The notes below the pieces were generated by a model, which did no database searches, was not told the origin of the DNA, and saw nothing but the letters and a program-made list of their open reading frames with translations. From NCBI GenBank assembly GCA_021107755.1, contig JAIOSF010000013.1, positions 1-64,000 on the forward strand: 64,000 nt of DNA. Reading direction: 5' to 3'. Of this stretch, positions 1 to 64,000 are shown piece after piece. This DNA is from Arcobacteraceae bacterium (lineage in GTDB: Bacteria > Campylobacterota > Campylobacteria > Campylobacterales > Arcobacteraceae). Numbering within the stretch: the first letter of the stretch is position 1; every line of letters starts with the position of its first letter. The position numbers and the translations under genes are program-made.

Positions 1-817
1 TAATTATATCAAATGGGGATTTGAAAGTAGGTTAAAGTATAATCTTCATTGATTATTTCCTTTTCTTATTATATCAAATGGGGATTTGAAAGTAGGTTAA
101 AGTGAAGCTTTAGACTTGGAAGTATATCAAATAATTATATCAAATGGGGATTTGAAAGTAGGTTAAAGTTCTTTTCTTAATCTAATGATAGAATTATTTA
201 TTATATCAAATGGGGATTTGAAAGTAGGTTAAAGTATGGGATAGTTGGGTACCTTATATTTACGATTATATCAAATGGGGATTTGAAAGTAGGTTAAAGT
301 AACAAAAATCAAACCATCAATCAATATAGAATTATATCAAATGGGGATTTGAAAGTAGGTTAAAGTAAGATATAGTGTAATAAAAACAGAACACCGATTA
401 TATCAAATGGGGATTTGAAAGTAGGTTAAAGTATAACAATCCTATTGGTTTAGGACAGGGGTATTATATCAAATGGGGATTTGAAAGTAGGTTAAAGTAA
501 AACTAAATAAACAACAAAAAAGAACTTCATTATATCAAATGGGGATTTGAAAGTAGGTTAAAATACACACAAACTCAGCAGCTGTTTTTAAAGATTATAT
601 CAAATGGGGATTTGAAAGTAGGTTAAAGTTTCAACTGAAATTATAAACGATATATTGGATTATATCAAATGGGGATTTGAAAGTAGGTTAAAGTATAGCT
701 TTTTAAAAAGAATCAAAGAGTTGAATTATATCAAATGGGGATTTGAAAGTAGGTTAAAGTAACATCACTATTGCTAACTTCCATTATCACATTATATCAA
801 ATGGGGATTTAAAAGTA
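1..817 (-). CRISPR. CRISPR array, type II-C-like, right-hand end
   Basis: Thirteen copies of a 36-bp repeat begin at 3, 68, 134, 200, 265, 331, 397, 463, 529, 594, 659, 725 and 791, separated by twelve unique spacers of 29-30 bp; the array runs off the left edge. Copies are identical except 529-564, where the last bases read AAAAT instead of AAAGT, and the final copy (791-817), whose last part is degenerate. The minus-strand repeat starts ACTTTAACC and ends GATATAAT, a -10 consensus. From memory the Neisseria and C. jejuni Cas9 repeats are also 36 bp, share many aligned bases and end TACAAT or TAAAAT. I infer minus-strand transcription and a type II-C system. No cas gene or tracrRNA is in the window. 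Confidence 0.93.
791..817 (-). repeat. degenerate terminal CRISPR repeat with intact -10 box
   Basis: The first 27 plus-strand bases match the repeat with one change (G to A at 811), then similarity is lost. On the minus strand this keeps the TATAAT end (791-796) but loses the opposite part, which in type II systems pairs with tracrRNA. A terminal repeat needs only to launch transcription into spacer 761-790, because that spacer's crRNA would use the next repeat (725-760) for pairing. Confidence 0.75.
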
Positions 818-818
818 A

Positions 819-848
819 TTGACATTTCTGTTTTACTTATGATATACT
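819..848 (+). promoter_or_regulatory. promoter of mazEF operon
   Basis: A perfect -35 TTGACA (819-824) is followed after 18 bp by TATACT (843-848). Transcription would start near 855, giving a roughly 20-base leader containing AAGGAG (865-870) five bases before the ATG at 876. The -35 lies in the stretch where the last CRISPR repeat has degenerated, so it is back to back with the minus-strand repeat promoter. Confidence 0.7.
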
Positions 849-875
849 TCGGATATACATTTAAAAGGAGATATT

Positions 876-1121
876 ATGATAGCAACAATCTCAACATGGG
901 GTAATTCTCAAGGGTTAAGATTTCCAAAAGATATTATGACAGAATTACATCTATCAATTGGAGACAAAGTCAAAATTTTAGTAGAAAATCAAAAAATAAT
1001 ACTCGAACCAATCAAACAATCAAGAAATAAGTATGATATCAATGAACTAGTGAAAAAAATACCACAAAACTATAGAGCTAATGAAGAGTTTGATAGTAAA
1101 ATAGGACAAGAGGAGTGGTAA
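876..1121 (+). CDS. mazE: MazE-type antitoxin
   Basis: This 81-residue protein has an N-terminal AbrB/SpoVT swapped-hairpin domain (about 1-47) with the signature WGNSQGLRFPK at residues 8-18, followed by a polar tail (50-81) of the kind that wraps around MazF. The family neutralises the toxin and represses its own promoter as a MazE-MazF complex. The length matches E. coli MazE (82 aa). AAGGAG lies five bases before the ATG. The gene overlaps mazF by 7 bp, as expected for translational coupling. It is the first gene to the right of the CRISPR array. Function is assigned from motif, size and partner. Confidence 0.88.
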   Translation: MIATISTWGNSQGLRFPKDIMTELHLSIGDKVKILVENQKIILEPIKQSRNKYDINELVKKIPQNYRANEEFDSKIGQEEW

Positions 1122-1447
1122 AATACATTCCAGAACAAGGTGACATAGTAGCTTTAAACTTTGACCCACAAAGTGGTCATGAGCAAAAGGGGAGACGACC
1201 TGCAATTATTATCAGTAATAAAGTATTTAATCAACACTTAGGATTAGCATTCGCTTGCCCAATAACAAATACAAAAAGAGACTTTCCTTTTCATATAGAA
1301 GTTATAAGTGAAAATATTACAGGGTATATCATGACAGAGCAGATGAAATCAATAGATTATAAAGCAAGAAATATTAAATTTATTGAAAAAGCAGATCAGC
1401 AAACTATCAATCAAATATTAGGTATTATTGATAGTATAATACAATAA
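1115..1447 (+). CDS. mazF: MazF/PemK-family mRNA interferase toxin
   Basis: This 110-residue protein matches the MazF beta-barrel fold. It begins YIPEQGDIVALNFDPQSG, followed by the conserved EQKGRRPAIIIS loop with the catalytic Arg, and carries the PITNTKR segment with the conserved Thr. The family cleaves mRNA at short sequence-specific sites and stops growth when antitoxin is lost. Start is GTG at 1115, overlapping the mazE stop; AGGA at 1103-1106 is a possible ribosome site inside mazE. Length equals E. coli MazF. The cleavage motif cannot be predicted from sequence. Adjacent to CRISPR it may be a second line of defence or simply a stabilising module. Confidence 0.9.
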   Translation: MVKYIPEQGDIVALNFDPQSGHEQKGRRPAIIISNKVFNQHLGLAFACPITNTKRDFPFHIEVISENITGYIMTEQMKSIDYKARNIKFIEKADQQTINQILGIIDSIIQ

Positions 1448-1461
1448 CAAGATAGTTTAAG

Positions 1462-1467
1462 TATACT
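1462..1467 (+). promoter_or_regulatory. probable -10 box of the oligopeptidase gene
   Basis: TATACT sits inside the palindrome AAGTATACTT (1459-1468), in the 46-bp gap after mazF. A transcript would start near 1475 and include the GAGGA just before the ATG at 1494. No convincing -35 is visible, as is common in Campylobacterota. Confidence 0.4.
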
Positions 1468-1493
1468 TACAAAAATTATAAAAGAGGATAAAA

Positions 1494-3455
1494 ATGTTTA
1501 AAGAATTTATATTAGATGATTTTGAAAATAGTGCAAAAAATTTAGAAATATTAATAGATGAGAATAAAAAAGAGTTAGAAGAGTTACTTAAAATAGAAGA
1601 GAAAACTTATGATAATTTTGTCGTTCCATATCAAATTATGGGGGAAAGATTGGAGCAATTTTGTACACCAATTTTTCATATAGATAGTGTAAAAAATAGT
1701 GAAAATACACAAAAAATATATGATGAGTGTTTACCTTTAATCTCCATTTATGGTTCACAGTTATCATCAAATGAAAAGGTTTATACGGCTTTTAAAGATA
1801 TACAGTCTAAGTATAATAGTACTTTAAATATAGAACAACAAAAAGTTTTAGAAAATGAGATACGGGACTTTGCTCTTGGTGGTTGTGGATTAAGTGATGA
1901 GAAAAAACAAGAGCTAGAAAAGATAAATTTAGAGCTTAGTGAACTTGGAAAACAGTTTTCGCAAAATCTACTTGATGCAACAAATGCTTGGGAGATGATA
2001 GTAGAAAATGAGGAAGATGTTAAAGAGATTCCAAGCAGTGATTTAGAAGCTGCAAAATTTACAGATGAAGATGGAAAAGTGAAATATACATTTACACTTC
2101 AAATGCCATCATATATTGCTTATATAACTTATGGAACTTCCAGAGAAAAAAGGGAAGAACTCTATAAGGGATATAATACAAGAGCGCCACAAAATGGACA
2201 ATTGATAGAAAAAATATTGAAACTAAAAGAGCAAGAAGCAAATCTATTGGGATTTGATAACTATGCAAAGCTTTCACTTGCTACAAAAATGGCAAAAACA
2301 GAAGATGAAGTTATTAATTTCTTGTATGAATTAGCAAAATACTCACAAGACAAAGCACACGAGGAATTAGAAGAGGTTAGGGCACTTGCTAAAGAAGATG
2401 GAGTAGATGATCTTCAGAGCTACGATTTGGCTTATTACAGCCAAAAACTCAAAGAGGCTAAGTATGATATAGATGAAGAGTATTATCGGCCATATTTTGA
2501 AAAGGATAGCGTTCTAAATGGGCTATTTGATTTCTTATATAAGATATTCAATATCAAATTTAATATTGTTGATGCACCTGCTTGGGATGAAAAAGCAACT
2601 GTGTATGAGATATCGGAGAATGGAAAGCCAACAGCAAGACTTTATGTTGATTTAGAAGCGAGAAAAGATAAAAGAGGGGGTGCTTGGATGAACAACTGGC
2701 ACTCACATAGTCTTATCGATGATAAACAACAACTTCCTACAGCGTATATAGTGTGTAACTTCCCAACATCAAGTGACACATCACCATCATTACTAAGACA
2801 TAGTGATGTAGTGACACTTTTTCATGAGATGGGACACGCACTGCATCATATTTTAAGTAAAGTAGGGCAACCATTTGTAAGTGGTATCAATGGAGTTGCT
2901 TGGGATACTGTAGAGTTTCCATCGCAATTTTTAGAATATTTTTCTTACGATAAAGATGTTTTAAAAATGTTCGCTAAACATTATAAAACAAATGAAGTAT
3001 TAGACGATGCTGCGATTGATAAACTTATCAAGGCTAGAAATTTTCAATCTTCTTTAAGTACCATAAGACAAATAGAATTTGCACTGTTTGATTTTAAACT
3101 CCATCAAGAGTTATACAATGAAGAACAAACACAAGAGTTATTGGATACTATTAGAGAGGAAATATCTGTTATCAAACCACCTGTTTATAGTAGGTTCCAA
3201 AATGGTTTTAGTCATATCTTTGCAGGTGGTTATGCTGCTGGGTACTATAGTTATAAGTGGGCTGAAGTTTTAAGTGCTGATGCTTATTATCTGTTCATTG
3301 AAAATGGGGTTTTCAATGAACAATTAGCCTCAAAATACAAAGAAATTGTATTAGGGAAGGGTGGTAGTATTGATATGAATGAGTTGTATTACCAGTTTGC
3401 TTCTCGTAAACCAGATATCAAATCTTTATTAAAAATTGATGGAATTATCAGCTAA
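1494..3455 (+). CDS. M3-family oligopeptidase (oligopeptidase A-like)
   Basis: This 653-residue cytosolic zinc endopeptidase of the thimet/oligopeptidase A family would degrade short peptides, including signal-peptide fragments. The zinc motif HEMGH lies at residues 444-448 (His444, Glu445, His448), and the third ligand is the Glu of VEFPSQ near residue 474. Further M3 hallmarks are the SPSLLRHSDVVTLFHEMGHAL context and the GGYAAGYYSYKWAEV motif near the C terminus (the substrate-binding Tyr region). Length is that of full M3A enzymes (about 650-680 aa). A GAGGA site precedes the ATG. It is the only gene between mazEF and the next unit. Confidence 0.93.
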   Translation: MFKEFILDDFENSAKNLEILIDENKKELEELLKIEEKTYDNFVVPYQIMGERLEQFCTPIFHIDSVKNSENTQKIYDECLPLISIYGSQLSSNEKVYTAFKDIQSKYNSTLNIEQQKVLENEIRDFALGGCGLSDEKKQELEKINLELSELGKQFSQNLLDATNAWEMIVENEEDVKEIPSSDLEAAKFTDEDGKVKYTFTLQMPSYIAYITYGTSREKREELYKGYNTRAPQNGQLIEKILKLKEQEANLLGFDNYAKLSLATKMAKTEDEVINFLYELAKYSQDKAHEELEEVRALAKEDGVDDLQSYDLAYYSQKLKEAKYDIDEEYYRPYFEKDSVLNGLFDFLYKIFNIKFNIVDAPAWDEKATVYEISENGKPTARLYVDLEARKDKRGGAWMNNWHSHSLIDDKQQLPTAYIVCNFPTSSDTSPSLLRHSDVVTLFHEMGHALHHILSKVGQPFVSGINGVAWDTVEFPSQFLEYFSYDKDVLKMFAKHYKTNEVLDDAAIDKLIKARNFQSSLSTIRQIEFALFDFKLHQELYNEEQTQELLDTIREEISVIKPPVYSRFQNGFSHIFAGGYAAGYYSYKWAEVLSADAYYLFIENGVFNEQLASKYKEIVLGKGGSIDMNELYYQFASRKPDIKSLLKIDGIIS

Positions 3456-3496
3456 TTTTAGTTACTATTTTAGGATAATTTACATAAGGATTTCAA

Positions 3497-3991
3497 ATGC
3501 AAGATAATAATACAGTTCAACAATTAAGTGATGCGCTTAATGAGCTTCTAAATGCCTATGACAAGTTAAAAAATGAGAATACTAATTTACAGGAAGAAAA
3601 TACTAACAAAGATACTAAAATTAGTGAATTAGAATCTAGAAATAGAGATTTAGAAGATCAAATAGAGCAATTAACAGATACAACAGAACAGCACACAAGT
3701 GAGATAGATACTATGCTTGGTAGAATAAAAACAATTTTAGATGACACTAATAAACAAGAAGATGTTGTTCCTGAAGAAAGTCCATCTATTGAACAAAACA
3801 GCTTTCCTTCAGCTGAAGATGAAGAATTATCAGATATTATTAGTATAACAGAAGAGGAGTTTACTCTTCAAGAGCAAACTACAATGGATATAGAGCCAGA
3901 GCAACAAGAAGAGGAAAAAGCTAAACCAAACTCAGATAAAGAGATTGATTTAGGTAGAATGCAATCATTGTTAAATGGGTTTAATAACTAA
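3497..3991 (+). CDS. coiled-coil protein with acidic tail, unknown function
   Basis: I do not recognise this 164-residue protein. Residues about 5-85 form a predicted coiled coil rich in Asn, Leu, Glu and Lys with clear heptads, resembling small ZapB-like scaffold proteins. Residues about 88-150 are strongly acidic and probably disordered. The C terminus ends in a short amphipathic segment (LGRMQSLLNGFNN). There is no signal peptide. AAGGA lies 8 bases before the ATG. The next gene starts at the base after its TAA, implying coupled translation and joint function. A cell-division or scaffold role is possible but unproven. Confidence 0.75.
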   Translation: MQDNNTVQQLSDALNELLNAYDKLKNENTNLQEENTNKDTKISELESRNRDLEDQIEQLTDTTEQHTSEIDTMLGRIKTILDDTNKQEDVVPEESPSIEQNSFPSAEDEELSDIISITEEEFTLQEQTTMDIEPEQQEEEKAKPNSDKEIDLGRMQSLLNGFNN

Positions 3992-4273
3992 TTGATTATT
4001 AAACTAGAAACTGATTTAGTTTATTCAACATTTAATGTTGAAATGTTTGAACAAATAGAGTTAGCTACACAAGTAATGGCTCCATCGATGATAGAATATT
4101 ATTTAAGTGATTTAGCTTCAAGTAGCGAAGATGAATCATCTTATATCAATAAATCAGAGATTCAAAATACAGTTTACTTAGATGAATACATGCTATATAT
4201 AGATTATAGTGATAATATTTATTTAGAGTTTACAGAAAAAGACGATGACTATGATACTGAGTCACTATGGTAA
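3992..4273 (+). CDS. small acidic protein of unknown function
   Basis: This 93-residue acidic protein is not recognised. The frame begins at a TTG immediately after the upstream TAA, so translation is probably by re-initiation; an internal ATG near 4040 (MFEQIELATQ) is an alternative start. The composition is Asp/Glu/Ser/Tyr-rich, with two strand-like segments near the C terminus (TVYLDEYMLYIDYSD and NIYLEFTEKD). There are no membrane or signal segments. It is followed after 25 bases by the 35-codon membrane peptide gene and a terminator, so the three small genes look like one unit. Confidence 0.6.
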   Translation: MIIKLETDLVYSTFNVEMFEQIELATQVMAPSMIEYYLSDLASSSEDESSYINKSEIQNTVYLDEYMLYIDYSDNIYLEFTEKDDDYDTESLW

Positions 4274-4298
4274 TTAATTAAATATAAGGAGGAGACGC

Positions 4299-4406
4299 AT
4301 GGAAAAGAAATATATTATTTGGATTATGTTAGGTTTAGCAATAGCTGGCGGTATTGCATATAATGCTATGAATCCTACAACATATAAGCATCCTATGCAA
4401 AGATAG
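4299..4406 (+). CDS. 35-residue single-pass membrane peptide
   Basis: A 35-codon gene encodes MEKKYIIWIMLGLAIAGG followed by a short hydrophilic tail ending HPMQR. A consensus AAGGAGG (4286-4292) lies six bases before the ATG, the best ribosome site in this part of the window. Residues about 6-22 form one hydrophobic helix after a charged N terminus, predicting an inner-membrane miniprotein with the tail outside. It ends 16 bases before a strong terminator. Function is unknown; the ribosome site, the composition and the terminator are the support for its being real. Confidence 0.6.
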   Translation: MEKKYIIWIMLGLAIAGGIAYNAMNPTTYKHPMQR

Positions 4407-4422
4407 AGATAGGTATGTGGAT

Positions 4423-4453
4423 AAACAGAGTCTAATAGGGCTCTGTTTTTTTT
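4423..4453 (+). terminator. rho-independent terminator
   Basis: AAACAGAG (4423-4430) pairs with CTCTGTTT (4441-4448) around a 10-base loop, and an uninterrupted run of T follows to 4453. It closes the unit of small genes that starts at 3497. Confidence 0.85.
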
Positions 4454-4551
4454 GTATATCTATTATGTAAAGAATTTATATTATGTTAACCAAATAATAT
4501 ACTCTCTTATATCAAAGTAGGATTTATTCTACAATACTAAATATAAATGAG

Positions 4552-5181
4552 TTATTTAATAAACTCAATTATATCCGCTAAAGGTTCTCTTTGTTGTGTT
4601 GATTGTGGGTTAATTCTATATCCTAGAGGTAAAAGCATTGAAAGTTGATATTTAGTAGTATCTAGTCCTAATACTTTTTCAACATTTTCTTTCTCTAATC
4701 CTTCAATTGGACAAGAATCAATTCCTATACAAGCAGCTGCAGTCATCATATTTCCAACTGCTATATATGTTTGTCTTGCAGTCCATGAATATATATTTTT
4801 ATCATTAGAGAGTATATCTTTGAGATGATTTGCATAGAGATTCATATAAAAATCAGTTTTTTCCTTTCCTAGTTCTCGTCTTTCAAATCTTTTTCTAGGA
4901 ATACCGGACTCTACTTTGACAGACTCTATTGCACTTAATACTACAATAAGATGTGAACACGAAGTTATTTGTACCTGATCCCAACAAAATGGACGAAGTT
5001 TCTTTTTAAGTTCATCATTTGTAACAACTAAAAACTTCCAACCCTCCATACCAAATGATGATGGTGATTTTCTAGCAACTTCCATAATAAAGTTAATATC
5101 CTCATCAGATATTTTTTTTGTTTCATCAAATGCTTTACAAGCGTGTCTAAAGTTCATAGCTTCCATAAATTTAGTTTTCAT
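4552..5181 (-). CDS. NAD(P)H-dependent nitroreductase (NfsB/FrxA-like)
   Basis: This 209-residue FMN flavoprotein of the nitroreductase superfamily reduces nitroaromatics, nitrofurans or quinones with NAD(P)H. The N-terminal RHACKAFD and SPSSFGMEGWKFLVV are the FMN-phosphate region. The segment SWTARQTYIAVGN then IGIDSCPIEG closely follows H. pylori FrxA as I remember it. Length is usual for the family. The start overlaps the stop of the upstream transporter gene by 4 bp, and AAGGAG lies just before the ATG. It is the third gene of a cupin-EamA-nitroreductase operon. The physiological substrate is unknown. Confidence 0.88.
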   Translation of the reverse strand: MKTKFMEAMNFRHACKAFDETKKISDEDINFIMEVARKSPSSFGMEGWKFLVVTNDELKKKLRPFCWDQVQITSCSHLIVVLSAIESVKVESGIPRKRFERRELGKEKTDFYMNLYANHLKDILSNDKNIYSWTARQTYIAVGNMMTAAACIGIDSCPIEGLEKENVEKVLGLDTTKYQLSMLLPLGYRINPQSTQQREPLADIIEFIK

Positions 5182-6077
5182 TTTTTTCTCCTTAAAAGTT
5201 TTGGTAATTGTACATTATTTAACATAGAAACAGCTGTAATAGTTAAAATAGTTCCAACAATTGTGGTAATATATATAGGTTCGTTTAAGAAAAGCCAGCT
5301 TAAAAATATTGCATTAAAAGGAACTAAGAAGATAAATGAACTTGCTTCATTTGTCCCTAGTTTTGTAATAGCAACAAAATAAATTGAAGTAGCAAATGTA
5401 GTACTAATAATTGAGATATTAATAAAATTCACCCAAAATATCCAGTCCATACTAAATATACTACCACTTTCAAATGGAGTTATAAAAAATCCAATTACAG
5501 TAGTAAAAATATATACATAAAATGTAAATACTAAATGCCCAATACTTTTAAGCTTTGAGTTAGTTATCGTTAAAAATGACCAAGAGATAGAAGCATAGAT
5601 AAAATAGAGATTTGAGATAACTAAAATCTCTTTTAAAGAAAACGCCCAGACATTTAAAATAGTTGCAACCCCAATAGCTCCTAAAATCAAAGCAAAAATA
5701 TCTTTTTTGACAAATTGTTTTCCAAAAAAACTCACAAGTAATATAAAGGTAAGAATGGGTGTAAGTGTAGTTACAAAAGCTCCCCCTAGTCCAGATGTTC
5801 CAAATTTTGTACCATTAAAAAAGAAAATAGAATAAACTACCAAAAAGATTGCAGCTAAAAAAGCCAATGCTAATGTTTTAATATCTATTTTAAAAGATCT
5901 TCGTAAAAATATAAGTACAGGGATCAAAGTAACTGAGGTAACCAAATATCGATAAAATATAAGCTCTTGAGCAGTGATATAGTTACTTAAAACTTTTGCA
6001 TTAACCCAAGATGCTCCCCAAGCAGTCATAGCGATAACCATAAAGGTATAGAAAATAAAGTTTGGGTTTTTGTTCAA
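5178..6077 (-). CDS. EamA/DMT-family transporter
   Basis: This 299-residue inner-membrane protein has about ten hydrophobic helices in two five-helix repeats, the plan of EamA (RhaT-type) drug/metabolite exporters. The first helix reads WGASWVNAKVL, a typical DMT opening, and the second half ends VGTILTITAVSML. The longest frame starts at TTG (6075-6077) directly after the cupin TAA; an ATG at residue 13 is a weaker alternative that would cut into the first helix. Neither start has a clear ribosome site, so coupling to the cupin stop is likely. Substrate is unknown. Confidence 0.85.
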   Translation of the reverse strand: MNKNPNFIFYTFMVIAMTAWGASWVNAKVLSNYITAQELIFYRYLVTSVTLIPVLIFLRRSFKIDIKTLALAFLAAIFLVVYSIFFFNGTKFGTSGLGGAFVTTLTPILTFILLVSFFGKQFVKKDIFALILGAIGVATILNVWAFSLKEILVISNLYFIYASISWSFLTITNSKLKSIGHLVFTFYVYIFTTVIGFFITPFESGSIFSMDWIFWVNFINISIISTTFATSIYFVAITKLGTNEASSFIFLVPFNAIFLSWLFLNEPIYITTIVGTILTITAVSMLNNVQLPKLLRRKK

Positions 6078-6428
6078 TTATTCAACCATAGTAATAGTAT
6101 CAGGTGTAGTTGTTATCATACATAAAAATTGATACTCTTTACCATAATAGGCTTCATAATAATGTTTTACACCTGCTGGAATATAGATAAAGTCCCCTGC
6201 TTTAGCATTGATAGTTTCATCTCCAACTACAACTTTTGCTTCACCACTTAAAACATATTGTTGATGTTGGATAAGGTTTGTATGATTTGGCATACTACCA
6301 CCCTCTTCTATTTTGATTTTTCTTACTAAAAAATCTGTCTCTTCTTTTGGAGATAATACAGCTATTTGTGCTTTTTGTGTTTTTGGTATATCGTTTTTTA
6401 AATACTCATCACTATTTTTACAATACAT
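6078..6428 (-). CDS. cupin-domain protein
   Basis: This 116-residue single-domain cupin carries motif 1 with metal-ligand histidines His49 and His55 (NHTNLIQHQQYVLSGEAKV) and motif 2 PAGVKH with His89. Small cupins of this kind act as metal-dependent dioxygenases, isomerases or effector-binding proteins. AAAGGAT precedes the ATG. It is the promoter-proximal gene of the operon with the EamA transporter and the nitroreductase, which together suggest detoxification and export of a small metabolite; this is inference from context only. Confidence 0.85.
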   Translation of the reverse strand: MYCKNSDEYLKNDIPKTQKAQIAVLSPKEETDFLVRKIKIEEGGSMPNHTNLIQHQQYVLSGEAKVVVGDETINAKAGDFIYIPAGVKHYYEAYYGKEYQFLCMITTTPDTITMVE

Positions 6429-6449
6429 TTTAAATCCTTTAATATTATA

Positions 6450-7121
6450 CTACAAGTTTACTTTTCTATATTGATTAATCATAATATCATTTAGTGATTT
6501 GTTATTTTTATAATCACTGAACAATGTATCGTATTGTTCGTAAAAATTATTGTATAAAAAACTATATTCAGAATTTTTATTTTTATCTTTTTCATTTCTC
6601 CCAAAATCTAACATTGAATTAAAATGACTCATAATATCAAATTTCATCATAGAAGCTGCAAACTCTTTTTCTAGTTTTTCTTGTTGAGCTTTTATATCTG
6701 GGTCATCAATCATCTCAATAATACTTTTGCGTAACAATGCCCCTTTTTGGAATGAATCTGTTTGGGTGTCTAAAGAGATATTTTTATGTGTAAACAGACT
6801 AGCAAGATAGTTTATGCTTTGTTCTTCTGGCATATTATTTACTTGATTAAATATACTCAAAGATAAGCTTGAATCACTACTAAAATGTGTTGCCATATAT
6901 AAATTTCTTATGTTTTGTTGAGTCTCTTTTGAACCATAAAAAGATTGTAGTTCATCTAGTGTCATATTTTGAGTATCTTTAAAAGATATTGTATCATTAG
7001 AAAGATTCAGAGTTATATCTTTTGAATTAGGTATTGTAAATTCAATATCATGGTTATTTACTTGTGTATTAGAATTATTTTTTGCAATATTACTATATTG
7101 TGTAGCGATAATTTTATCCAT
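6450..7121 (-). CDS. hypothetical protein, Asn/Ser-rich
   Basis: The open frame extends to 7145, but GGGAG lies seven bases before the internal ATG at 7119-7121, so I start there (223 aa, MDKIIATQYSNIAKNN). I recognise no domain. The N-terminal 60 residues are Asn/Ser/Thr-rich and look disordered, like flagellar or secreted-substrate N termini. The rest is helical and charged, with heptad-like stretches around LEKEFAASMMKFD. There is no signal peptide or membrane helix. It stands alone between the cupin operon and a GNAT gene. Confidence 0.7.
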   Translation of the reverse strand: MDKIIATQYSNIAKNNSNTQVNNHDIEFTIPNSKDITLNLSNDTISFKDTQNMTLDELQSFYGSKETQQNIRNLYMATHFSSDSSLSLSIFNQVNNMPEEQSINYLASLFTHKNISLDTQTDSFQKGALLRKSIIEMIDDPDIKAQQEKLEKEFAASMMKFDIMSHFNSMLDFGRNEKDKNKNSEYSFLYNNFYEQYDTLFSDYKNNKSLNDIMINQYRKVNL

Positions 7122-7221
7122 GTTGATACTCCCATTATATATCAATTATATTACTATTAAACAATAAAGATAGTATTATATCAAAAAGATGTCACAATAC
7201 CGTCACAGTTTTATAATAAAA

Positions 7222-7788
7222 TTATGTTAATACTCGCTTTGTTGTATCATAGACAAATTCATAATACTTATTTCCATTAAATGAAAACTCTTGTATCACT
7301 TCAAGTCCTAATTTTCTTTCATGAGCTTCATATGATCTTGGATTTATTTTATTTACAAAGGTTACAAGTATTGGGTATCGTTTTGACATAGATTCTAAGG
7401 CAAAATCAAACAGTTTTTCTAATAAACCACTTCCTCTTACACTTTTATCTATACAAACAGGTCCATATTGATATGAATTATCTATAGATAGAGTGAGATT
7501 TTGATATGTTAAGTTTGGTAAATCTTTTATCATAAAAGCAAACATAGCCCACTTTGACCAATACTGCCATGATGCAGACATAACATATCCTAAAACTTCA
7601 TTATTATCATCTTTTGCTATAAATATACCTTGCTCTTGTGTAATAATATCTGCTAACTGTTCACGGTCAAAAGATGTAGTAACAAAACCATCTTTTTTAT
7701 CCTCTTCATTTATACTATCTATTTGGTATTTATTATGTAGTTTTAAAATACCATCTATATCACTTAATTGGGCTATTTTTAATTTCAT
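7222..7788 (-). CDS. GNAT-family N-acetyltransferase
   Basis: This 188-residue protein has the GNAT fold. Motif A, the pyrophosphate loop for acetyl-CoA, is CIDKSVRGSGLLEKLFDFA (about 112-130) with R-G-S-G-L in place of the usual Q/R-x-x-G-x-G/A. Strand beta4 is IFIAKDDNNEVLGYVMSAS before it, and the C-terminal RSYEAHERKLGLEVIQEF matches the common Y-x-x-x-G-F-end motif. Acceptor substrate unknown. It lies 42 bases downstream of azlD and may be the last gene of the amino-acid transport unit. Confidence 0.88.
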   Translation of the reverse strand: MKLKIAQLSDIDGILKLHNKYQIDSINEEDKKDGFVTTSFDREQLADIITQEQGIFIAKDDNNEVLGYVMSASWQYWSKWAMFAFMIKDLPNLTYQNLTLSIDNSYQYGPVCIDKSVRGSGLLEKLFDFALESMSKRYPILVTFVNKINPRSYEAHERKLGLEVIQEFSFNGNKYYEFVYDTTKRVLT

Positions 7789-7830
7789 ATTTTTCCCTTC
7801 ATACTTTTTATAGTTAATTTATCTATTATT

Positions 7831-8160
7831 TTATACAATAAACTGCATCAATCCCATATAAAATATAGTTCCAATAAAAATAGAAACTAAGTAATTATTA
7901 AATCGTATATGTAAAAAAGCTGTTAAAGCAATAGCAGTTATCTCTTTCATCCCATAAGGTGCTGTTGTAAAATCTACACTAGATAAAGTATAAAATATCA
8001 ATATAGTCATAATAATAGGTGGAAAGTTTTTTTCTATAAAAATAACCCAAGTGGGAGGTTCATGTTTAACAAAAAATAAAAATGGAAAAACTCTCGTTAA
8101 AAAGTTTGCAAGAGTCATTACAATTATAGCCATATAAAGCTCGTTAGTTGACATTTGCAA
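7831..8160 (-). CDS. azlD: AzlD-family branched-chain amino-acid exporter small subunit
   Basis: This 109-residue protein has four hydrophobic helices and the AzlD hallmark LTRVFPFLFF near residue 21. AzlD works with AzlC as a two-component exporter of branched-chain amino acids or analogues. Its start overlaps the azlC 3' end by 17 bp, so the two are translationally coupled. Family assignment rests on fold, size (100-110 aa is typical) and partner; the exported substrate is not shown by the sequence. Confidence 0.9.
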   Translation of the reverse strand: MQMSTNELYMAIIVMTLANFLTRVFPFLFFVKHEPPTWVIFIEKNFPPIIMTILIFYTLSSVDFTTAPYGMKEITAIALTAFLHIRFNNYLVSIFIGTIFYMGLMQFIV

Positions 8161-8833
8161 GCCTTTTTCTTAAAAGAAATATCCCTAAAAGTGAACATGA
8201 AATAGTAACTATAAGCATATTGTTTATAGGTACAGTTACAATAGCAATAATTGAAGTTATTGCACCTATTAAAAATGGAGTAAAATTTTTATTTGCTTTA
8301 TACTGTTCAATAGTAAGTACAACAAATAAAGCAGTTAAAGAAAACTCTAAACCATTTGTATTAAACTTTACCATAGAACCAAATAAAGCTCCTAAAACTG
8401 TACCACTTATCCAATAACTTTGATTAAGTGCTGTAAGGTAAAAGTAATACCATTTTTTGTTTAATTGATCATCTTCTTTTATAGTTGTTAAAAGTGCATA
8501 GGTTTCATCTGTAAGTCCAAAGATAAGATATGGTTTGAGCTTTCCACTTTTTTTAAATTTTTTAAGTACAGAAAGACCATAAAAAGATTGTCGCATATTT
8601 ACAAAAATAGTCGTAATAAATATGTCAAATAAACCTAATTTTGCACCAAAAAAACCTATTGCTAAAAACTGTAAAGCTCCAGCATAAATAAATATAGACA
8701 TAATTAAAGCTAAATACCAAGGATATTCTAAACTTGTTATCAAAAGACCAAAAGCAAAGCCAAGTACTCCATATCCCATCATCACTGGGATAGAAGTGCT
8801 AAATGCTGTTTTAAATTCTCTTTTATAATACAT
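8144..8833 (-). CDS. azlC: AzlC-family branched-chain amino-acid exporter large subunit
   Basis: This 229-residue inner-membrane protein carries AzlC motifs: VMMGYGVLGFAFGLL in helix 1, FIYAGALQFLAIG in helix 2 and NMRQSFYGLS between helices. The middle contains the conserved LTDETYALLTT. The family exports leucine/isoleucine/valine or toxic analogues together with AzlD. It overlaps lysE by one base and azlD by 17, so the exporter genes form a tight block downstream of the amino-acid importer operon. Confidence 0.92.
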   Translation of the reverse strand: MYYKREFKTAFSTSIPVMMGYGVLGFAFGLLITSLEYPWYLALIMSIFIYAGALQFLAIGFFGAKLGLFDIFITTIFVNMRQSFYGLSVLKKFKKSGKLKPYLIFGLTDETYALLTTIKEDDQLNKKWYYFYLTALNQSYWISGTVLGALFGSMVKFNTNGLEFSLTALFVVLTIEQYKANKNFTPFLIGAITSIIAIVTVPINNMLIVTISCSLLGIFLLRKRLANVN

Positions 8834-9447
8834 TAATTTTTAAGTATTAATAATCCGCCAGCACTCATCATCACAATACCTGACGCTTTATTTAATTTTT
8901 CAATAGAACTTTTATCTTTAAATAATTTTCTTGATTTATCAGCTAGATATACATAACTAAGAATTACAATAGTTAAGGTTGAAGCTACTATTATTACAGC
9001 TATGAGTACATCTAGATTTGTTAAGTTTGATAGATTCATAAATGCAGGTAAAAATCCAAGATAAAATACTATCACTTTTGGGTTTCCAAGAGTTATAAAA
9101 AGTCCACTGAAAAAATTTTCTTTCCTAGATATTTCATTGATAGCTTTTATATTTTGTTCTTTTACTTTAGTTGACCATATTTTATATCCAAGATAAATAA
9201 GATATATTCCACCAATATATTTAATAACAACAAAAAACTCACCAAGTACTTGTGCAACAGCACTCAGACCATAAATAGCCAAAAGTAAATAGATAAGATC
9301 CCCTAAAATAAGCCCAAGTACCATAACACTTGCATGACTAAATCCACTAGCTAATGCTCTTGAAACAACTGCAAAAAGACCAGGACCAGGGGAAGCCGCG
9401 AGTAAAAACATAGCACCAATAAGTGCTATCGAACTATATATATCCAC
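8833..9447 (-). CDS. LysE/RhtB-family amino-acid exporter
   Basis: This 204-residue protein has six hydrophobic segments and the LysE/RhtB N-terminal signature LAASPGPGLFAVVSRALASG with a following GLILGDLIYLLLAIYG helix. A second family motif, GNPKVIVFYLGFLP, is around residue 120. Members export lysine, threonine, homoserine lactone or related compounds. It lies between the DUF389 gene (18-base gap) and azlC (1-base overlap), adding a second exporter next to the AapJQMP importer. Confidence 0.9.
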   Translation of the reverse strand: MDIYSSIALIGAMFLLAASPGPGLFAVVSRALASGFSHASVMVLGLILGDLIYLLLAIYGLSAVAQVLGEFFVVIKYIGGIYLIYLGYKIWSTKVKEQNIKAINEISRKENFFSGLFITLGNPKVIVFYLGFLPAFMNLSNLTNLDVLIAVIIVASTLTIVILSYVYLADKSRKLFKDKSSIEKLNKASGIVMMSAGGLLILKN

Positions 9448-9465
9448 AGTTATTTCCTTTTAAAT

Positions 9466-11373
9466 TTATTTGATAACTATTTTAGGAGTGATTTGTAAAA
9501 TTACATTTTTTTTCATCTTTTTCTCTAATTGTTCTTTCAACATATTATATTCAAAGTCACTAAGATGAGATGTTGATATAATATCCAGATCAATTGTAAC
9601 ATATTTTGCTGTTGAATTTATATTGTGTAGTTTTATTTCAATGTTTTTATTATTGATTGTAAGTTTTTGTAAGTTTTTTATTTTTTCGTAGTCATTACTT
9701 TGTAATATCAATGAATAAAATGAAAAAATCAATGGAATAGATACAATTACTAACATAATCATTGAATATACAAGGCTTTTCCTAGCTCTATGTATAGGTG
9801 CAAATCCTAAAATAATAAAGGTTATTGAAGCAGCAATAATCATCCCAATAAAGTTTGTAAGAAATAATAAAAAAGAACCATATATTATATCTACATTACC
9901 CCACCCTATTCCTATACCAGTTACAGCTAATGGTGGCACTAAAGCAACAGCAATAGCAACTCCAGCCAAAGATTTAGCAACCTCTTCTTTTGACATAGCA
10001 TAAGCTCCAGCAATTCCAGAAAAAATTGCTACAAAGAGATCTAAAAGATTTGGATTTATTCTTGAACTCATTTGTGTAGTTATAATATCCAAAGGCAAAA
10101 ATAGTGTTAAAATAGCAGAAAAAAACAAAGCACTTATTATACCAAGTAGTAAACTTACAGTACTATTTTTGATAATATTTTTATCACTTCTTACTGCACC
10201 CATTGAAAGAGAGATAATAGGTGTCATTAATGGAGCTAAAATCATAGCACCAATAACAGAAGGGGTAGAATCTTGGAAAATACCTACTGTTGCTAAGAGT
10301 GTACTTAAAATCATAAGTGTAATAAATACAGAAGAGACTTTTGAACTTTCCCTTAATGAACTAAGAGCATCTTTCATATCCTCATCACTTGCTTTTCTAA
10401 AAAAAGGGACTTTCCCTTTTATTAAAAGCTCGTTTATTTCCCCTTTTGGTAAGTGATTTATATTTATTTGTTCTTTCTCTTCTATCTCATTTTTTTCATC
10501 TATTGCATTTTGAAATTTTCTACCATAACTTATCTGAAGATTACTCTGAAAAACTTCAATACTTATATCTTCTGCACTAAGAAGCGTATCATCAATAGAA
10601 AAATCAAAAGGTTGATTACTAGATATTTTGAGTTTTTGTGTACTAATAAATCCTATATCTTTTGGCAGTTTTCCTAATGAAAATTTATGATATAAAAATA
10701 CAACAATAAGATAATAAATATACGACACTAAACTAAATGGGGCTATTATAAAAGCATTGAGTCTTCCATCATGAAAAGAGGAGTTACCAACTGTTTTTAA
10801 GGTATTGAAAATAGTATAATCTTCTAAAACTAAAATACCACTAGCAACAGTTTGTTTTGTATTTTCTTTTGCTGTTGTTACTGTTATAGATTGGTATTTT
10901 AGATTTTTTAGATTTATAAAAAAATCTTTTATATTTTCATAAAAAGATGTTTTAAAGATATTTTTTTGTAAATTTTGCACATTTCCAATAGAGAGTTTTT
11001 TGAATACTACTTCACCATTACATAGTAGTATTTGATCATTTACTCTTAATTTGTCATTAAAGCTATCTTCAATAGCTTCATAAATATCTTTTGATATCCC
11101 ATATCTTAGTATAGAATCTGTTGATTTATCATTTGGTAAAATTGCTAAATCAATAGTGAGCTCTAGATGTTCTTTTATAAATTGTTTGATGGAGCTATCA
11201 TCAAGATACAAAAAATAGATACTTTTTTCATTATATTCAATCTCTTCACTATCTATAGATAATAATAGAGTTTCTTTTTTATAATGGTCAATAAAAAACT
11301 GTTTTAGATCTATGAGCTTTTTATCTTCTATATCTTTTGTGAGAATATATATTTTTTTATATTTATTATTCAT
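9466..11373 (-). CDS. DUF389 (TIGR00341-type) membrane protein
   Basis: This 635-residue protein has a soluble N-terminal part of about 330 residues, including a region resembling the diacylglycerol-kinase-like NAD-kinase fold near 120-260, then a membrane domain of about six helices (345-555). The membrane domain holds the DUF389 motifs GAMILAPLMTPIISLSMG and VAIAVALVPPLAVTGIGI. A C-terminal soluble tail of about 80 residues follows. The family is widespread but without established function. It overlaps the TRIC-like gene by one base and is followed by lysE, suggesting co-transcription. Confidence 0.85.
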   Translation of the reverse strand: MNNKYKKIYILTKDIEDKKLIDLKQFFIDHYKKETLLLSIDSEEIEYNEKSIYFLYLDDSSIKQFIKEHLELTIDLAILPNDKSTDSILRYGISKDIYEAIEDSFNDKLRVNDQILLCNGEVVFKKLSIGNVQNLQKNIFKTSFYENIKDFFINLKNLKYQSITVTTAKENTKQTVASGILVLEDYTIFNTLKTVGNSSFHDGRLNAFIIAPFSLVSYIYYLIVVFLYHKFSLGKLPKDIGFISTQKLKISSNQPFDFSIDDTLLSAEDISIEVFQSNLQISYGRKFQNAIDEKNEIEEKEQININHLPKGEINELLIKGKVPFFRKASDEDMKDALSSLRESSKVSSVFITLMILSTLLATVGIFQDSTPSVIGAMILAPLMTPIISLSMGAVRSDKNIIKNSTVSLLLGIISALFFSAILTLFLPLDIITTQMSSRINPNLLDLFVAIFSGIAGAYAMSKEEVAKSLAGVAIAVALVPPLAVTGIGIGWGNVDIIYGSFLLFLTNFIGMIIAASITFIILGFAPIHRARKSLVYSMIMLVIVSIPLIFSFYSLILQSNDYEKIKNLQKLTINNKNIEIKLHNINSTAKYVTIDLDIISTSHLSDFEYNMLKEQLEKKMKKNVILQITPKIVIK

Positions 11374-11990
11374 TATTCTTTCTTGTTGTAAATATTAGGA
11401 AGTTCCCAGTTGTTATAAAAAGCGATAAGTCTTAAAATAACACCAAATGCAAATAATATAGAGATATATAAGAATTCTAAAACATCAAAAAAATGGAGTA
11501 TATAAATTATGATACCAATTACGATAGAAACCATTGCATAAAACCCACCCTTTAGTATATATGGTACTTCATTGATAAGTATATCTCGTAAAATTCCTCC
11601 CCCAACAGCTGTTATAACTGATAGTATTATAACCCCTGAGATCTCATAACCACTATTTATAGCTATTAATCCCCCAGAAATTGAAAATGAACTTAAGCCT
11701 AAGCTATCTGCAAATATAAATATAGGCTTTCTATCATATTCTTGTTTTTTGTGAAATTGGAGTAATATTAGTGTATTTACAATAACAAAAACAAGTAACA
11801 TAGGATAAATAGTACTTAAAGAGATAGGATCAATTCCCACAATAGTATCTCTCATAATCCCACCACCCAGTGCTGTTAAAAAAGATACTATAAAAACGCC
11901 AAGTAAATCTAAGTTATGTCTTACAGCAATATAAAATCCACTTAATGTAAACGCAGCGATACCTATATATTCAGCAAATTCTAATATCAT
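11373..11990 (-). CDS. TRIC/UPF0126-family cation channel-like membrane protein
   Basis: This 205-residue membrane protein is built of two three-helix repeats. Each repeat contains the glycine-rich signature: TALGGGIMRDT (about 39-49) and TAVGGGILRDI (about 123-133), both also preceded by a GxxLGxSxxxxSG-type helix. Bacterial members related to animal TRIC channels form trimeric K+-permeable pores. It starts 15 bases after the aapP stop and overlaps the DUF389 gene, so it bridges the importer genes and the downstream exporter genes. Confidence 0.88.
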   Translation of the reverse strand: MILEFAEYIGIAAFTLSGFYIAVRHNLDLLGVFIVSFLTALGGGIMRDTIVGIDPISLSTIYPMLLVFVIVNTLILLQFHKKQEYDRKPIFIFADSLGLSSFSISGGLIAINSGYEISGVIILSVITAVGGGILRDILINEVPYILKGGFYAMVSIVIGIIIYILHFFDVLEFLYISILFAFGVILRLIAFYNNWELPNIYNKKE

Positions 11991-12005
11991 TAGTTTTGTA
12001 CGATA

Positions 12006-12749
12006 CTAGTGTGAAAGAATTTGTTTTAGGAAAAGTTTGAGTCTATCACTTTGAGGATTATTAAAAAACTCCTCAGGGGTATTTTCCTCTATAATTTGCC
12101 CTGCATCCATAAAGATAACTCTATCTGCAACTTTTTTGGCAAAACCCATCTCATGAGTTACACAAATCATAGTTTTATCTTCATTTGCTAATTCCATCAT
12201 AACATCAAGAACTTCACTAATCATCTCAGGGTCTAGTGCTGATGTTGGCTCATCAAAAAGCATAATTTTTGGATTTGCACATAAAGCTCTAGCTATTGCG
12301 ACACGCTGTTTTTGTCCACCACTTAACTGGTTTGGATATTTATCTGCTTGATCTGCTATATTTACCCTTTCAAGATATTGCATTGCCATTGCAATTGCAT
12401 CTTTCTTTGGCATATGGTGTACATGCATTGGTGCTAAGATAAGATTACTTAAGATACTTAAATGTGGAAAAAGTTCAAAGTGTTGAAATACCATAGCAAC
12501 TTCACTTCTAACTTGTTTTATCTTTTTTACATCTTCTGTTAATGTAGTCCCATTTACTATAAGTTCACCTTCTTGAAATTGTTCTAAATAGTTCATGCAT
12601 CGAGTTATTGTTGATTTTCCACTACCACTTGGACCACAAATAACAACGATTTCACCTTTTTTAATTTTAAGATTAATATCTTTTAAAACATGGAAGTCTC
12701 CATACCATTTATTTAAATTATTTACTTCTATAATATTTTCTTCACTCAT
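12006..12749 (-). CDS. aapP: polar amino-acid ABC transporter ATPase
   Basis: This 247-residue ABC ATPase of the GlnQ/AapP subfamily has Walker [10 protein letters not shown] (39-47), signature [15 protein letters not shown], Walker B IMLFDEP, D-loop SALDPEM and switch histidine in VTHEMGF. It powers import of amino acids with the two permeases encoded immediately upstream. AAAGGA lies before the ATG. The gene order J-Q-M-P matches the general L-amino-acid permease of Rhizobium, which sets the name; GlnQ-type substrate specificity cannot be excluded. Confidence 0.93.
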
Positions 12750-12776
12750 CTATAATTCCTTTAATATTTACCATTT

Positions 12777-13865
12777 TTAACGATTATTTGTATTAAACCT
12801 ATCTTCTAAAATCATACTATATTTAGACATTGCATAACATATTATCCAATATACAAATGTAACAAAAACATAACCTTCTGTTTCCATCCCTAACCAATTT
12901 GAATCATTCGCTGTTAAATGTACCATAGAAAGTATATCAAATAATCCAATAATCATTACAAGTGATGTATCTTTAAATAACTCAATTGAGATACCAACAA
13001 GGTTTGGTAATGCTACTTTTAAAGCTTGTGGAAGTATTACAAATATCATCTTTTGCCAATACCCAAGACCTAATGAGTCAGCAGCTTCATATTGCCCTTT
13101 TGGTATTGATTGAAGCCCTCCTCTAACAGCTTCCGCTATAAAAGCTGATTCTATCATAATTATAACAATTAAAGCTCTTAAAAGTTTATCAACTTCAACA
13201 CCATCTACAAAAAATAGTGGTAATAAAACAGAACCCATAAAAAGCATAGTGATAATAGGAACACCTCTAATAAACTCAATATATAGGACACTTAAATTTT
13301 TAATAATTGGTAACTCTGATTGTCTCCCTAAAGCGAGAACTGTTCCCAAAGGAAGAGACAATACAATACCAACAGAAGCAATAATTAAAGTAAGTAAAAG
13401 TCCACCCCATTTATCTGTAGAGATATCTGTAAATCCAAAATATCCACCTTTGATTAATACAAAAGCGATAAGAGGATAAATCAAAAATATAAAAGCTTGT
13501 TGTCTAAATGTACGAGCAACAAATTTAAATAATATTACTGTTACAAAAAACAATCCAAATACAATATTTACTCTATATATCTCTTCTTCTGGATAAAATC
13601 CATAGATAAACATATCCATTTTTTCTTTTACATATATCCAGTTTGCACCCGTACCTGTTGCATCTGCTTTGGTTGTACCTACAAATGAAGCATCAAAAAG
13701 TGCCCAATCTAAAAATGGTGGTATTATCCAAAATAAAAATAAAAATATAACTATAGTTTGAATTATATCTGCAGGTGTTGCAAATAGATTCTCTTTCATC
13801 CAATGAAATGGTCCTCTTAAGTTTGAAGGAGCTGGTCGTGCTGATTGTATCTCGTAAGTTGCCAT
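12777..13865 (-). CDS. aapM: general L-amino-acid ABC permease AapM
   Basis: This 362-residue permease has an N-terminal cytoplasmic stretch, early helices and a periplasmic loop, then a C-terminal five-helix HisM-type permease domain. The EAA coupling loop reads ESAFIAEAVRGGLQSIPKGQYEAADSLG. The extended N-terminal half distinguishes AapM from the short HisM/GlnP permeases. It overlaps aapQ by one base and precedes aapP by 27 bases. It forms a heterodimer with AapQ in the inner membrane. Confidence 0.92.
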   Translation of the reverse strand: MATYEIQSARPAPSNLRGPFHWMKENLFATPADIIQTIVIFLFLFWIIPPFLDWALFDASFVGTTKADATGTGANWIYVKEKMDMFIYGFYPEEEIYRVNIVFGLFFVTVILFKFVARTFRQQAFIFLIYPLIAFVLIKGGYFGFTDISTDKWGGLLLTLIIASVGIVLSLPLGTVLALGRQSELPIIKNLSVLYIEFIRGVPIITMLFMGSVLLPLFFVDGVEVDKLLRALIVIIMIESAFIAEAVRGGLQSIPKGQYEAADSLGLGYWQKMIFVILPQALKVALPNLVGISIELFKDTSLVMIIGLFDILSMVHLTANDSNWLGMETEGYVFVTFVYWIICYAMSKYSMILEDRFNTNNR

Positions 13866-15019
13866 TATCTCTCCTTGATTTCTAGTTTTTTGTTAACTAT
13901 GTTTAAAAGTAAAGAAACAAACAAACTAATAGTTAAGTATACAGCCATAGTCACTGCAATAATCTCTATAGCTTGTCCAGTTTGATTTAAAACTGTACCA
14001 CTAAAAACTGTTACAATCTCTGGGTATCCAATAGCTGTAGCTAAACTTGAATTTTTGATTAAATTTAAATATTGCCCTAAAACAGGAGGTATAGATATTC
14101 GTATAGCTTGAGGAAGAACTACTAACTTTAAAGCTTGATATCCATTAAGACCCAGTGAGGCTGCAGCCTCTTTTTGCCCTTTTGTTACAGCTTCTATACC
14201 ACTTCTTATAGCTTCTGCTATAAGTGATGCTGTATAAATACTCAATGCAAATGCCAATGCTAAAAATTCAGGACTAAAACGCATCCCACCACCAAAGTTA
14301 AATCCTTGTAATGCTGGATTATCAATAATAACTGGAGTATCAACAATATTAAACACCACTAAAGGAAAACCTATAAGTATCATAATCATCCAAGGCCAAA
14401 GGATGGTTTCTTTTCCAGTTTCTTCAAACTTTTTATTTGCCCATTTAACAAGAAATACTGCAATAATTATTGCTAAAACTATAGCTACAATAACTACATT
14501 AAAGCTATCTTGTAAAAGTGGCTTTGGAATATATAAACCTCGATTATTGAGAAAAGTAGTAGTAGTAAATACTAAACTTTCTCTTGGACTTGGAAGTGTT
14601 GCTAGAACAACATTGTACCAGAATAAAATTTGTAGTAATAATGGTATATTTCTAAAAAATTCAATATATGCTAAAGCTAATTTAGAAACAATGTAGTTTT
14701 TTGAAAGTCTAGCAATACCGACTAAAAGACCAATAATTGAAGCAAATAAGATACCAACACCTGATACTATCAGAGTGTTTAAAAGACCAACCAGAAATGC
14801 ATCAAAATAAGTTGATTTTGTATCATTATAAGCAATAGGTGTTTCAGAAATTCCAAAACCTGCAACATGACCAAAAAAGTCAAATCCCGTTGTAATTCCT
14901 CTATGATCAATATTGTAGAGTAAGTTTGTGATGATATACCACAAAAAGAGTACAAGAAGTACCACTATTATAAATTGTGAAAATATATCTCTAAAGAGTT
15001 TATTATTTAAAATTGCCAC
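13865..15019 (-). CDS. aapQ: general L-amino-acid ABC permease AapQ
   Basis: This 384-residue permease shows the long AapQ form, with an extra loop region between the first helices and the C-terminal permease core. The coupling loop is TASLIAEAIRSGIEAVTKGQKEAAASLG, followed by PQAIRISIPPVLGQYLNLIKNSSLA. A large insertion (about 170-240) with two added hydrophobic helices is typical of AapQ and BztB. The start is 136 bases after aapJ, across a hairpin that should reduce its expression relative to the binding protein. Confidence 0.92.
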   Translation of the reverse strand: MAILNNKLFRDIFSQFIIVVLLVLFLWYIITNLLYNIDHRGITTGFDFFGHVAGFGISETPIAYNDTKSTYFDAFLVGLLNTLIVSGVGILFASIIGLLVGIARLSKNYIVSKLALAYIEFFRNIPLLLQILFWYNVVLATLPSPRESLVFTTTTFLNNRGLYIPKPLLQDSFNVVIVAIVLAIIIAVFLVKWANKKFEETGKETILWPWMIMILIGFPLVVFNIVDTPVIIDNPALQGFNFGGGMRFSPEFLALAFALSIYTASLIAEAIRSGIEAVTKGQKEAAASLGLNGYQALKLVVLPQAIRISIPPVLGQYLNLIKNSSLATAIGYPEIVTVFSGTVLNQTGQAIEIIAVTMAVYLTISLFVSLLLNIVNKKLEIKER

Positions 15020-15111
15020 ACTATTCCTTTTTTAATATTTGAAACTTATTATGATATATAAATCAACAAAAAAAACTATTTACCATAACTTTTATTCTTG
15101 ATTTATAAATA

Positions 15112-15145
15112 AAAAAATAAAACTTAAGAAAAATTCTTAAGTTTT
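15112..15145 (-). terminator. hairpin between aapJ and aapQ
   Basis: A 12-bp perfect stem (15119-15130 with 15134-15145, loop AAA) is followed on the minus strand by a T-rich stretch. It follows aapJ and precedes aapQ, a common arrangement that lets a binding protein be made in excess of its permease through partial termination or 3'-end protection. Confidence 0.75.
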
Positions 15146-15155
15146 ATAAAGATAA

Positions 15156-16175
15156 TTATCTAAATGGAGGTGAGTATTGTAGTCCACCTTTAGTTGTCCA
15201 AAGATTATTAAGACCTCTACTGATTTTTAGTGGTGATTTTTGACCAACATTTCTTTCAAATGATTCACCATAGTTTCCTACTTGTTTTACAATATTATAT
15301 GCCCAGTTAGATGAAAGTTTTAAATCCTCACCGATTTTACCAGATACTCCAAGTATTCTTTTAACTTCAGGATTTTTTGAAGTTTTCATCATATTATCAA
15401 CATTATCAGATGTAATACCATATTCTTCTGCTGATTTCATAGCATTTAATGACCATTTTACAATATTAAACCATACATCATCACCTTGTCTTACAAGTGG
15501 ACCTAATGGTTCTTTTGAGATAATTTGCGGTAGTACTTTAAAATCATTTGGATTTTTGAATTTTGTTCTTAAAGCATATAGTTGTGAAGCATCAGAAGTG
15601 ATAAGATCACATCTTCCAGATTCAAAACCTTTTGATACTTGATCTGTTGTATCATAAGTGATTGGGTTGTATTTCATCCCATTAGTATTGAAGTAATCAG
15701 CAAGATTTAATTCTGTTGTTGTACCTGCTTGAATACAAACAGAAGCACCATCTAGTTGTTTTGCAGTTCTTACACCTAGTTTTTTAGATACTAAAAAACC
15801 TTGTCCATCATAGTATGTTACTCCAGCAAAGTTAAGACCTAAAGATGAATCTCTTGAAGCAGTCCAAGTTGTATTTCTAGATAAGATATCGATCTCACCA
15901 CTTTGAAGTGCTGTAAATCTCTCTTTTGCAGTTAATGGAACAAATTTTACTTTTGTTGCATCACCTAAAACAGCAGCAGCAACTGATCTACATACATCAA
16001 CATCGAGACCTTTCCACTTTTTGTCACTACCAACTTCTGAAAATCCAGGTAAACCAGTATTTACACCACATTTTAATACATCAGCTTTTTTAACATTTTC
16101 TAATGTTCCAGCTGTTGCTGTAATACCACAAAGTGTAATTGCAGCAAGAGATACTCTCAATAATTTATTTCTCAT
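15156..16175 (-). CDS. aapJ: periplasmic L-amino-acid-binding protein AapJ
   Basis: This 339-residue solute-binding protein starts with a signal peptide (MRNKLLRVSLAAITLCGITA, cleavage near residue 21-23). It then has the SBP_bac_3 fold, with WKGLDVDVCRSVAAAVLGD and the arginine-bearing FTALQSGEIDILSRNTTWTASRD loop that binds the amino-acid carboxylate in AapJ/BztA. The C terminus (KSPLKISRGLNNLWTTKGG) is the long AapJ-type tail. It is promoter-proximal in the aap operon with a TAGGAG ribosome site. It delivers amino acids to AapQM. Confidence 0.94.
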   Translation of the reverse strand: MRNKLLRVSLAAITLCGITATAGTLENVKKADVLKCGVNTGLPGFSEVGSDKKWKGLDVDVCRSVAAAVLGDATKVKFVPLTAKERFTALQSGEIDILSRNTTWTASRDSSLGLNFAGVTYYDGQGFLVSKKLGVRTAKQLDGASVCIQAGTTTELNLADYFNTNGMKYNPITYDTTDQVSKGFESGRCDLITSDASQLYALRTKFKNPNDFKVLPQIISKEPLGPLVRQGDDVWFNIVKWSLNAMKSAEEYGITSDNVDNMMKTSKNPEVKRILGVSGKIGEDLKLSSNWAYNIVKQVGNYGESFERNVGQKSPLKISRGLNNLWTTKGGLQYSPPFR

Positions 16176-16347
16176 TTTAACTCCTAAATTTTAAAATTAT
16201 AAACACTTTTATTCTATATGAAATTATTAAAACTTCAATAATTTAATTGTATGTATTTTAAACAGTTGATAAATTTATCCCTATATGTAACAAAATGTAA
16301 CAAAAAAGTTATGTCAAAGTTATGTATTATTAAGCTTTGCTTAAATT

Positions 16348-17181
16348 TTATCTATTTTGATTTTCCCAAAATACAATTTTTTTATCCTCTAGAAGAATAT
16401 GTTCTATTATATCTCTATCTATTATTTTGGCTAACTCTCTTTCAAAAAGAGCATCTTCCATATCATTAATTCTCTCTAATAGTGTATTACATTCATTTAT
16501 AATCTCATTGTGTAAGTCAAGGTGCTCTTCATATTGAGGATAATCAATATCTCTCATATAAGCCTCTTCCTCTTTGAAGTGTATTTTTAGAAAATCATAC
16601 AGTCGTTTAAGTACCTTTTTTATTTTTGCCTCTTTTTGATCCTCTTCAACTTCTTCAAAAGCATCATTGAGAATTTCAAACATCTCTTTATGTTCTGTAT
16701 CAATCTGTTCATTACCTGTTTCATAAGACTTAAGCCAGTAGGTTGATTTTCTCAGTCTTTTTAAAGATAGATTCCATATCTCGATGCGTTTATCCTCTTT
16801 AACAATATGTCGAATAAAATAATCCTCTATAAAGTCATAAAGTTGTTTTTCTATCTCATCAATGGTAAGATCATTGAGTGTTTGGATAAACTGGTGCAAA
16901 TTATCTAAAAGAGTTTTATGGATAGTTTTATGTCTTGGTAAATCAGGATACTCTATTTCTGACATAAACTTTTCTTCATTTTTAAAATGTGTTCCTATAT
17001 ATTCATAGAGAGACCAGATGATTGATTTTAGTTTTTCTACATCTTCAGTATTATTCTTTTTAGCATTGAGTGCTTTTTTAGCTATTTCAAAAAGCTTTAT
17101 ATGTTCATTGTCAATTCTATAGTTTCCTATACTAAATTCAGATTTCCAGATAAGTTTATTTTGGTCAATCTTTTTTTTCAT
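16348..17181 (-). CDS. two-domain bacteriohemerythrin
   Basis: This 277-residue soluble protein is a tandem of two hemerythrin four-helix bundles. Domain 1 (about 10-130) reads SEFSIGNYRIDNEHIKLF, HFKNEEKFM, H-K-T-I-H and HIVKEDKRI. Domain 2 (about 148-272) reads ETGNEQIDTEHKEMF, HFKEEEAYM, LHNEI and HILLEDKKI. The His/Glu/Asp set for a di-iron site is present in both. Such proteins bind O2 or protect iron and are numerous in Campylobacterota. It is monocistronic, divergent from the methyltransferase gene. Confidence 0.9.
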   Translation of the reverse strand: MKKKIDQNKLIWKSEFSIGNYRIDNEHIKLFEIAKKALNAKKNNTEDVEKLKSIIWSLYEYIGTHFKNEEKFMSEIEYPDLPRHKTIHKTLLDNLHQFIQTLNDLTIDEIEKQLYDFIEDYFIRHIVKEDKRIEIWNLSLKRLRKSTYWLKSYETGNEQIDTEHKEMFEILNDAFEEVEEDQKEAKIKKVLKRLYDFLKIHFKEEEAYMRDIDYPQYEEHLDLHNEIINECNTLLERINDMEDALFERELAKIIDRDIIEHILLEDKKIVFWENQNR

Positions 17182-17286
17182 GTAATACCTTTGATATAAT
17201 CTTTTTTATTATTGTGATTTTACTACACTAAACTTAATATAACTACAGCTATAATTATATAAAATCATCCATCTAAAGAGTAATAA

Positions 17287-17859
17287 ATGGCACTAAAAGA
17301 CAAACTAAAATGGGATCAAAAATATCAAAACACCCCTACTTTGTTACAACAAAGGGAACCAAGTAAAAAACTTATTCAAGTAGCGGATACAAGTAAAGGG
17401 AAAAAAGCGTTAGAAGTTGCATCTGGAGCTGGAAGAAATTCTATCTATCTTGCTAAGCAAGGCTTTGAAGTAGAAGCCTTAGATATCTCACAAATAGCAT
17501 TAGATACTCTAGAGAGTCAAGGATATGAAAATATAATCACAAAACTCATTGATCTGGATAACTATACTCCTTTTGCAAATAGTTATCATCTTATAGTTAT
17601 GACAAATTTTTTAGATAGAACTCTTATACCAAAGCTAGCACAAGCACTTACAAAAAATGGAATACTCCTTATTGAAACATATATGGAGGATAAAGGAAAT
17701 ACTAAACCAAGCTCAAATCCAGATTTTTTATTAAAGCAAGGGGAACTAAAACTTTTTTTTGATGATAATTTTGAAATAATTGATTATGATGAGTTCCAAA
17801 ATGAAAGTTTTGAACTCTATAAAATGATGAAACAAAGCATTGTTGTTAGAAAACTATAG
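17287..17859 (+). CDS. class I SAM-dependent methyltransferase (TehB-like)
   Basis: This 190-residue cytosolic methyltransferase has motif I ALEVASGAGRNSIYLAKQG (about 40-58) and the acidic loop EVEALDIS that binds SAM ribose. A motif-IV-like YHLIVMTNFLDRTLIP is followed by ILLIETYMED. The short size and N-terminal KLKWDQKYQ resemble TehB/YcgJ-type small-molecule methyltransferases. The substrate is unknown; a tellurite or thiol role is possible but not shown. It is a single gene with its own short leader. Confidence 0.85.
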   Translation: MALKDKLKWDQKYQNTPTLLQQREPSKKLIQVADTSKGKKALEVASGAGRNSIYLAKQGFEVEALDISQIALDTLESQGYENIITKLIDLDNYTPFANSYHLIVMTNFLDRTLIPKLAQALTKNGILLIETYMEDKGNTKPSSNPDFLLKQGELKLFFDDNFEIIDYDEFQNESFELYKMMKQSIVVRKL

Positions 17860-18085
17860 GGTTTTTTGGTATATTTTGAAATATTTTAAATATTTTTACC
17901 ATAATCCTTGTATATTTAATTTTATTCAGATAGAATACCCCTACAAAAGATGATTCGTGTTACATCTTTGGTCTGCTTTATATTGATAACTTTGTGTTAA
18001 CGGTACATTACATCCAAAAAGAAACTACATATTATACTTTAACCACCTTAGAAATTTGGTGTACTTTAACAAACAAGGAAATACA

Positions 18086-18304
18086 ATGGCAACATTAGTA
18101 AACGGAACAGTAAAATGGTTCAATAGTGAAAAAGGTTTCGGTTTTATAGAACAAAAAGATGGTGGAAAAGATGTATTCGTACATTTTAGACAAATAAATA
18201 CAAATGGTTATGATAGAGCTTCTCTAAACGAAGGTCAAGAAGTGACTTTTGAAATAGGTGAAGGTGAAAAAGGTCCACAAGCGCAAAATGTTACAGGACT
18301 GTAA
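18086..18304 (+). CDS. cold-shock protein (CspA family)
   Basis: The open frame extends upstream to 18056, but AAGGAA lies five bases before the ATG at 18086, giving a 72-residue protein of standard CSP length. RNP1 is KGFGFI and RNP2 is VFVHF, with the [11 protein letters not shown] opening, so it is a single OB-fold RNA chaperone. The 226-base region upstream (17860-18085) carries no gene. TATACT near 18034-18039 would start a leader of about 40 bases in which CACC and GGTG can pair shortly before the ribosome site; other Csp mRNAs have regulatory leaders. Confidence 0.95.
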
Positions 18305-18313
18305 TCTTATTTT

Positions 18314-18341
18314 CAAGTAGCTCTTAGCTACTTGATTTTTC
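18314..18341 (+). terminator. rho-independent terminator after the cold-shock gene
   Basis: CAAGTAGCT (18314-18322) pairs perfectly with AGCTACTTG (18326-18334) around CTT, followed by ATTTTTCT. It lies ten bases after the stop codon. Confidence 0.9.
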
Positions 18342-18454
18342 TCCCCTACTCTTTTATAATTAATCTTAAAAAAAATTTCAAATTCTATTTCTCAAATTTT
18401 CATAAAAATGTTATACTTTTCTATCAAAAATCATATATTGTAAGGAAAAGACTG

Positions 18455-18982
18455 ATGAATACAATAGAAGCTATAAAACAAAGAAGAAGTATCAGAACTT
18501 TTAATGAACAAAAAATCAATAATAAAGATATTCAAACTATTTTAGAGTGTGCTATGAGTGCTCCAACAGCTAGAAACCAACAAGGTTTTCGATTTGTTGT
18601 TGTAGATGATAAAACTATCCTTAAAGATATAGCATCAAATATAGAGCATGGAAAAATGTGTAAAGATGCTAGTCATGCTATAGTGGTGTGTTATGAAGTA
18701 AAAGATGAATTAAGTGAATTATATTGGGTACAAGATGCAAGTGCCACAACAGAAAATATACTTTTAAGTGCTACAGATTTAGGGATTGCTTCTGTTTGGG
18801 TTGCTGTTCATCCACGAGAGATAAAAATAAATTTTATTACAAACTATTTTAAACTTCCAATGACCATAAAACCACTTTGTGTAGTAGCTTTGGGATATAA
18901 AGATAACTTTTTAAAAGAGGTGGATAGATTTGATAAGTCAAAAGTGTGCTATAACACTTCTTTATGGGATAATTTTAATTAA
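18455..18982 (+). CDS. nitroreductase-family flavoprotein
   Basis: The open frame begins at 18332, but that is inside the preceding terminator. AAGGAA (18442-18447) seven bases before ATG 18455 marks the start, giving 175 residues. MNTIEAIKQRRSIRTFNEQ and APTARNQQGFRFVVV are FMN-binding nitroreductase motifs. The middle TENILLSATDLGIASVWVAVHP and the C-terminal VVALGYK complete the fold. It resembles the compact NfnB/YdjA-like branch and differs from the FrxA-like protein at 4.6 kb. It forms a dimer with FMN; the substrate is unknown. Confidence 0.88.
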   Translation: MNTIEAIKQRRSIRTFNEQKINNKDIQTILECAMSAPTARNQQGFRFVVVDDKTILKDIASNIEHGKMCKDASHAIVVCYEVKDELSELYWVQDASATTENILLSATDLGIASVWVAVHPREIKINFITNYFKLPMTIKPLCVVALGYKDNFLKEVDRFDKSKVCYNTSLWDNFN

Positions 18983-19061
18983 AATATCAATTTTTTAGTA
19001 TCTGTAATATTTATAAAATAACTTTTTTATCGTTAATTTAGTGTAATAGTTTTGTAATTTA

Positions 19062-20627
19062 TTACTTATTTAAAGATATTATAAAACAAGCTCCATCCTC
19101 TTTATTCTCCCATTCTAGTATACCATTGAGGTGTTGTTTAACTATAATTATTGACATATAAAGGCCTAATCCAGTACCTTTCTCAGCTTTTGTAGTGAAA
19201 TATTGTGTTCCTATTTTTTTCAATATATCTTCTGGAATACCCCCTCCATTATCGCATATAGAGATATTATAACTATCATCTGTCTGGAATGTACTGAGAG
19301 TTATTGTAGAATTTTCTAGTTGCTTTTCTATTAAAACATCTTTTGCATTGTTGATAATATTTAGAATTACCTGTAGTAGTTCATTTGGAAAAGTTTCTAT
19401 TTCATAATTATTATATTTAGTAATAAACTCTATATTATTGTTTTTTAAACTATTTCCAAGTAGTTTTTTAACTTCATCTATCATATAAGAGATATTGATT
19501 TTGACCTTTTTTTTATTTGGCTTAAAAAAATTTCTAAAATCATCAATAGTGGTTGATAAATGTTCTACTTGTTTGGAGATGCTTTTCATATATTCAGCTA
19601 ACTCATTATCTTTAATTTTTTCTTCAAGCTCTATAGAAGCTGTAATATTAGAGGAAATTATGGAAATAATATTAAGTGGCTGTCTCCATTGATGTGCAAT
19701 GAGTGCAATCATCTCTCCCATAGCAGCATGTTTGGATTGAATTATCATTAATTTTTCATTTTGTAGTAACTCTTGAGTTTGTTTACGAACCATTCTTTGA
19801 AATAAAATAACCACCACGCTTAAAGTTAAAATAACTATTATACTGCCTAAAACTATCCATTTTATCCAATTTGGTATTTGTGTTGGTACATTAGGTGTGA
19901 TCCATTTGAGTGTCGCTTCATAAAATATCGAATTTTTGTCTGCTTTAAATTCTTTTATATTTGTGTCTACATCTTTTGCTAAATCACTTCGTGATAAATT
20001 AAATGCATATTTCATCACAGAAGGCTCAAGTACAATATTTGTTTTAATAATAGTATCTGCAAATTTATGATTTAGTTCATAAAAGCGATTCACTAGAACA
20101 CAATCAACTTTTTTATCAGTTAAAAGTTTAAAACCCTCTTCATAATCTGATACCTCAATATAACTATGAGGGTGAATATTAAATTTTTTCATTGATTCTT
20201 TTATTGCAGTAGATTGAATAGTATTTTCTAATACAGCTATATTTTTATCTTCTAAATCAAATATAGACTCTATAGGTACATTTTTATGTCTAAAAAGTAC
20301 AGACCAACTTGAGATGATGCTTTCATCAGTAAATAAAAATTTCTTTTTTCGTTCAAGTGTATATGCTACATCAGGCATAATATCAATTTTACCATTTTCA
20401 AGCATAACTAAACACTCAGACCAAACACAAGGGATATAGTTAAGTTTCCAATTCTCTTTTAGTGCTATTTCATCCAAGATATCAACAAAAAATCCTGATG
20501 GCTTATCACTATTATCCATAAATATTTTTGGAGCATTTTGGTAGATACCCACATTTATCTCTTCTTGGGCATATAGGTAGGTTACAGTAAAAAAATAACT
20601 GCATATTATAAGTACTTTTTTTAACAT
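19062..20627 (-). CDS. membrane sensor histidine kinase with periplasmic SBP_bac_3 domain
   Basis: AAGGAG lies six bases before the ATG at 20625-20627, so I prefer it to the longer frame ending at 20645 (521 aa). Domains in order: signal/anchor (1-20), periplasmic amino-acid-binding-like domain (about 22-245), one membrane helix (257-280), and a kinase core with H-box AHQWRQPLN (His312). N-box NIINNAKDVL, G1 DNGGGIPEDI and G2 GTGLGLYMS follow. It probably senses a small solute in the periplasm and phosphorylates a response regulator. No regulator gene lies beside it. Confidence 0.9.
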   Translation of the reverse strand: MLKKVLIICSYFFTVTYLYAQEEINVGIYQNAPKIFMDNSDKPSGFFVDILDEIALKENWKLNYIPCVWSECLVMLENGKIDIMPDVAYTLERKKKFLFTDESIISSWSVLFRHKNVPIESIFDLEDKNIAVLENTIQSTAIKESMKKFNIHPHSYIEVSDYEEGFKLLTDKKVDCVLVNRFYELNHKFADTIIKTNIVLEPSVMKYAFNLSRSDLAKDVDTNIKEFKADKNSIFYEATLKWITPNVPTQIPNWIKWIVLGSIIVILTLSVVVILFQRMVRKQTQELLQNEKLMIIQSKHAAMGEMIALIAHQWRQPLNIISIISSNITASIELEEKIKDNELAEYMKSISKQVEHLSTTIDDFRNFFKPNKKKVKINISYMIDEVKKLLGNSLKNNNIEFITKYNNYEIETFPNELLQVILNIINNAKDVLIEKQLENSTITLSTFQTDDSYNISICDNGGGIPEDILKKIGTQYFTTKAEKGTGLGLYMSIIIVKQHLNGILEWENKEDGACFIISLNK

Positions 20628-20806
20628 AATAACTCCTTGTATCAAAAATTATATATTGAAAATATGTATATTTATTACCTTATTCTACAATAATAATGTC
20701 ACATCTAGTGTCACAAAAACAATAAATTTTAAAATTTATATTCTTAGAACTAGGTTTAGTTGATAACAATAACTTATATTCTAAGTTAATATAATGATTA
20801 TTATGA

Positions 20807-21163
20807 GAATTTAGAATAATTGTTTTTATTCAAAGATTAAATCCACCACATGGTATAGCGTTACCTGGTGGTTTTGTTGATATTGGGGAGAGTGTAGAGG
20901 ATGCTCTAGTTCGAGAGATGAAAGAGGAGGTATCTTTAGATGTAAAGATAGAATCACTTCTAGGAATATACTCAAATCCTAAAAGAGACTCTAGATTTCA
21001 TACGGCATCTGTTGTCTATATTTGCAAAGCTTATGGCAAACCAAAGGTAGCAGATGATGCAAAAGAGGTGTATCTGTATGGTTTAGATGAGATACCTTTC
21101 GATAATCTTGTATTTGATCATAGTGAAATTATGAGAGATTTTTTTAAACAAAACAAACTATAG
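20807..21163 (+). pseudogene. NUDIX hydrolase, 5' end lost
   Basis: Reading from 20807 gives RIIVFIQRLNPPHGIALPGG and then a complete Nudix box (GGFVDIGESVEDALVREMKEEV), and the protein continues normally to a stop at 21161-21163. Upstream the frame meets TGA at 20804-20806 and there is no ATG, GTG or TTG before the Met inside the Nudix box (20918). Homologues I remember start about 20 residues earlier with a strand such as TVDIIIE. I infer truncation or a frameshift; an unusual start codon is the alternative. The remaining part would be an ADP-ribose-type pyrophosphatase. Confidence 0.65.
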
Positions 21164-21217
21164 TTGAAGGTGGCACAAGAACAGTTTTACAAACTATAAT
21201 GAAATTTATAGATTTCG

Positions 21218-22111
21218 TTAACCTTGTGAAATCTTGTTTGCAGTTTGGTTCATATTTTCTAGTTCTTTTTCTGCGGAGATAACAATATCCGGATCAACTG
21301 TAAAATCTATTCTTGTACCTCTTCCTTCATAATCAACTTTGTTTAAAATTGTTTTAATAGCATTGTATCGTGCTATAAACTTATCATCACTTCGTATAAT
21401 AGTCCATGGAGATTTTTTTGTATTTGTTTCTTTTAACATTCTATATTTTTTCGCTGTGAACTCATCCCATCTTTCTTGCATCTGGATATCTATTTCACTC
21501 AATTTCCATTGTTTTAAAGGATTTTCTTCTCTCTCTTCAAATCTTTTTGCTTGTTCATCTTTTGAAACAGAAAAATATAACTTTAAAAAATGTATACCGT
21601 GTTCAATCAAATCCTCTTCAAATCTTGTAACGGTTTTCATAAATGTTTCATACTCTTTTTGAGTACAAAATCCAAATACAGGTTCAACCATCGATCGATT
21701 GTACCAGCTTCTATCAAAGATAACGACCTCCCCTGCTTTTGGAAATTGTTGAATATATCTTTGAAAATACCATTGAGTTCTCTCCACATCAGAAGGCTTT
21801 CCAAGCGCAACTACTCTATAGTGTTTTTCATTCATATATCGTGTAATTCGTCGTATAGCACCACCTTTTCCAGAAGCATCTCTACCCTCAACTAAGATTA
21901 TCATCTTTTCATTGTGTTTTTCAAGGTGTTCTTGTAGTTTGAGTAGTTCTACTTGTAAAACTCTTAAGGACTCTTCTTGTGATCTGTATTGGTATTTTTT
22001 ATGTAGGTCTTGTAAAAAAATTTCAGATGGATTATTTTTAAGAATATTTATAAAATCATCATATTCTAAAATATCTTTTATCTCTTTATCATACAGTTTT
22101 TCTATTTTCAT
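21218..22111 (-). CDS. ppk2: polyphosphate kinase 2
   Basis: GAGG lies about 11 bases before the ATG at 22109-22111, which gives MKIEKLYDKEI and 297 residues; the frame is open to 22168 but the extra 19 residues are not conserved-looking. Walker A is GRDASGKGG (76-84), the arginine-rich lid precedes it by sequence as GGAIRRITRYM, and Walker B is VIFDRSWYNRS (about 130-140). These mark class I PPK2, which transfers phosphate between polyphosphate and nucleoside diphosphates. It is convergent with the NUDIX remnant, with no clear terminator between them. Confidence 0.93.
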   Translation of the reverse strand: MKIEKLYDKEIKDILEYDDFINILKNNPSEIFLQDLHKKYQYRSQEESLRVLQVELLKLQEHLEKHNEKMIILVEGRDASGKGGAIRRITRYMNEKHYRVVALGKPSDVERTQWYFQRYIQQFPKAGEVVIFDRSWYNRSMVEPVFGFCTQKEYETFMKTVTRFEEDLIEHGIHFLKLYFSVSKDEQAKRFEEREENPLKQWKLSEIDIQMQERWDEFTAKKYRMLKETNTKKSPWTIIRSDDKFIARYNAIKTILNKVDYEGRGTRIDFTVDPDIVISAEKELENMNQTANKISQG

Positions 22112-22370
22112 TATTGTTACCTCAAAAGTATAAAGTTCATTTTTAAAGTTGATTTTTACAACTTTCAACCTTTGAGATAGTTTAAATGAACTTTTTGAGA
22201 AAAATATATTTATCTATTGGTGGTAACTTTCTCTACTTCTATGAATAATAAAAAAAGTAAAATAACTATAAAGTGAGAAAATAATTTTTTCTTATCATTG
22301 TTTTTTTGTGTAATAATTTTGTAACTTTTAACTTATATAATTCCCTTAATAAAACAAAAAATGAATCAAT

Positions 22371-22541
22371 ATGTTCAAAAGAAAAAGTAATTTAAATTTA
22401 AAAAATAATGAAAAAATAATTTTATTTTTACCTAAAAAGTATGGTTGTCATACTTGTGAATTGGTGAAAAAAGATCTAAAAGATACAGTTGGTTTTAAAA
22501 GATTTAAAGAGCTTTGTATTATGAGTGATATAATTTTTTAG
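22371..22541 (+). CDS. short CxxC thioredoxin-like fragment (uncertain gene)
   Basis: A 56-codon frame reads NEKIILFLPKKYGCHTCELV, a beta strand followed by a C-H-T-C motif as in thioredoxin-fold proteins, and stops soon after. It is far shorter than any thioredoxin. It lies 70 bases left of the integrated element, directly before sequence resembling an integrase end, so it may be the 5' remnant of a gene cut by an earlier insertion. There is no ribosome site. Region 22112-22764 otherwise holds no gene. Confidence 0.35.
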   Translation: MFKRKSNLNLKNNEKIILFLPKKYGCHTCELVKKDLKDTVGFKRFKELCIMSDIIF

Positions 22542-22549
22542 ATTAAAAA

Positions 22550-22610
22550 GTGCTACCAAAAGAAAATAAAGTTGCTTAAAGTCCCTTTGCTTAAGGGGTC
22601 GTTGTAAGAA
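22550..22610. other. probable scar of an earlier related element
   Basis: This chromosomal flank resembles the element's own right end just before the core (31650-31722): both have AGTG, ACCAAA, TAAAGTTGCTT and TAAAGGGGT or TTAAGGGGT in the same order before the shared core. In a simple single insertion this flank should be plain tRNA-downstream sequence. I infer a leftover integrase end from a previous insertion at the same tRNA. Confidence 0.45.
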
Positions 22611-22627
22611 TGGCTCCGGCACCTGGG
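22611..22627. repeat. left attachment core (attL)
   Basis: TGGCTCCGGCACCTGGG is an exact copy of the 3' end of the tRNA-Asn gene at 31723-31739, including CCA and the 3' arm of the T stem. It is a typical footprint of tyrosine-integrase insertion into a tRNA. Confidence 0.88.
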
Positions 22628-22723
22628 GAATCCTAGAAACTAATTAAAATACCGCTAGATACCATTAATACTACACTTTCATATTTTAATATTAATTCCA
22701 AAAATTCCTTTTAAAGTATAAAA

Positions 22724-22741
22724 TGGCACCAAATTGGCACC
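22724..22741. repeat. left arm-type repeat of the element
   Basis: TGGCACCAAATTGGCACC contains two TGGCACC heptamers 4 bp apart. The same 18 bp with one mismatch occurs at 31652-31669 near the other end. Paired direct repeats on both sides of the core are typical arm sites for a tyrosine integrase N-terminal domain. Confidence 0.6.
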
Positions 22742-22764
22742 AAGTTGATAATAGAAGTTAAATA

Positions 22765-23808
22765 TTATTGAACTTTTGATCTAATTTGTTTAAATGTACC
22801 AAAAATATGTTTTTGATGATACTCTAAAGCATTATTATGTAATCTAAATCTTGGGTCACTTGGTTTAAATATTTCAATACCGTCAATTTCTTTCATTATT
22901 TCATTTTCTTTTACATTAGTATGTACATCAACTAAATATGTATCATCAAAAAATTTAATGGTGAAAAAGCCTTTGTCAAATGCCCAGTGTAAATCTCTAC
23001 TCAATGCCATACCATTAGGTATTGCATCTGGACCATTATGTGATTGTGGCATTATATGTGCAGCTTCTAAATTAGATAGAGATTCAAAATCAATCGATTT
23101 CCCCGTTATTGCACATTTACCCATGTAAGCAAAAAGTACAATATCTCTGAAATTGTTACTTTTTATTAAACCTGTTTCATCTGAAGGTACTTCTTTATTT
23201 GGTTCTGCTATTTCTTCTAAATTATCAAATAAGTGTTTTTGATTACTTAACATTGTATCTATAGTCTGAGTTGGAAGTATTTTTTTAGAATCATTGATTT
23301 CAATATCTTTTTCCAAAAATTTAACTTGATTTAAATTAACTAATAAGTGATTAATATCTTTAATTCCTTGTTTCTCTTGTTCTAACAATAAATTTAATTG
23401 TTGATAATTAGCATCTGAATTTTCTACTGAATATAAATTTAATTTAAAATATAATTGCTCATCAATTTTATATTTTGTAAAAGCAATAATATCATTTGGT
23501 TTAAACAAGCTTCTATCTGTATCTATTTCACTTGTAATATAAAGTCTATATTCATCTCTAGTTTCTTTTGTATTATGAGTTGCTGTTTTGCTATTATGAT
23601 ATATGTAGTTACTAGAAACAATATTATTATTCATATCAACAACATCAATTAATACATTATCATTTAATTCTAGTTTACTAAGATGAGGAAAAAAAGTGGT
23701 TACTTTTTTACTAATAAAAAGGAATCTTCCTGCTCCTCCTGGAGAACCATTTCTATAACCTAATTCATTTTCGTAACATTTGTGAATATATACTTTATCA
23801 AATTGCAT
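22765..23808 (-). CDS. HNH restriction endonuclease
   Basis: This 347-residue protein carries a C-terminal HNH_2 nuclease module (about 230-283): CAITG, then LEAAHIMPQ with His251, IPNGMALSRDLHWAFDKG with Asn265 and His274. The N-terminal 200 residues are beta-rich (GYRNGSPGGAGRF opening), with a charged linker around 135-175, and presumably recognise DNA. It starts 14 bases after the stop of the second cytosine methyltransferase, so it is the natural cleaving partner of a type II restriction-modification system. Recognition sequence cannot be inferred. Confidence 0.85.
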   Translation of the reverse strand: MQFDKVYIHKCYENELGYRNGSPGGAGRFLFISKKVTTFFPHLSKLELNDNVLIDVVDMNNNIVSSNYIYHNSKTATHNTKETRDEYRLYITSEIDTDRSLFKPNDIIAFTKYKIDEQLYFKLNLYSVENSDANYQQLNLLLEQEKQGIKDINHLLVNLNQVKFLEKDIEINDSKKILPTQTIDTMLSNQKHLFDNLEEIAEPNKEVPSDETGLIKSNNFRDIVLFAYMGKCAITGKSIDFESLSNLEAAHIMPQSHNGPDAIPNGMALSRDLHWAFDKGFFTIKFFDDTYLVDVHTNVKENEIMKEIDGIEIFKPSDPRFRLHNNALEYHQKHIFGTFKQIRSKVQ

Positions 23809-23822
23809 TATTTAATCCTTTT

Positions 23823-25046
23823 TTAGTAGTATTTTTTTAATAATATGTCAATAGCAAGTGCAATTTTTTTTGCTAATAATGGTGGAACTGCATTTCCTAT
23901 CATCTGATAACAAGCTCCTTGACTTCCAATAAATTCAAAATCATCATCAAAAGTTTGTAATCTGCCTGCCTCTCTTGGTGTAATACTTCTTGCTTGTTTG
24001 TAATCTGGATGAATATGTCTTAAACCATCTTTATATAAATGAGCTGGTATTGTATTACTTTGTTGTTCATAAGCTAAGACATTATATTTATGAAATGACG
24101 ATTTTTTTCCAGTTTTTTCATAGTATAATTGTTTTAATGAATTTACATCAGGATATTTTTTTGAACCATTTTCTACATCATAAGCTAATTCACTAAAAAT
24201 CTCTATATCTCTTTGACTATGAAATCTTGGTTTATGGTTTTTAATATTAGAATTATTATTATGTGATACTTTTTTATAGTGTAACTTTTCATCACCATTC
24301 AATGGATATAGTGAGTCTAAATCTCCTATTGCTTCTTTTACGGTAGTTTTCCTATTTACTTTAAAAGTAGGTAGTATATTTAAATAAAAGTCATTTAATA
24401 TTTTGATTGGATTATGATTTGTATGTTCTTTACTTATACCAATAATTATTACTCTTTTCCTTATTTGTGGAACACCATAATCTGATGAATCCAACAATGC
24501 AATTTTTTTTAAATCTGTTGATATAATATAACCTTCTTTTTCAAAATCTTCTCGTATTCTATCAATTATATGAATTCCATTAGGTTTTGCAGTTAAAATT
24601 CCTTGAACATTTTCGAAAACAAATAATTTAGGTTTAAATTCTTTTACAACTTTTAAATAATTTTCAAATAAATAATTTCTATAATCACATTTCATATTAT
24701 TTTTATCTTGAACTCTACCTGCTATTGAATAGGCTTGACAAGGTGGACCACCAATAATTATGTCTATAGTATTTTTGTTAATTAGTTTTTTTAATCCTAT
24801 ATGTTGTCCATAATTAATATCATCAAATCCATTTAATAATTCATTCATTCTTTGTATATCAAAATGTAAAACTTTATCATCTATATTTTCTAATTTCCAT
24901 TTAGTTTTTAATCTATGTTTTAATGTATTACTTGCATTTTTATCCCATTCAACAAAAGCAAGAGGAGTATATTTATTTGTTTGTTCAAATCCATCTGTTA
25001 ATCCTCCACAACCAGCAAATAAATCAATATAGTTATATTTTTTCAT
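23823..25046 (-). CDS. DNA (cytosine-5)-methyltransferase
   Basis: This 407-residue C5-cytosine methyltransferase has motif I IDLFAGCGGLTDGFE (7-21), motif IV GGPPCQAYS with catalytic Cys103, motif VI FVFENVQGIL, motif VIII VPQIRKRVIIIG, and motifs IX-X ending QMIGNAVPPLLAKKI. The target-recognition region is longer than that of its neighbour. It overlaps the first methyltransferase by one base and lies 14 bases before the HNH nuclease. It methylates self DNA for the restriction system. The two methyltransferases diverge strongly, so they are not a recent tandem copy. Confidence 0.95.
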   Translation of the reverse strand: MKKYNYIDLFAGCGGLTDGFEQTNKYTPLAFVEWDKNASNTLKHRLKTKWKLENIDDKVLHFDIQRMNELLNGFDDINYGQHIGLKKLINKNTIDIIIGGPPCQAYSIAGRVQDKNNMKCDYRNYLFENYLKVVKEFKPKLFVFENVQGILTAKPNGIHIIDRIREDFEKEGYIISTDLKKIALLDSSDYGVPQIRKRVIIIGISKEHTNHNPIKILNDFYLNILPTFKVNRKTTVKEAIGDLDSLYPLNGDEKLHYKKVSHNNNSNIKNHKPRFHSQRDIEIFSELAYDVENGSKKYPDVNSLKQLYYEKTGKKSSFHKYNVLAYEQQSNTIPAHLYKDGLRHIHPDYKQARSITPREAGRLQTFDDDFEFIGSQGACYQMIGNAVPPLLAKKIALAIDILLKKYY

Positions 25047-26104
25047 TATAGTATTTCTTTTAATTTCATAGCTATATGATACCCTAATAATGGGGGCACT
25101 GCATTTCCAACTTGTTTATATTGTTGTGTTTTTGTACCTAAAAAAATGAAATTATCAGGAAAAGATTGTAGTCTAGCATTTTCTCTTACTGTTGGTACCC
25201 TGTTAAATTTATAATGAAAATGATTTCTATGCCCTGTATCTATAGTCTTTGATGGTTTTTTACTATGATATCTTGTCCATGCTTCATTAAACTTTCTACT
25301 TTCTCCTACACCTTTAGGTAAATCCTTATGGTTTCCACCTTCTGGAACTTGAGATATTACATCTTTTACTAGTTCAGTATGTTGTGTTCCAATATGGTTA
25401 TTTATAAATTTAGAATTCTTTCTCATATTTTTTTGATAGTTAGATAATGGTTCAGTAGAGTATGTTATTTTATCTACTCCTAAATCATGTTCTAATGTTG
25501 GTAAATCAGAAATAGCATCTTCACAAGTTACATAATCTTCTTTAGTAAGAATCTCTTTTGGAAATTCAAATTGTCCATAATTATCTTTATCTAAACCAAC
25601 AAAAAAAAGTCTTTTTCTTATTTGGGGTACTCCAAAATTTGGAGCGTATAAAATATTTGAATTACAAGTATATTTATTTTTTTTAAAATTCTTTTCTATT
25701 TCTATTTTTGCTTTACCCTTATATAAAGTAGCAAGTCCTGGAACATTTTCAATAATTATAGCTTTTGGTTTGGTTTTTAATAGTTTTGCTATTTTAAAAA
25801 CAGAATAAAACAATTTATTTCTTTCATCATTTTCATCTCTCGAACCAGTTAAGGAAAAACCTTGACATGGTGGTCCTGCAATAATTATATCAATTCCTCC
25901 CTGGTCATCAAGAAACTTTACAATTTCTTTAATACTATTATCACATGATAAGTCTTTTACAAAAGCCTCAGAATTAATATGATTATGTTTAAAAGTATCT
26001 AGTGCAACTTTTACATTATCAATCCCTAAAACTACATTAAATCCAGCTTCTTGAAATCCATAAGAAAATCCACCACATCCAGAAAATAAGTCTAATACTT
26101 TCAC
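25046..26104 (-). CDS. DNA (cytosine-5)-methyltransferase
   Basis: This 352-residue C5-cytosine methyltransferase has motif I LDLFSGCGGFSYGFQ (4-18), motif IV AGPPCQGFS with catalytic Cys80, motif VI IIENVPGL (118-124), motif VIII VPQIRKRLFFVG, and motif X QVGNAVPPLLGYH. It is the first gene of the restriction-modification operon, 159 bases downstream of the DUF262 gene. Restriction systems with two cytosine methyltransferases commonly recognise asymmetric sites, each enzyme modifying one strand; here that is inferred from gene content. Confidence 0.95.
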   Translation of the reverse strand: MKVLDLFSGCGGFSYGFQEAGFNVVLGIDNVKVALDTFKHNHINSEAFVKDLSCDNSIKEIVKFLDDQGGIDIIIAGPPCQGFSLTGSRDENDERNKLFYSVFKIAKLLKTKPKAIIIENVPGLATLYKGKAKIEIEKNFKKNKYTCNSNILYAPNFGVPQIRKRLFFVGLDKDNYGQFEFPKEILTKEDYVTCEDAISDLPTLEHDLGVDKITYSTEPLSNYQKNMRKNSKFINNHIGTQHTELVKDVISQVPEGGNHKDLPKGVGESRKFNEAWTRYHSKKPSKTIDTGHRNHFHYKFNRVPTVRENARLQSFPDNFIFLGTKTQQYKQVGNAVPPLLGYHIAMKLKEIL

Positions 26105-26263
26105 TACAGTTATTCCTTTTTATATATAAATGTGATTATATCTAAAAGACTTTTGTAATATGATAAATTAGTTTAATAAAGACAATTAGCTACTTCTAAA
26201 ACTATATATACACTTTTTTTACAGTGTTGGTCAATTTAAAATATATGTATTTAGTACAATAAA

Positions 26264-27355
26264 TTATTGTGAAACTTCTAAAATTGATCGAATTACTTTT
26301 CCTCTATGGATCCTTGATTTTTTTTCATTTACTGCTTCTTTCGCATATTCAAAATATTTTTTATGGTCAGAGTTCATCGCTTCTAGATTAATATCTGCAA
26401 AATACATTTTACTTTCAGTTTCAAAGTTATCTAAGTTATCTTTTAATTTTTGTTTATCAATTTTATCTAACTTAGTCTTCGATAATTCGATTATTAATGA
26501 AAATAAATTTGCTTTATTAAACCAATAAGACTTAGGGTCTAGATAAAGAGAACTAATAAAATTAATGATATCAGTTAATACTTTTAGAATTTTTTCATTT
26601 TCTTTAAAGTTACTATTATATTCTTCAATATATTCTGTAACTTTTGAGTTTCTACCAAAATATTCACTATAAATCATTGTTGCTATTATAGACATTACAA
26701 ATTGTAAAGCAATCATTCTTTTCATATCATTTTCAGAAAAAATATGATTATTATTAAAGAAGTCATTTATAACTTGTTTGTCACTAGCATTAATGACTAT
26801 ATCTGTTACATCATTATTTGGGCAGTAATCTGTTTCTAGTAATTGTTTTGCAAAAATAATGAATTCACCATCTCCATATTGAGCATTTATTTTTTCCACT
26901 GTATTTAAAGAATATTCTGTGTTATTAATTCTTTGAAATATTTCTTTTATATTATCAATGTTCATATCTTTTAAATCTTTTACAGTTACTAAATAATTTA
27001 AAAACTTTTTTTTATCTTCATCCTCTAAAGAATTAAAACTTTGTATTTTCAATTGATTAGTGAAATCACCTTCTTCTTTAATATAATTTACTATTGTTGA
27101 TAATCTTTGTTGACCATCTACTACTATTTCTTTGGCTGAAATAGTAGTTATATTAATCTCTGAACTTGCTATATACACCTCAGGAAAAGGGTAGTTTTTT
27201 AAAATTGTTTCAATAAAGTGAAATTTATGTTGTTTCTTCCATACTAATTTTCTTTGAAAATCTGGGTCTAAAACCAAAGCCCCTGATTCTATTTTATTGA
27301 ATAATTCAATAATTTTCATATTCGTAGATGGTATACTTTCTTTTAATTTATGCAT
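26264..27355 (-). CDS. stand-alone DUF262 (GmrSD-N/ParB-like) protein
   Basis: This 363-residue protein has the DUF262 N-terminal domain: LDPDFQRKLVWKKQHKFHFI (29-48) and the nucleotide-site signature VVDGQQRLSTI (78-88), then FQRINNTEYSLNTVEKINA. The remainder is helical and there is no C-terminal DUF1524 HNH nuclease, so it is not a full GmrSD type IV enzyme. DUF262 proteins belong to the ParB/Srx-like ATPase/nuclease fold and recur in defence islands. It lies 12 bases downstream of the nucleotidyltransferase-like gene in the same operon, suggesting a two-gene system. Confidence 0.85.
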   Translation of the reverse strand: MHKLKESIPSTNMKIIELFNKIESGALVLDPDFQRKLVWKKQHKFHFIETILKNYPFPEVYIASSEINITTISAKEIVVDGQQRLSTIVNYIKEEGDFTNQLKIQSFNSLEDEDKKKFLNYLVTVKDLKDMNIDNIKEIFQRINNTEYSLNTVEKINAQYGDGEFIIFAKQLLETDYCPNNDVTDIVINASDKQVINDFFNNNHIFSENDMKRMIALQFVMSIIATMIYSEYFGRNSKVTEYIEEYNSNFKENEKILKVLTDIINFISSLYLDPKSYWFNKANLFSLIIELSKTKLDKIDKQKLKDNLDNFETESKMYFADINLEAMNSDHKKYFEYAKEAVNEKKSRIHRGKVIRSILEVSQ

Positions 27356-27367
27356 TTTTTATCCTAT

Positions 27368-27991
27368 TTAAGTATTGTATTGTAAATTAACTTTTAAAGT
27401 TTTAATATTATTTATGTGGTAACTCTCAAAGTAATCCCATGATTTGTAAATACCAAAATTTATTTTTCTATCATATTTGTCTTTGTATTCTTTACGTAAG
27501 TTTTCTATAGTATCAGAAATATTATAATCTTTTGGGATTTTATCTGGACGTAACCAACCTTTAACTATAGATTTTGAATGTGGAGAATAACTTTTATTTT
27601 TAAAGCCTGATAAATCTTTATAAGAATTTGTGTGCTTATATAATGCTAGGAGTTGACTATCAAATAACTTACCTGATATAATTGCAATATCAATATCTGA
27701 TTTATCATTATCATTATCACTTTTATAGTCAAAATCAAATTCTTTAAATAAATATAATCCAGGACTTACTTCCTCTGGTTTGATACTAAATCCAAGTTTA
27801 CCTGAACCTACTATTGCTATATCTCTAATATGAATATTTAAACTTGTTGCTAAGTCTTTTTTAAATTGAAATTCCTCAGTAGTATTATAGTTTTCTTCAA
27901 AGTAATAACTATATCCTTCAATCAAAAATTGTTGGACAACAATATCTGCAGATTGATTTAAACAGGCATCCTTAAAAAGATTTAAGTCCAT
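27368..27991 (-). CDS. nucleotidyltransferase-fold protein, DUF262 partner
   Basis: This 207-residue protein shows the pol-beta nucleotidyltransferase signature: IAIVGSGKLGFS (58-69), the G-S-x-x-x-G loop, followed after about 30 residues by KSDIDIAIISGKLFD (97-111) with Asp99 and Asp101 as metal ligands. The C-terminal half is charged and helical and matches no effector I know. Candidate activities are tRNA or protein nucleotidylation as in MenA/AbiEii-like toxins, or cyclic-oligonucleotide synthesis, though it is much shorter than CD-NTases. It is the first gene of the minus-strand cargo. Confidence 0.7.
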   Translation of the reverse strand: MDLNLFKDACLNQSADIVVQQFLIEGYSYYFEENYNTTEEFQFKKDLATSLNIHIRDIAIVGSGKLGFSIKPEEVSPGLYLFKEFDFDYKSDNDNDKSDIDIAIISGKLFDSQLLALYKHTNSYKDLSGFKNKSYSPHSKSIVKGWLRPDKIPKDYNISDTIENLRKEYKDKYDRKINFGIYKSWDYFESYHINNIKTLKVNLQYNT

Positions 27992-28110
27992 TATTCTTCT
28001 TTATTAATTATTTTAAATAATATATTTTATTTAATTACAAAGTATTTTATATAAAACACCCTTAAATATGAAAAATAAATATAATCAAATGTGAGAAAAT
28101 TAAACAAAGT

Positions 28111-28158
28111 CGTACTGCGTTAATAAAACTAAATTAAAATGATATGTAACGCAGTACG
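28111..28158. promoter_or_regulatory. 12-bp perfect inverted repeat, operator or origin
   Basis: CGTACTGCGTTA (28111-28122) and TAACGCAGTACG (28147-28158) are exact reverse complements with 24 bases between. They are GC-richer than the surrounding AT-rich DNA and lie in the only divergent intergenic region of the element, between the cargo operon and the replication operon. A second palindrome, AATATTTAT-T-ATAAATATT, follows at 28172-28190. They may be binding sites for the neighbouring ribbon-helix-helix-like protein. Confidence 0.6.
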
Positions 28159-28222
28159 AAACATCTTTTTAAATATTTATTATAAATATTCGTATTATAT
28201 ATTTGATTTATATATTTAAATC

Positions 28223-28254
28223 TGATATAATTTTATAAATCATTAATAAAGGAG
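28223..28254 (+). promoter_or_regulatory. extended -10 promoter and ribosome site of the replication operon
   Basis: TGATATAAT (28223-28231) is an extended -10 element with a perfect TATAAT at 28226-28231. AAAGGAG (28248-28254) lies six bases before the ATG at 28261. Transcription would begin near 28238. Confidence 0.6.
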
Positions 28255-28260
28255 TATTAA

Positions 28261-28638
28261 ATGATAGAGAAAGCAATGAATTATGCTAAGAATCCAGTTG
28301 AAGAAAAAATAGGTTTTTCTTTTCAATTACCAGTTTCAATGAAAAAGGAATTTGAACAAGTTTGTAAATTAAATGATGTAACTATGACTAATATGTTATT
28401 GGGACTAATAAAAGCTACGAACGATGAAAACCCTACTTATAATAATTTAACAAAAGAACAATTAGAAATAGAAGAGATAACATTAGAACATAAACTTGAA
28501 AATACAAAAAATCATTTAGAGTCTATTGCAGACAATGAATTTGAAGATGAAGAATTATGTAATATAAAATCATCACTCTATACTAAAATTAGGTTTTTAA
28601 ATAATCAACTAGAAAAGGTTAGAAAAGAACTATATTAA
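28261..28638 (+). CDS. small ribbon-helix-helix-like regulator with coiled coil
   Basis: This 125-residue protein begins with a segment (about 16-50: KIGFSFQLPVSMKKEFEQVC, then LNDVTMTNMLLGLIKA) that fits a ribbon-helix-helix fold, a beta strand followed by two helices. Residues about 65-122 are a charged coiled coil. Such proteins act as copy-number or partition regulators on plasmids and phages. It is the first gene of the plus-strand module and sits beside two perfect palindromes, making autoregulation likely. The family assignment is by pattern only. Confidence 0.6.
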   Translation: MIEKAMNYAKNPVEEKIGFSFQLPVSMKKEFEQVCKLNDVTMTNMLLGLIKATNDENPTYNNLTKEQLEIEEITLEHKLENTKNHLESIADNEFEDEELCNIKSSLYTKIRFLNNQLEKVRKELY

Positions 28639-28654
28639 TAGTAAATCAAAAATT

Positions 28655-28677
28655 AGGAGCAAATAATGAAAAAATAA
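28655..28677 (+). other. ribosome-binding site with a three-codon frame (Met-Lys-Lys-stop)
   Basis: AGGAG (28655-28659) is correctly spaced, six bases before ATG AAA AAA TAA (28666-28677). The rest of the 111-base gap up to the next gene has no coding frame. It may be a minimal upstream frame that tunes translation of the following gene, or a relic of a lost gene. Confidence 0.35.
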
Positions 28678-28749
28678 ACTAAACACAAATAACAATCCAA
28701 AAAGTCGCTAATAGGCAAACAAACTAAAATATACAAAAAGGATAAACAA

Positions 28750-29019
28750 ATGAGTATATACATAAAAGGCAAATTATTAAAATGCTATCAAAAACCAATA
28801 GTAATGGATAGAGAAACTAATCAACCAAAAGCACCTGATTATGCAGTTCAATTACTATCAGAGATAAATGTTAAAAATTCAACTGATACTAAACATGAAT
28901 TAATGGATATTAAAATCAAACCAGAATCAGTAAATGATTATAAAAGTAAAGTAGGTAAAGATATAGAGATATGTTGCTCTACATTTAGTAAGAGTCCAAT
29001 TTATATAAGTGAAATATAA
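28750..29019 (+). CDS. small protein, possible ssDNA-binding protein
   Basis: This 89-residue protein is beta-rich (MSIYIKGKLLKC, YAVQLLSEINV, IEICCSTFSKSPIYISEI) without membrane segments. I do not recognise a family. The size, the predicted beta content and the position directly before an HUH Rep gene resemble ssDNA-binding proteins of filamentous phages, which coat the single strand during rolling-circle replication; this is inference from context. AAAGGAT lies before the ATG. Confidence 0.5.
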   Translation: MSIYIKGKLLKCYQKPIVMDRETNQPKAPDYAVQLLSEINVKNSTDTKHELMDIKIKPESVNDYKSKVGKDIEICCSTFSKSPIYISEI

Positions 29020-29027
29020 ATAAAAAA

Positions 29028-29068
29028 GTCTTTGTGAAAGTAAACGCCAATCTGCTTTCACGAAAGAC
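29028..29068 (+). promoter_or_regulatory. long hairpin upstream of rep, candidate double-strand origin or attenuator
   Basis: GTCTTTGTGAAAG (29028-29040) pairs with CTTTCACGAAAGAC (29055-29068) with one bulged base, a 13-bp stem around a 14-base loop. It ends 30 bases before the rep ATG. Stem-loops next to rep are the usual nick sites of HUH initiators. No run of T follows, so it is not a terminator. Confidence 0.5.
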
Positions 29069-29097
29069 CGTAAATAACCCGTTCAAAGGAAATTCAA

Positions 29098-30147
29098 ATG
29101 AATTATACTAAAAATAGTATTAACACTAATAATATAGTACCTAAAAGATACGAGGACGAAAGAAACAAAAGTGACGCGGGAGCGCACTTTTTTTCTTTAC
29201 CCGCAGTATCCTTGACTACTTATAAAAAAGTTGTGGACAAACACCCCATAAAATATTATGGATTAAATCAATATGACTACAACGAAGTACAAATAAAACT
29301 AGAGAAACAAAAACACTTTTTAAACTCTAGTTATATCTATGATAAAATATCAAATAATAAAATACCACTCTCAACAATAACTTTTAGTGCAAATATAAAT
29401 CCAAATAGATACTATGCAGAGATTCAAAATAGAATCAATACTTTAATCAATGAAGCAAAACACAAAAACTTACAACCATTATTTTTAACACTGACTTTGC
29501 CTAGTGTCTATCATAAGATGAAAACTAATAGAAAAACAAATACACTTATACCAAACCCAAACTACAATAATACAACTCCAAAAGAAGCAGTTAAAGAACT
29601 AACTAAACTATTTGCTAAATTAAGACACGATAGAAGCCTTAAAGAACTATCTCGTGATAATCGTATCTACTATAGAGTAAATGAGCCTCACAAGGACGGA
29701 ACACCACATACACACATATTATTATATGTTCCAAAAGAATCAATAGAAAAGATTACAAAAGCTTTTAAAAGACTCTATAATCAAAGAGCCAATAAAATAG
29801 AAACTCAAATACAAAATGCAACTGCATATATTATGAAATATATCAATAAAACACTTCCAAACTCAAAACAAGATAATTTATCAAAACAAGAAAAATATCT
29901 TAACGCTTGGTATAGTAAAAATAGAATAATACGATTTAATTCAAGTAGAACATTAGCACCACTAAAACTCTATAGACTTTTATATACTAGATTTACATTA
30001 CAAGAACTAACAAGAGTAACAAATAATAAAGAGCTTCAAATATTTGTCTTACAAAGTGATAGAAGTAAGATAATGGAAGTATTTGATGGGGATGAGATGA
30101 TATATTGTAAAAGTGATAACTTTGATATTAAAAAGGCTGTAGCATGA
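29098..30147 (+). CDS. HUH-endonuclease rolling-circle replication initiator
   Basis: This 349-residue protein carries the three Rep motifs in order: motif I PLFLTLTLPS (127-136), motif II GTPHTHILLYVP with His204 and His206, and motif III ATAYIMKYINK with Tyr244 and Tyr248. Two tyrosines place it with the phage GPA/RstA-type initiators, which nick and religate DNA during rolling-circle replication. The first 95 residues are polar and poorly structured. AAAGGA precedes the ATG, and the 3' end overlaps the next gene by 4 bp. This marks the element as able to replicate after excision. Confidence 0.85.
   Translation: MNYTKNSINTNNIVPKRYEDERNKSDAGAHFFSLPAVSLTTYKKVVDKHPIKYYGLNQYDYNEVQIKLEKQKHFLNSSYIYDKISNNKIPLSTITFSANINPNRYYAEIQNRINTLINEAKHKNLQPLFLTLTLPSVYHKMKTNRKTNTLIPNPNYNNTTPKEAVKELTKLFAKLRHDRSLKELSRDNRIYYRVNEPHKDGTPHTHILLYVPKESIEKITKAFKRLYNQRANKIETQIQNATAYIMKYINKTLPNSKQDNLSKQEKYLNAWYSKNRIIRFNSSRTLAPLKLYRLLYTRFTLQELTRVTNNKELQIFVLQSDRSKIMEVFDGDEMIYCKSDNFDIKKAVA
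29168..29194 (+). terminator. terminator-like hairpin inside the 5' part of rep
   Basis: AAAGTG-A-CGC (29168-29177) pairs with GCGCACTTT (29182-29190) around GGGA with one bulge, and seven T in a row (29188-29194) end the structure. The stem is the most GC-rich stretch of the element and lies at codons 24-33 of rep. It could attenuate transcription of rep and the genes after it. Confidence 0.45.
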
Positions 30148-30464
30148 CAAATCCATTTGAACAACTAGAACAAAACTTAGTAGATATAGCTAATAAATTA
30201 CAATCACTAGAATCAAAAATACAACATGAAAAAAGATGGCTAAGTACTGCAGAACTATCGAATTATATCCCATACTCTAAAGAAACAATAAATAAAAAAG
30301 TACAAAGTGGAGAGTTTGAACATGGTGTTCACTTCTACCAACAAGCGAAAATGAGAATGTTTGATAAAATAAAAATAGATGAGTGGATTATGAGTAATAG
30401 GCTTTCAAGTCATAATGAACTAAAAAAACAAGAGATACTATCAAAGATACAAGCAGATTTTTAA
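30144..30464 (+). CDS. excisionase-like HTH protein
   Basis: This 106-residue protein has an N-terminal amphipathic helix (5-30) and a winged-helix/MerR-type HTH (about 32-52: WLSTAELSNYIPYSKETINK) followed by FDKIKIDEWI, the wing and helix typical of Xis/AlpA-like DNA-binding proteins. It overlaps rep by 4 bp and is 69 bases from the integrase. Directional control of excision, or control of integrase expression, is the likely role. The exact subfamily is not determined. Confidence 0.75.
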   Translation: MTNPFEQLEQNLVDIANKLQSLESKIQHEKRWLSTAELSNYIPYSKETINKKVQSGEFEHGVHFYQQAKMRMFDKIKIDEWIMSNRLSSHNELKKQEILSKIQADF

Positions 30465-30533
30465 CCCTAAATACAATATAATTATATCTGTTAGTATTTA
30501 TGGTTAAATCTAGTGGTTATCAAAAGGATAACA

Positions 30534-31691
30534 ATGAAATTTAACTTAACAAAAAAGACAAGAAAAGATAAAAACGGAAAAATACTTAAAACTGAACTTT
30601 GGTACTCCTATACTCATAAGGGTGTAAGAGTAAGAAAGCCTTTAGGTCTAGAAGATACAAAGGCAAATAGAAAGTTTGTAGAAAATGAGATATTTCCTGA
30701 TTTACTAGTTCAATTTAGAACTGGCAAGTTATTTAACAACACAGATGAAAAAAAGAAGATACCTACAGTAAATGAGTTTATTGTAATCTCTTTAGATTTG
30801 CATAAACATAAAAGAAAATCTGATACTCAAAATGACCTTATAACTATTCATAAGCTTCATATCAAAGAGTTCTTAGGCTCTAAACGATTAAATGAGATAA
30901 AACCCTCTCACATTGAAAGATGGCAAAACTATTTATTAGATAAGGGATTAAGCCCTGCAAGAGTTAAAAAGTCTAGGTCAGTATTATTTACTATGTTTAA
31001 TGATGCAATTAAAGATGAGATTATAGATAAAAATCCTCTATTAGTTGTAAAAACCCCAAAGATTCCAAAGACTGAAATTAATCCATTTACCTTAACAGAG
31101 ATAAATAAGATTTTAGAAGTATCAAATGGACAATATCAAAACTTCTATGCAACTGCATTTTTTACAGGTGCTAGAAGTGGAGAGCTTATAGGTTTAAGAT
31201 GGGAAGATATAGACTTTAGTAATATGGAGATACATATACAAAGGTCTATTAAAGAGGGAATTATATCTACTCCTAAAACTGAAAATAGTATTAGAGTTAT
31301 AGATATGCTTGATAGCTTACTTCCATATTTGGAAAAACAATATACTTTAACCGGTAAATACAATAGTTATGTATTTTTAAATCAACACAAAGAGCATTAC
31401 TATGACATAAAAAGGATTAGGGAAACTCAATGGAAAAGAGATTTAATAAAAGCAGATTTAGATTATAGACCGATATATCATACAAGACACTCGTTTGCTT
31501 CTTTGATGTTAGCAAATAATGAAGATATTCTTTGGGTTAGTAATATGTTAGGACATACAGATAGTACTATGACATTATCAAAATATTCAAGATATATAAA
31601 ACGAGATAAGAAAAAAAGAGGTGTATTTTTAAATGATTCTGTGTTCCAAAGTGACACCAAATTGGCACCGAATATAATTAAAGTTGCTTGA
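30534..31691 (+). CDS. int: tyrosine recombinase (element integrase)
   Basis: AAGGA (30524-30528) lies five bases before ATG 30534, which gives 385 residues; the longer frame from 30513 lacks a ribosome site. The N-terminal arm-binding domain (to about 75) and SAM-like core-binding domain (about 78-165) precede the catalytic domain. That domain has Arg214 (FFTGARSGELIGLRW), Lys248, YHTRHSFASLML with Arg318, His341 (MLGHTD) and nucleophile Tyr351 (LSKYSRYI). The usual His of HxxR is Tyr, a variant I remember from other phage-type integrases. It ends 31 bases from the tRNA core, as expected for site-specific insertion. Confidence 0.95.
   Translation: MKFNLTKKTRKDKNGKILKTELWYSYTHKGVRVRKPLGLEDTKANRKFVENEIFPDLLVQFRTGKLFNNTDEKKKIPTVNEFIVISLDLHKHKRKSDTQNDLITIHKLHIKEFLGSKRLNEIKPSHIERWQNYLLDKGLSPARVKKSRSVLFTMFNDAIKDEIIDKNPLLVVKTPKIPKTEINPFTLTEINKILEVSNGQYQNFYATAFFTGARSGELIGLRWEDIDFSNMEIHIQRSIKEGIISTPKTENSIRVIDMLDSLLPYLEKQYTLTGKYNSYVFLNQHKEHYYDIKRIRETQWKRDLIKADLDYRPIYHTRHSFASLMLANNEDILWVSNMLGHTDSTMTLSKYSRYIKRDKKKRGVFLNDSVFQSDTKLAPNIIKVA
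31652..31669. repeat. right arm-type repeat of the element
   Basis: TGACACCAAATTGGCACC matches the left repeat at 22724-22741 in 17 of 18 bases. It overlaps the last codons of the integrase gene, 53 bases from the core. Confidence 0.6.
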
Positions 31692-31722
31692 AAAGGCTTA
31701 TTTAAAGGGGTTTTTAGGATTG

Positions 31723-31739
31723 TGGCTCCGGCACCTGGG
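31723..31739. repeat. right attachment core (attR)
   Basis: TGGCTCCGGCACCTGGG is the 3' end of tRNA-Asn on the plus strand and is identical to 22611-22627. The next base differs between the two copies (A at 31740, G at 22628), which defines the repeat limit. Confidence 0.88.
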
Positions 31740-31797
31740 ATCGAACCAGGGACCAAATGATTAACAGTCATCTACTCTACCGCTGAGCTATGCCGGA
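31723..31797 (-). tRNA. tRNA-Asn (anticodon GTT)
   Basis: This is a 75-base cloverleaf on the minus strand. The acceptor stem TCCGGCA pairs with TGCCGGA, with discriminator G and encoded CCA; the T arm is CCTGG-TTCGATC-CCAGG, and the anticodon loop is CTGTTAA with GTT at 31763-31765. The element is inserted at its 3' end and supplies the last 17 bases without changing the mature tRNA. A TATAAT on the minus strand (31814-31819) lies 16 bases upstream of the gene. Confidence 0.97.
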
Positions 31798-31813
31798 ATG
31801 TTTTTGGAGGGGA

Positions 31814-31819
31814 ATTATA
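31814..31819 (-). promoter_or_regulatory. -10 box of tRNA-Asn
   Basis: The minus strand reads TATAAT. Transcription would start near 31807, about ten bases before the mature tRNA 5' end at 31797. The -35 region is not convincing. Confidence 0.5.
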
Positions 31820-31854
31820 GTCAATTAACTATTAACAACACCTTAAAAACTTCT

Positions 31855-32076
31855 CTATTGTGAGAATTTTTCGTAGAGTTCTTCAACATATTCTTTTGTG
31901 AAAGACTTTGCATTTGATTTGCTGTGTAAAAGTTGTTGTTTTATATCCTCTAGCTCCTCTAGTTCAAAGTATTCTAGATAGTTTGGGTTGATATCTATGG
32001 AACTACCATCTACACTTATAAGCTGTTTTATCTCATCTATGAGTTCTAATTTATTTGTATCATTCATATTATGCAA
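31855..32076 (-). CDS. small hypothetical protein
   Basis: This 73-residue acidic helical protein (IDEIKQLISVDG, LEYFELEELEDIKQQLLHS) has no motif I recognise. Start is ATG at 32074-32076, or an ATG three codons later. Its 5' end overlaps the BFD-like ferredoxin gene by 8 bp, so they are translationally coupled and probably functionally related. The tail ends EYVEELYEKFSQ. It is the last gene before tRNA-Asn. Confidence 0.7.
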   Translation of the reverse strand: MHNMNDTNKLELIDEIKQLISVDGSSIDINPNYLEYFELEELEDIKQQLLHSKSNAKSFTKEYVEELYEKFSQ

Positions 32077-32290
32077 ACTTATTTAATATCTGTTCTAAGT
32101 AGAGTTTCATCTTTGGTTGACCAAAGTCATCTGCTTCACATTTACAACACCCACAAGCAGTCCCTGCATCTGTAAGTTCACCTATTTGTTCAATAGTTGT
32201 TGCACCTTGTTCTTTAATTGCGTGGATAATCTCACCTAAGGTTACTTTTCTACAACTACACACTTCATAACTATAATGAAAGTCAGCCAT
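32069..32290 (-). CDS. BFD-like [2Fe-2S]-binding protein
   Basis: This 73-residue protein is one Fer2_BFD domain. Cysteines are at 11 and 13 (VCSCRKVT), then at 46 and 49 (GTACGCCKC), after about 33 residues; this is the CxC-x(n)-CxxC ligand pattern. BFD domains occur in bacterioferritin-associated ferredoxin, nitrite reductases and NifU. Extra cysteines Cys48 and Cys51 lie beside the canonical pair. It is three bases downstream of the DjlA-like gene and overlaps the small gene after it. It probably transfers electrons or binds a cluster for iron release. Confidence 0.85.
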   Translation of the reverse strand: MADFHYSYEVCSCRKVTLGEIIHAIKEQGATTIEQIGELTDAGTACGCCKCEADDFGQPKMKLYLEQILNKFA

Positions 32291-32293
32291 ACT

Positions 32294-33049
32294 TTAAGCT
32301 CTCTCTTTTTTGATAAGTTCGTATGATTCATTTATCTCTTGGAGTTTTTTTGTTGCTTCATCGATAATAGATTGGCTAGCACCCTGCCCTGTGATGATAT
32401 CTGGATGATTTTCTTTTACTAGTTGTCTGTATTTTTTCTTGATTGTACTCATCTCATCACTAGCACTAGCACCTAATATCTCATAAGCTTTTTCAAGTGA
32501 AAGCTGTTTTGAGTTTTGTTTTTGCGCATAATATTGTTCAAATTGCGATATCATAGATTCGAAATCAGATTTTTTTATCTCCATAGCATTGGCTATATCT
32601 TCTGTTATCATAAACTCTGTTTTTGAAAAATCATTATCTATAAATGCTAAATTTAAAAGGTATTCTAATACTTTTAATCTTTTGTTGTATTCTCTTTTTG
32701 AGAGTTTTAGATATTTTTGTGCTATCTCTATAGTATTATCAAAACTATCCATCTCTTTTTTATAGATTACTTTTAGTTGTTCTCGAATTTCACCACTATT
32801 TTCAAAATGATTTGATATATCTGTAAATGTATGGCTTAATATCTCAGCTTCAAGTTCACTCACTTTTCCATCAGCTTTTGCAACTTTTGCCATCATAGCA
32901 ACTAATAGCCCAGCTTCATGCTCTTCTAAATTCCCTTTTAAAGTTTGTTTTCCATCTACTTTTATATGTTGAAAGTCACTACTTTTATAGCCTCTATTTA
33001 ACATATAAAAAAGAAATCCCACGAGTGCTAGTACTAATAATTTTATCAT
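32294..33049 (-). CDS. DjlA-like membrane-anchored J-domain protein
   Basis: This 251-residue protein has one N-terminal helix (MIKLLVLALVGFLFYML), a TerB-like domain (about 40-170, with the Asp-rich VAKADGKVSELEAEIL and AFIDNDFSKTE), and a C-terminal J domain (about 184-251). The J domain holds the HPD tripeptide (KENHPDI), required for stimulating DnaK ATPase. It acts as a co-chaperone at the inner-membrane face. It is divergent from tatB, with 94 bases between the genes, so the regions may share promoter sequence. Confidence 0.9.
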   Translation of the reverse strand: MIKLLVLALVGFLFYMLNRGYKSSDFQHIKVDGKQTLKGNLEEHEAGLLVAMMAKVAKADGKVSELEAEILSHTFTDISNHFENSGEIREQLKVIYKKEMDSFDNTIEIAQKYLKLSKREYNKRLKVLEYLLNLAFIDNDFSKTEFMITEDIANAMEIKKSDFESMISQFEQYYAQKQNSKQLSLEKAYEILGASASDEMSTIKKKYRQLVKENHPDIITGQGASQSIIDEATKKLQEINESYELIKKERA

Positions 33050-33143
33050 TCTTAATCTCCAAATATTTATTGTTTCAAATTATGTGGAATTTTATCAAAA
33101 ATTAGGTAAAATCCCAAACTAATAATTAATAAAAGGTATTTAT

Positions 33144-33503
33144 ATGTTTGGTATGGGTTTTATAGAGATTTTTTTAGTCCTTATTGTTGCTATTATTGCA
33201 TTAGGTCCTGAAAAACTACCAGGGGCACTGGTTGAAGGTGCTAAGTTTTTCAAAAAAATAAAAGGTGAACTAAGTGATGCAAAATCATCTATCGATAAAG
33301 AACTTAACCTCTCTGAACTCAAAGAGGATGCAGCACAACTAAAAGCAAGTGTTTCAAATATACAAAATATGGCAAATATTGACCTAGATGATATATCAAA
33401 AGCAGCTGAGCCAAAACAAGTAGAAAAAAAAGAGACAACTCCTAGTGAGCCAAAAAAGTCAAAAAAAGAGAAAATCTCATTAAATAAAGATAAGGAAGCT
33501 TAA
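33144..33503 (+). CDS. tatB: twin-arginine translocase subunit TatB
   Basis: This 119-residue protein has an N-terminal membrane helix (MGFIEIFLVLIVAIIAL) followed by the Tat hinge GPEKLP and a long amphipathic helix (GALVEGAKFFKKIKGEL). A charged tail of about 70 residues matches TatB rather than the shorter TatA. TatB with TatC recognises twin-arginine signal peptides of folded proteins. Its last base is the first base of tatC, which overlap by one base. A tatA gene is not in the window. Confidence 0.9.
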   Translation: MFGMGFIEIFLVLIVAIIALGPEKLPGALVEGAKFFKKIKGELSDAKSSIDKELNLSELKEDAAQLKASVSNIQNMANIDLDDISKAAEPKQVEKKETTPSEPKKSKKEKISLNKDKEA

Positions 33504-34285
33504 TGTTTGAAGATTTAAAACCACATATAGCTGATCTTAGAAAAAGACTTGTTATCTCTTGTGCTGTGCTTTTTGTAGCATTTTTTGCTTGTTTTGCTGT
33601 ATATGAACCTATATTAAACTGGATGATGGTACCTGTTGAAGCAGTATTACCTGAGGGTTCTAAAATGGTTGCTATTGAGGTTCAAGAGACATTTTTTACT
33701 GCACTTAAAGTTGCTTTTTTTAGTGCATTTTTAGTATCTTTACCAGTTATATTATGGCAAATGTGGTTATTCTTAGCTCCCGGACTATATGATAATGAGA
33801 AAAAACTAGTTATCCCTTTTGTATTGGGTGCTACAATTATGTTTTTAATCGGTGCTTCATTTGCATATTATGTTGTTGTACCTTTTGGTTTTGAGTTTCT
33901 TGTAAACTTTGGTAGTACAGTTGTTTCTGTTATGCCAAGTATTGGAAAATATGTAAGCTTTTTTACAAAACTATTATTTGGTTTTGGATTAGCATTTGAG
34001 TTACCAGTATTTACATTTTTTCTAGCAATTATTGGGCTTGTAACAGATAGAACACTAAAAGACTTTTTTAAATATGCTGTTGTACTTATCTTTGTTGTTT
34101 CAGCACTTTTAACACCTCCGGATATTATTACTCAGTTTTTAATGGCTGGACCACTTATACTATTATATGGTGTATCAATATATATTGCAAAAGTTTTTAA
34201 TCCTGCTGATAAAGATGAAGAGGAAGAAGACCTTGACGAGGAAGAAGATATTGAAGAAAAAGAGGTAGAAAAATCTACTAAATAG
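33503..34285 (+). CDS. tatC: Sec-independent protein translocase TatC
   Basis: This 260-residue protein has six membrane helices and the TatC N-terminal HIADLRKRLVIS. The first periplasmic loop holds PVEAVLPEGSKMVAIEVQETFFTALKVAFFSA, and FAYYVVVPFGFEFL marks helix 4. The C terminus carries an unusual tail of more than 20 mostly Asp/Glu residues (about 236-258). It is the core receptor for twin-arginine precursors. It overlaps tatB by one base, and queA begins one base after its stop. Confidence 0.95.
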   Translation: MFEDLKPHIADLRKRLVISCAVLFVAFFACFAVYEPILNWMMVPVEAVLPEGSKMVAIEVQETFFTALKVAFFSAFLVSLPVILWQMWLFLAPGLYDNEKKLVIPFVLGATIMFLIGASFAYYVVVPFGFEFLVNFGSTVVSVMPSIGKYVSFFTKLLFGFGLAFELPVFTFFLAIIGLVTDRTLKDFFKYAVVLIFVVSALLTPPDIITQFLMAGPLILLYGVSIYIAKVFNPADKDEEEEDLDEEEDIEEKEVEKSTK

Positions 34286-34286
34286 T

Positions 34287-35309
34287 ATGTTAGATCCTCT
34301 TAAAACTTCAAGTTATGATTATAACTTACCACAAGAACTAATAGCTACTTATCCGGCAGTTCCTGCAGATGAAGCAAAGCTATTAGTTTATGATACTTTA
34401 AAAGATACAATTACACACACCACTTTCAAACATCTACTAGATTTCATCCCTACAAATACAGAAGTTTTTTTTAACGATACAAAAGTTATCAAAGCTAGAA
34501 TATTTGGGCATAAAGAGACGGGTGGAAAAATAGAGTTACTTTTCAACAAACCTTTACCTAATAATAAGTATTTAGTCTATATGCGAGGTAAGGTTCTAGT
34601 TGGTAATATCATAACTTTTGCTACTAATTTAAGTGTAAAAGTGTTAGAACTCCAAGAAGATGGAACAAGAATAGTAAAGTTTTATAAAGAGGATAATGAG
34701 TTGGACTTTTTATCTCTTGTGGAAGTTTTAAATACTATAGGACATCTTCCCCTTCCCCCTTATATAAAAAGGGAAGATGAAGAATCTGACAATACAAACT
34801 ACCAAACACTTTTTGCAAAAAACTATGGAGCAGTTGCAGCACCAACTGCATCACTACACTTTACACCACAATTATTAGAGAAACTACAAAAAAATTACAA
34901 TACAAACTATCTCACACTTCATGTGGGTGCTGGTACTTTTAAACCAGTTGAGTGTGATGATATACTTGAACATCCTATGCATAGTGAGTTTTACGAAATT
35001 CCAGAATCTTCAAAAAAAATATTAGATGGTCAAAAGAAAATTTTAGCGGTAGGTACAACTGTAACAAGAACTGTAGAGTTTTATAATGATACAAAACAAC
35101 TATCAGGAGAAGCAAACCTCTTTTTGAACCCTTTAAATCAACCAAAAAGGGTAAACTATCTCCTTACAAATTTTCATTTGCCAAAATCAACACTCATTAT
35201 GCTAGTGGCATCTTTTGTGGGATTAGAAAAAACTATGAAAATATATGATGAAGCTATAAAAGAAAAATATAGATTTTTCTCTTATGGTGATGCAATGTTG
35301 ATAATTTAG
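34287..35309 (+). CDS. queA: S-adenosylmethionine:tRNA ribosyltransferase-isomerase QueA
   Basis: This 340-residue enzyme makes epoxyqueuosine in tRNA by adding the ribosyl group of SAM to 7-aminomethyl-7-deazaguanine. The family opening YDLPQELIATYPA-type appears as YNLPQELIATYP. Further conserved parts are FNDTKVIKARI, GHLPLPPYIKR, TASLHFTPQLLEKL, HVGAGTFKPVE and NYLLTNFHLPKSTLIMLV near the C terminus. The length is standard. The gene follows tatC after one base, so the three genes are likely co-transcribed. Confidence 0.96.
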   Translation: MLDPLKTSSYDYNLPQELIATYPAVPADEAKLLVYDTLKDTITHTTFKHLLDFIPTNTEVFFNDTKVIKARIFGHKETGGKIELLFNKPLPNNKYLVYMRGKVLVGNIITFATNLSVKVLELQEDGTRIVKFYKEDNELDFLSLVEVLNTIGHLPLPPYIKREDEESDNTNYQTLFAKNYGAVAAPTASLHFTPQLLEKLQKNYNTNYLTLHVGAGTFKPVECDDILEHPMHSEFYEIPESSKKILDGQKKILAVGTTVTRTVEFYNDTKQLSGEANLFLNPLNQPKRVNYLLTNFHLPKSTLIMLVASFVGLEKTMKIYDEAIKEKYRFFSYGDAMLII

Positions 35310-35310
35310 A

Positions 35311-36477
35311 TTAAATATTTACAAACTGTTTTTTGTAAGTAACTACTTTTCTAAGATAGTTTCGTGTTTCCACATAAGGAAGTCTTTCTCTTAGGGTTGA
35401 ATATACTTCAGCAGGAGTTTTTTTATTTATCAGTATTGTTGCTCTATTTCTATTACTATTAAAGGTTTTGAGAACATTTCCACTCCCAGTATTATAAGCA
35501 CTAATTACACAATATTCTCTTGATATAGGGTTTGTTATACCTTTAAGGTATTTATCTTCTAATATTTGTATATAAGCACTTCCTAGTTCTATATTATTTG
35601 TGGCATTAAATAAATAAGATTTCGTAGGTGTCCAACTTTTCCCTTTCGCATGTTTATATGCATCCACTCCAGCACTTGTTGGAACTATTTGCATTAAACC
35701 TATTGCTCCTGCTCCACTTACTGCAAATTGATTAAAGTTACTTTCTGTTTGGATGATTGCATATACTAAGTTTTCACTAAGTTGATATTTTTTTGCATAT
35801 TTTTTCACTATTGGTTTAAACTTTGCAACCCTTATATTTGCATGATCTTTGACCATAGGGATATTTACATAAGAAACTTTTACTTTTTTACCCTCTTTTA
35901 TAATCTCTTTTTCTTGAAACTTTGTAGTTGTTAAAATATTAGCATATCTATTTGCTCGCCAACTGTATCTTATATCTTTATTTTGATCATCTTTCACTTC
36001 TCCTAACAAATAAGGGGTTGCTCCTAATTTTACAGGCTTAGAACCAAACAGATCAGCAGCTCGTGGATCATCAGGAAGAAGAAGTGTTGTTACAATAGCC
36101 TCATTTAAACTTTTTTTAGCATTTGTATTATCAAGTGTTTCAACAGTAACTATCCCCTTGTCAAAGTCAATAAGTGCCCTACTTTTGTAATTTTGCATAT
36201 ATTTTACATACTCTGTTTTTTGTGGTATTTTTATATTATCAATACCCCAAAATTTTGAAATATTGTTTTTAAAGTCTTTTAAAAAAGCATCCATAGCTTT
36301 TATATCACTAATAAGTCTTTTAGGGTTTACGGCATATTGAGTTGTTTTGTTTTTAGCTAAACTTTGAAAAGCAGCGCTTGGGTTTTTACTTAGGGCTGCT
36401 ACGGTGATAGATTGAATATCACCTGTACTACAGCCTGTAAATAATAGTGTTGAAAATAGTAGTATCTTTTTTCTCAT
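35311..36477 (-). CDS. mltC: lipoprotein lytic transglycosylase (MltC-like)
   Basis: This 388-residue peptidoglycan lytic transglycosylase has a lipobox LFTGC with Cys16 after MRKKILLFSTL, so it is an outer-membrane lipoprotein. Residues about 55-200 match the N-terminal MltC domain (DUF3393 type). The SLT domain (about 220-370) holds the catalytic Glu245 in IIQTESNFNQ, with GAIGLMQIVPTSAG and AYNTGSGNVLKTF. It cleaves murein to 1,6-anhydro products. It is the last gene of the argG-side minus-strand block, six bases after the ATP-grasp gene. Confidence 0.92.
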   Translation of the reverse strand: MRKKILLFSTLLFTGCSTGDIQSITVAALSKNPSAAFQSLAKNKTTQYAVNPKRLISDIKAMDAFLKDFKNNISKFWGIDNIKIPQKTEYVKYMQNYKSRALIDFDKGIVTVETLDNTNAKKSLNEAIVTTLLLPDDPRAADLFGSKPVKLGATPYLLGEVKDDQNKDIRYSWRANRYANILTTTKFQEKEIIKEGKKVKVSYVNIPMVKDHANIRVAKFKPIVKKYAKKYQLSENLVYAIIQTESNFNQFAVSGAGAIGLMQIVPTSAGVDAYKHAKGKSWTPTKSYLFNATNNIELGSAYIQILEDKYLKGITNPISREYCVISAYNTGSGNVLKTFNSNRNRATILINKKTPAEVYSTLRERLPYVETRNYLRKVVTYKKQFVNI

Positions 36478-36482
36478 AATAC

Positions 36483-37916
36483 CTATTTCTCTAAAGATTT
36501 CTTAAATTCTTCCCATTTTGTTTCAACTTTTTTAATAAGTTGTTTTGTAAATCCCTTGATATTTAATAAAATTGAAGGACTTTGTTCCAATACTCCAACT
36601 ACCTCTTGAGTTTTACCAAGTTCATTAATAATTTTATTAAACTTTTTATCTCCTAATCCTTTTACAGAAGTCAACACATTTTTCAACTCTTTTTTTGTAA
36701 GTTCTGGTGTCGTTGAAATACTTTCCATATCTTCACCTGTTGGATTTGGTGCATCTTCATTTTTTAGATTTGGTACTTTCATAGATTTTAGATTGTTCAG
36801 AGAAAATTTATCTTGGTAGTTCCATTTTTCACTCGGCCACTCTTCGCTCCATCTTCTATCTACACTATACATTTTATATGTTTCATCAAGCTCATGTAGA
36901 TATACAGCACCCTCTCCATACATTTTCTTTTTGTTTCCAAAGTATGCACCATCATAAGACGAATTGTATTTACCAAATGCGATATGTCTCATTGTTCGCA
37001 ATAAACTACTATCAATTTTACCTAACTCTTCCCAGTTAAACATAGGACAGTGTGGTTTTCTAAATCTTCCTTCACTTAAATTCCACATTAAATATTGACC
37101 AATCCAATCTCTAATATATGGGAATGCTGCAAATGCTGTAGCACATTCTAAGATTCGTACTTTTCCATCTTTCCCATAAGCCACATCACAAGCCCAGTAT
37201 TCTGCTTTTGCAGCTTTAGAAACTTTTACAGCGAGGTCTAGTACAGATTTTGGAACATCATTGTAATCCATACTTCCACCTTGTGAAGTGTTAGTAAGCC
37301 ATTCTCCCTCAGGAGCTCTTCTCCAAAATGCACATACAGGCTTATGTCCTATAAGCATAACACGAATATCAGCTTCCATAGGTACAAAATCTTGAAAATA
37401 CATTGGGTGATATTTTTTTTCATCAAATAAAGCTCTAGCTTCACTATAACTATCAACTTTATGTACAAAATATCCACCATAGTTAGATGGTCCATAAGAT
37501 TTTTTTACTATTTTTGGGTATTGTGTTTTTTGTAAAAATTTATCAGCATTTGGTCTGTTGTAGTAGATATATGTTTTTGGGATTGGTAAATTATACTTCC
37601 AAGCAAATCGTGTAACATTTTCTTTTGATTTATTTGAAAACTGTGTATCTAAAGATGGGATAAATCTCACTTCTGGTAACTCACGAGCAATCTCTCTAAA
37701 TGTTTCATAAGCAGTAGCTGGTACATTTCCTATTAAAACATCAATTTTCTTTCTTTTAACCTCTTTGATAAATCTCTTTTTATCATTTCCCCAGTGGTAT
37801 GTTACTGTTTCTATCTTATTTGGCCACCCTTTAAAATTTGAGTGATCAAAAAATCTCAATACATAATCTAAATATAAAAATCCTAATTTTGGTAGCTGTT
37901 TGTTCGTAAGCGCCAT
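36483..37916 (-). CDS. RimK-like ATP-grasp ligase with C-terminal helix-hairpin-helix domain
   Basis: This 477-residue protein has an N-terminal pre-ATP-grasp region, then an ATP-grasp core: YPKIVKKSYGPSNYGGYFVHK (ATP lysine and small loop), MYFQDFVPMEADIRVMLIG, and the metal ligands in VRILECATAFAAF. A Trp-rich segment follows at about 330-370. The last 80 residues contain two helix-hairpin-helix-like motifs (VKGLGDKKFNKII and LLNIKGFTKQLIKKVE). Family members join an amino acid to a carboxylate by ATP-driven ligation. It begins directly after the stop of the second ligase. Substrate is unknown. Confidence 0.8.
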   Translation of the reverse strand: MALTNKQLPKLGFLYLDYVLRFFDHSNFKGWPNKIETVTYHWGNDKKRFIKEVKRKKIDVLIGNVPATAYETFREIARELPEVRFIPSLDTQFSNKSKENVTRFAWKYNLPIPKTYIYYNRPNADKFLQKTQYPKIVKKSYGPSNYGGYFVHKVDSYSEARALFDEKKYHPMYFQDFVPMEADIRVMLIGHKPVCAFWRRAPEGEWLTNTSQGGSMDYNDVPKSVLDLAVKVSKAAKAEYWACDVAYGKDGKVRILECATAFAAFPYIRDWIGQYLMWNLSEGRFRKPHCPMFNWEELGKIDSSLLRTMRHIAFGKYNSSYDGAYFGNKKKMYGEGAVYLHELDETYKMYSVDRRWSEEWPSEKWNYQDKFSLNNLKSMKVPNLKNEDAPNPTGEDMESISTTPELTKKELKNVLTSVKGLGDKKFNKIINELGKTQEVVGVLEQSPSILLNIKGFTKQLIKKVETKWEEFKKSLEK

Positions 37917-38843
37917 TTATTTTTCCCCTTTGTTTGTTTTTCTGTCTATTAAATCTACTATTAAATCTATCTTTTTATCGTTAAAATCAAGTCCTAACTT
38001 TTCTTGTTCTGGTGTTGCAAATGCAGGTATTCCATTTACTTCAAGAACTACATATTCCTCTTTTGTTCTATCATAAATTATATCCACTCCAGCAATATCA
38101 GTACCACAAGCATTTGATGCTTTAATTGCAATATCAATTATCTCATCATTTGGTTCTCTTAAAAATACACTTCCACCACTTGTAATATTGGTTCTCCAAT
38201 CTGTTCCACTAGCTTTTCTACCATAACAACCTACAAATTGCCCATCTACTATATCTACTCTAAAGTCTGTATTATCATAATCTATAAATTTTTCAACATA
38301 AAAATATCGTAAATCCATTTGATTTAAAAATGGCATAAGCATATCAAGACTTGCCCTATTTTCTATCTTTGTAAGTCCAACACCACCCCAACCATCAGTT
38401 GGTTTATATATCATTTTGCCCCATCTTCTAAGAATTTTTTTCAATTCAACAGTATCATCTCTGTGACATAGTTTATAATCTGCAGTCATAACACCGTTAT
38501 TTCGAAGTACAAAGGAGGTATGAAATTTATCTTCTGTTAAAGCAAATGCGTCATAAGAATTAATCATTGGTATCATTCGATTTAGAGCTTGATATAAATA
38601 GACTTGGTATTGAGTTTGTTCCCCTGCATTATATGAGAAAAAGAGATCTAGTTCATTTAACTTGTGTCGAATACCACCACTTTTACAAATGATATTTTTA
38701 TTTTTTGCCACTGCATTTCTAAGGTTTAGTTCTGTTATTGTATCTATACCTCTATCTTGAAGTTTTTTTATCATTTTTTTTTGGATAACATCTCCACCAC
38801 CATTTTGGTAAAGCCACATACCTATTGTTCTATCATTTGCCAT
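37917..38843 (-). CDS. RimK-like ATP-grasp ligase
   Basis: This 308-residue protein is a RimK/glutathione-synthetase-type ATP-grasp enzyme. The pieces are the N-terminal Rossmann-like region (IGMWLYQNGGGDVIQKKMI), ATP-binding MIYKPTDGWGGVGLTKIE, YFYVEKFIDYDNTDFRVDIVDG, the RKASGTDWRTNITSGGSV loop with the catalytic Arg, and metal-binding VVLEVNGIPAFATPE. The VLEVN motif is canonical, unlike the neighbour's ILECA. It is 12 bases after the M20 peptidase gene and abuts the next ligase. It probably forms an amide bond; partners and substrate are unknown. Confidence 0.88.
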   Translation of the reverse strand: MANDRTIGMWLYQNGGGDVIQKKMIKKLQDRGIDTITELNLRNAVAKNKNIICKSGGIRHKLNELDLFFSYNAGEQTQYQVYLYQALNRMIPMINSYDAFALTEDKFHTSFVLRNNGVMTADYKLCHRDDTVELKKILRRWGKMIYKPTDGWGGVGLTKIENRASLDMLMPFLNQMDLRYFYVEKFIDYDNTDFRVDIVDGQFVGCYGRKASGTDWRTNITSGGSVFLREPNDEIIDIAIKASNACGTDIAGVDIIYDRTKEEYVVLEVNGIPAFATPEQEKLGLDFNDKKIDLIVDLIDRKTNKGEK

Positions 38844-38855
38844 TGTACACTCCTT

Positions 38856-39959
38856 TTAAAATACAAAGTTATTTGATTGATGATGCTGTAATATCTTTGT
38901 CATCATATCTATTCTTTGAGTGAAACTACTTTTTAAAGCTCTTTCATTTACTGTATGATCTCCATCACCAAAAGGACCAAATCCATCTAATGTTATCACT
39001 CCACATGACGCTACATGGTTTGCGTCACTAACTCCACCTCTTTGCTCATGAGGTATTGTATAACCAGTAATATTTTCAAAACGCGATATTAGCTTTTCTT
39101 GATTACTATTAGGTTCCATCACATCTCTTTGTATTAAACCTTCCAATATAGAGGTAGTACCCTCTACATAGTTTTTATTTGTTATTCTATTGAGTGCATG
39201 AAGTAATCTATCTCTTTCGCTATTTATTGTATATCGTATCTCTAAAAGTAATTCACACTTGGGACTAATGGTGTTTGCCCCTATTCCACCTGTAATTTTC
39301 CCAACATTTACTGTTGTTCCAATCTCAAGATTAGTAAGTTTAGTAAGCTCTTGTAGTTTTGTACAAGCTTCTAGGTTTGCATTGATACCTTTTTGGTAAC
39401 TAGTTCCTGCATGAGCAGCTTTGCCACTGATGGTTATGGTATATGTACCTACACCTTTTCTACCTGTCACCAATTCAAGATTTTCTCCTGCTGCTTCAAA
39501 TACAAAACAATAATCATAGTTTTTTGCTAACTCTAAAGTGATAAATTTACTATCATCACTTCCTGTTTCCTCATCACTTACAAGCAAAAAGTCGATATTT
39601 TCAATTTTTCCATTGCATTTATAAATATTTTTTAAGGCTTCCAGTGCAACTATATTCCCACCTTTCATATCACAAACACCAGCTCCATAAACCCATTGCT
39701 CATCTTCATGATAACTATCAAAAGTACCTTCAGGAAATACAGTATCATTATGACCTAAAAGAAGTATTTTTTCTCCACTTGTTTTAGGAGTTGAAAAAAG
39801 TTGATGGTTTCCTATGGTATCTCTTTCATATGTTGTTAACTCAAATCCAATAGCTTCAAGCCACTGTTTCATCACTAAACCAACTTTGTCTACACCTGAT
39901 TTGTTTTTTGTGTAAGAGTTTATTTTACAAATCTGTTCTAAGTCGTTAAGATATTCCAT
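38856..39959 (-). CDS. M20-family peptidase (glutamate carboxypeptidase/CPG2-like)
   Basis: This 367-residue zinc aminoacylase-type peptidase has LLLGHNDTVFPEGTF with the first zinc His and catalytic Asp, AGVCDMKGGNIVALEA with the bridging Asp, SDEETGSDDS with the catalytic Glu-Glu, and FGPFGDGDHTVNERAL with the last His. The dimerisation domain contains SGKAAHAGTSYQKGINAN, closest to carboxypeptidase G2-type enzymes that remove C-terminal glutamate. It heads a three-gene set with two ATP-grasp ligases, hinting at a make-and-break pair acting on amino-acid conjugates. Confidence 0.88.
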   Translation of the reverse strand: MEYLNDLEQICKINSYTKNKSGVDKVGLVMKQWLEAIGFELTTYERDTIGNHQLFSTPKTSGEKILLLGHNDTVFPEGTFDSYHEDEQWVYGAGVCDMKGGNIVALEALKNIYKCNGKIENIDFLLVSDEETGSDDSKFITLELAKNYDYCFVFEAAGENLELVTGRKGVGTYTITISGKAAHAGTSYQKGINANLEACTKLQELTKLTNLEIGTTVNVGKITGGIGANTISPKCELLLEIRYTINSERDRLLHALNRITNKNYVEGTTSILEGLIQRDVMEPNSNQEKLISRFENITGYTIPHEQRGGVSDANHVASCGVITLDGFGPFGDGDHTVNERALKSSFTQRIDMMTKILQHHQSNNFVF

Positions 39960-39993
39960 AAAAAACCTTTAAAGTTATTTTTTCAATTAATTA

Positions 39994-40022
39994 TAAAAAA
40001 AGCTAAGGTTAAACCTTAGCTT
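39994..40022 (-). terminator. terminator after argG
   Basis: AAGCTAAGGTT (40000-40010) and AACCTTAGCTT (40012-40022) are exact complements. On the minus strand the stem is followed by seven T. It ends argG four bases after its stop and separates it from the M20/ATP-grasp genes. Confidence 0.88.
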
Positions 40023-40026
40023 AAAA

Positions 40027-41274
40027 TTATTTTCTTTTTTTACCTGCGATAATATGTCGTAATGCATTGAGTCTTATAAAGCCTTCAGCATCTTTTTGGT
40101 TATAAACTTCATCCTCTTCAAATGTTGAGTGAGCTTCACTATACAATGAATTTATAGACTCTCTTCCAACTACAAATACATTTCCTTTGTAAAGTTTTAG
40201 TCTTACTTCACCCTCAACATATTTTTGTGTTTCATCAATTGCTGCTTGAAGCATTCTTCTTTCAGGAGAGAACCAGTATCCATTGTAGATAAGCTCTGCA
40301 TATTTAGGCATCATACCATCTTTCATATGTGCTTCTTCTCTATCTAAACAGATTGATTCAATTGCTCTGTGAGCTTTTAACATAATTGTTCCACCCGGAG
40401 TTTCATAACAACCTCGAGCTTTCATCCCTACATATCTATTTTCAACGATATCTATTCTTCCTATACCATGTTTATTTCCATAATCATTGAGTTTTTTTAG
40501 AAGAGTAGCAGGGCTTAATTCTTCCCCATTTACACTAATTGGATCCCCATTTTTATATCCAATAGTGATATATTCAGGAGTATCAGGTGCATTAACTGGG
40601 TCAGTTGTCCATAACCACATAGAATCTTCTGGTTCATTATTTGGGTTTTCTAAGTGTAATCCCTCATAAGAGATATGTAAAAGATTAGCATCCATAGAGT
40701 ATGGGCTTACTGCTGGATTCCCATCTTTATCAAGATGTTTTTGAGCTATCTCAATTCCATTTTCTTTTGCATATGCTAAAAGTTTTTCTCTAGAGTTTAA
40801 ATCCCACTCTCTCCAAGGTGCAATTACTGTAATATCTGGATTTAATCCTAAATATCCAAGTTCAAATCTCACTTGGTCATTCCCTTTTCCAGTAGCTCCA
40901 TGAGAAACTGCATCTGCACCCATTTTATTTGCTATCTCTATTTGTTTTTTAGCAATAAGAGGACGGGCTATTGAAGTACCTAAAAGGTATTCACCCTCAT
41001 AGATTGCATTTGCTCTAAACATTGGGAACACATAGTCTTTTACAAACTCTTCACGAATATCAAGTATAAATATATTTTCTGGCTTTATACCACAAGCTAG
41101 AGCTTTCTCTCTTGCTGGTTCTACCTCTTCACCTTGACCTAAATCTGCTGTAAAAGTTATAACTTCTGCGTTATACTCATCTTGAAGCCATTTTAATATA
41201 ATACTTGTATCAAGACCACCACTGTATGCTAAAACTACTTTTTTTACTTCTTTTTTGCTCAAATCACTCTCCAT
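40027..41274 (-). CDS. argG: argininosuccinate synthase
   Basis: This 415-residue enzyme condenses citrulline and aspartate with ATP to argininosuccinate, the penultimate step of arginine synthesis. The PP-loop [13 protein letters not shown] (SGGLDTS at 18-24) binds [17 protein letters not shown] binds citrulline and aspartate, and [22 protein letters not shown] and [13 protein letters not shown] are family signatures. The length is that of full-size ArgG. It has its own terminator. The neighbouring M20 and ATP-grasp genes are not known arginine genes. Confidence 0.97.
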
Positions 41275-41329
41275 ATATTATTATGTTTAAATTACTGTGA
41301 TTATACCTAAAAACTTATTAAGAAAACTT

Positions 41330-42388
41330 CTAAAAATCCAAATAAAGTGTTAGTTCATCTGCTAACATAAAATTATTTGAATAGACTCTGTTTCCTTTTT
41401 GTATTAACTTTTTTTCTTTTACTAAATCATTAAGTTTCTTTTTTTGTTCATTATTGAACAATGATATTGTAACACCTACAATACTGCGAAATCCCAGAAG
41501 AGTTTTTTCTATTGCAATATCTTCTGATGATAATTTTTCTACCTCTTCGTATTGAAGTGGATTATCTATATATTTTTGAATATCTTTTGATGAATATAGT
41601 CTTTGGGCATCGATACAACCAACAGCTCCACTTCCAACTCCTAAATACTCTTTATATTGCCAATATCCAAGGTTGTGTTTACTTCTAGCTTTATTATTTA
41701 AAGCAAAATTAGATATCTCATATTGATTGAATCCCAAAGAGTTTAATTGATCAAAGAGGTATTGAGCTAATTCTATATTTTCTACTTGTACATTACTTTT
41801 ATTAAAAAATTTAGTCCCCTCCTCTATAGTAAGACTATAAGCACTAATATGGTCTATAGGTAAATCTTTGATGATCACTAAATCATTTTCTAGTAATTGT
41901 TGAGTGTCTAATTTTGTGTCATATATTATGTCGCAGTTAATATGCTCAAAGCCAATCTCTTTTGCATTTTTTATAGCTTGAATTGCTTGTGATTTATTGT
42001 GATTTCTCCCTAAAAATTGTAGTTTGTCATCATCAAAACTTTGTACTCCAAAACTTATACGATTGATACCTATACTATGTATCTCTTCAAGCCAGTCAAA
42101 TGTTGCAGAATTTGGGTTAGCTTCTATAGTGATTTCACTATTTTTTAGAAGGTATGGCTTTACAATCTCATAAATCTCTTTATATTTGGAAGCTTCTATA
42201 GTACTAGGAGTTCCGCCACCTATAAAGATAGTTTCTATTTTTTCATCTCTTAATTGTAGTTCATATTTAAGTTGTTTTTTTAAAGCAACCATATAATCAT
42301 TTTTTAAGCTGTGTAAGTGTGTATAAGAGTTAAACGCGCAGTAAAAACACTTACTATCACAAAATGGAATATGTATATATAAAAGCAT
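41330..42388 (-). CDS. hemW: radical SAM protein HemW
   Basis: This 352-residue radical SAM protein of the coproporphyrinogen-dehydrogenase-like family carries the cluster motif PFCDSKCFYC (Cys10, Cys14, Cys17) and SAM motif IFIGGGTPS. EANPNS, GINRISFGVQSFDD and DIIYDTKLDT (HemN/HemW region) follow. It lacks the fourth Cys spacing and N-terminal extension of oxygen-independent HemN, favouring HemW, a heme chaperone. It is divergent from rppH across 87 bases. The length is typical for HemW in Campylobacterota. Confidence 0.9.
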   Translation of the reverse strand: MLLYIHIPFCDSKCFYCAFNSYTHLHSLKNDYMVALKKQLKYELQLRDEKIETIFIGGGTPSTIEASKYKEIYEIVKPYLLKNSEITIEANPNSATFDWLEEIHSIGINRISFGVQSFDDDKLQFLGRNHNKSQAIQAIKNAKEIGFEHINCDIIYDTKLDTQQLLENDLVIIKDLPIDHISAYSLTIEEGTKFFNKSNVQVENIELAQYLFDQLNSLGFNQYEISNFALNNKARSKHNLGYWQYKEYLGVGSGAVGCIDAQRLYSSKDIQKYIDNPLQYEEVEKLSSEDIAIEKTLLGFRSIVGVTISLFNNEQKKKLNDLVKEKKLIQKGNRVYSNNFMLADELTLYLDF

Positions 42389-42475
42389 ATTTAAAGCATC
42401 CTTATGTTATCATCGCGGTATACAGTATCTAACTTACAAGTTGATATTTCTTAAAATTATAAGGTAAATTATTTA

Positions 42476-42994
42476 ATGGAAGATAAAACTAAAAAAAGTG
42501 ACGATATAGTTCCTTTAAAAAAAGTAAATAATAAAAAGAATTATAGACCTAATGTAGCGGCAATAGTTTTATCCTCTTCTTATCCCTCTACTTGCGAGAT
42601 TTTTATAGCTTCACGAATAGATGTGGAAGATGCATGGCAATTTCCACAAGGTGGAATAGACAAAGGTGAAACACCCAAAGAGGCTTTATACAGAGAGTTA
42701 AAAGAAGAGATAGGGACAAATGATGTACAAATTGTAGCAGAATTTCCTCAATGGGTTAGTTATGATTTTCCGCCAGCTGTTGCTTCAAGAATGGCACCTT
42801 ACGATGGTCAAACACAAAAGTACTTTTTAGTAAAGTTAAGAAAAGGTGCAAAGATAAATATTAACACAAAAATTCCAGAATTTAGTCAATATAAATTTGT
42901 ACAAACTGAAAAGTTACATGACTATATTACTTTTTTCAAAAGAACTGTATATAAAAAAGTATTAAAATATTTTAAAAAAGAGGGTTATATTTAA
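42476..42994 (+). CDS. rppH: RNA pyrophosphohydrolase RppH
   Basis: This 172-residue NUDIX enzyme removes pyrophosphate from the 5' end of mRNA and so triggers decay. The Nudix box is GGIDKGETPKEALYRELKEEIG (its Glu residues bind metal), and the preceding EDAWQFPQGG and following FPQWVSYDFPP are RppH/NudH specific. It has the standard length. It begins the plus-strand operon with lysC (two bases later), hobA, holB and folP. The first 20 residues (Lys/Asp-rich) are an extension compared with E. coli RppH. Confidence 0.93.
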   Translation: MEDKTKKSDDIVPLKKVNNKKNYRPNVAAIVLSSSYPSTCEIFIASRIDVEDAWQFPQGGIDKGETPKEALYRELKEEIGTNDVQIVAEFPQWVSYDFPPAVASRMAPYDGQTQKYFLVKLRKGAKININTKIPEFSQYKFVQTEKLHDYITFFKRTVYKKVLKYFKKEGYI

Positions 42995-42996
42995 AA

Positions 42997-44208
42997 ATGT
43001 TAAGAGTATTAAAATTTGGTGGTACAAGTGTAGGTACCCTTGAAAGAATTCAAAGTGTTGCACAAATTATTAAAAAATTTCGAGATGCTGGTGATGATAT
43101 AGTAGCTGTTGTAAGTGCTATGAGCGGTGAAACAAACAAGCTTTTAGAATATGCAGAACACTTTAGCAAAACACCTAATGAGGCAGAGGTTGATATGCTT
43201 CTTAGTTCAGGAGAAAGAGTGACAAGTGCATTACTTTCAATAGCATTAAATGAACAAGGTTACAATACAACTTCTATGAGTGGTAGAGAAGCGGGTATTT
43301 TTACAACTTCTGAGCATACTTATGCTAGAATTGAAACTATAGACACTGCAAATATGCAAAATGCTATCAAAGAGGGTAAAATCATCATTGTAGCTGGATT
43401 TCAAGGTGTAAGTGTAGAAAATAGTAGAGTGACAACACTAGGAAGAGGTGGAAGTGATCTTACAGCTGTAGCCTTAGCTGGTGCATTACAAGCTGATTTG
43501 TGTGAAATTTATACAGATGTTGATGGTATTTACACCACAGACCCTAGAATTGAACCAAAAGCAAAAAAACTTGATAAAATATCTTATGAAGAGATGTTAG
43601 AATTAGCATCTTTAGGGGCAAAAGTTTTACAAAATAGATCAGTAGAGATGGCAAAGAAACTCAATGTAAATTTAGTTTCAAGAAGTAGTTTTACCCCTGA
43701 AATTGAGGGAACATTAATAACAAAGGAAGAGAATATAATGGAAGCACCAGTAGTTAGTGGTATTGCACTTGATAAAAATCAAGTAAGAGTTGGTATGTAT
43801 GGAGTTGTGGATAAGCCAGGGATTGCTTCATCAATTTTTACAGCACTTGCAGATGCAAATATAAATGTAGATATGATAGTTCAAACTGTTGGGCTTGACA
43901 ATAAAACAAATCTTGATTTTACTATACCAACAGCTGATGTTCAAAAAGCAACAAAAGTTATGGAAAACTTTAAAAATGATAGCCAAAAGATAGATTACAA
44001 TGATGCTATTTGTAAAGTTTCTATTGTTGGTGTTGGTATGAAGTCACATACAGGTGTTGCTTCAAAAGCATTTACAGCACTTGCAAGTGAGAATATCAAC
44101 ATAAGAATAATCAGTACAAGTGAGATAAAAATTTCTATGATTATTGAAGAAAAATATGCAGAATTAGCTGTTAGAGCTTTACATGATGCTTACGAGCTAG
44201 ACAAATAA
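42997..44208 (+). CDS. lysC: aspartate kinase
   Basis: This 403-residue enzyme starts the diaminopimelate/lysine/threonine/methionine pathway by phosphorylating aspartate. The kinase domain (1-240) has VLKFGGTSVG (5-13), VAVVSAMSGETN, LSSGERVTSALL, TLGRGGSDLTAVALA and EIYTDVDGIYTTDPR. Two ACT regulatory domains follow (about 255-400), including DKPGIASSIFTALADANINVDMI and GVASKAFTALASENINIRIIST, typical of monofunctional feedback-regulated enzymes. It lies between rppH and hobA as in other Campylobacterota. Confidence 0.97.
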   Translation: MLRVLKFGGTSVGTLERIQSVAQIIKKFRDAGDDIVAVVSAMSGETNKLLEYAEHFSKTPNEAEVDMLLSSGERVTSALLSIALNEQGYNTTSMSGREAGIFTTSEHTYARIETIDTANMQNAIKEGKIIIVAGFQGVSVENSRVTTLGRGGSDLTAVALAGALQADLCEIYTDVDGIYTTDPRIEPKAKKLDKISYEEMLELASLGAKVLQNRSVEMAKKLNVNLVSRSSFTPEIEGTLITKEENIMEAPVVSGIALDKNQVRVGMYGVVDKPGIASSIFTALADANINVDMIVQTVGLDNKTNLDFTIPTADVQKATKVMENFKNDSQKIDYNDAICKVSIVGVGMKSHTGVASKAFTALASENINIRIISTSEIKISMIIEEKYAELAVRALHDAYELDK

Positions 44209-44218
44209 GGAATATCTT

Positions 44219-44770
44219 GTGCAAGAGTTTACAAATTGGACTGTAGATACTATACGAAGTGATAAGCTTTTAGGTGCTTGGCTAGAGGAGCGTAAATTTG
44301 ATTGGCTCCCTTTAGTATCTCAAACTATCATTAATATTATAGATAAAAACAAATCAGTACTTATTATCACTGATGATGAGCACGACTGGTTTATGAGATA
44401 TATTTTAATTAATATTAATAAAAAGAAGCTCTCACGACCCTATTTCCCATTTTATGCCTTTAACTCTTTCCATTCAAATATTGATAATATAAAAACAGAA
44501 AATGATATACAACTAATACATGATATGCTTGATAACTCTTTTCCAAATGGATACTTTTTTTGGTATATAGGAAAAAGTAGAAGTAAAAGAGCAACCTTAG
44601 CAAAAATATCGAAACAACCATTTTTATGGTTAATGGATGAAGAGTTATCAAATAGTTTTTATTTAGATAGTAATGATGAAGCTTTAGATATACGACTTTT
44701 AAATATGTATCGACTTTTTAATAAAACTCTTGACGCTGTTCTTTGCGCTCAAATTGATGTAACTAAATGA
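44219..44770 (+). CDS. hobA: DnaA-binding initiation factor HobA
   Basis: This 183-residue protein is recognised by its place (lysC-hobA-holB-folP, the order in Campylobacter and Helicobacter) and by sequence: WTVDTIRSDKLLGAWLEERKFDWLPLVSQTI, then VLIITDDEHDWFMRYILININ, and PFLWLMDEEL. It has a Rossmann-like SIS fold, structurally akin to DiaA, and promotes DnaA assembly at oriC. Start is GTG at 44219 with AAGGAA six bases before. Its stop overlaps holB by 4 bp. Confidence 0.88.
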   Translation: MQEFTNWTVDTIRSDKLLGAWLEERKFDWLPLVSQTIINIIDKNKSVLIITDDEHDWFMRYILININKKKLSRPYFPFYAFNSFHSNIDNIKTENDIQLIHDMLDNSFPNGYFFWYIGKSRSKRATLAKISKQPFLWLMDEELSNSFYLDSNDEALDIRLLNMYRLFNKTLDAVLCAQIDVTK

Positions 44771-45384
44771 TAAACAAATCGACACTCTTTATTGTAAATG
44801 ATATTGATAAATCTAGCGAAGATATAAGTGGTAGTTTACCTAAACACTCTGTTAGAGTTATAAGAAACGAGACTGAGGGGAAAAATGAGTTTTTAATAGA
44901 TGAAGCAAAAAAAGCTATCAAAGAAGCATATATCGCTACAAGTGAAACAAAGTATATACTTCTTTGTGGTAATTCTTTTGGAATACCTGCTCAAAATTCA
45001 CTTTTAAAAGTACTTGAAGAACCACCTAAAAATATTATTTTTATAATTATAACTATCTCAAAAAGTTCAATTCTCCCTACAATTTTATCCCGAGTAGAGG
45101 TAAAGTATCAAAAAACTAAAAAAACTGTACAAGAGTTTTCTCTTGATTTAAAGAAGCTTGAACTTAAAAATTTATATAAATATCTCAAAGAACATCAACG
45201 AATCAATAAAAATGAAGCAAAAGAGATAATAGAATCTATAATCTACTCAGTAAATAAAAATGGTATAAAACTCAATGAAAAACAACTTCATAGTTTTAGT
45301 AGTTCAATGAAATTACTTGAGTTAAACTCAAGACCAATAAATGTTTTAACTTCTTTACTTTTAAATATTATGACGAAACGGTAA
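44767..45384 (+). CDS. holB: DNA polymerase III delta' subunit HolB (short form)
   Basis: This 205-residue protein has the delta'-type segment GNSFGIPAQNSLLKVLEEPPKNIIFIIIT, which is the conserved AQNALLKTLEEP sensor motif, followed by ILPTILSRVEV. It lacks a Walker A loop and is shorter than E. coli delta' (334 aa), as in other Campylobacterota. It acts in the clamp loader. Its ATG overlaps the hobA stop and folP starts two bases after its end. Confidence 0.85.
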   Translation: MINKSTLFIVNDIDKSSEDISGSLPKHSVRVIRNETEGKNEFLIDEAKKAIKEAYIATSETKYILLCGNSFGIPAQNSLLKVLEEPPKNIIFIIITISKSSILPTILSRVEVKYQKTKKTVQEFSLDLKKLELKNLYKYLKEHQRINKNEAKEIIESIIYSVNKNGIKLNEKQLHSFSSSMKLLELNSRPINVLTSLLLNIMTKR

Positions 45385-45385
45385 A

Positions 45386-46540
45386 ATGGAATTTTATAAG
45401 TTAGATAATTCATGTGATATTCAAAATACTTTAAAACTTTTTCAAAGTATAGGGAGTGATGAAACTGGTTGTAAAATTATCTCTAAAAAAACAAAATCAC
45501 ATCTACTTTACATAAAAAATATTCATGTGGGTGGTGCAAATATATTAAAGCAAGATGCTTTATCTATAGGGGCTGACTTACTTGTACCCATGGGTGTAAT
45601 TGTGGCACGCGAAAAATATGTAAATGTAATACTTGTAGGAACTACAAAACATTTTGAAATACTATCAAGAAAAGAGCTTGCTCAGCCATTTGGTTTAAAA
45701 GAGTTAGCAAAAGAGTTACAATCATTTGTAAATACAAAAATATATTCAACAAAAATAATGGGTATTATCAATGCAAATGATGATAGCTTTTTTGAAGAAA
45801 GTCGTTTTAAAGGTAGTGATGCTATTGATAAAATAGAAACCATGATAAATGATGGTGCAGATATTATAGATATAGGTGGTGTTTCAACCCGCCCAGGAAG
45901 TGATGCTGTTGATGAGAAAGAGGAACTTGTAAGAATACAACCAATTTGTGACCTTATTAAAGAGAAAAAACTTTATGAAAAAACTGTTTTTAGTATAGAT
46001 AGTTATACACCAAGGGTAATTGAATATGCTTTAAAAAGTGGTTTTACAATAGTGAATGATATTACAGGTCTAGTAAATGATGAAGTTGCCAAAATAACAG
46101 CAAAATATGGAGCAACTATTGTAATTATGCATATGCAAGGGACTCCTAAAGATATGCAACATAATCCAATTTATGAAGATGTTATGTGTGAGGTAGATAG
46201 TTTTTTTAAAGAGAGGATTCAAAAAGCAAAAGAGTTTGGAATAGAGAAAATTATACTTGATGTGGGTATTGGTTTTGGAAAAACTTTAGAACATAATTTA
46301 ATACTTCTTAAAAATATGGAACATTTTAGACATTTTGGTTATGAAGTTTTAATAGGAGCTAGTAGAAAATCACTTATAGAAAAAGTGATACCAAATACCC
46401 CTACTTCTCAAAGATTACCAGCAACTCTTACAATACATCTTGATAGTGTACGAAAAGGTGCTTCAATTGTGAGATGCCATGATGTAAAAGAACACTCTGA
46501 TGCTATTAAAATGCAAGAGAGTATCGATAAAAGTATCTAA
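45386..46540 (+). CDS. folP: dihydropteroate synthase
   Basis: This 384-residue enzyme joins p-aminobenzoate and 6-hydroxymethyl-dihydropterin diphosphate in folate synthesis. Core motifs are [14 protein letters not shown] (about 125-138; usual NVTPDSF is altered to NANDDSF), [17 protein letters not shown] and VNDITGL, plus [15 protein letters not shown]. The first 110 residues are an extension beyond the about 280-residue core, seen in Campylobacterota FolP. Its stop overlaps the convergent lptB end by 4 bp, with no terminator between them. Confidence 0.93.
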
Positions 46541-47262
46541 AAAGTAAAATCTTTCCCTAAATAGTGCTCTCGTACTACTGTATTATCTTTTATCTCTTGG
46601 GCTGTTCCACTTGCTAGTACAGCCCCTGCTTTCATAACATATGCCTTATCACATATTTGTAAAGTTTCCCGTACATTATGATCTGTTATAAGTACCCCTA
46701 TTCCTCTAGCTGTGAGTTGTTTAATAATACTTTGGATATCTTTTACAGCAATTGGGTCAACCCCTGCAAATGGTTCATCTAGAAGTAGAAATTTTGGATT
46801 TGAAACTAATGCTCTTGCAATCTCTGTTCTTCTTCTCTCTCCTCCACTTAAACTGATACCTTTTCTTTGACGAATTGGTTCAATATTAAATATCTCTAAT
46901 AACTCTTCAACTCTTTCCCATCGTTGTTTTTTATCATCTATGGAAATTTCTGCTGCTAACATAAGATTTTCTTCTACTGTTAACTCTTTAAAGATTGAAG
47001 ACTCTTGAGGTAAATAACCAATACCTCTTAAAGCTCTTTTATGAAGTGGAAGATGTGTGATATCTGAATCATCAAAAAAGATAGTCCCACTTGATGGCTG
47101 GATAAGTCCACATATTATATAAAAACTTGTTGTTTTTCCAGCACCATTTGGTCCAAGTAGTCCAACTGTTTGACCACTACTTATCTCTAAACTGATATCA
47201 TGCAAAATTTGTGTTTTTTTTATCATCTTTGCAATATTTTTTACTTCTATTTTATGATCCAA
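46537..47262 (-). CDS. lptB: lipopolysaccharide export ATPase LptB
   Basis: This 241-residue ABC ATPase drives LPS extraction from the inner membrane with LptFG and LptC. Walker A is GPNGAGKTT (37-45), the LptB-type signature [15 protein letters not shown], Walker [14 protein letters not shown], and [19 protein letters not shown] is a family hallmark. Its ATG overlaps the tsaE 3' end by 11 bp. It is encoded convergently with folP. Confidence 0.95.
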
Positions 47263-47656
47263 TTATATACTCTCTTTTTTCATTTAATTTATTTATTTTT
47301 ACAACCAGTACCTCAAAGCCATAATCATCTAAAATCTTTTTTAAATTCTCATCACCCCACTCCACAAAATGGATACCATCCTTTTCAAACTCTTCTAATA
47401 AACCTAAAGAGATAAATTCTTCTAAAGTTTTATTATACACATCATAGTGATAAATATTATTACCGTAGATGGATTGGATTGAAAAAGTTGGACTAGTTAC
47501 TTTATCATCACATCCAATTGCTTTTAGATAGTTTTTTACTAAAGTAGTTTTTCCACTTGCTAAATCACCTTGCAGTAACACAACAATATTTTTTTCTTTA
47601 ATTAGTTTTTCTAAAGTATTTACTACTTCGTTGATATTATCTAAATCTACAATCAT
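47252..47656 (-). CDS. tsaE: tRNA threonylcarbamoyladenosine synthesis ATPase TsaE
   Basis: This 134-residue P-loop protein has Walker [17 protein letters not shown] (28-43), then [15 protein letters not shown] and the HYDVYN metal/ATP segment, and FVEWGDEN (Trp finger) near the end. It works with TsaB and TsaD in making t6A in tRNA. The start codon is four bases after the trpD stop. It is followed by lptB with an 11-bp overlap, the conserved Campylobacterota pairing. Confidence 0.93.
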
Positions 47657-47659
47657 ATA

Positions 47660-48640
47660 TTAAATTTCATTACTTACTTTTATAATTTCATGGAGTTTTT
47701 CCAAGGCTTTACCACTAGTTATAGCATCTTTTGCCATCTCTATACCCTCTTCTGTAGAGTTTACTTTTTGATCAACAAGAAGTGCAACAGCAGCATTTAA
47801 AACTACTATATCTTGTTTTGCACCAGTAATTGAGCCATCTAAAATACCTTTTGTAATTTTTGCATTTTGGTTAGCATCACCACCTATAAGATCACTTTTG
47901 GGATAAAAATCAAAACCATATTCTCTAGGGTCTAATATAAATTCATTGAAACTACCTCTTTCTACAAAAGCACAATGGGTAACATCACTAATACTAATCT
48001 CATCCATTCCATCTTCACTACTAACTACCATTGCTCTTTTTGTATTGAGCATAGTCATAGCTTCTGCAATTTTAGGCACATATTCTTTGTTAAATACACC
48101 AATAAGTTGCTTGTGTACACTAGCAGGATTTGATAATGGTCCTAAAATATTAAATATTGTTCGATGTTCAATTGACCTTCTTATAGGCATAATATGCTTC
48201 ATAGCAGGATGGTGATTTACAGCAAACATAAAAATAAATCCAACTTTATCGAGCATCTCTATTTGTTTTGGAATAGTAAGTGTTAGATTAACCCCTAAAG
48301 CTTCAAGCATATCTGCACTACCACTATTACTTGTGATACTTCTATTTCCATGTTTTGCAACTTTACAACCACATGAAGCCATCACAATAGAAACAGTTGA
48401 GGAGATATTAAAACTATTACTTTTATCCCCACCTGTTCCACAGTTGTCAATAAGTTTTTCTTGTAAAGATTGTTCTACTACTAAAGGGATCATATGATCT
48501 CTCATAGCAGTTGCTGCTGCAGCTATTTCATCGGCTGTCTCACCTCTTTCATAAAGTTCAATTAAATATTTTCTTACCTCTTCTTCACTCTTTCTATTTT
48601 CAAAAATATCATCGAACTTTAATCTGGCTTTACTAAACAT
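47660..48640 (-). CDS. trpD: anthranilate phosphoribosyltransferase
   Basis: This 326-residue enzyme transfers phosphoribosyl to anthranilate in tryptophan synthesis. The PRPP loop is IDNCGTGGDKSNSFNIST (CGTGGD) and VAKHGNRSITSNSGSADMLEALG holds the metal and anthranilate site. RRSIEHRTIFNILGPLSNPA is a further signature. It lies among tRNA-modification and LPS genes rather than with other trp genes, so it is regulated separately. The preceding gene is a small S4 protein, nine bases away. Confidence 0.95.
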   Translation of the reverse strand: MFSKARLKFDDIFENRKSEEEVRKYLIELYERGETADEIAAAATAMRDHMIPLVVEQSLQEKLIDNCGTGGDKSNSFNISSTVSIVMASCGCKVAKHGNRSITSNSGSADMLEALGVNLTLTIPKQIEMLDKVGFIFMFAVNHHPAMKHIMPIRRSIEHRTIFNILGPLSNPASVHKQLIGVFNKEYVPKIAEAMTMLNTKRAMVVSSEDGMDEISISDVTHCAFVERGSFNEFILDPREYGFDFYPKSDLIGGDANQNAKITKGILDGSITGAKQDIVVLNAAVALLVDQKVNSTEEGIEMAKDAITSGKALEKLHEIIKVSNEI

Positions 48641-48649
48641 CTTTTCCCT

Positions 48650-48895
48650 TTATAATTTTGTCACATACTCAGCTTGACTAGCTTTTGGTGTTGATTTTGT
48701 TTTTGGTATTTGTAACACTTGAAATTTGTCTGTATATTCAAGGTATTTAACCTCAATAATATCACCTATCTTTACCTCTTTTGCCTTTTTTACAGGTACA
48801 TCATTGATAAAAACAACTTTATGTGCTAACATATCTTCAGCAACTGCTCTTCTTTTGGTAATATTTACTGCATTTAAAAATTTATCTATTCTCAT
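48650..48895 (-). CDS. S4-domain RNA-binding protein (HslR-like)
   Basis: This 81-residue protein is one S4 domain: MRIDKFLNAVNITKRRAVAE, VVFINDVPVKKAKEVKIGDIIEVKYL, followed by a short basic tail. Related proteins (HslR/RqcP) bind 23S rRNA or tRNA on stalled 50S ribosomes. It is divergent from rmuC with 72 bases between them. It heads the S4-trpD-tsaE-lptB series. Precise partner unknown. Confidence 0.88.
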   Translation of the reverse strand: MRIDKFLNAVNITKRRAVAEDMLAHKVVFINDVPVKKAKEVKIGDIIEVKYLEYTDKFQVLQIPKTKSTPKASQAEYVTKL

Positions 48896-48967
48896 AAAGT
48901 TAATTATATCTTATTAATTTTAAACTATCTTGGATAAAATATAAAGAATTTAATATAGGAGTATATT

Positions 48968-50452
48968 TTGGTTGAATTAATCAGTTTAGGTGCGGGAAGT
49001 GTTGTTATTATTGGATTTTTAATATATAGAAATGTAAAAATACAAAAAGAGTATAAACTCTCACAAGAAAATCTACAATATAGTGAATTACAAATAGCCA
49101 CACTAGTTGAAAGAACAGCAACTCTTGAACAGTTGAACAACAAATATTTACAGCTAGAGCAAGAATACAAAGAACAAGCTGGCTATGTTACAACTTTAAA
49201 AGAGGAAAACTCCCAGTATAAAGCATCTTTAAACGCTAAAGAGACCAGAGCTGCTGAGATTATCGCAGAAGTTTCAAGTTTTAAAACTGCATTTGAAAAC
49301 TTGCAATCAAACTCTACAAAAGACAAAGAGCTTATCTCACAACTTCAAACACAACTTAGTGAACAAAAAAATGCTATGGACGAAAGACTAAAAGACCTTA
49401 AAGAAAATGAAGAAAAACTAAAAGAGCAGTTTAAAAACCTAGCAAATGAGATACTTGATAATAATAGTAAAAAATTTAGTGAACAAAATACTCAAAACCT
49501 AAGCTTGATACTTAATCCTATGAAACAACAGCTCCAAGATTTCAAGAAAAAAGTAGAAGATGTATACGACAAAGAGGCAAAAGATAGAAGTCTATTGTCT
49601 CATGAACTTAAAACCCTTAAAGAACTCAATCTAAAGATGAGTCAAGATGCGCAAAACCTCACAACTGCCCTAAAAGGGGAAAATAAGACCCAAGGAAGCT
49701 GGGGCGAAATGGTATTAGAAAAAGTACTTGAAAGCTCTGGTTTACGACTCAATGAAGAGTATATAAGAGAAACTACACTTAAAAATGACGATGGAGAAAA
49801 ATACAGACCCGATGTGATAGTAAATCTCCCTGCTAATAGACAAGTAATCATCGATGCAAAGACTTCTTTGACAAATTATGAACAATATACATCGACACAA
49901 GATGTAATAGAGAAAAAGGGCTATTTGAATTTACACATAAAATCAATAAATACCCACATAGATTCCCTTTCAAATAAAAATTATGAAGAGTTAAAGGGGG
50001 TTAATACTTTAGACTTCATATTTATGTTTATCCCTATTGAGAGTGCATTAATGCTAGCTATGGAAAGTGATAAAGGTCTATTTGATAAAGCCTTTAAAAA
50101 GAAGATTGTACTAGTTTCCCCAACTACACTTTTAGTAGCTTTAAAAGCAGTTGAGAATAGTTGGAGATATGAGAAACAAGCACAAAGTACAACAGAGGTT
50201 ATACGACTTGCAGAGAAGCTTTATAATAAGGTAAGAACTTTTGTAGAAGATTTTGAAAAGGTAGGAAAAAATCTGAGTCAAGCTCAAAAATCATATGATG
50301 ATGCCTACAAAAAACTCTCATCTGGAAAAGATAATATCGTAAGACAAATAGAGGTTTTCAAAGAAAAATCAAATATAAGCCCTTCAAAACAGATAAGTCA
50401 AGATATTGTTGATAGTGCTATGGTTGAACAAATAGAGAATATGGAAGAGTAA
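48968..50452 (+). CDS. rmuC: DNA recombination protein RmuC
   Basis: This 494-residue protein has an N-terminal membrane helix (SLGAGSVVIIGFLIYRN), a long coiled coil (about 28-185), then the RmuC nuclease-like domain (about 205-440) with GSWGEMVLEKVLESSGL, YRPDVIVNLP and VIIDAKTSLTNYEQY, the PD-(D/E)XK-type core. RmuC limits inversions at short repeats. The start is TTG at 48968 with AGG about seven bases upstream; no in-frame ATG lies before the membrane helix. The dgt gene follows in two bases. Confidence 0.92.
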   Translation: MVELISLGAGSVVIIGFLIYRNVKIQKEYKLSQENLQYSELQIATLVERTATLEQLNNKYLQLEQEYKEQAGYVTTLKEENSQYKASLNAKETRAAEIIAEVSSFKTAFENLQSNSTKDKELISQLQTQLSEQKNAMDERLKDLKENEEKLKEQFKNLANEILDNNSKKFSEQNTQNLSLILNPMKQQLQDFKKKVEDVYDKEAKDRSLLSHELKTLKELNLKMSQDAQNLTTALKGENKTQGSWGEMVLEKVLESSGLRLNEEYIRETTLKNDDGEKYRPDVIVNLPANRQVIIDAKTSLTNYEQYTSTQDVIEKKGYLNLHIKSINTHIDSLSNKNYEELKGVNTLDFIFMFIPIESALMLAMESDKGLFDKAFKKKIVLVSPTTLLVALKAVENSWRYEKQAQSTTEVIRLAEKLYNKVRTFVEDFEKVGKNLSQAQKSYDDAYKKLSSGKDNIVRQIEVFKEKSNISPSKQISQDIVDSAMVEQIENMEE

Positions 50453-50454
50453 AT

Positions 50455-51879
50455 ATGCAAGATTACACAACAAAATTAACAACACACAGAGAACTTTATC
50501 CTATACTTGACCTTGATTGGTCTGTGGAGAGTGATAGAGGTCGTATCATCTCTTCACCCTCTTTTAGACGGTTACAAAAAAGAACGCAAGTATTTGCACT
50601 AGAGCTAAATGCTGCTATACGAAGTCGGCTTACTCATTCACTTGAAGTATCTCAAACATCACGATTTATCGCTAAAACTATCTTAAAAAAGCTCGATGAT
50701 AAAAACCTCAAAGAGATGGAAAATGCTTTTGTTTCAACTGCTGAGATGGCTAGTTTACTTCATGATATAGGCAATCCACCTTTTGGTCACTTTGGTGAAA
50801 CGGCTATTAATGAATGGATGGATAAGGTGTGTGATAAATACTTTATGAACATAGAAGGTGACAAAACTCTTAAAAATCAATTGAAAAAAGACCTTTCCTC
50901 TTATGATGGAAATGCCCAAGCTATAAGAATCATACATAAACTACAACGCCTTAACCTTTCCTATACTCAAACCGCTTCAGTATTAAAATACACAAGAGGT
51001 GCTTTTGAGGATAAGAATAATGACGAATCCCTTTCATACCTTAAGAAAAAAGCTGGGTATTACTATAGTGAGAAAGAGTTTGTAGAGACTGTTTTAGATA
51101 CTTTACAGATAGAACATGGATATAGATTCCCAATAACCTATATTATGGAAGCTGCTGATGATATCTCTTATTTGAGTGCTGATATGGAAGATGCTGTTGA
51201 TAAAGGTATTTTAACTTTAGAAAAGATTTATGAACTGATAGTTCTTGAAACAAAAGTGGTCAATGAAAAATATGGTACAGATACAACTATGCTTTTAGAT
51301 GTGGTAGAAAAGAACTATAAAAAAGCAAAAGAGAAAGAGGATGAACCCTACCAGTTCAATATGTTTCTAACGCTCACTCGTGCTCAACTTATATTTAAAC
51401 TTGTAAACTATGTATCTGATTTGTATATCAAACATCATAAACAAATTTTTGATGGCTCTTTTAATAATGCCCTACTAGAATATGATAAAGCCCACGAGTG
51501 TTCACAAGCTGTAGAGGTGTTAAAAAATATCTCTTACAGATATATCTATACCCATAAGCAAGTACAAGCTTTAGAGATAAAAGGATATTCTATCATACAA
51601 GGGTTATTTGATATTTATGAGCCACTTTTGAAGCTTACTACTGAAGAGTTTGGATCACTATTAGCTGATAAAAGAGTAGATTGTGCTATTTGTCAAAATT
51701 TACTTTCCAGATTATCAAAAAAACATCTTGTAGCCTATAAAAAAAGTGTAAGTGGTATTACAGATATAGACAATTATAAACTTTTAGAGTGGTATTATAG
51801 AGCAAGACTTGTATGTGACTATATTAGTGGTATGACAGATGATTATGCTTTATTTGAGCATCAATCTCTGTCTGCGTAA
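50455..51879 (+). CDS. dgt: deoxyguanosinetriphosphate triphosphohydrolase-like protein
   Basis: This 474-residue HD-domain enzyme releases triphosphate from dGTP or other dNTPs. Metal ligands are His61 (RSRLTHSLEVSQ), His103-Asp104 (LLHDIGNPPFGHFGE) and an Asp in the later ITYIMEAADDISYLSADMEDAV. The N-terminal SPSFRRLQKRTQVFAL is a family signature. It starts two bases after rmuC, so the genes are likely co-transcribed. It may limit dNTP pools or act against phage. The 3' end is convergent with ppsA. Confidence 0.92.
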   Translation: MQDYTTKLTTHRELYPILDLDWSVESDRGRIISSPSFRRLQKRTQVFALELNAAIRSRLTHSLEVSQTSRFIAKTILKKLDDKNLKEMENAFVSTAEMASLLHDIGNPPFGHFGETAINEWMDKVCDKYFMNIEGDKTLKNQLKKDLSSYDGNAQAIRIIHKLQRLNLSYTQTASVLKYTRGAFEDKNNDESLSYLKKKAGYYYSEKEFVETVLDTLQIEHGYRFPITYIMEAADDISYLSADMEDAVDKGILTLEKIYELIVLETKVVNEKYGTDTTMLLDVVEKNYKKAKEKEDEPYQFNMFLTLTRAQLIFKLVNYVSDLYIKHHKQIFDGSFNNALLEYDKAHECSQAVEVLKNISYRYIYTHKQVQALEIKGYSIIQGLFDIYEPLLKLTTEEFGSLLADKRVDCAICQNLLSRLSKKHLVAYKKSVSGITDIDNYKLLEWYYRARLVCDYISGMTDDYALFEHQSLSA

Positions 51880-51905
51880 AAACTCTTAAGAGTTCTTAGA
51901 GTTTT
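51879..51905. terminator. bidirectional terminator between dgt and ppsA
   Basis: AAAACTCT (51879-51886) pairs with AGAGTTTT (51898-51905) around an 11-base loop and has A/T runs on both flanks. It begins at the last base of dgt and extends across the ppsA stop. A nested exact palindrome, AACTCTTAAGAGTT, lies at 51881-51894. Confidence 0.55.
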
Positions 51906-54294
51906 CAAGTTCAACTACAACTTGTCTCATTTTTAAGAGTGAATCAGGATTTAAAGAGATAGAGTCTATACCATTCTGAACTAAAAATCTTGTAATCTCT
52001 GGATAATCTGATGGTGCTTGTCCACAAATACCAATATATTTATTTTGTTTTTTACACTGCTCTATCACCATCGCTATCATTCTTGTTACAGCTTTATTTC
52101 TCTCATCAAAAATATGTGCTATTAAAGCACTATCTCTATCAACTCCTAAAGTTAATTGTGTTAAATCATTGGAACCTATACTATAACCATCAAATACTTT
52201 TAGGAACTCATCTGCAAAGATTACATTACTTGGTATTTCACACATTGCGTAAATTTCAAGTGAATTTTTACCTTGTACCAGTCCTTTTTTATTCATAATT
52301 TTGATAACTTTTTGACCCTCAACAGGTGTTCTTACAAAAGGAAGCATTATTTTGACATTTGTAAGCCCCATCTCATCTCTTACTTTTTTTAAAGCTTCAC
52401 ATTCCCACTCGAAAGCTTTTTGATACTCTTTTGAATAGTATCTGCTAGCTCCTCTAAAACCTATCATAGGATTTTCTTCATCTTGTTCGTACGCTTTTCC
52501 ACCGGGCATATTTTTGTATTCATTTGATTTAAAATCACTGGTTCGTACAATCACAGGCTTTGGATAAAAAGCAGCCCCAATCATCCCTATCCCTTGGGAT
52601 AGTTTCTCTATAAAAAAACTTTTTGGGTCTTTATACCCTTTTATAAAATTTTTTATCTCTTTTTCATCTTCTACTTTTTTTCCATTGTAGATATCAAAAA
52701 GTGCCATAGGGTGTGCTTTTATGAAGTTATTGATAATAAATTCCATTCTAGCCAATCCAACCCCTTGATTTGGAAGTTTTGCAAACAGGAAAGCTTTATG
52801 TGGATCACCTACATTCATAAAAAGTTTTGTTTTAGGTTCTTGTAAATTATCAATATCTATCTTTTGAATCTTATACTTTAAAATCCCTTTATATACATAA
52901 CCATTTTCTCCACCAGCACAGCTAACTGTCACTTTGTCTCCATCTTTTAGAAGCTTTGTAGCATTTATACACCCTACTATAGCAGGAACACCTATCTCTC
53001 TTGCAACAATAGCTGCATGGCAAGTTCGTCCACCTTTGTTTGTTATAACTGCTGCTGCTTTTTTCATCAAAGGTTCCCAATCTGGATCAGTTGTATCAGC
53101 GACTAAAATATCTCCCTCTTTAAAGATATGAGAATCAGACAATTTAGTGATGATTTTAACAACACCTGCACCAATCTTATCTCCAATCGCCTGCCCTGTA
53201 AGAATAGTTTTTCTCTCATCCTCTTTTACTAACAGATTATAGTTTTGAAGTATATATTTCTCTTTTTTACTTTGTACAGTTTCTGGTCGCGCTTGTACTA
53301 TAAAAAGTTCCCCGCTTTTAGCGTCTTTTGCCCACTCTATATCCATAGCCTGATAAATACCGGAAAGTTTTGAGTAGTGTTCCTCTATTTTAAGCCCATA
53401 AGAAGCCAGAGTAATAATCTCTTCATCACTAAGTGAAAAACTGTTTTGTTCTTTTTTTGTGATAGAGATGTTTTTGGTTTTGTCCAATTTTTTACCACTG
53501 TATATCATCTTTTTTGCTTTTGAACCCAGCTGTTTTTTTAGTATAGTAGAGATGCCTTTTTTAAGTGTTGGTTTAAAAACAAAAAACTCATCAGGGATAA
53601 CTTTTCCACCTACGATATTTTCACCTAAACCATAAATAGAATTTATCATGATTAAATTTTGTGAGCCTGATTCTGTATCGATTGTGAACATTATTCCACT
53701 ACTTGATTCATCACTTCTCACCATCTTTTGCACACCTACAGATAAAGCAACTTTAAGATGATCATATCCCCTACTTTGTCTATAGCTTATGGCTCTGTTA
53801 TTAAAAAGTGAAGCAAAACATTTTTTAACTGCTTCTAAAAATGCTTTTTCATTGTTGATATTCAAAAAAGTATCTTGTTGACCAGCAAAACTGGCATCAG
53901 GAAGATCTTCAGCAGTTCCAGAAGATCGTACTGCTACATCTATCGCTTTTGTTTTATATTCTTTTGATAAAGTTTTATAGGATTTTTTTATCTCATTTTC
54001 TAAGATTAAAGGGAGTTTGGCATTTAAGATAAGCTTTCTTATCTTACTGCCTTTTTTTTCTAAACTTTTGATATCACTTATATCTAAATCTGATAAAATA
54101 GCTTTGATTTTATCTTTTAAATTATTTTCTTCTATTAAAAGCCAATAGGCTTCGCTCGTTGTTGCAAAACCATTTGGTACTTTTACTCCAAGACTACCCA
54201 AAGAACTGTACATCTCACCTAAACTGGCATTTTTCCCACCAACTAAAGATACATCATTTATATCTATTTGATTAAAAAACTTTATATATTTCAT
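51886..54294 (-). CDS. ppsA: phosphoenolpyruvate synthase
   Basis: This 802-residue enzyme converts pyruvate and ATP to phosphoenolpyruvate, AMP and phosphate for gluconeogenesis. The N-terminal ATP-binding domain opens with [15 protein letters not shown] and contains [22 protein letters not shown]. The phosphohistidine domain holds [17 protein letters not shown] with the catalytic His. The C-terminal PEP/pyruvate barrel contains [40 protein letters not shown] and [17 protein letters not shown]. The length is standard. Confidence 0.97.
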
Positions 54295-54329
54295 AGCGAG
54301 CCTCCAAAAATTAAATTTTTAAAAGTGTA

Positions 54330-55175
54330 TTAAATCTTACTCATTCCCTCATCATCAATTTTTATTATATTATCTTCTACAAGTTTTGTCAAAGCTCTTT
54401 TGTAAGCCTTTTTACTGATACCAAATAATTCTTTGATAGTGTCTGCATCTGTTTTGTAGTTATATGGTAAGTCATTGAAGTTTTGTGCCAGTACATCTAA
54501 GACTTTTTTTGTATTGATATCATCAGCATTGTTTTTTCCTATAGGTTGTAGTGATACATCTACTTTTTTGTCATCTCTTATATTTTTAATATAGGCAGTC
54601 ATCTTTTCACCAACATTTACATCACTAAAGATTTCATTTTTATATATCATACCCTCATAAGTATCATTAATGATTACTTTATATCCCATAGGAGTTTTAG
54701 CAAAAAGAAGTATCTCTACTTCTTGGTTTTTAGCCAGGTTTTGTGTGTCTGAACTTAAAAATGAAGTGATCTTCTCAACACCAATAAGTCTTGATGTTTC
54801 ATCATCTTCTATAATTCGTACTATTCTTGATTCCCCTACTCTAAAAGGATTCTTTTGTCTATTCTTAGGTACAAATAAATCTTTTAAAAGACCCCAATCC
54901 ACAAAAGCACCAAAAGAGGTAGTATCTACAACTTTTGTAAACATAAATTGATTTCTCATACCATATGGTGTTTGTGTAGTTGCTACAAGTCTGTCTTCAC
55001 TATCTGTATATATAAAAACTTCAAGTTCGTCATCTATTTGCATATCTTTTGTAATATAGGCATTTGGTAAAAGCACCACCTCTTCATCTTGTGCTTCTAA
55101 GTAAATACCTGGTTCTGTTATTCTGTTGATTTTTAGGGTGTTCATCTCACCTAATTGTATATGTTCGTTTATCAT
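54330..55175 (-). CDS. S1-domain RNA-binding protein (CvfB-like)
   Basis: This 281-residue protein contains two or three S1-type OB folds (about 5-60, 70-135, 145-210; for example TTSFGAFVDWGLLKDLFVPKN). A C-terminal winged helix (about 225-281) reads NYKTDADTIKELFGISKKAYKRAL and then EDNIIKID. This is the architecture of CvfB/YitL, which binds RNA and affects virulence gene expression in Gram-positives. It is monocistronic, divergent from the leaderless small gene at 55224. Confidence 0.88.
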   Translation of the reverse strand: MINEHIQLGEMNTLKINRITEPGIYLEAQDEEVVLLPNAYITKDMQIDDELEVFIYTDSEDRLVATTQTPYGMRNQFMFTKVVDTTSFGAFVDWGLLKDLFVPKNRQKNPFRVGESRIVRIIEDDETSRLIGVEKITSFLSSDTQNLAKNQEVEILLFAKTPMGYKVIINDTYEGMIYKNEIFSDVNVGEKMTAYIKNIRDDKKVDVSLQPIGKNNADDINTKKVLDVLAQNFNDLPYNYKTDADTIKELFGISKKAYKRALTKLVEDNIIKIDDEGMSKI

Positions 55176-55210
55176 GATGTTATTGTATCTAAAAATAAGT
55201 AACTATTGGG

Positions 55211-55223
55211 TAAAATCTGCTTT
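55211..55223 (+). promoter_or_regulatory. -10 box giving a probable leaderless transcript
   Basis: TAAAAT (55211-55216) lies seven bases before the ATG at 55224, and no ribosome-binding site precedes it. A usual start point 6-8 bases after the -10 falls on or next to the start codon. Confidence 0.5.
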
Positions 55224-55394
55224 ATGAGACATTTAAGAGGTTATGGTAAACGGTACTTTTCACTAGCAATTATTGCGATGTATTCTACAATGTACAAACT
55301 GTGTACAATAGATGCAAATCATCAATACCATCTTAAAGCCTTCGAATATCAAGAATATAAGACTTCCCCTCCCTTTTTAACTTTTAATTACTAA
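55224..55394 (+). CDS. 56-residue unknown protein, copy 1, before the TonB-receptor operon
   Basis: The protein reads MRHLRGYGKRYFSLAIIAMY, then a Cys-containing YKLCTID, and ends with an aromatic-rich C terminus (FEYQEYKTSPP). It is 82 percent identical (46 of 56) to the gene at 59725, and 18 of the 28 differing codons are synonymous, so selection acts on the protein. The frame is open upstream to 55206, but the paralogue starts at the equivalent of 55224. There is no ribosome site. It lies 32 bases before the TonB-receptor gene. Residues 11-22 could be an amphipathic or short membrane segment. The family is not known to me. Confidence 0.85.
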   Translation: MRHLRGYGKRYFSLAIIAMYSTMYKLCTIDANHQYHLKAFEYQEYKTSPPFLTFNY

Positions 55395-55426
55395 TCACAA
55401 AACAGAATTAAAATTAAGGGAAAATA

Positions 55427-57265
55427 ATGACAAATACAATAAAACTCAGCCTAGTGGCTAGTTTATTCTGTACAGCTACTATAAATGCGAATGAAGGTTT
55501 AGGAACGATAACAGTTTCAAGCGCAACAAAAAGTGAACAATCAATTAAAGATGTAACAAGTAATGTTGAAGTGATTACAAGTATTGAACTGGAAGAAAAA
55601 AATATAAAAACTGTTACAGAAGCTTTAAATCTAGTAAGTGGAGTAAGTTTTACTTCAAATGGTGGTATAGGTGCTACAACATCTTTAAGTCTGAGAGGTA
55701 TGAACGGAGATAATATTTTAATACTAATAGATGGTATAAAGTTTCAAGACCCATCAAATACAGGTGGTGCAAATATTGCTCATCTTATGGTAAATAATAT
55801 TGAAAAAATAGAAATCATAAAAGGCGCACAAAGTGGTATTTGGGGATCTAATGCTACTGCTGGTGTTATAAATATTATTACAAAAAAAGCAAAAGATGGC
55901 TTTCATGGTAGCATATTAGTAGAAGCAGGTAGTTTCAAAACAAAAAAAATTGGGGCAGTTGTTTCTTATAAGAATAATAAGTTTGATACAAAAATATCTG
56001 CATCAAATATTAAAAGTGATGGATTTACTACTCAAGCACCAAAAGGAAAAAATATTGATAATTATGAAGATGATGGCTATGAAAATACTACTTTAAATCT
56101 TCAAGGAAACTATTATATAAATGATAACTCAAAAGTTGGTATAAATATTACTGATATTGATGCATTAAAAGAGTATGATAGTTTTAATACACCAAATGAT
56201 ACTACTATAAAAAGTGATATTGATACAACACTTTATGGAGTATCTTACAATCAAATTTTAGATAAACATAATCTTACTTTTAAAGTTGAAAAAAGTGATT
56301 TTAAAAGAGATGAAATTGGTACAGTAAGCACAATGTTTGGAGCTGCTGTAAAAAACTTCAATGGAGAAACTACAAATATAGAGATAAATGATAATTTTAA
56401 GTACAATAATGATAGTTTTTTACTTATTGGACTAGGAAGTAGTAGTGATGAAGTTGATTACAAAAAGACAGATGCAACAACTAATAAAAGAGAAAATAAA
56501 AATAAATTTGGATACTTAACAAATTCAAATAGTTTTGACAAAACAATTTTAACACAAAGCTTACGATATGATCAATATAATAATTTTGATAATAAATTTA
56601 CAGGAAAAATAGGGATTAAACATAACTATAACCAAGATTTATTTATATCTTCAAATATAGGAACTGCATACAATGTACCAAACATTATGGAAGAACTTAA
56701 TCCATGGGGTACAGTGAATGAAGATTTAAATCCAGAAAATAGTAAAAGTGGAGATATAAGTCTAGGATATAAAGATTTTAAAGTTACATATTTTTACACA
56801 CAAATTAAAGATTTAATTGATTGGAATAATAATAGATATGAAAATTTAAAAGATAAATCTACCTTTCAAGGTATTGAGTTAGATTATAAAAAAACTATTA
56901 TAGACAATATTCTTATTTCGTTAAATTATACAAGATTACGTGCTAAAGATAATGAAAAAAAAGATTTAGCAGGAAGGGCAAAACAAACATTTAAATTTGG
57001 ATTAGATTATTATGTTATATCAAAATTGCATATAGGACTAAATGGAGAATATGTAGGTGAAAGAAAAGAGTATAATTTTGATGGTAGTTTTAAAGCGCAA
57101 ACGGGAAAATATACTATTGCACACCTAAACATCAATTATGATTTAACTAAAGAAGTTAAAATCTATGGTAAAATAGAAAATATTACAGATAAATACTATC
57201 AAACTATTGATGGATTTACTTCAAGTCCAAGAGCTTTTTATGCGGGAGTTAAATATAGTTTCTAA
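55427..57265 (+). CDS. TonB-dependent outer-membrane receptor (BtuB-like)
   Basis: This 612-residue receptor has a signal peptide (about 1-21), a TonB-box-like LGTITVSSATKS, a plug domain (about 30-150, with TVTEALNLVSGVSFTSNGG, LSLRGMNGDNILILIDGIK and IEIIKGAQSGIWGSNATAGVINIITKK) and a 22-strand barrel ending in a C-terminal aromatic (KYSF). The IDGIK and GVINIITKK motifs and its length fit BtuB. It is followed directly by a BtuFDC-like transporter and a cobalamin gene cluster, so corrinoid uptake is the likely role; an iron-chelate role is the alternative. AAGGGA lies before the ATG. Confidence 0.88.
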   Translation: MTNTIKLSLVASLFCTATINANEGLGTITVSSATKSEQSIKDVTSNVEVITSIELEEKNIKTVTEALNLVSGVSFTSNGGIGATTSLSLRGMNGDNILILIDGIKFQDPSNTGGANIAHLMVNNIEKIEIIKGAQSGIWGSNATAGVINIITKKAKDGFHGSILVEAGSFKTKKIGAVVSYKNNKFDTKISASNIKSDGFTTQAPKGKNIDNYEDDGYENTTLNLQGNYYINDNSKVGINITDIDALKEYDSFNTPNDTTIKSDIDTTLYGVSYNQILDKHNLTFKVEKSDFKRDEIGTVSTMFGAAVKNFNGETTNIEINDNFKYNNDSFLLIGLGSSSDEVDYKKTDATTNKRENKNKFGYLTNSNSFDKTILTQSLRYDQYNNFDNKFTGKIGIKHNYNQDLFISSNIGTAYNVPNIMEELNPWGTVNEDLNPENSKSGDISLGYKDFKVTYFYTQIKDLIDWNNNRYENLKDKSTFQGIELDYKKTIIDNILISLNYTRLRAKDNEKKDLAGRAKQTFKFGLDYYVISKLHIGLNGEYVGERKEYNFDGSFKAQTGKYTIAHLNINYDLTKEVKIYGKIENITDKYYQTIDGFTSSPRAFYAGVKYSF

Positions 57266-58086
57266 TGAAATTCTTACTACTATTACTATTTACCATTAAT
57301 CTTTTTAGTTATGATAGAATCATAGCTTTAAGCCCATCAATCAATGAAATCATATATGCGTTGGGAGATGGTAAAAAAATAGTGGGGAATACAACTTATT
57401 GTACATTTCCAATAGAAGCACAATCAAAACCAAAAGTTGGGGGATACTTTTCCCCTTCTATAGAAAAAATACTCTCCCTCAAACCAGATATTGTTATTTT
57501 GCAAAAAAGTAGTATAAAATTAGCTTCTAAACTGGAATCTTTAGGGATTGAAACAAAAGTTGTACAGCTTACAACTTTAGAAGATATAAAAGACTCTATT
57601 TATCAAATAGGGAATATCTTAAATAAGCAAACAAAAGCACAAGAGATATTAACAACTCTTGAAGAAAAACTCACTCAAACTCAAAATATACTCAAAGACA
57701 AAAAGATATTATTTGTTATTGGGCATAATTTAAAACTTGACAGTAGAATCTTTGTAGCAGGTCAAAACCTTTATTTTGATGATATTATAAATCAAAGTGG
57801 AAATACAAATGCTTTTAAAAGTGAGCGTTCTGGACAACCTATTTTAAATATGGAAAATCTCATTGCAACCAATGCAGATATAGTGATACTTTTAGCTCCA
57901 TTTACAAAACAAAAACAACTTACAAAAGAACAATTAATACAACCATGGCTCAAACTCCCTATAAATGCAGCAAAAACAAAAGCTATCTATGTATTAGATA
58001 AAGAGTATGCAGGGATAAGCAGTCATCGACTTATCTATTTTTTAGAAGATTTTAAAGGATTTTTGCAAGATGCTAAAAATAAATAA
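57265..58086 (+). CDS. BtuF-like periplasmic corrinoid-binding protein
   Basis: This 273-residue helical-backbone substrate-binding protein starts with a signal peptide (MKFLLLLLFTINLFS). It has ALSPSINEIIYALGDGKKIVG, then TTYCTFPIEA, and KVGGYFSPSIEKILSLKPDIVI, the order seen in BtuF (YCnyP then KVGGf). A trailing LEDFKGFLQ helix ends the protein. It carries the ligand from the periplasm to the permease. It starts on the last base of the receptor gene and overlaps the ATPase gene by 17 bp. Substrate (cobalamin versus iron chelate) is inferred. Confidence 0.85.
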   Translation: MKFLLLLLFTINLFSYDRIIALSPSINEIIYALGDGKKIVGNTTYCTFPIEAQSKPKVGGYFSPSIEKILSLKPDIVILQKSSIKLASKLESLGIETKVVQLTTLEDIKDSIYQIGNILNKQTKAQEILTTLEEKLTQTQNILKDKKILFVIGHNLKLDSRIFVAGQNLYFDDIINQSGNTNAFKSERSGQPILNMENLIATNADIVILLAPFTKQKQLTKEQLIQPWLKLPINAAKTKAIYVLDKEYAGISSHRLIYFLEDFKGFLQDAKNK

Positions 58087-58762
58087 CTATGATAGTTTGA
58101 TATTACGCAATATATCTTTTGAACTTCAAAATAAAAATCTTATTATTTTAGGTTCAAATGGTGCTGGGAAAACCACATTAGCAAAAGTACTATGTGGTAT
58201 TATCCCCTCTTTAAATGTCTTTATAGAAGAAAAGAATCCCAGTGGTATTTATGGTGATGAGAGAGCCAAACTTATTAATTATATTCCACCAAAATTAGAA
58301 GTGTATGATGATTTTATGAGTGTAGAGGAGTTTTTAGAGATAAATAAACTCTATAGCTATAAAAGCATCGATGAAGTGTTAAGATTAGTAAACTGTGAGT
58401 ATATAAAAAATAAAAAATGCAAAAACTTAAGTAGCGGTGAATCACAACTCTTACTTCTATCAAGTGCTATTTTACACAATGCTAAATATACTATCTTTGA
58501 TGAACCAACATCAAATCTTGATCCTCAAAAGATCAAAAATAGTTTTCACATTTTACAAGATGAAGATATATTACAAAACAAAATTATCATCACACATAAT
58601 CTTAATTTAGCTTATAAACTTGGATTTGATATTTTATTTATCAAAGATGGGAGAATAGCCTTTAATGATAGTAGTGAACAGTTTTTTAGTGATGCAAATT
58701 TACAGCTTTTTTTTAGTGATAGTGTAAAAAAACATGATGATAATATAGTGGTGAATTTATGA
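58070..58762 (+). CDS. ABC transporter ATPase (BtuD-like)
   Basis: This 230-residue ABC ATPase has Walker A LGSNGAGKTTLAKVLCG (about 28-44), signature LSSGESQLLLLSSAIL (Gly in the C-loop, Ser replacing the usual Gly at the second position) and Walker B YTIFDEPTSNLDP, with IITHNLNLA as switch. It energises the FecCD-type permease that follows (4-bp overlap). The start ATG is inside the upstream gene. No cytosolic lid beyond the family average is present; it is slightly short. Confidence 0.88.
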   Translation: MLKINNYDSLILRNISFELQNKNLIILGSNGAGKTTLAKVLCGIIPSLNVFIEEKNPSGIYGDERAKLINYIPPKLEVYDDFMSVEEFLEINKLYSYKSIDEVLRLVNCEYIKNKKCKNLSSGESQLLLLSSAILHNAKYTIFDEPTSNLDPQKIKNSFHILQDEDILQNKIIITHNLNLAYKLGFDILFIKDGRIAFNDSSEQFFSDANLQLFFSDSVKKHDDNIVVNL

Positions 58763-59700
58763 GATATTTTCTAGTTTTTTTATCTCTTCTTATCCTTTTA
58801 ATCTCTCCATTTTTTGGACAAATAGATATATCCTTTGCAAATATATTTGATACTACAAAAATGGATTATCAAATCTTTTGGGATATACGACTTCCAAGAA
58901 CTATACTTGCCTTTTTTGTGGGTGCAATTTTAGCTTTAAGTGGTTTGGTATTTCAAACTATTTTTAGAAATCCTATGAGTAGTCCTTTTACTCTAGGAGT
59001 TGCCAGTGGAGCTACTCTTTTTACAGCTATTGCTATAGTATTGGGACTTAGCTCTTTTGTCTCTTTCTTTGCCTTTTTAGGGAGTTTAGCTACTATTGTT
59101 ATACTTTTTATCATAGCTTCAAGATTTCATAGTAGTGAAACTTCATCGTTGCTTTTAGTTGGTATTGCATTGTCATTTTTTTATAGTGCTAGTTTGATGG
59201 TACTATTTTTTATCAGTAATCTTCAAGAGAGTTATGAGATAGTGCGATTTACAATGGGAAGCTTAGATATAGTAGGTTTTAAAGATACTTATTTGGTGAT
59301 ATTAGCAGGTATTTTTATACTTTTTATGGTGAAGTATTATCAAAATAGTATCAAACTACTTCTTGTATCTTATCAATTTGCACACTTAAAAGGGTGTAAT
59401 GTAAAACAAACAAACTATATACTTCTTATATCTGTATCAATTGCTGTTGGTATTTGTGTCAGTATTACTGGACCTATAGGATTTGTAGGCTTAATAGTGC
59501 CACATATAATAAAAACAATCACACAAAAAAGTGCTCATACACTTATTCTACCAATTTTCTTTTATGGTGGAATTTTCTTAGTATTATGTGATTTAATTGC
59601 CAGAAATTTAGGAACAACTTCAGATATACCAATATGTGTAGTGACCTCATTTTTAGGTGCACCATTTTTTATCTATTTGATTATAAAAAGAAAAAAATAA
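58759..59700 (+). CDS. FecCD-family ABC permease (BtuC-like)
   Basis: This 313-residue permease has about ten membrane helices. The family hallmarks are IRLPRTILAFFVGAILALSGLVFQTIFRNP, LGVASGATLFTAI and, late, ITGPIGFVGLIVPHIIKT, the contact loop for the ATPase. The overlapping ATPase and binding-protein genes make a complete ABC importer with the TonB receptor. It is the last gene before the second copy of the 56-residue gene, 24 bases away. Confidence 0.93.
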   Translation: MRYFLVFLSLLILLISPFFGQIDISFANIFDTTKMDYQIFWDIRLPRTILAFFVGAILALSGLVFQTIFRNPMSSPFTLGVASGATLFTAIAIVLGLSSFVSFFAFLGSLATIVILFIIASRFHSSETSSLLLVGIALSFFYSASLMVLFFISNLQESYEIVRFTMGSLDIVGFKDTYLVILAGIFILFMVKYYQNSIKLLLVSYQFAHLKGCNVKQTNYILLISVSIAVGICVSITGPIGFVGLIVPHIIKTITQKSAHTLILPIFFYGGIFLVLCDLIARNLGTTSDIPICVVTSFLGAPFFIYLIIKRKK

Positions 59701-59712
59701 AGTGTTTTTGAG

Positions 59713-59724
59713 TATACTTCCCTT
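59713..59724 (+). promoter_or_regulatory. -10 box giving a second probable leaderless transcript
   Basis: TATACT (59713-59718) lies six bases before the ATG at 59725 with no ribosome-binding site between. The placement is the same, within a base, as at copy 1. Confidence 0.5.
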
Positions 59725-59895
59725 ATGAAACATTTACGAGGTTATTTAAAACGATACTTTTCTTTAGCAATTATTGCTATGTATTCTACTGTTCATAAAT
59801 TATGTACAATAGATAGTAAATTTCAGTATCACCTTAAAGCTTTTGAGTATCAAGAATACAAAACTTCTCCACCCTATTTAAACTTCAATTTTTAA
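59725..59895 (+). CDS. 56-residue unknown protein, copy 2, before cbiM
   Basis: This gene encodes MKHLRGYLKRYFSLAIIAMY, then HKLCTID and the same C-terminal FEYQEYKTSPP core as the paralogue at 55224. Similarity to copy 1 also reaches a short stretch after the stop (AATCACAA). The mostly synonymous differences show conservation of protein sequence. The distance to cbiM is 98 bases, a stretch with some self-complementary AT-rich segments (TATAGAT with ATCTATA) but no cobalamin-riboswitch box. Function is unknown; its duplication at two transport units suggests linked regulation. Confidence 0.85.
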   Translation: MKHLRGYLKRYFSLAIIAMYSTVHKLCTIDSKFQYHLKAFEYQEYKTSPPYLNFNF

Positions 59896-59993
59896 TTAAC
59901 AAAAAAATCACAACACAATTTTAGTTATAGATAAATAGATCTATAAACCATTTTATATAGTTTAAATAACTATTCAATAAAGAAGGACACATT

Positions 59994-60677
59994 ATGCATA
60001 TAGAAGCAGGCGTAGTACAAGGGGTAAAAATGTTATTTAGTTATGGGACAGCTGCTGTTTCATTTGGAATTGCGGGGAAACTGGCATTAGATACAATTAA
60101 GAATAATGGAGTAGTTTCATTTGGTGTAAAAACATTAATCTCTGCAATATTAGTATTTATATTTTTTGAGGTATTTCCTCATCATCCAATAGGTGTATCA
60201 GAAGTTCATCTAATCTTAGGTTCTACAATATTTTTAATATTTGGAGCAGCACCAGCAGCATTTGGTTTGGCACTTGGTCTTTTAGTTCAAGGGTTGTTTT
60301 TTGCACAATTTGATTTACCTCAGTATGGTATTAATGTAACAACTTTACTTATGCCATTATTTGGGATGAGCTATTTAGCAAAAAAAATAATACCTCAAAA
60401 TATAGCATATAAAGATATCCAATACAAAGATACTCTTAAATTATCAGTAGCATATCAAGGTGGTATTGTTGCTTGGGTTGCATTTTGGGCATTATTTGGA
60501 CAAGGTTTTGGTGCTGAAAATTTAGCTGCTGTTTCTAGTTTTGGTTTAGCTTATATGAGTGTAGTAATTTTAGAACCACTTATTGACTTAGCAGTTTTAG
60601 CAGGGGCAAAAACACTTAGTAGTTTAGAAAATAGTTCTTTTGTAGAAAAAAGACTTTATAATCCAGCAAAAGCTTAG
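59994..60677 (+). CDS. cbiM: CbiM-like energy-coupling-factor cobalt permease
   Basis: This 227-residue membrane protein has the CbiM/NikM opening MHIEAGVVQGVKML with the N-terminal Met-His-Ile metal-binding loop (MHI instead of MHIPDG). Seven hydrophobic stretches follow, with EVHLILGSTIFLIFGAAPAAFGLALGLLVQ and GINVTTLLMPLF as family marks. CbiM binds Co2+ and works with CbiN, CbiQ and CbiO. None of those is nearby, so it is solitary here. AAGGA precedes the ATG. A terminator follows, so it may be transcribed apart from cbiK. Confidence 0.8.
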   Translation: MHIEAGVVQGVKMLFSYGTAAVSFGIAGKLALDTIKNNGVVSFGVKTLISAILVFIFFEVFPHHPIGVSEVHLILGSTIFLIFGAAPAAFGLALGLLVQGLFFAQFDLPQYGINVTTLLMPLFGMSYLAKKIIPQNIAYKDIQYKDTLKLSVAYQGGIVAWVAFWALFGQGFGAENLAAVSSFGLAYMSVVILEPLIDLAVLAGAKTLSSLENSSFVEKRLYNPAKA

Positions 60678-60681
60678 TTTT

Positions 60682-60711
60682 AAGAGTAAGGAGAACTCCT
60701 TACTCTTTTAC
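60682..60711 (+). terminator. terminator after cbiM
   Basis: AAGAGTAAGGAG (60682-60693) and CTCCTTACTCTT (60696-60707) are perfect complements, a 12-bp stem of which the last pairs probably open as loop. Only TTTTA follows, so termination may be partial. Confidence 0.7.
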
Positions 60712-60751
60712 TTTCATAAAGAATCACACCAAATTTTTAAGGCATTATACT

Positions 60752-61570
60752 ATGAAAAGATATAGACATTACAAAAAAGACAAAGCAATTATTCTATCTG
60801 TTTTTGGCTCTGTAATAGAACAACAAAAATATTTAGAATTAAAAAAAATTATAGAAAAAGAATTTAAAGGTATAGATATTTTTCTTGCAGTAAGTTCAAG
60901 AATGGTTTTAAAAGACCTATTAAAAAAAGGGTTTGATTATAAAACCTTGGCTCAAACTATGGCTGATGTGGATATGATAGGATATAAAAACATTATCGTA
61001 GCATCTGTAAATCTTTTTCCAGCTTGTGAGCATGAATTATTGAAAAAAACTGTTGAAGGTTTTAAAAACTTCTCTTTTTCAAATATTAGATTATCAAATG
61101 CAATCCTTACACGAACAAAAGACACTACCCTATTTCTAAAAGAACTTGATGAAACTATTAGTAAAAAAGATACAGCAAATCTTTATGTGATACATGGAAC
61201 TCCAAAACTAGAACTTGGTGGACTTGAGTCAGTTGCATACAGTGCAAAATATCTTGAACAAAAAAGAGATTTAAACTATGCTTGTTCATTAGAGGGTGCT
61301 TTCCCATTTTTTGCTATCAAAGGTGAGCTTATAGCAAAAATGAAAAAAGATGGGGTAAAAAAAGTACAAGTTGTACCTATGTTGCTTGTAAGTGGAAATC
61401 ATTATATAAAAGATATGGTAGAGATAAAAGATGAACTAAACGAACACTTTAAATCTAAAATTGTAAAAAGTACAACAGCAGATGAAAAATTTAATTTATT
61501 AGAGATACCAACAATAGTAAAGATAATAATCAATAACATACAAGAAGAGATAACTAAACTTGGCCACTAA
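60752..61570 (+). CDS. cbiK: sirohydrochlorin cobaltochelatase (CbiK-like)
   Basis: This 272-residue chelatase would insert Co2+ into sirohydrochlorin at the entry to the anaerobic cobalamin pathway. AIILSVFGSV opens it; the active-site His is in LYVIHGTPKLELGG (CbiK has GHGT at this place), with a second His region in MLLVSGNHYIKDMVEIKDEL matching the CbiK end (DHAINDM). There is no signal peptide, unlike periplasmic CbiK variants. It is the first of a run of cobalamin genes and overlaps cbiL by 11 bp. Confidence 0.82.
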   Translation: MKRYRHYKKDKAIILSVFGSVIEQQKYLELKKIIEKEFKGIDIFLAVSSRMVLKDLLKKGFDYKTLAQTMADVDMIGYKNIIVASVNLFPACEHELLKKTVEGFKNFSFSNIRLSNAILTRTKDTTLFLKELDETISKKDTANLYVIHGTPKLELGGLESVAYSAKYLEQKRDLNYACSLEGAFPFFAIKGELIAKMKKDGVKKVQVVPMLLVSGNHYIKDMVEIKDELNEHFKSKIVKSTTADEKFNLLEIPTIVKIIINNIQEEITKLGH

Positions 61571-62249
61571 AAACAAAACAAAACTATATATGGTCTCTTT
61601 AGGACCTGCTAATTGGGAACTTGTAACTATTCAAGCTTTAAAAGCACTACAATATTGTGGTGCTATATGTATCCCCACAAAAAGTGAAGATCATAGCTTT
61701 GAAAAGTCAATTACTTATAAAATTGTCAAAGACTTAATGAATGAATATGGTTTTGACAAACCAATTATCCCTGTATATTCTCCTATGAACTTCAAGAAAA
61801 AAGATTGGCAATATCAAGTTGATATTTTAGTTGATAGTATTGATAAATATGATAGTGTTTCTTTTGTAACATTAGGAGATGCTGCTGTTTATAGTACGGT
61901 TTATTATCTACTTGATATTATCAAAAAACAAGATAAAAAACTCTATAAAAATAGTGTTGTAATAGCTGGTATAACTTCTTTTTCTTATGCTTCATCAAAG
62001 GTGAAAAAGCCTCTTTGTTTAGGTGATAATAGATTTGAACTTATACCCCTAATTGGTAAAGAAGTTCCTAGTACAAAAGTATATATGAGACCAAAAATTG
62101 GTATGAAAACTGATGATATAAATGAGAATGGGACACTATACACTTTTGAAAATTTAAATTTTGAGGGTGAAAATATCCAAAAAGGGAAACTAGAAAAAGT
62201 GCGAAAATATATGACACTAATGATAGATTTTATAAAGAGAGAGAAATAA
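61560..62249 (+). CDS. cbiL: precorrin-2/cobalt-factor-II C20-methyltransferase (CbiL-like)
   Basis: This 229-residue protein has the SAM uroporphyrin-type methyltransferase fold, with FVTLGDAAVYSTVYYLLDII and AGITSFSYASSKVKKPLCLGD matching CbiL/CobI. The N-terminal loop, usually GPGDPELLT, reads GPANWELVT, a clear deviation in the SAM-binding region. The start is TTG at 61560 inside cbiK, since the first ATG would remove part of the first strand. It should add the C20 methyl group. Its stop overlaps cbiC by one base. Confidence 0.78.
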   Translation: MATKNKTKLYMVSLGPANWELVTIQALKALQYCGAICIPTKSEDHSFEKSITYKIVKDLMNEYGFDKPIIPVYSPMNFKKKDWQYQVDILVDSIDKYDSVSFVTLGDAAVYSTVYYLLDIIKKQDKKLYKNSVVIAGITSFSYASSKVKKPLCLGDNRFELIPLIGKEVPSTKVYMRPKIGMKTDDINENGTLYTFENLNFEGENIQKGKLEKVRKYMTLMIDFIKREK

Positions 62250-62959
62250 TGGAATTTAAACAAGAACAACCACCTATAAATATTGGTGCTGATATATCTG
62301 TAAAGTCATTTGAGATGATTGAAAAAGAACTTCAGGAGTATCCAAAAGCAAAAGAATTTAATAAAAATCAATTAGAAGTGATAAGTAGACTTATCCATAC
62401 AACTACTTGTTTTGAGGAAGTTTTAGAAAATATTTTTTTCACAGACAATGCAATTGTTAGAATTCAAGAGTTACTTAAAAATAAAGCCAAAATAATAGTG
62501 GATGTCAATATGATAAAAGTTGGTTTGAGTGACTTCTATCTAAAAACTTATGATAATGAAGTGGTTTGTTATATAAACGAACCATTTACTTATGAAATGG
62601 CAGAAAAAAATAAAACAACAAGAAGTTACGCTGCTGTTGTAGAAGCGATCAAAAAACACAAAAATGAGCCAATTATACTTGCTTGTGGGAATGCCCCTAC
62701 TTTTATCTACGCAGCGATTAATACTCTACTTGATGAGGAAGTTGACCTTAAAAATGTAGCATTTCTACTATTTCCTGTAGGATTTGTAAATGTTGTAGAG
62801 TCAAAAGATTATGGAAAAAGATTCTGTGAACATTTTGATATACCTGCTGTTATTATGGAGGGAAGATTTGGTAGTTCTACTATGACGGTTGCTACTCTTC
62901 ATGCCACATATAAATTAATCAAAGATTTTGATGGTAAAGATAAGTATAATGGAAAATAA
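62249..62959 (+). CDS. cbiC: precorrin-8X/cobalt-precorrin-8 methylmutase (CbiC-like)
   Basis: This 236-residue enzyme has the CbiC/CobH signature ISRLIHTTTCFEEVLENIFF, with the catalytic His, and later IIVDVNMIKVGLS, IILACGNAPTFIYAAI and FPVGFVNVVESKD. It moves a methyl group from C11 to C12 in the late corrin ring. It overlaps cbiL by one base and the [2Fe-2S] gene by 11 bp. The CbiC-type phrase GNAPTAL is GNAPTFI here. The family length is about 210, so it is slightly long. Confidence 0.88.
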   Translation: MEFKQEQPPINIGADISVKSFEMIEKELQEYPKAKEFNKNQLEVISRLIHTTTCFEEVLENIFFTDNAIVRIQELLKNKAKIIVDVNMIKVGLSDFYLKTYDNEVVCYINEPFTYEMAEKNKTTRSYAAVVEAIKKHKNEPIILACGNAPTFIYAAINTLLDEEVDLKNVAFLLFPVGFVNVVESKDYGKRFCEHFDIPAVIMEGRFGSSTMTVATLHATYKLIKDFDGKDKYNGK

Positions 62960-63398
62960 AACTTATAATACAATGGGGAGTGAAGTACTTGAAGGCTTTA
63001 CCTGTAAACCAAAAAAGCTAGACCCAGATAAACCTATTATGTTTTTTAAAACACAGATTTTTATTTGCGATGGTGAACGATGTTCAAAAGCACAAAAAGA
63101 TGATGATTTAGCGGGAAGGTTAAGAGGTATTTTAAAAGAGTTACAACTTCATAAAGGGAAAAATCGTATAAAAATATCAAGAACTAATTGTTTTGGCGCT
63201 TGTAGATTTAGACAAGTTGCTGTAGCTTTTGAAAATACAAAAGCAAATGGAAACTTAGAAAATAATAATATTTGGCTAAAAAATATTCATAAATTTGATG
63301 ATATAAAATGGAAAGAGTTATTTTTGGATTTAAGCACAGATAAACCACTTGATGAGTTATCTTATGAACAAGTACCAATGAGTGGATTAGATGAGTAA
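62949..63398 (+). CDS. thioredoxin-like [2Fe-2S] ferredoxin-domain protein
   Basis: This 149-residue protein has the pattern FICDGERCSKA (C-x4-C) and NCFGACRFRQVA (C-x3-C), the ligand set of thioredoxin-like [2Fe-2S] ferredoxins. The frame is open to 62928, but I start at ATG 62949 because longer starts overlap cbiC more deeply; ATG at 62931 cannot be excluded. Similar modules occur near cobalamin genes (CbiW in Bacillus). It overlaps cobA by 8 bp. A role as electron or cluster donor in corrin synthesis is inferred from location. Confidence 0.75.
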   Translation: MENKTYNTMGSEVLEGFTCKPKKLDPDKPIMFFKTQIFICDGERCSKAQKDDDLAGRLRGILKELQLHKGKNRIKISRTNCFGACRFRQVAVAFENTKANGNLENNNIWLKNIHKFDDIKWKELFLDLSTDKPLDELSYEQVPMSGLDE

Positions 63399-64000
63399 AA
63401 AAGTATATTTAGTAGGAGCAGGTCCTGGAGATGTTGAACTTCTTACACTAAAAGCTCTAAGAATACTAGAAGTTGCAGATGTTGTTTTGTATGATGCCCT
63501 TGTAAATGAGAAAATTTTAGATTTTTGTAAAAAAGATGTAATAAAAACCAATGTAGGGAAAAGAAAAGACCATCATCTAAAAAAACAAGAAGAGATAAAT
63601 AGTTTAATAGTAGAATATGCAAAAGAATACAAGATAGTTGTTCGACTTAAAGGTGGAACACCTTTTGTATTTGGTAGAGGATATGAAGAGGTACGAGCTA
63701 TAGTTGAAGCTGGGTTTGAACCAGTTATTATAAGTGGAGTGAGTTCTACTACAAGTGTTCCTGAAAGCTTTATGATACCATCTATTGATAGAGCTTATAG
63801 TGACTCGTATAGAACTATTACAGGTCATGATATAGAGATTTTTGATGAGATAGTAACAACTTTTCACCCAAGGGAAAATCTTGTAATTATGATGGGAATA
63901 CATAATTTAGAAAAAATAGTAAATAATTTACTTCAAAAAGATTTTCCAAGTTCTATGCCAATAGCTATATTAAGCAACGGTACAAAGAAAGAGGCTAAAA
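63391..64000 (+). CDS. cobA: uroporphyrinogen-III C-methyltransferase, 3' end outside the window
   Basis: The gene begins at ATG 63391, overlapping the preceding stop, and is open to the window end (203 codons seen). KKVYLVGAGPGDVELLTLKA is the canonical SAM-binding opening, with VVLYDALV, then VRLKGGTPFVFGRGYEE (the GGDPF-like loop) and GVSSTTSVPESFMIP. It adds two methyl groups to uroporphyrinogen III to make precorrin-2. It probably feeds siroheme and cobalamin. Family length about 250 suggests roughly 45 residues are missing here. Confidence 0.93.
   Translation, partial: MSKKVYLVGAGPGDVELLTLKALRILEVADVVLYDALVNEKILDFCKKDVIKTNVGKRKDHHLKKQEEINSLIVEYAKEYKIVVRLKGGTPFVFGRGYEEVRAIVEAGFEPVIISGVSSTTSVPESFMIPSIDRAYSDSYRTITGHDIEIFDEIVTTFHPRENLVIMMGIHNLEKIVNNLLQKDFPSSMPIAILSNGTKKEAK

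Follow-up and report, generated by a model that had tools for sequence, protein, structure and literature searches.

The genes btuB, cbiM and metE have vitamin B12 in common, and in other bacteria all three are targets of the cobalamin riboswitch. To our knowledge, how the Campylobacterota control their B12 genes without such a riboswitch seems never to have been answered. The closest described systems are nascent peptides and upstream ORFs acting in cis. One of these is CruR of Bordetella pertussis, a copper-responsive upstream ORF of the DUF2946 type that precedes a TonB transporter gene, and in which copper relieves the arrest at a RAPP motif (PMC9426467). Another copper leader is CutF of Rhodobacter capsulatus, where a stem-loop hides the Shine-Dalgarno (SD) sequence of the next gene (PMC9973294). 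The arrest peptides ApcA, ApdA and ApdP are likewise short upstream ORFs with C-terminal RAPP or RGPP motifs, and are mostly tied to protein export (PMC10951233, PMC12992588); RxPP arrest motifs as a class tolerate small residues before Pro-Pro (PMC12992588). In Mycobacterium tuberculosis, metE is preceded by an upstream ORF with an atypical B12 riboswitch, the RNA being the B12 sensor (PMC11260477).

The window analysed here is a stretch of 64,000 nucleotides from an Arcobacteraceae bacterium, and it holds two 56-residue ORFs, which we call type I leaders, each ahead of a set of B12-type genes (Table 1). We consider it likely that both are cis-acting, arrest-type leader peptides of a B12 regulon, that their family extends throughout the Campylobacterota, and that a ribosomal pause controls the genes behind them in the manner proposed below. 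A sequence-only reading of this DNA had reported that the two copies share 46 of 56 residues, with 18 of 28 changed codons silent, and our recount agrees; the nucleotide differences fall on codon positions 1, 2 and 3 in the proportion 8/7/23 (dN 0.11, dS 2.4 by NG86). Gene typing also bears out its statement that each copy directly precedes a transport unit. Leader 1 is followed after 32 nt by a BtuB-like TonB receptor and then by BtuF-like, ABC ATPase and BtuC-like genes. The best model for this receptor is the vitamin B12 receptor TIGR01779 (E 3.6e-82, under its curated cut-off), and the names BtuB and BtuC thus denote best matches below curated cut-offs taken together with neighbourhood. 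Leader 2 is followed after 98 nt by CbiM (Pfam E 3.7e-13) and then by CbiK-, CbiL- and CbiC-type genes, so its operon combines cobalt uptake with corrinoid synthesis and is not a transporter alone. The genome of origin has exactly two copies of the type I leader, and neither metE nor a metE-type leader was found in it. The earlier reader knew no such family, and we too obtained no match for the small ORFs in Pfam or NCBIfam with the peptides, or in Rfam with the region.

Table 1. Features of the two leader-headed operons (positions in the window)
Feature	Position	Strand	Basis or remark
-10 box TAAAAT of leader 1	55211..55216	+	7 nt 5' of ATG; sequence and family-wide placement
Leader peptide 1, 56 aa, type I, putatively leaderless, before btuB	55224..55394	+	sequence, family alignment
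Pro-Pro codons 49-50 of leader 1, putative site of the pause	55368..55373	+	invariant in 68/68 non-redundant leaders
Anti-SD arm, predicted hairpin of leader 1, beginning within the Pro-Pro codons	55370..55392	+	
Second arm of predicted hairpin, holding the btuB SD AAGGGA	55404..55421	+	
TonB receptor, BtuB-like	55427..57265	+	TIGR01779 best; Pfam PF00593/PF07715
BtuF-like substrate-binding protein	57265..58086	+	
ABC ATPase (BtuD-like position)	58070..58762	+	
BtuC-like permease	58759..59700	+	
-10 box TATACT of leader 2	59713..59718	+	6 nt 5' of ATG; sequence and family-wide placement
Leader peptide 2, 56 aa, type I, putatively leaderless, before cbiM	59725..59895	+	
Pro-Pro codons 49-50 of leader 2	59869..59874	+	
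CbiM cobalt uptake component	59994..60677	+	PF01891
CbiK-, CbiL-, CbiC-type corrinoid synthesis genes, same run as CbiM	60752..62959	+	

Across 68 non-redundant type I members, G6, Y11, F12, I17, S21, L26, P49 and P50 are fixed or nearly so, nearly all members span 50 residues from M1 to P50, and conservation ends at the Pro-Pro, beyond which lies a tail of 0-15 variable residues. The residue preceding Pro-Pro is S, A, D or G in every member, the commonest end being KTSPP. Variation at third codon positions is free all along the ORF (mean pairwise difference 0.27/0.21/0.56 by codon position; median dN/dS 0.15), from which we conclude that the peptide is translated and under selection, as the sequence-only reading had argued from the two window copies. 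An AlphaFold2 model gives a lone helix at residues 8-40 with both ends disordered, and no fold worth searching. In no listed member is there a run of codons for a regulated amino acid, of the kind used in TrpL, LeuL or MetL attenuation. A general metal site at Cys27 was rejected as Ser, Thr or Ala substitute for it among members.

Compared with the systems introduced above, these leaders resemble CruR as upstream ORFs that lie ahead of a TonB-dependent transporter gene, in their probable control, in cis, of an operon for nutrient uptake, and in having a conserved Pro-Pro a few residues ahead of the stop with the sensor part fixed 45 residues upstream. Unlike CruR, they match no DUF2946 profile (type I and longer forms searched with Pfam), adjoin B12 rather than copper genes, were met in Campylobacterota only, and have a probably leaderless start and SD complementarity at the Pro-Pro codons; the CXXC or CxxxC copper motif is absent from both window peptides, while the longer forms have CxC. 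With CutF they have in common a nascent leader, a C-terminal Pro-rich motif and an SD-masking stem-loop, but CutF is an exported CxxxC protein of copper control and is unrelated in sequence. Thus, with the C-terminal Pro-Pro just before the stop present as in the copper leaders, and the DUF2946 profile and the Cys motif both wanting, the leaders would be analogues of CruR and CutF in operation and not members of the copper-leader family. They resemble ApcA, ApdA and ApdP in ending with a small residue and Pro-Pro in a short upstream ORF, and the S, A, D or G at that place is close to the set that RxPP motifs tolerate (PMC12992588). In contrast to those peptides, the Arg is mostly replaced by Thr, Gln or Leu; an R-[A/G]-P-P end is not the rule in type I, SRAPP occurring in L021 only. 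This counts against the proposed arrest, for Ser-Pro-Pro alone need not arrest strongly.

Protein searches of 104 genomes of the window's taxonomic family recovered this peptide in 48, and also at 63 further loci in named genomes, nearly all labelled Campylobacterota; in this analysis the family was met only in that phylum. Local duplication alone is therefore too small an account of the two window copies, since relatives occur throughout the Campylobacterota. At about 90 type I loci, which are mutually related and in part the same places found by two tools, nearly every downstream gene that could be read encodes, on the same strand, either a TonB receptor of the B12 type or CbiM, as typed by sequence motifs at most loci and by profiles at few. 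Some have an outer-membrane protein and then CbiM directly downstream. The exception is L017, which is followed by an outer-membrane-like protein, whose B12 link is not established, and a substrate-binding protein; this locus apart, no leader copy lay away from B12-type genes among the type I and longer-form loci examined, and several genomes have one copy per operon. Random placement, or a position at phage or transposon ends, had been named in advance as speaking against a B12 link; no relative was found in viral contigs or plasmids, and a phage or plasmid origin was accordingly discarded. Two loci in records titled Desulfosporosinus sp. and Helicobacter pylori PMSS1 (L038, L042) closely resemble loci of the window's family; these records are probably mislabelled or misbinned MAGs. 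At L126, L127, L128, L134, L143 and several type I loci (e.g. L057, L074, L088), the BtuB-like receptor is regularly followed by a membrane protein some 187 aa long (YKFFNSLFxGxSVGxIF...), which has no Pfam match and may be an inner-membrane partner in B12 uptake.

A profile search of 397 Campylobacterota genomes additionally gave weak matches to the N-terminal half within longer ORFs, and pointed to three further kinds. The first comprises ORFs some 110 residues long that have the shared motif RGFxKRYFSLxxIxA at the N-terminus, an acidic linker often with Pro-Pro, a KPCHCNC-like segment and a terminal HPP, APP or SPP; the second comprises ORFs of 45-90 residues with the second half alone; in the third, the leader motif forms the N-terminus of TonB receptors, for which the B12 receptor was the best model in two of three tested. 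Of 108 fetched longer-form matches, drawn from the best, middle and weak ranks and with L195 settled by separate inspection, 93 lie directly before metE, an identity supported by Pfam; in another 11 the next gene encodes a TonB receptor or CbiM, and the remaining 4 form the N-terminus of a receptor. In some lineages metE is without such a leader; family f5 shows none, and has a -10 box adjoining metE instead. Short leader relatives precede metE at L269, L275 and L277, in lineages that gave no profile match. We also observed another type of TonB receptor that bears this N-terminal motif or has a leader (L126, L135, L136, L143), which in the one tested (L126) has no strong NCBIfam match, and which in L136 is followed by BtuF/BtuD-like genes.

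In other bacteria the cobalamin riboswitch controls btuB, cbiM and metE in cis, but as an RNA aptamer rather than a peptide, and it is absent at leader loci; in this respect they also differ from metE of M. tuberculosis, with which they share an upstream ORF before a gene that is B12-regulated there (PMC11260477). RF00174 has no match in the window at 50-64 kb or in the genome of origin, a whole Rfam search of the window region yielded nothing, and only 3 of the 397 Campylobacterota genomes contain the riboswitch (L123, L124, L125). At L124 and L125 it adjoins a long, unnamed reading frame, and these two cases indicate that a single genome can hold both a leader and a riboswitch.

In Campylobacter jejuni, leaderless mRNAs have been mapped to the pattern gnTAnaAT-N5-9-ATG (PMC3847290). 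The type I leaders match this placement: 53 of 68 members have a -10-like hexamer 5-7 nt 5' of the ATG, where other offsets average about 14, and an SD sequence precedes the leader ATG in only 1 of 68. The mRNA thus probably begins at or next to the leader ATG. At L005, L010, L011, L012 and L062 the leader ATG comes right after the stop of the upstream gene with a weak -10 box only, and promoter use in these genera may differ.

As with cis-acting leaders in general, a short ORF lies directly upstream of the regulated genes, once per operon, with selection at the level of the peptide. The cis-leader role is strongly supported, because the single copy immediately upstream of each operon recurs across the phylum with no conserved use elsewhere. 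Of the uses that the sequence-only reading had entertained, that of a leader has therefore held up well, while that of an accessory subunit has not, given the metE placement and the lone helix. New relative to that reading are the association with metE, the promoter of leaderless type, the Pro-Pro end and the anti-SD pairing.

That an arrest takes place, which way it works and that B12 (or a derivative) is the signal are inferences. In the proposed mechanism, a transcript starting at or beside the leader ATG would be translated through the fixed 50-residue stretch, and the ribosome would slow or arrest at the terminal Pro-Pro. There it would cover downstream mRNA that can otherwise pair with the SD of the next gene, clearly so for btuB and weakly for cbiM, and the next gene would stay open; a ribosome that passes the Pro-Pro and terminates would let the hairpin close, or would let Rho act. 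Since the cell needs these genes at low B12, the pause is expected to hold without B12, with uptake, synthesis and metE on, and to be relieved when B12 is plentiful, turning them off. More tentatively, cobalamin may be sensed by the emerging nascent peptide itself, which would then stand in for the riboswitch at btuB, cbiM and metE throughout the phylum; in some lineages the same sensing module would be fused to the B12 receptor at its N-terminus.

The pairing part of this mechanism was evaluated on 80 leaders with a Pro-Pro-to-SD distance of up to 80 nt, a set of related, non-independent sequences. The mRNA from the Pro-Pro codons is complementary to the SD of its own next gene (z=-9.3 for own versus permuted pairs, N=80), and 24 own pairs reach -8 kcal/mol or lower where 6.9 are expected. 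The arms begin 1-20 nt from the first Pro codon, nearly all strong ones at nt 1-13, whereas ordinary gene pairs of the same loci show a small excess (z=-2.8) with arms elsewhere. For leader 1, the hairpin predicted over the btuB AAGGGA has by itself a z of only -1.7 against shuffles, and covering the mRNA up to the Pro-Pro pause lifts the computed SD accessibility from 0.01 to 0.83; for leader 2 no strong SD hairpin is predicted ahead of cbiM. Spacers between leader and gene reach at least 280 nt, with repeats inserted at some loci; the repeat-like palindromes at the Sulfurovum-type loci L036, L060, L077, L078, L084 and L095 indicate that the spacer tolerates insertions. SD masking as the sole mechanism was rejected, the accessibility at all 70 loci differing little from that of shuffles (0.31 vs 0.38). 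Thus, SD masking holds statistically for short spacers, and the lack of a strong leader 2 hairpin and the long, repeat-bearing spacers imply that it is not the whole mechanism.

These same two features would fit a leader that acts in cis on transcription, the paused ribosome blocking Rho at a C-rich, G-poor stretch and SD pairing being secondary. The last 20 codons plus 30 nt contain 21% C and 10% G, with C exceeding G in 64 of 68 loci, a composition that may allow Rho to act at loci with long spacers, and CruR, with its 162-nt spacer (PMC9426467), offers a precedent, TnaC having been likened as well. Yet the Rho site is only putative, and the strong anti-SD statistics at short spacers are unneeded for Rho control, so that we hold this version to be rather unlikely as the principal mode. 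Less probable still is a leader that senses, in place of B12, the supply of methionine or S-adenosylmethionine, or else a metal, cobalt or another, by way of the Cys-His module that the longer forms possess. Both metE and the B12 genes serve methionine synthesis, and the longer forms do carry the KPCHCNC-like motif; however, there is no Met codon run, the window leaders are without the Cys-His module and Cys27 is replaceable, and cobalt alone leaves metE unexplained.

A trans-acting small protein, either a regulator or an accessory subunit of the transporter merely co-transcribed with the B12 genes, would agree with 50 conserved residues and one long predicted helix. We regard it as very improbable in view of the separate copy ahead of each operon including metE, the abrupt end of conservation at Pro-Pro and the want of copies elsewhere save L017; as a subunit it finds no support, for the same peptide stands before cbiM and btuB, and related forms before metE, whose product shares no complex with theirs. 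Finally, a conserved riboswitch-like RNA that happens to be an open reading frame would occupy the position where cobalamin riboswitches sit in other phyla, but it is scarcely credible and already largely refuted by the free synonymous change over the whole ORF, the dN/dS of about 0.15 and the lack of an Rfam match.

In the literature searched, neither a B12 leader peptide nor the present leader family has been described before. Our preferred reading, that of pause-controlled leader peptides, suggests that in the Campylobacterota a nascent peptide switches the B12 genes, in the role usually filled by a B12 riboswitch. If true, this would be, as far as is known, the first B12-responsive control by a nascent peptide, and a case in which one peptide family takes over the job of a riboswitch on B12 genes. 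The leaders offer a compact and directly testable system, and their recognition flags hundreds of small ORFs that present annotation models miss.
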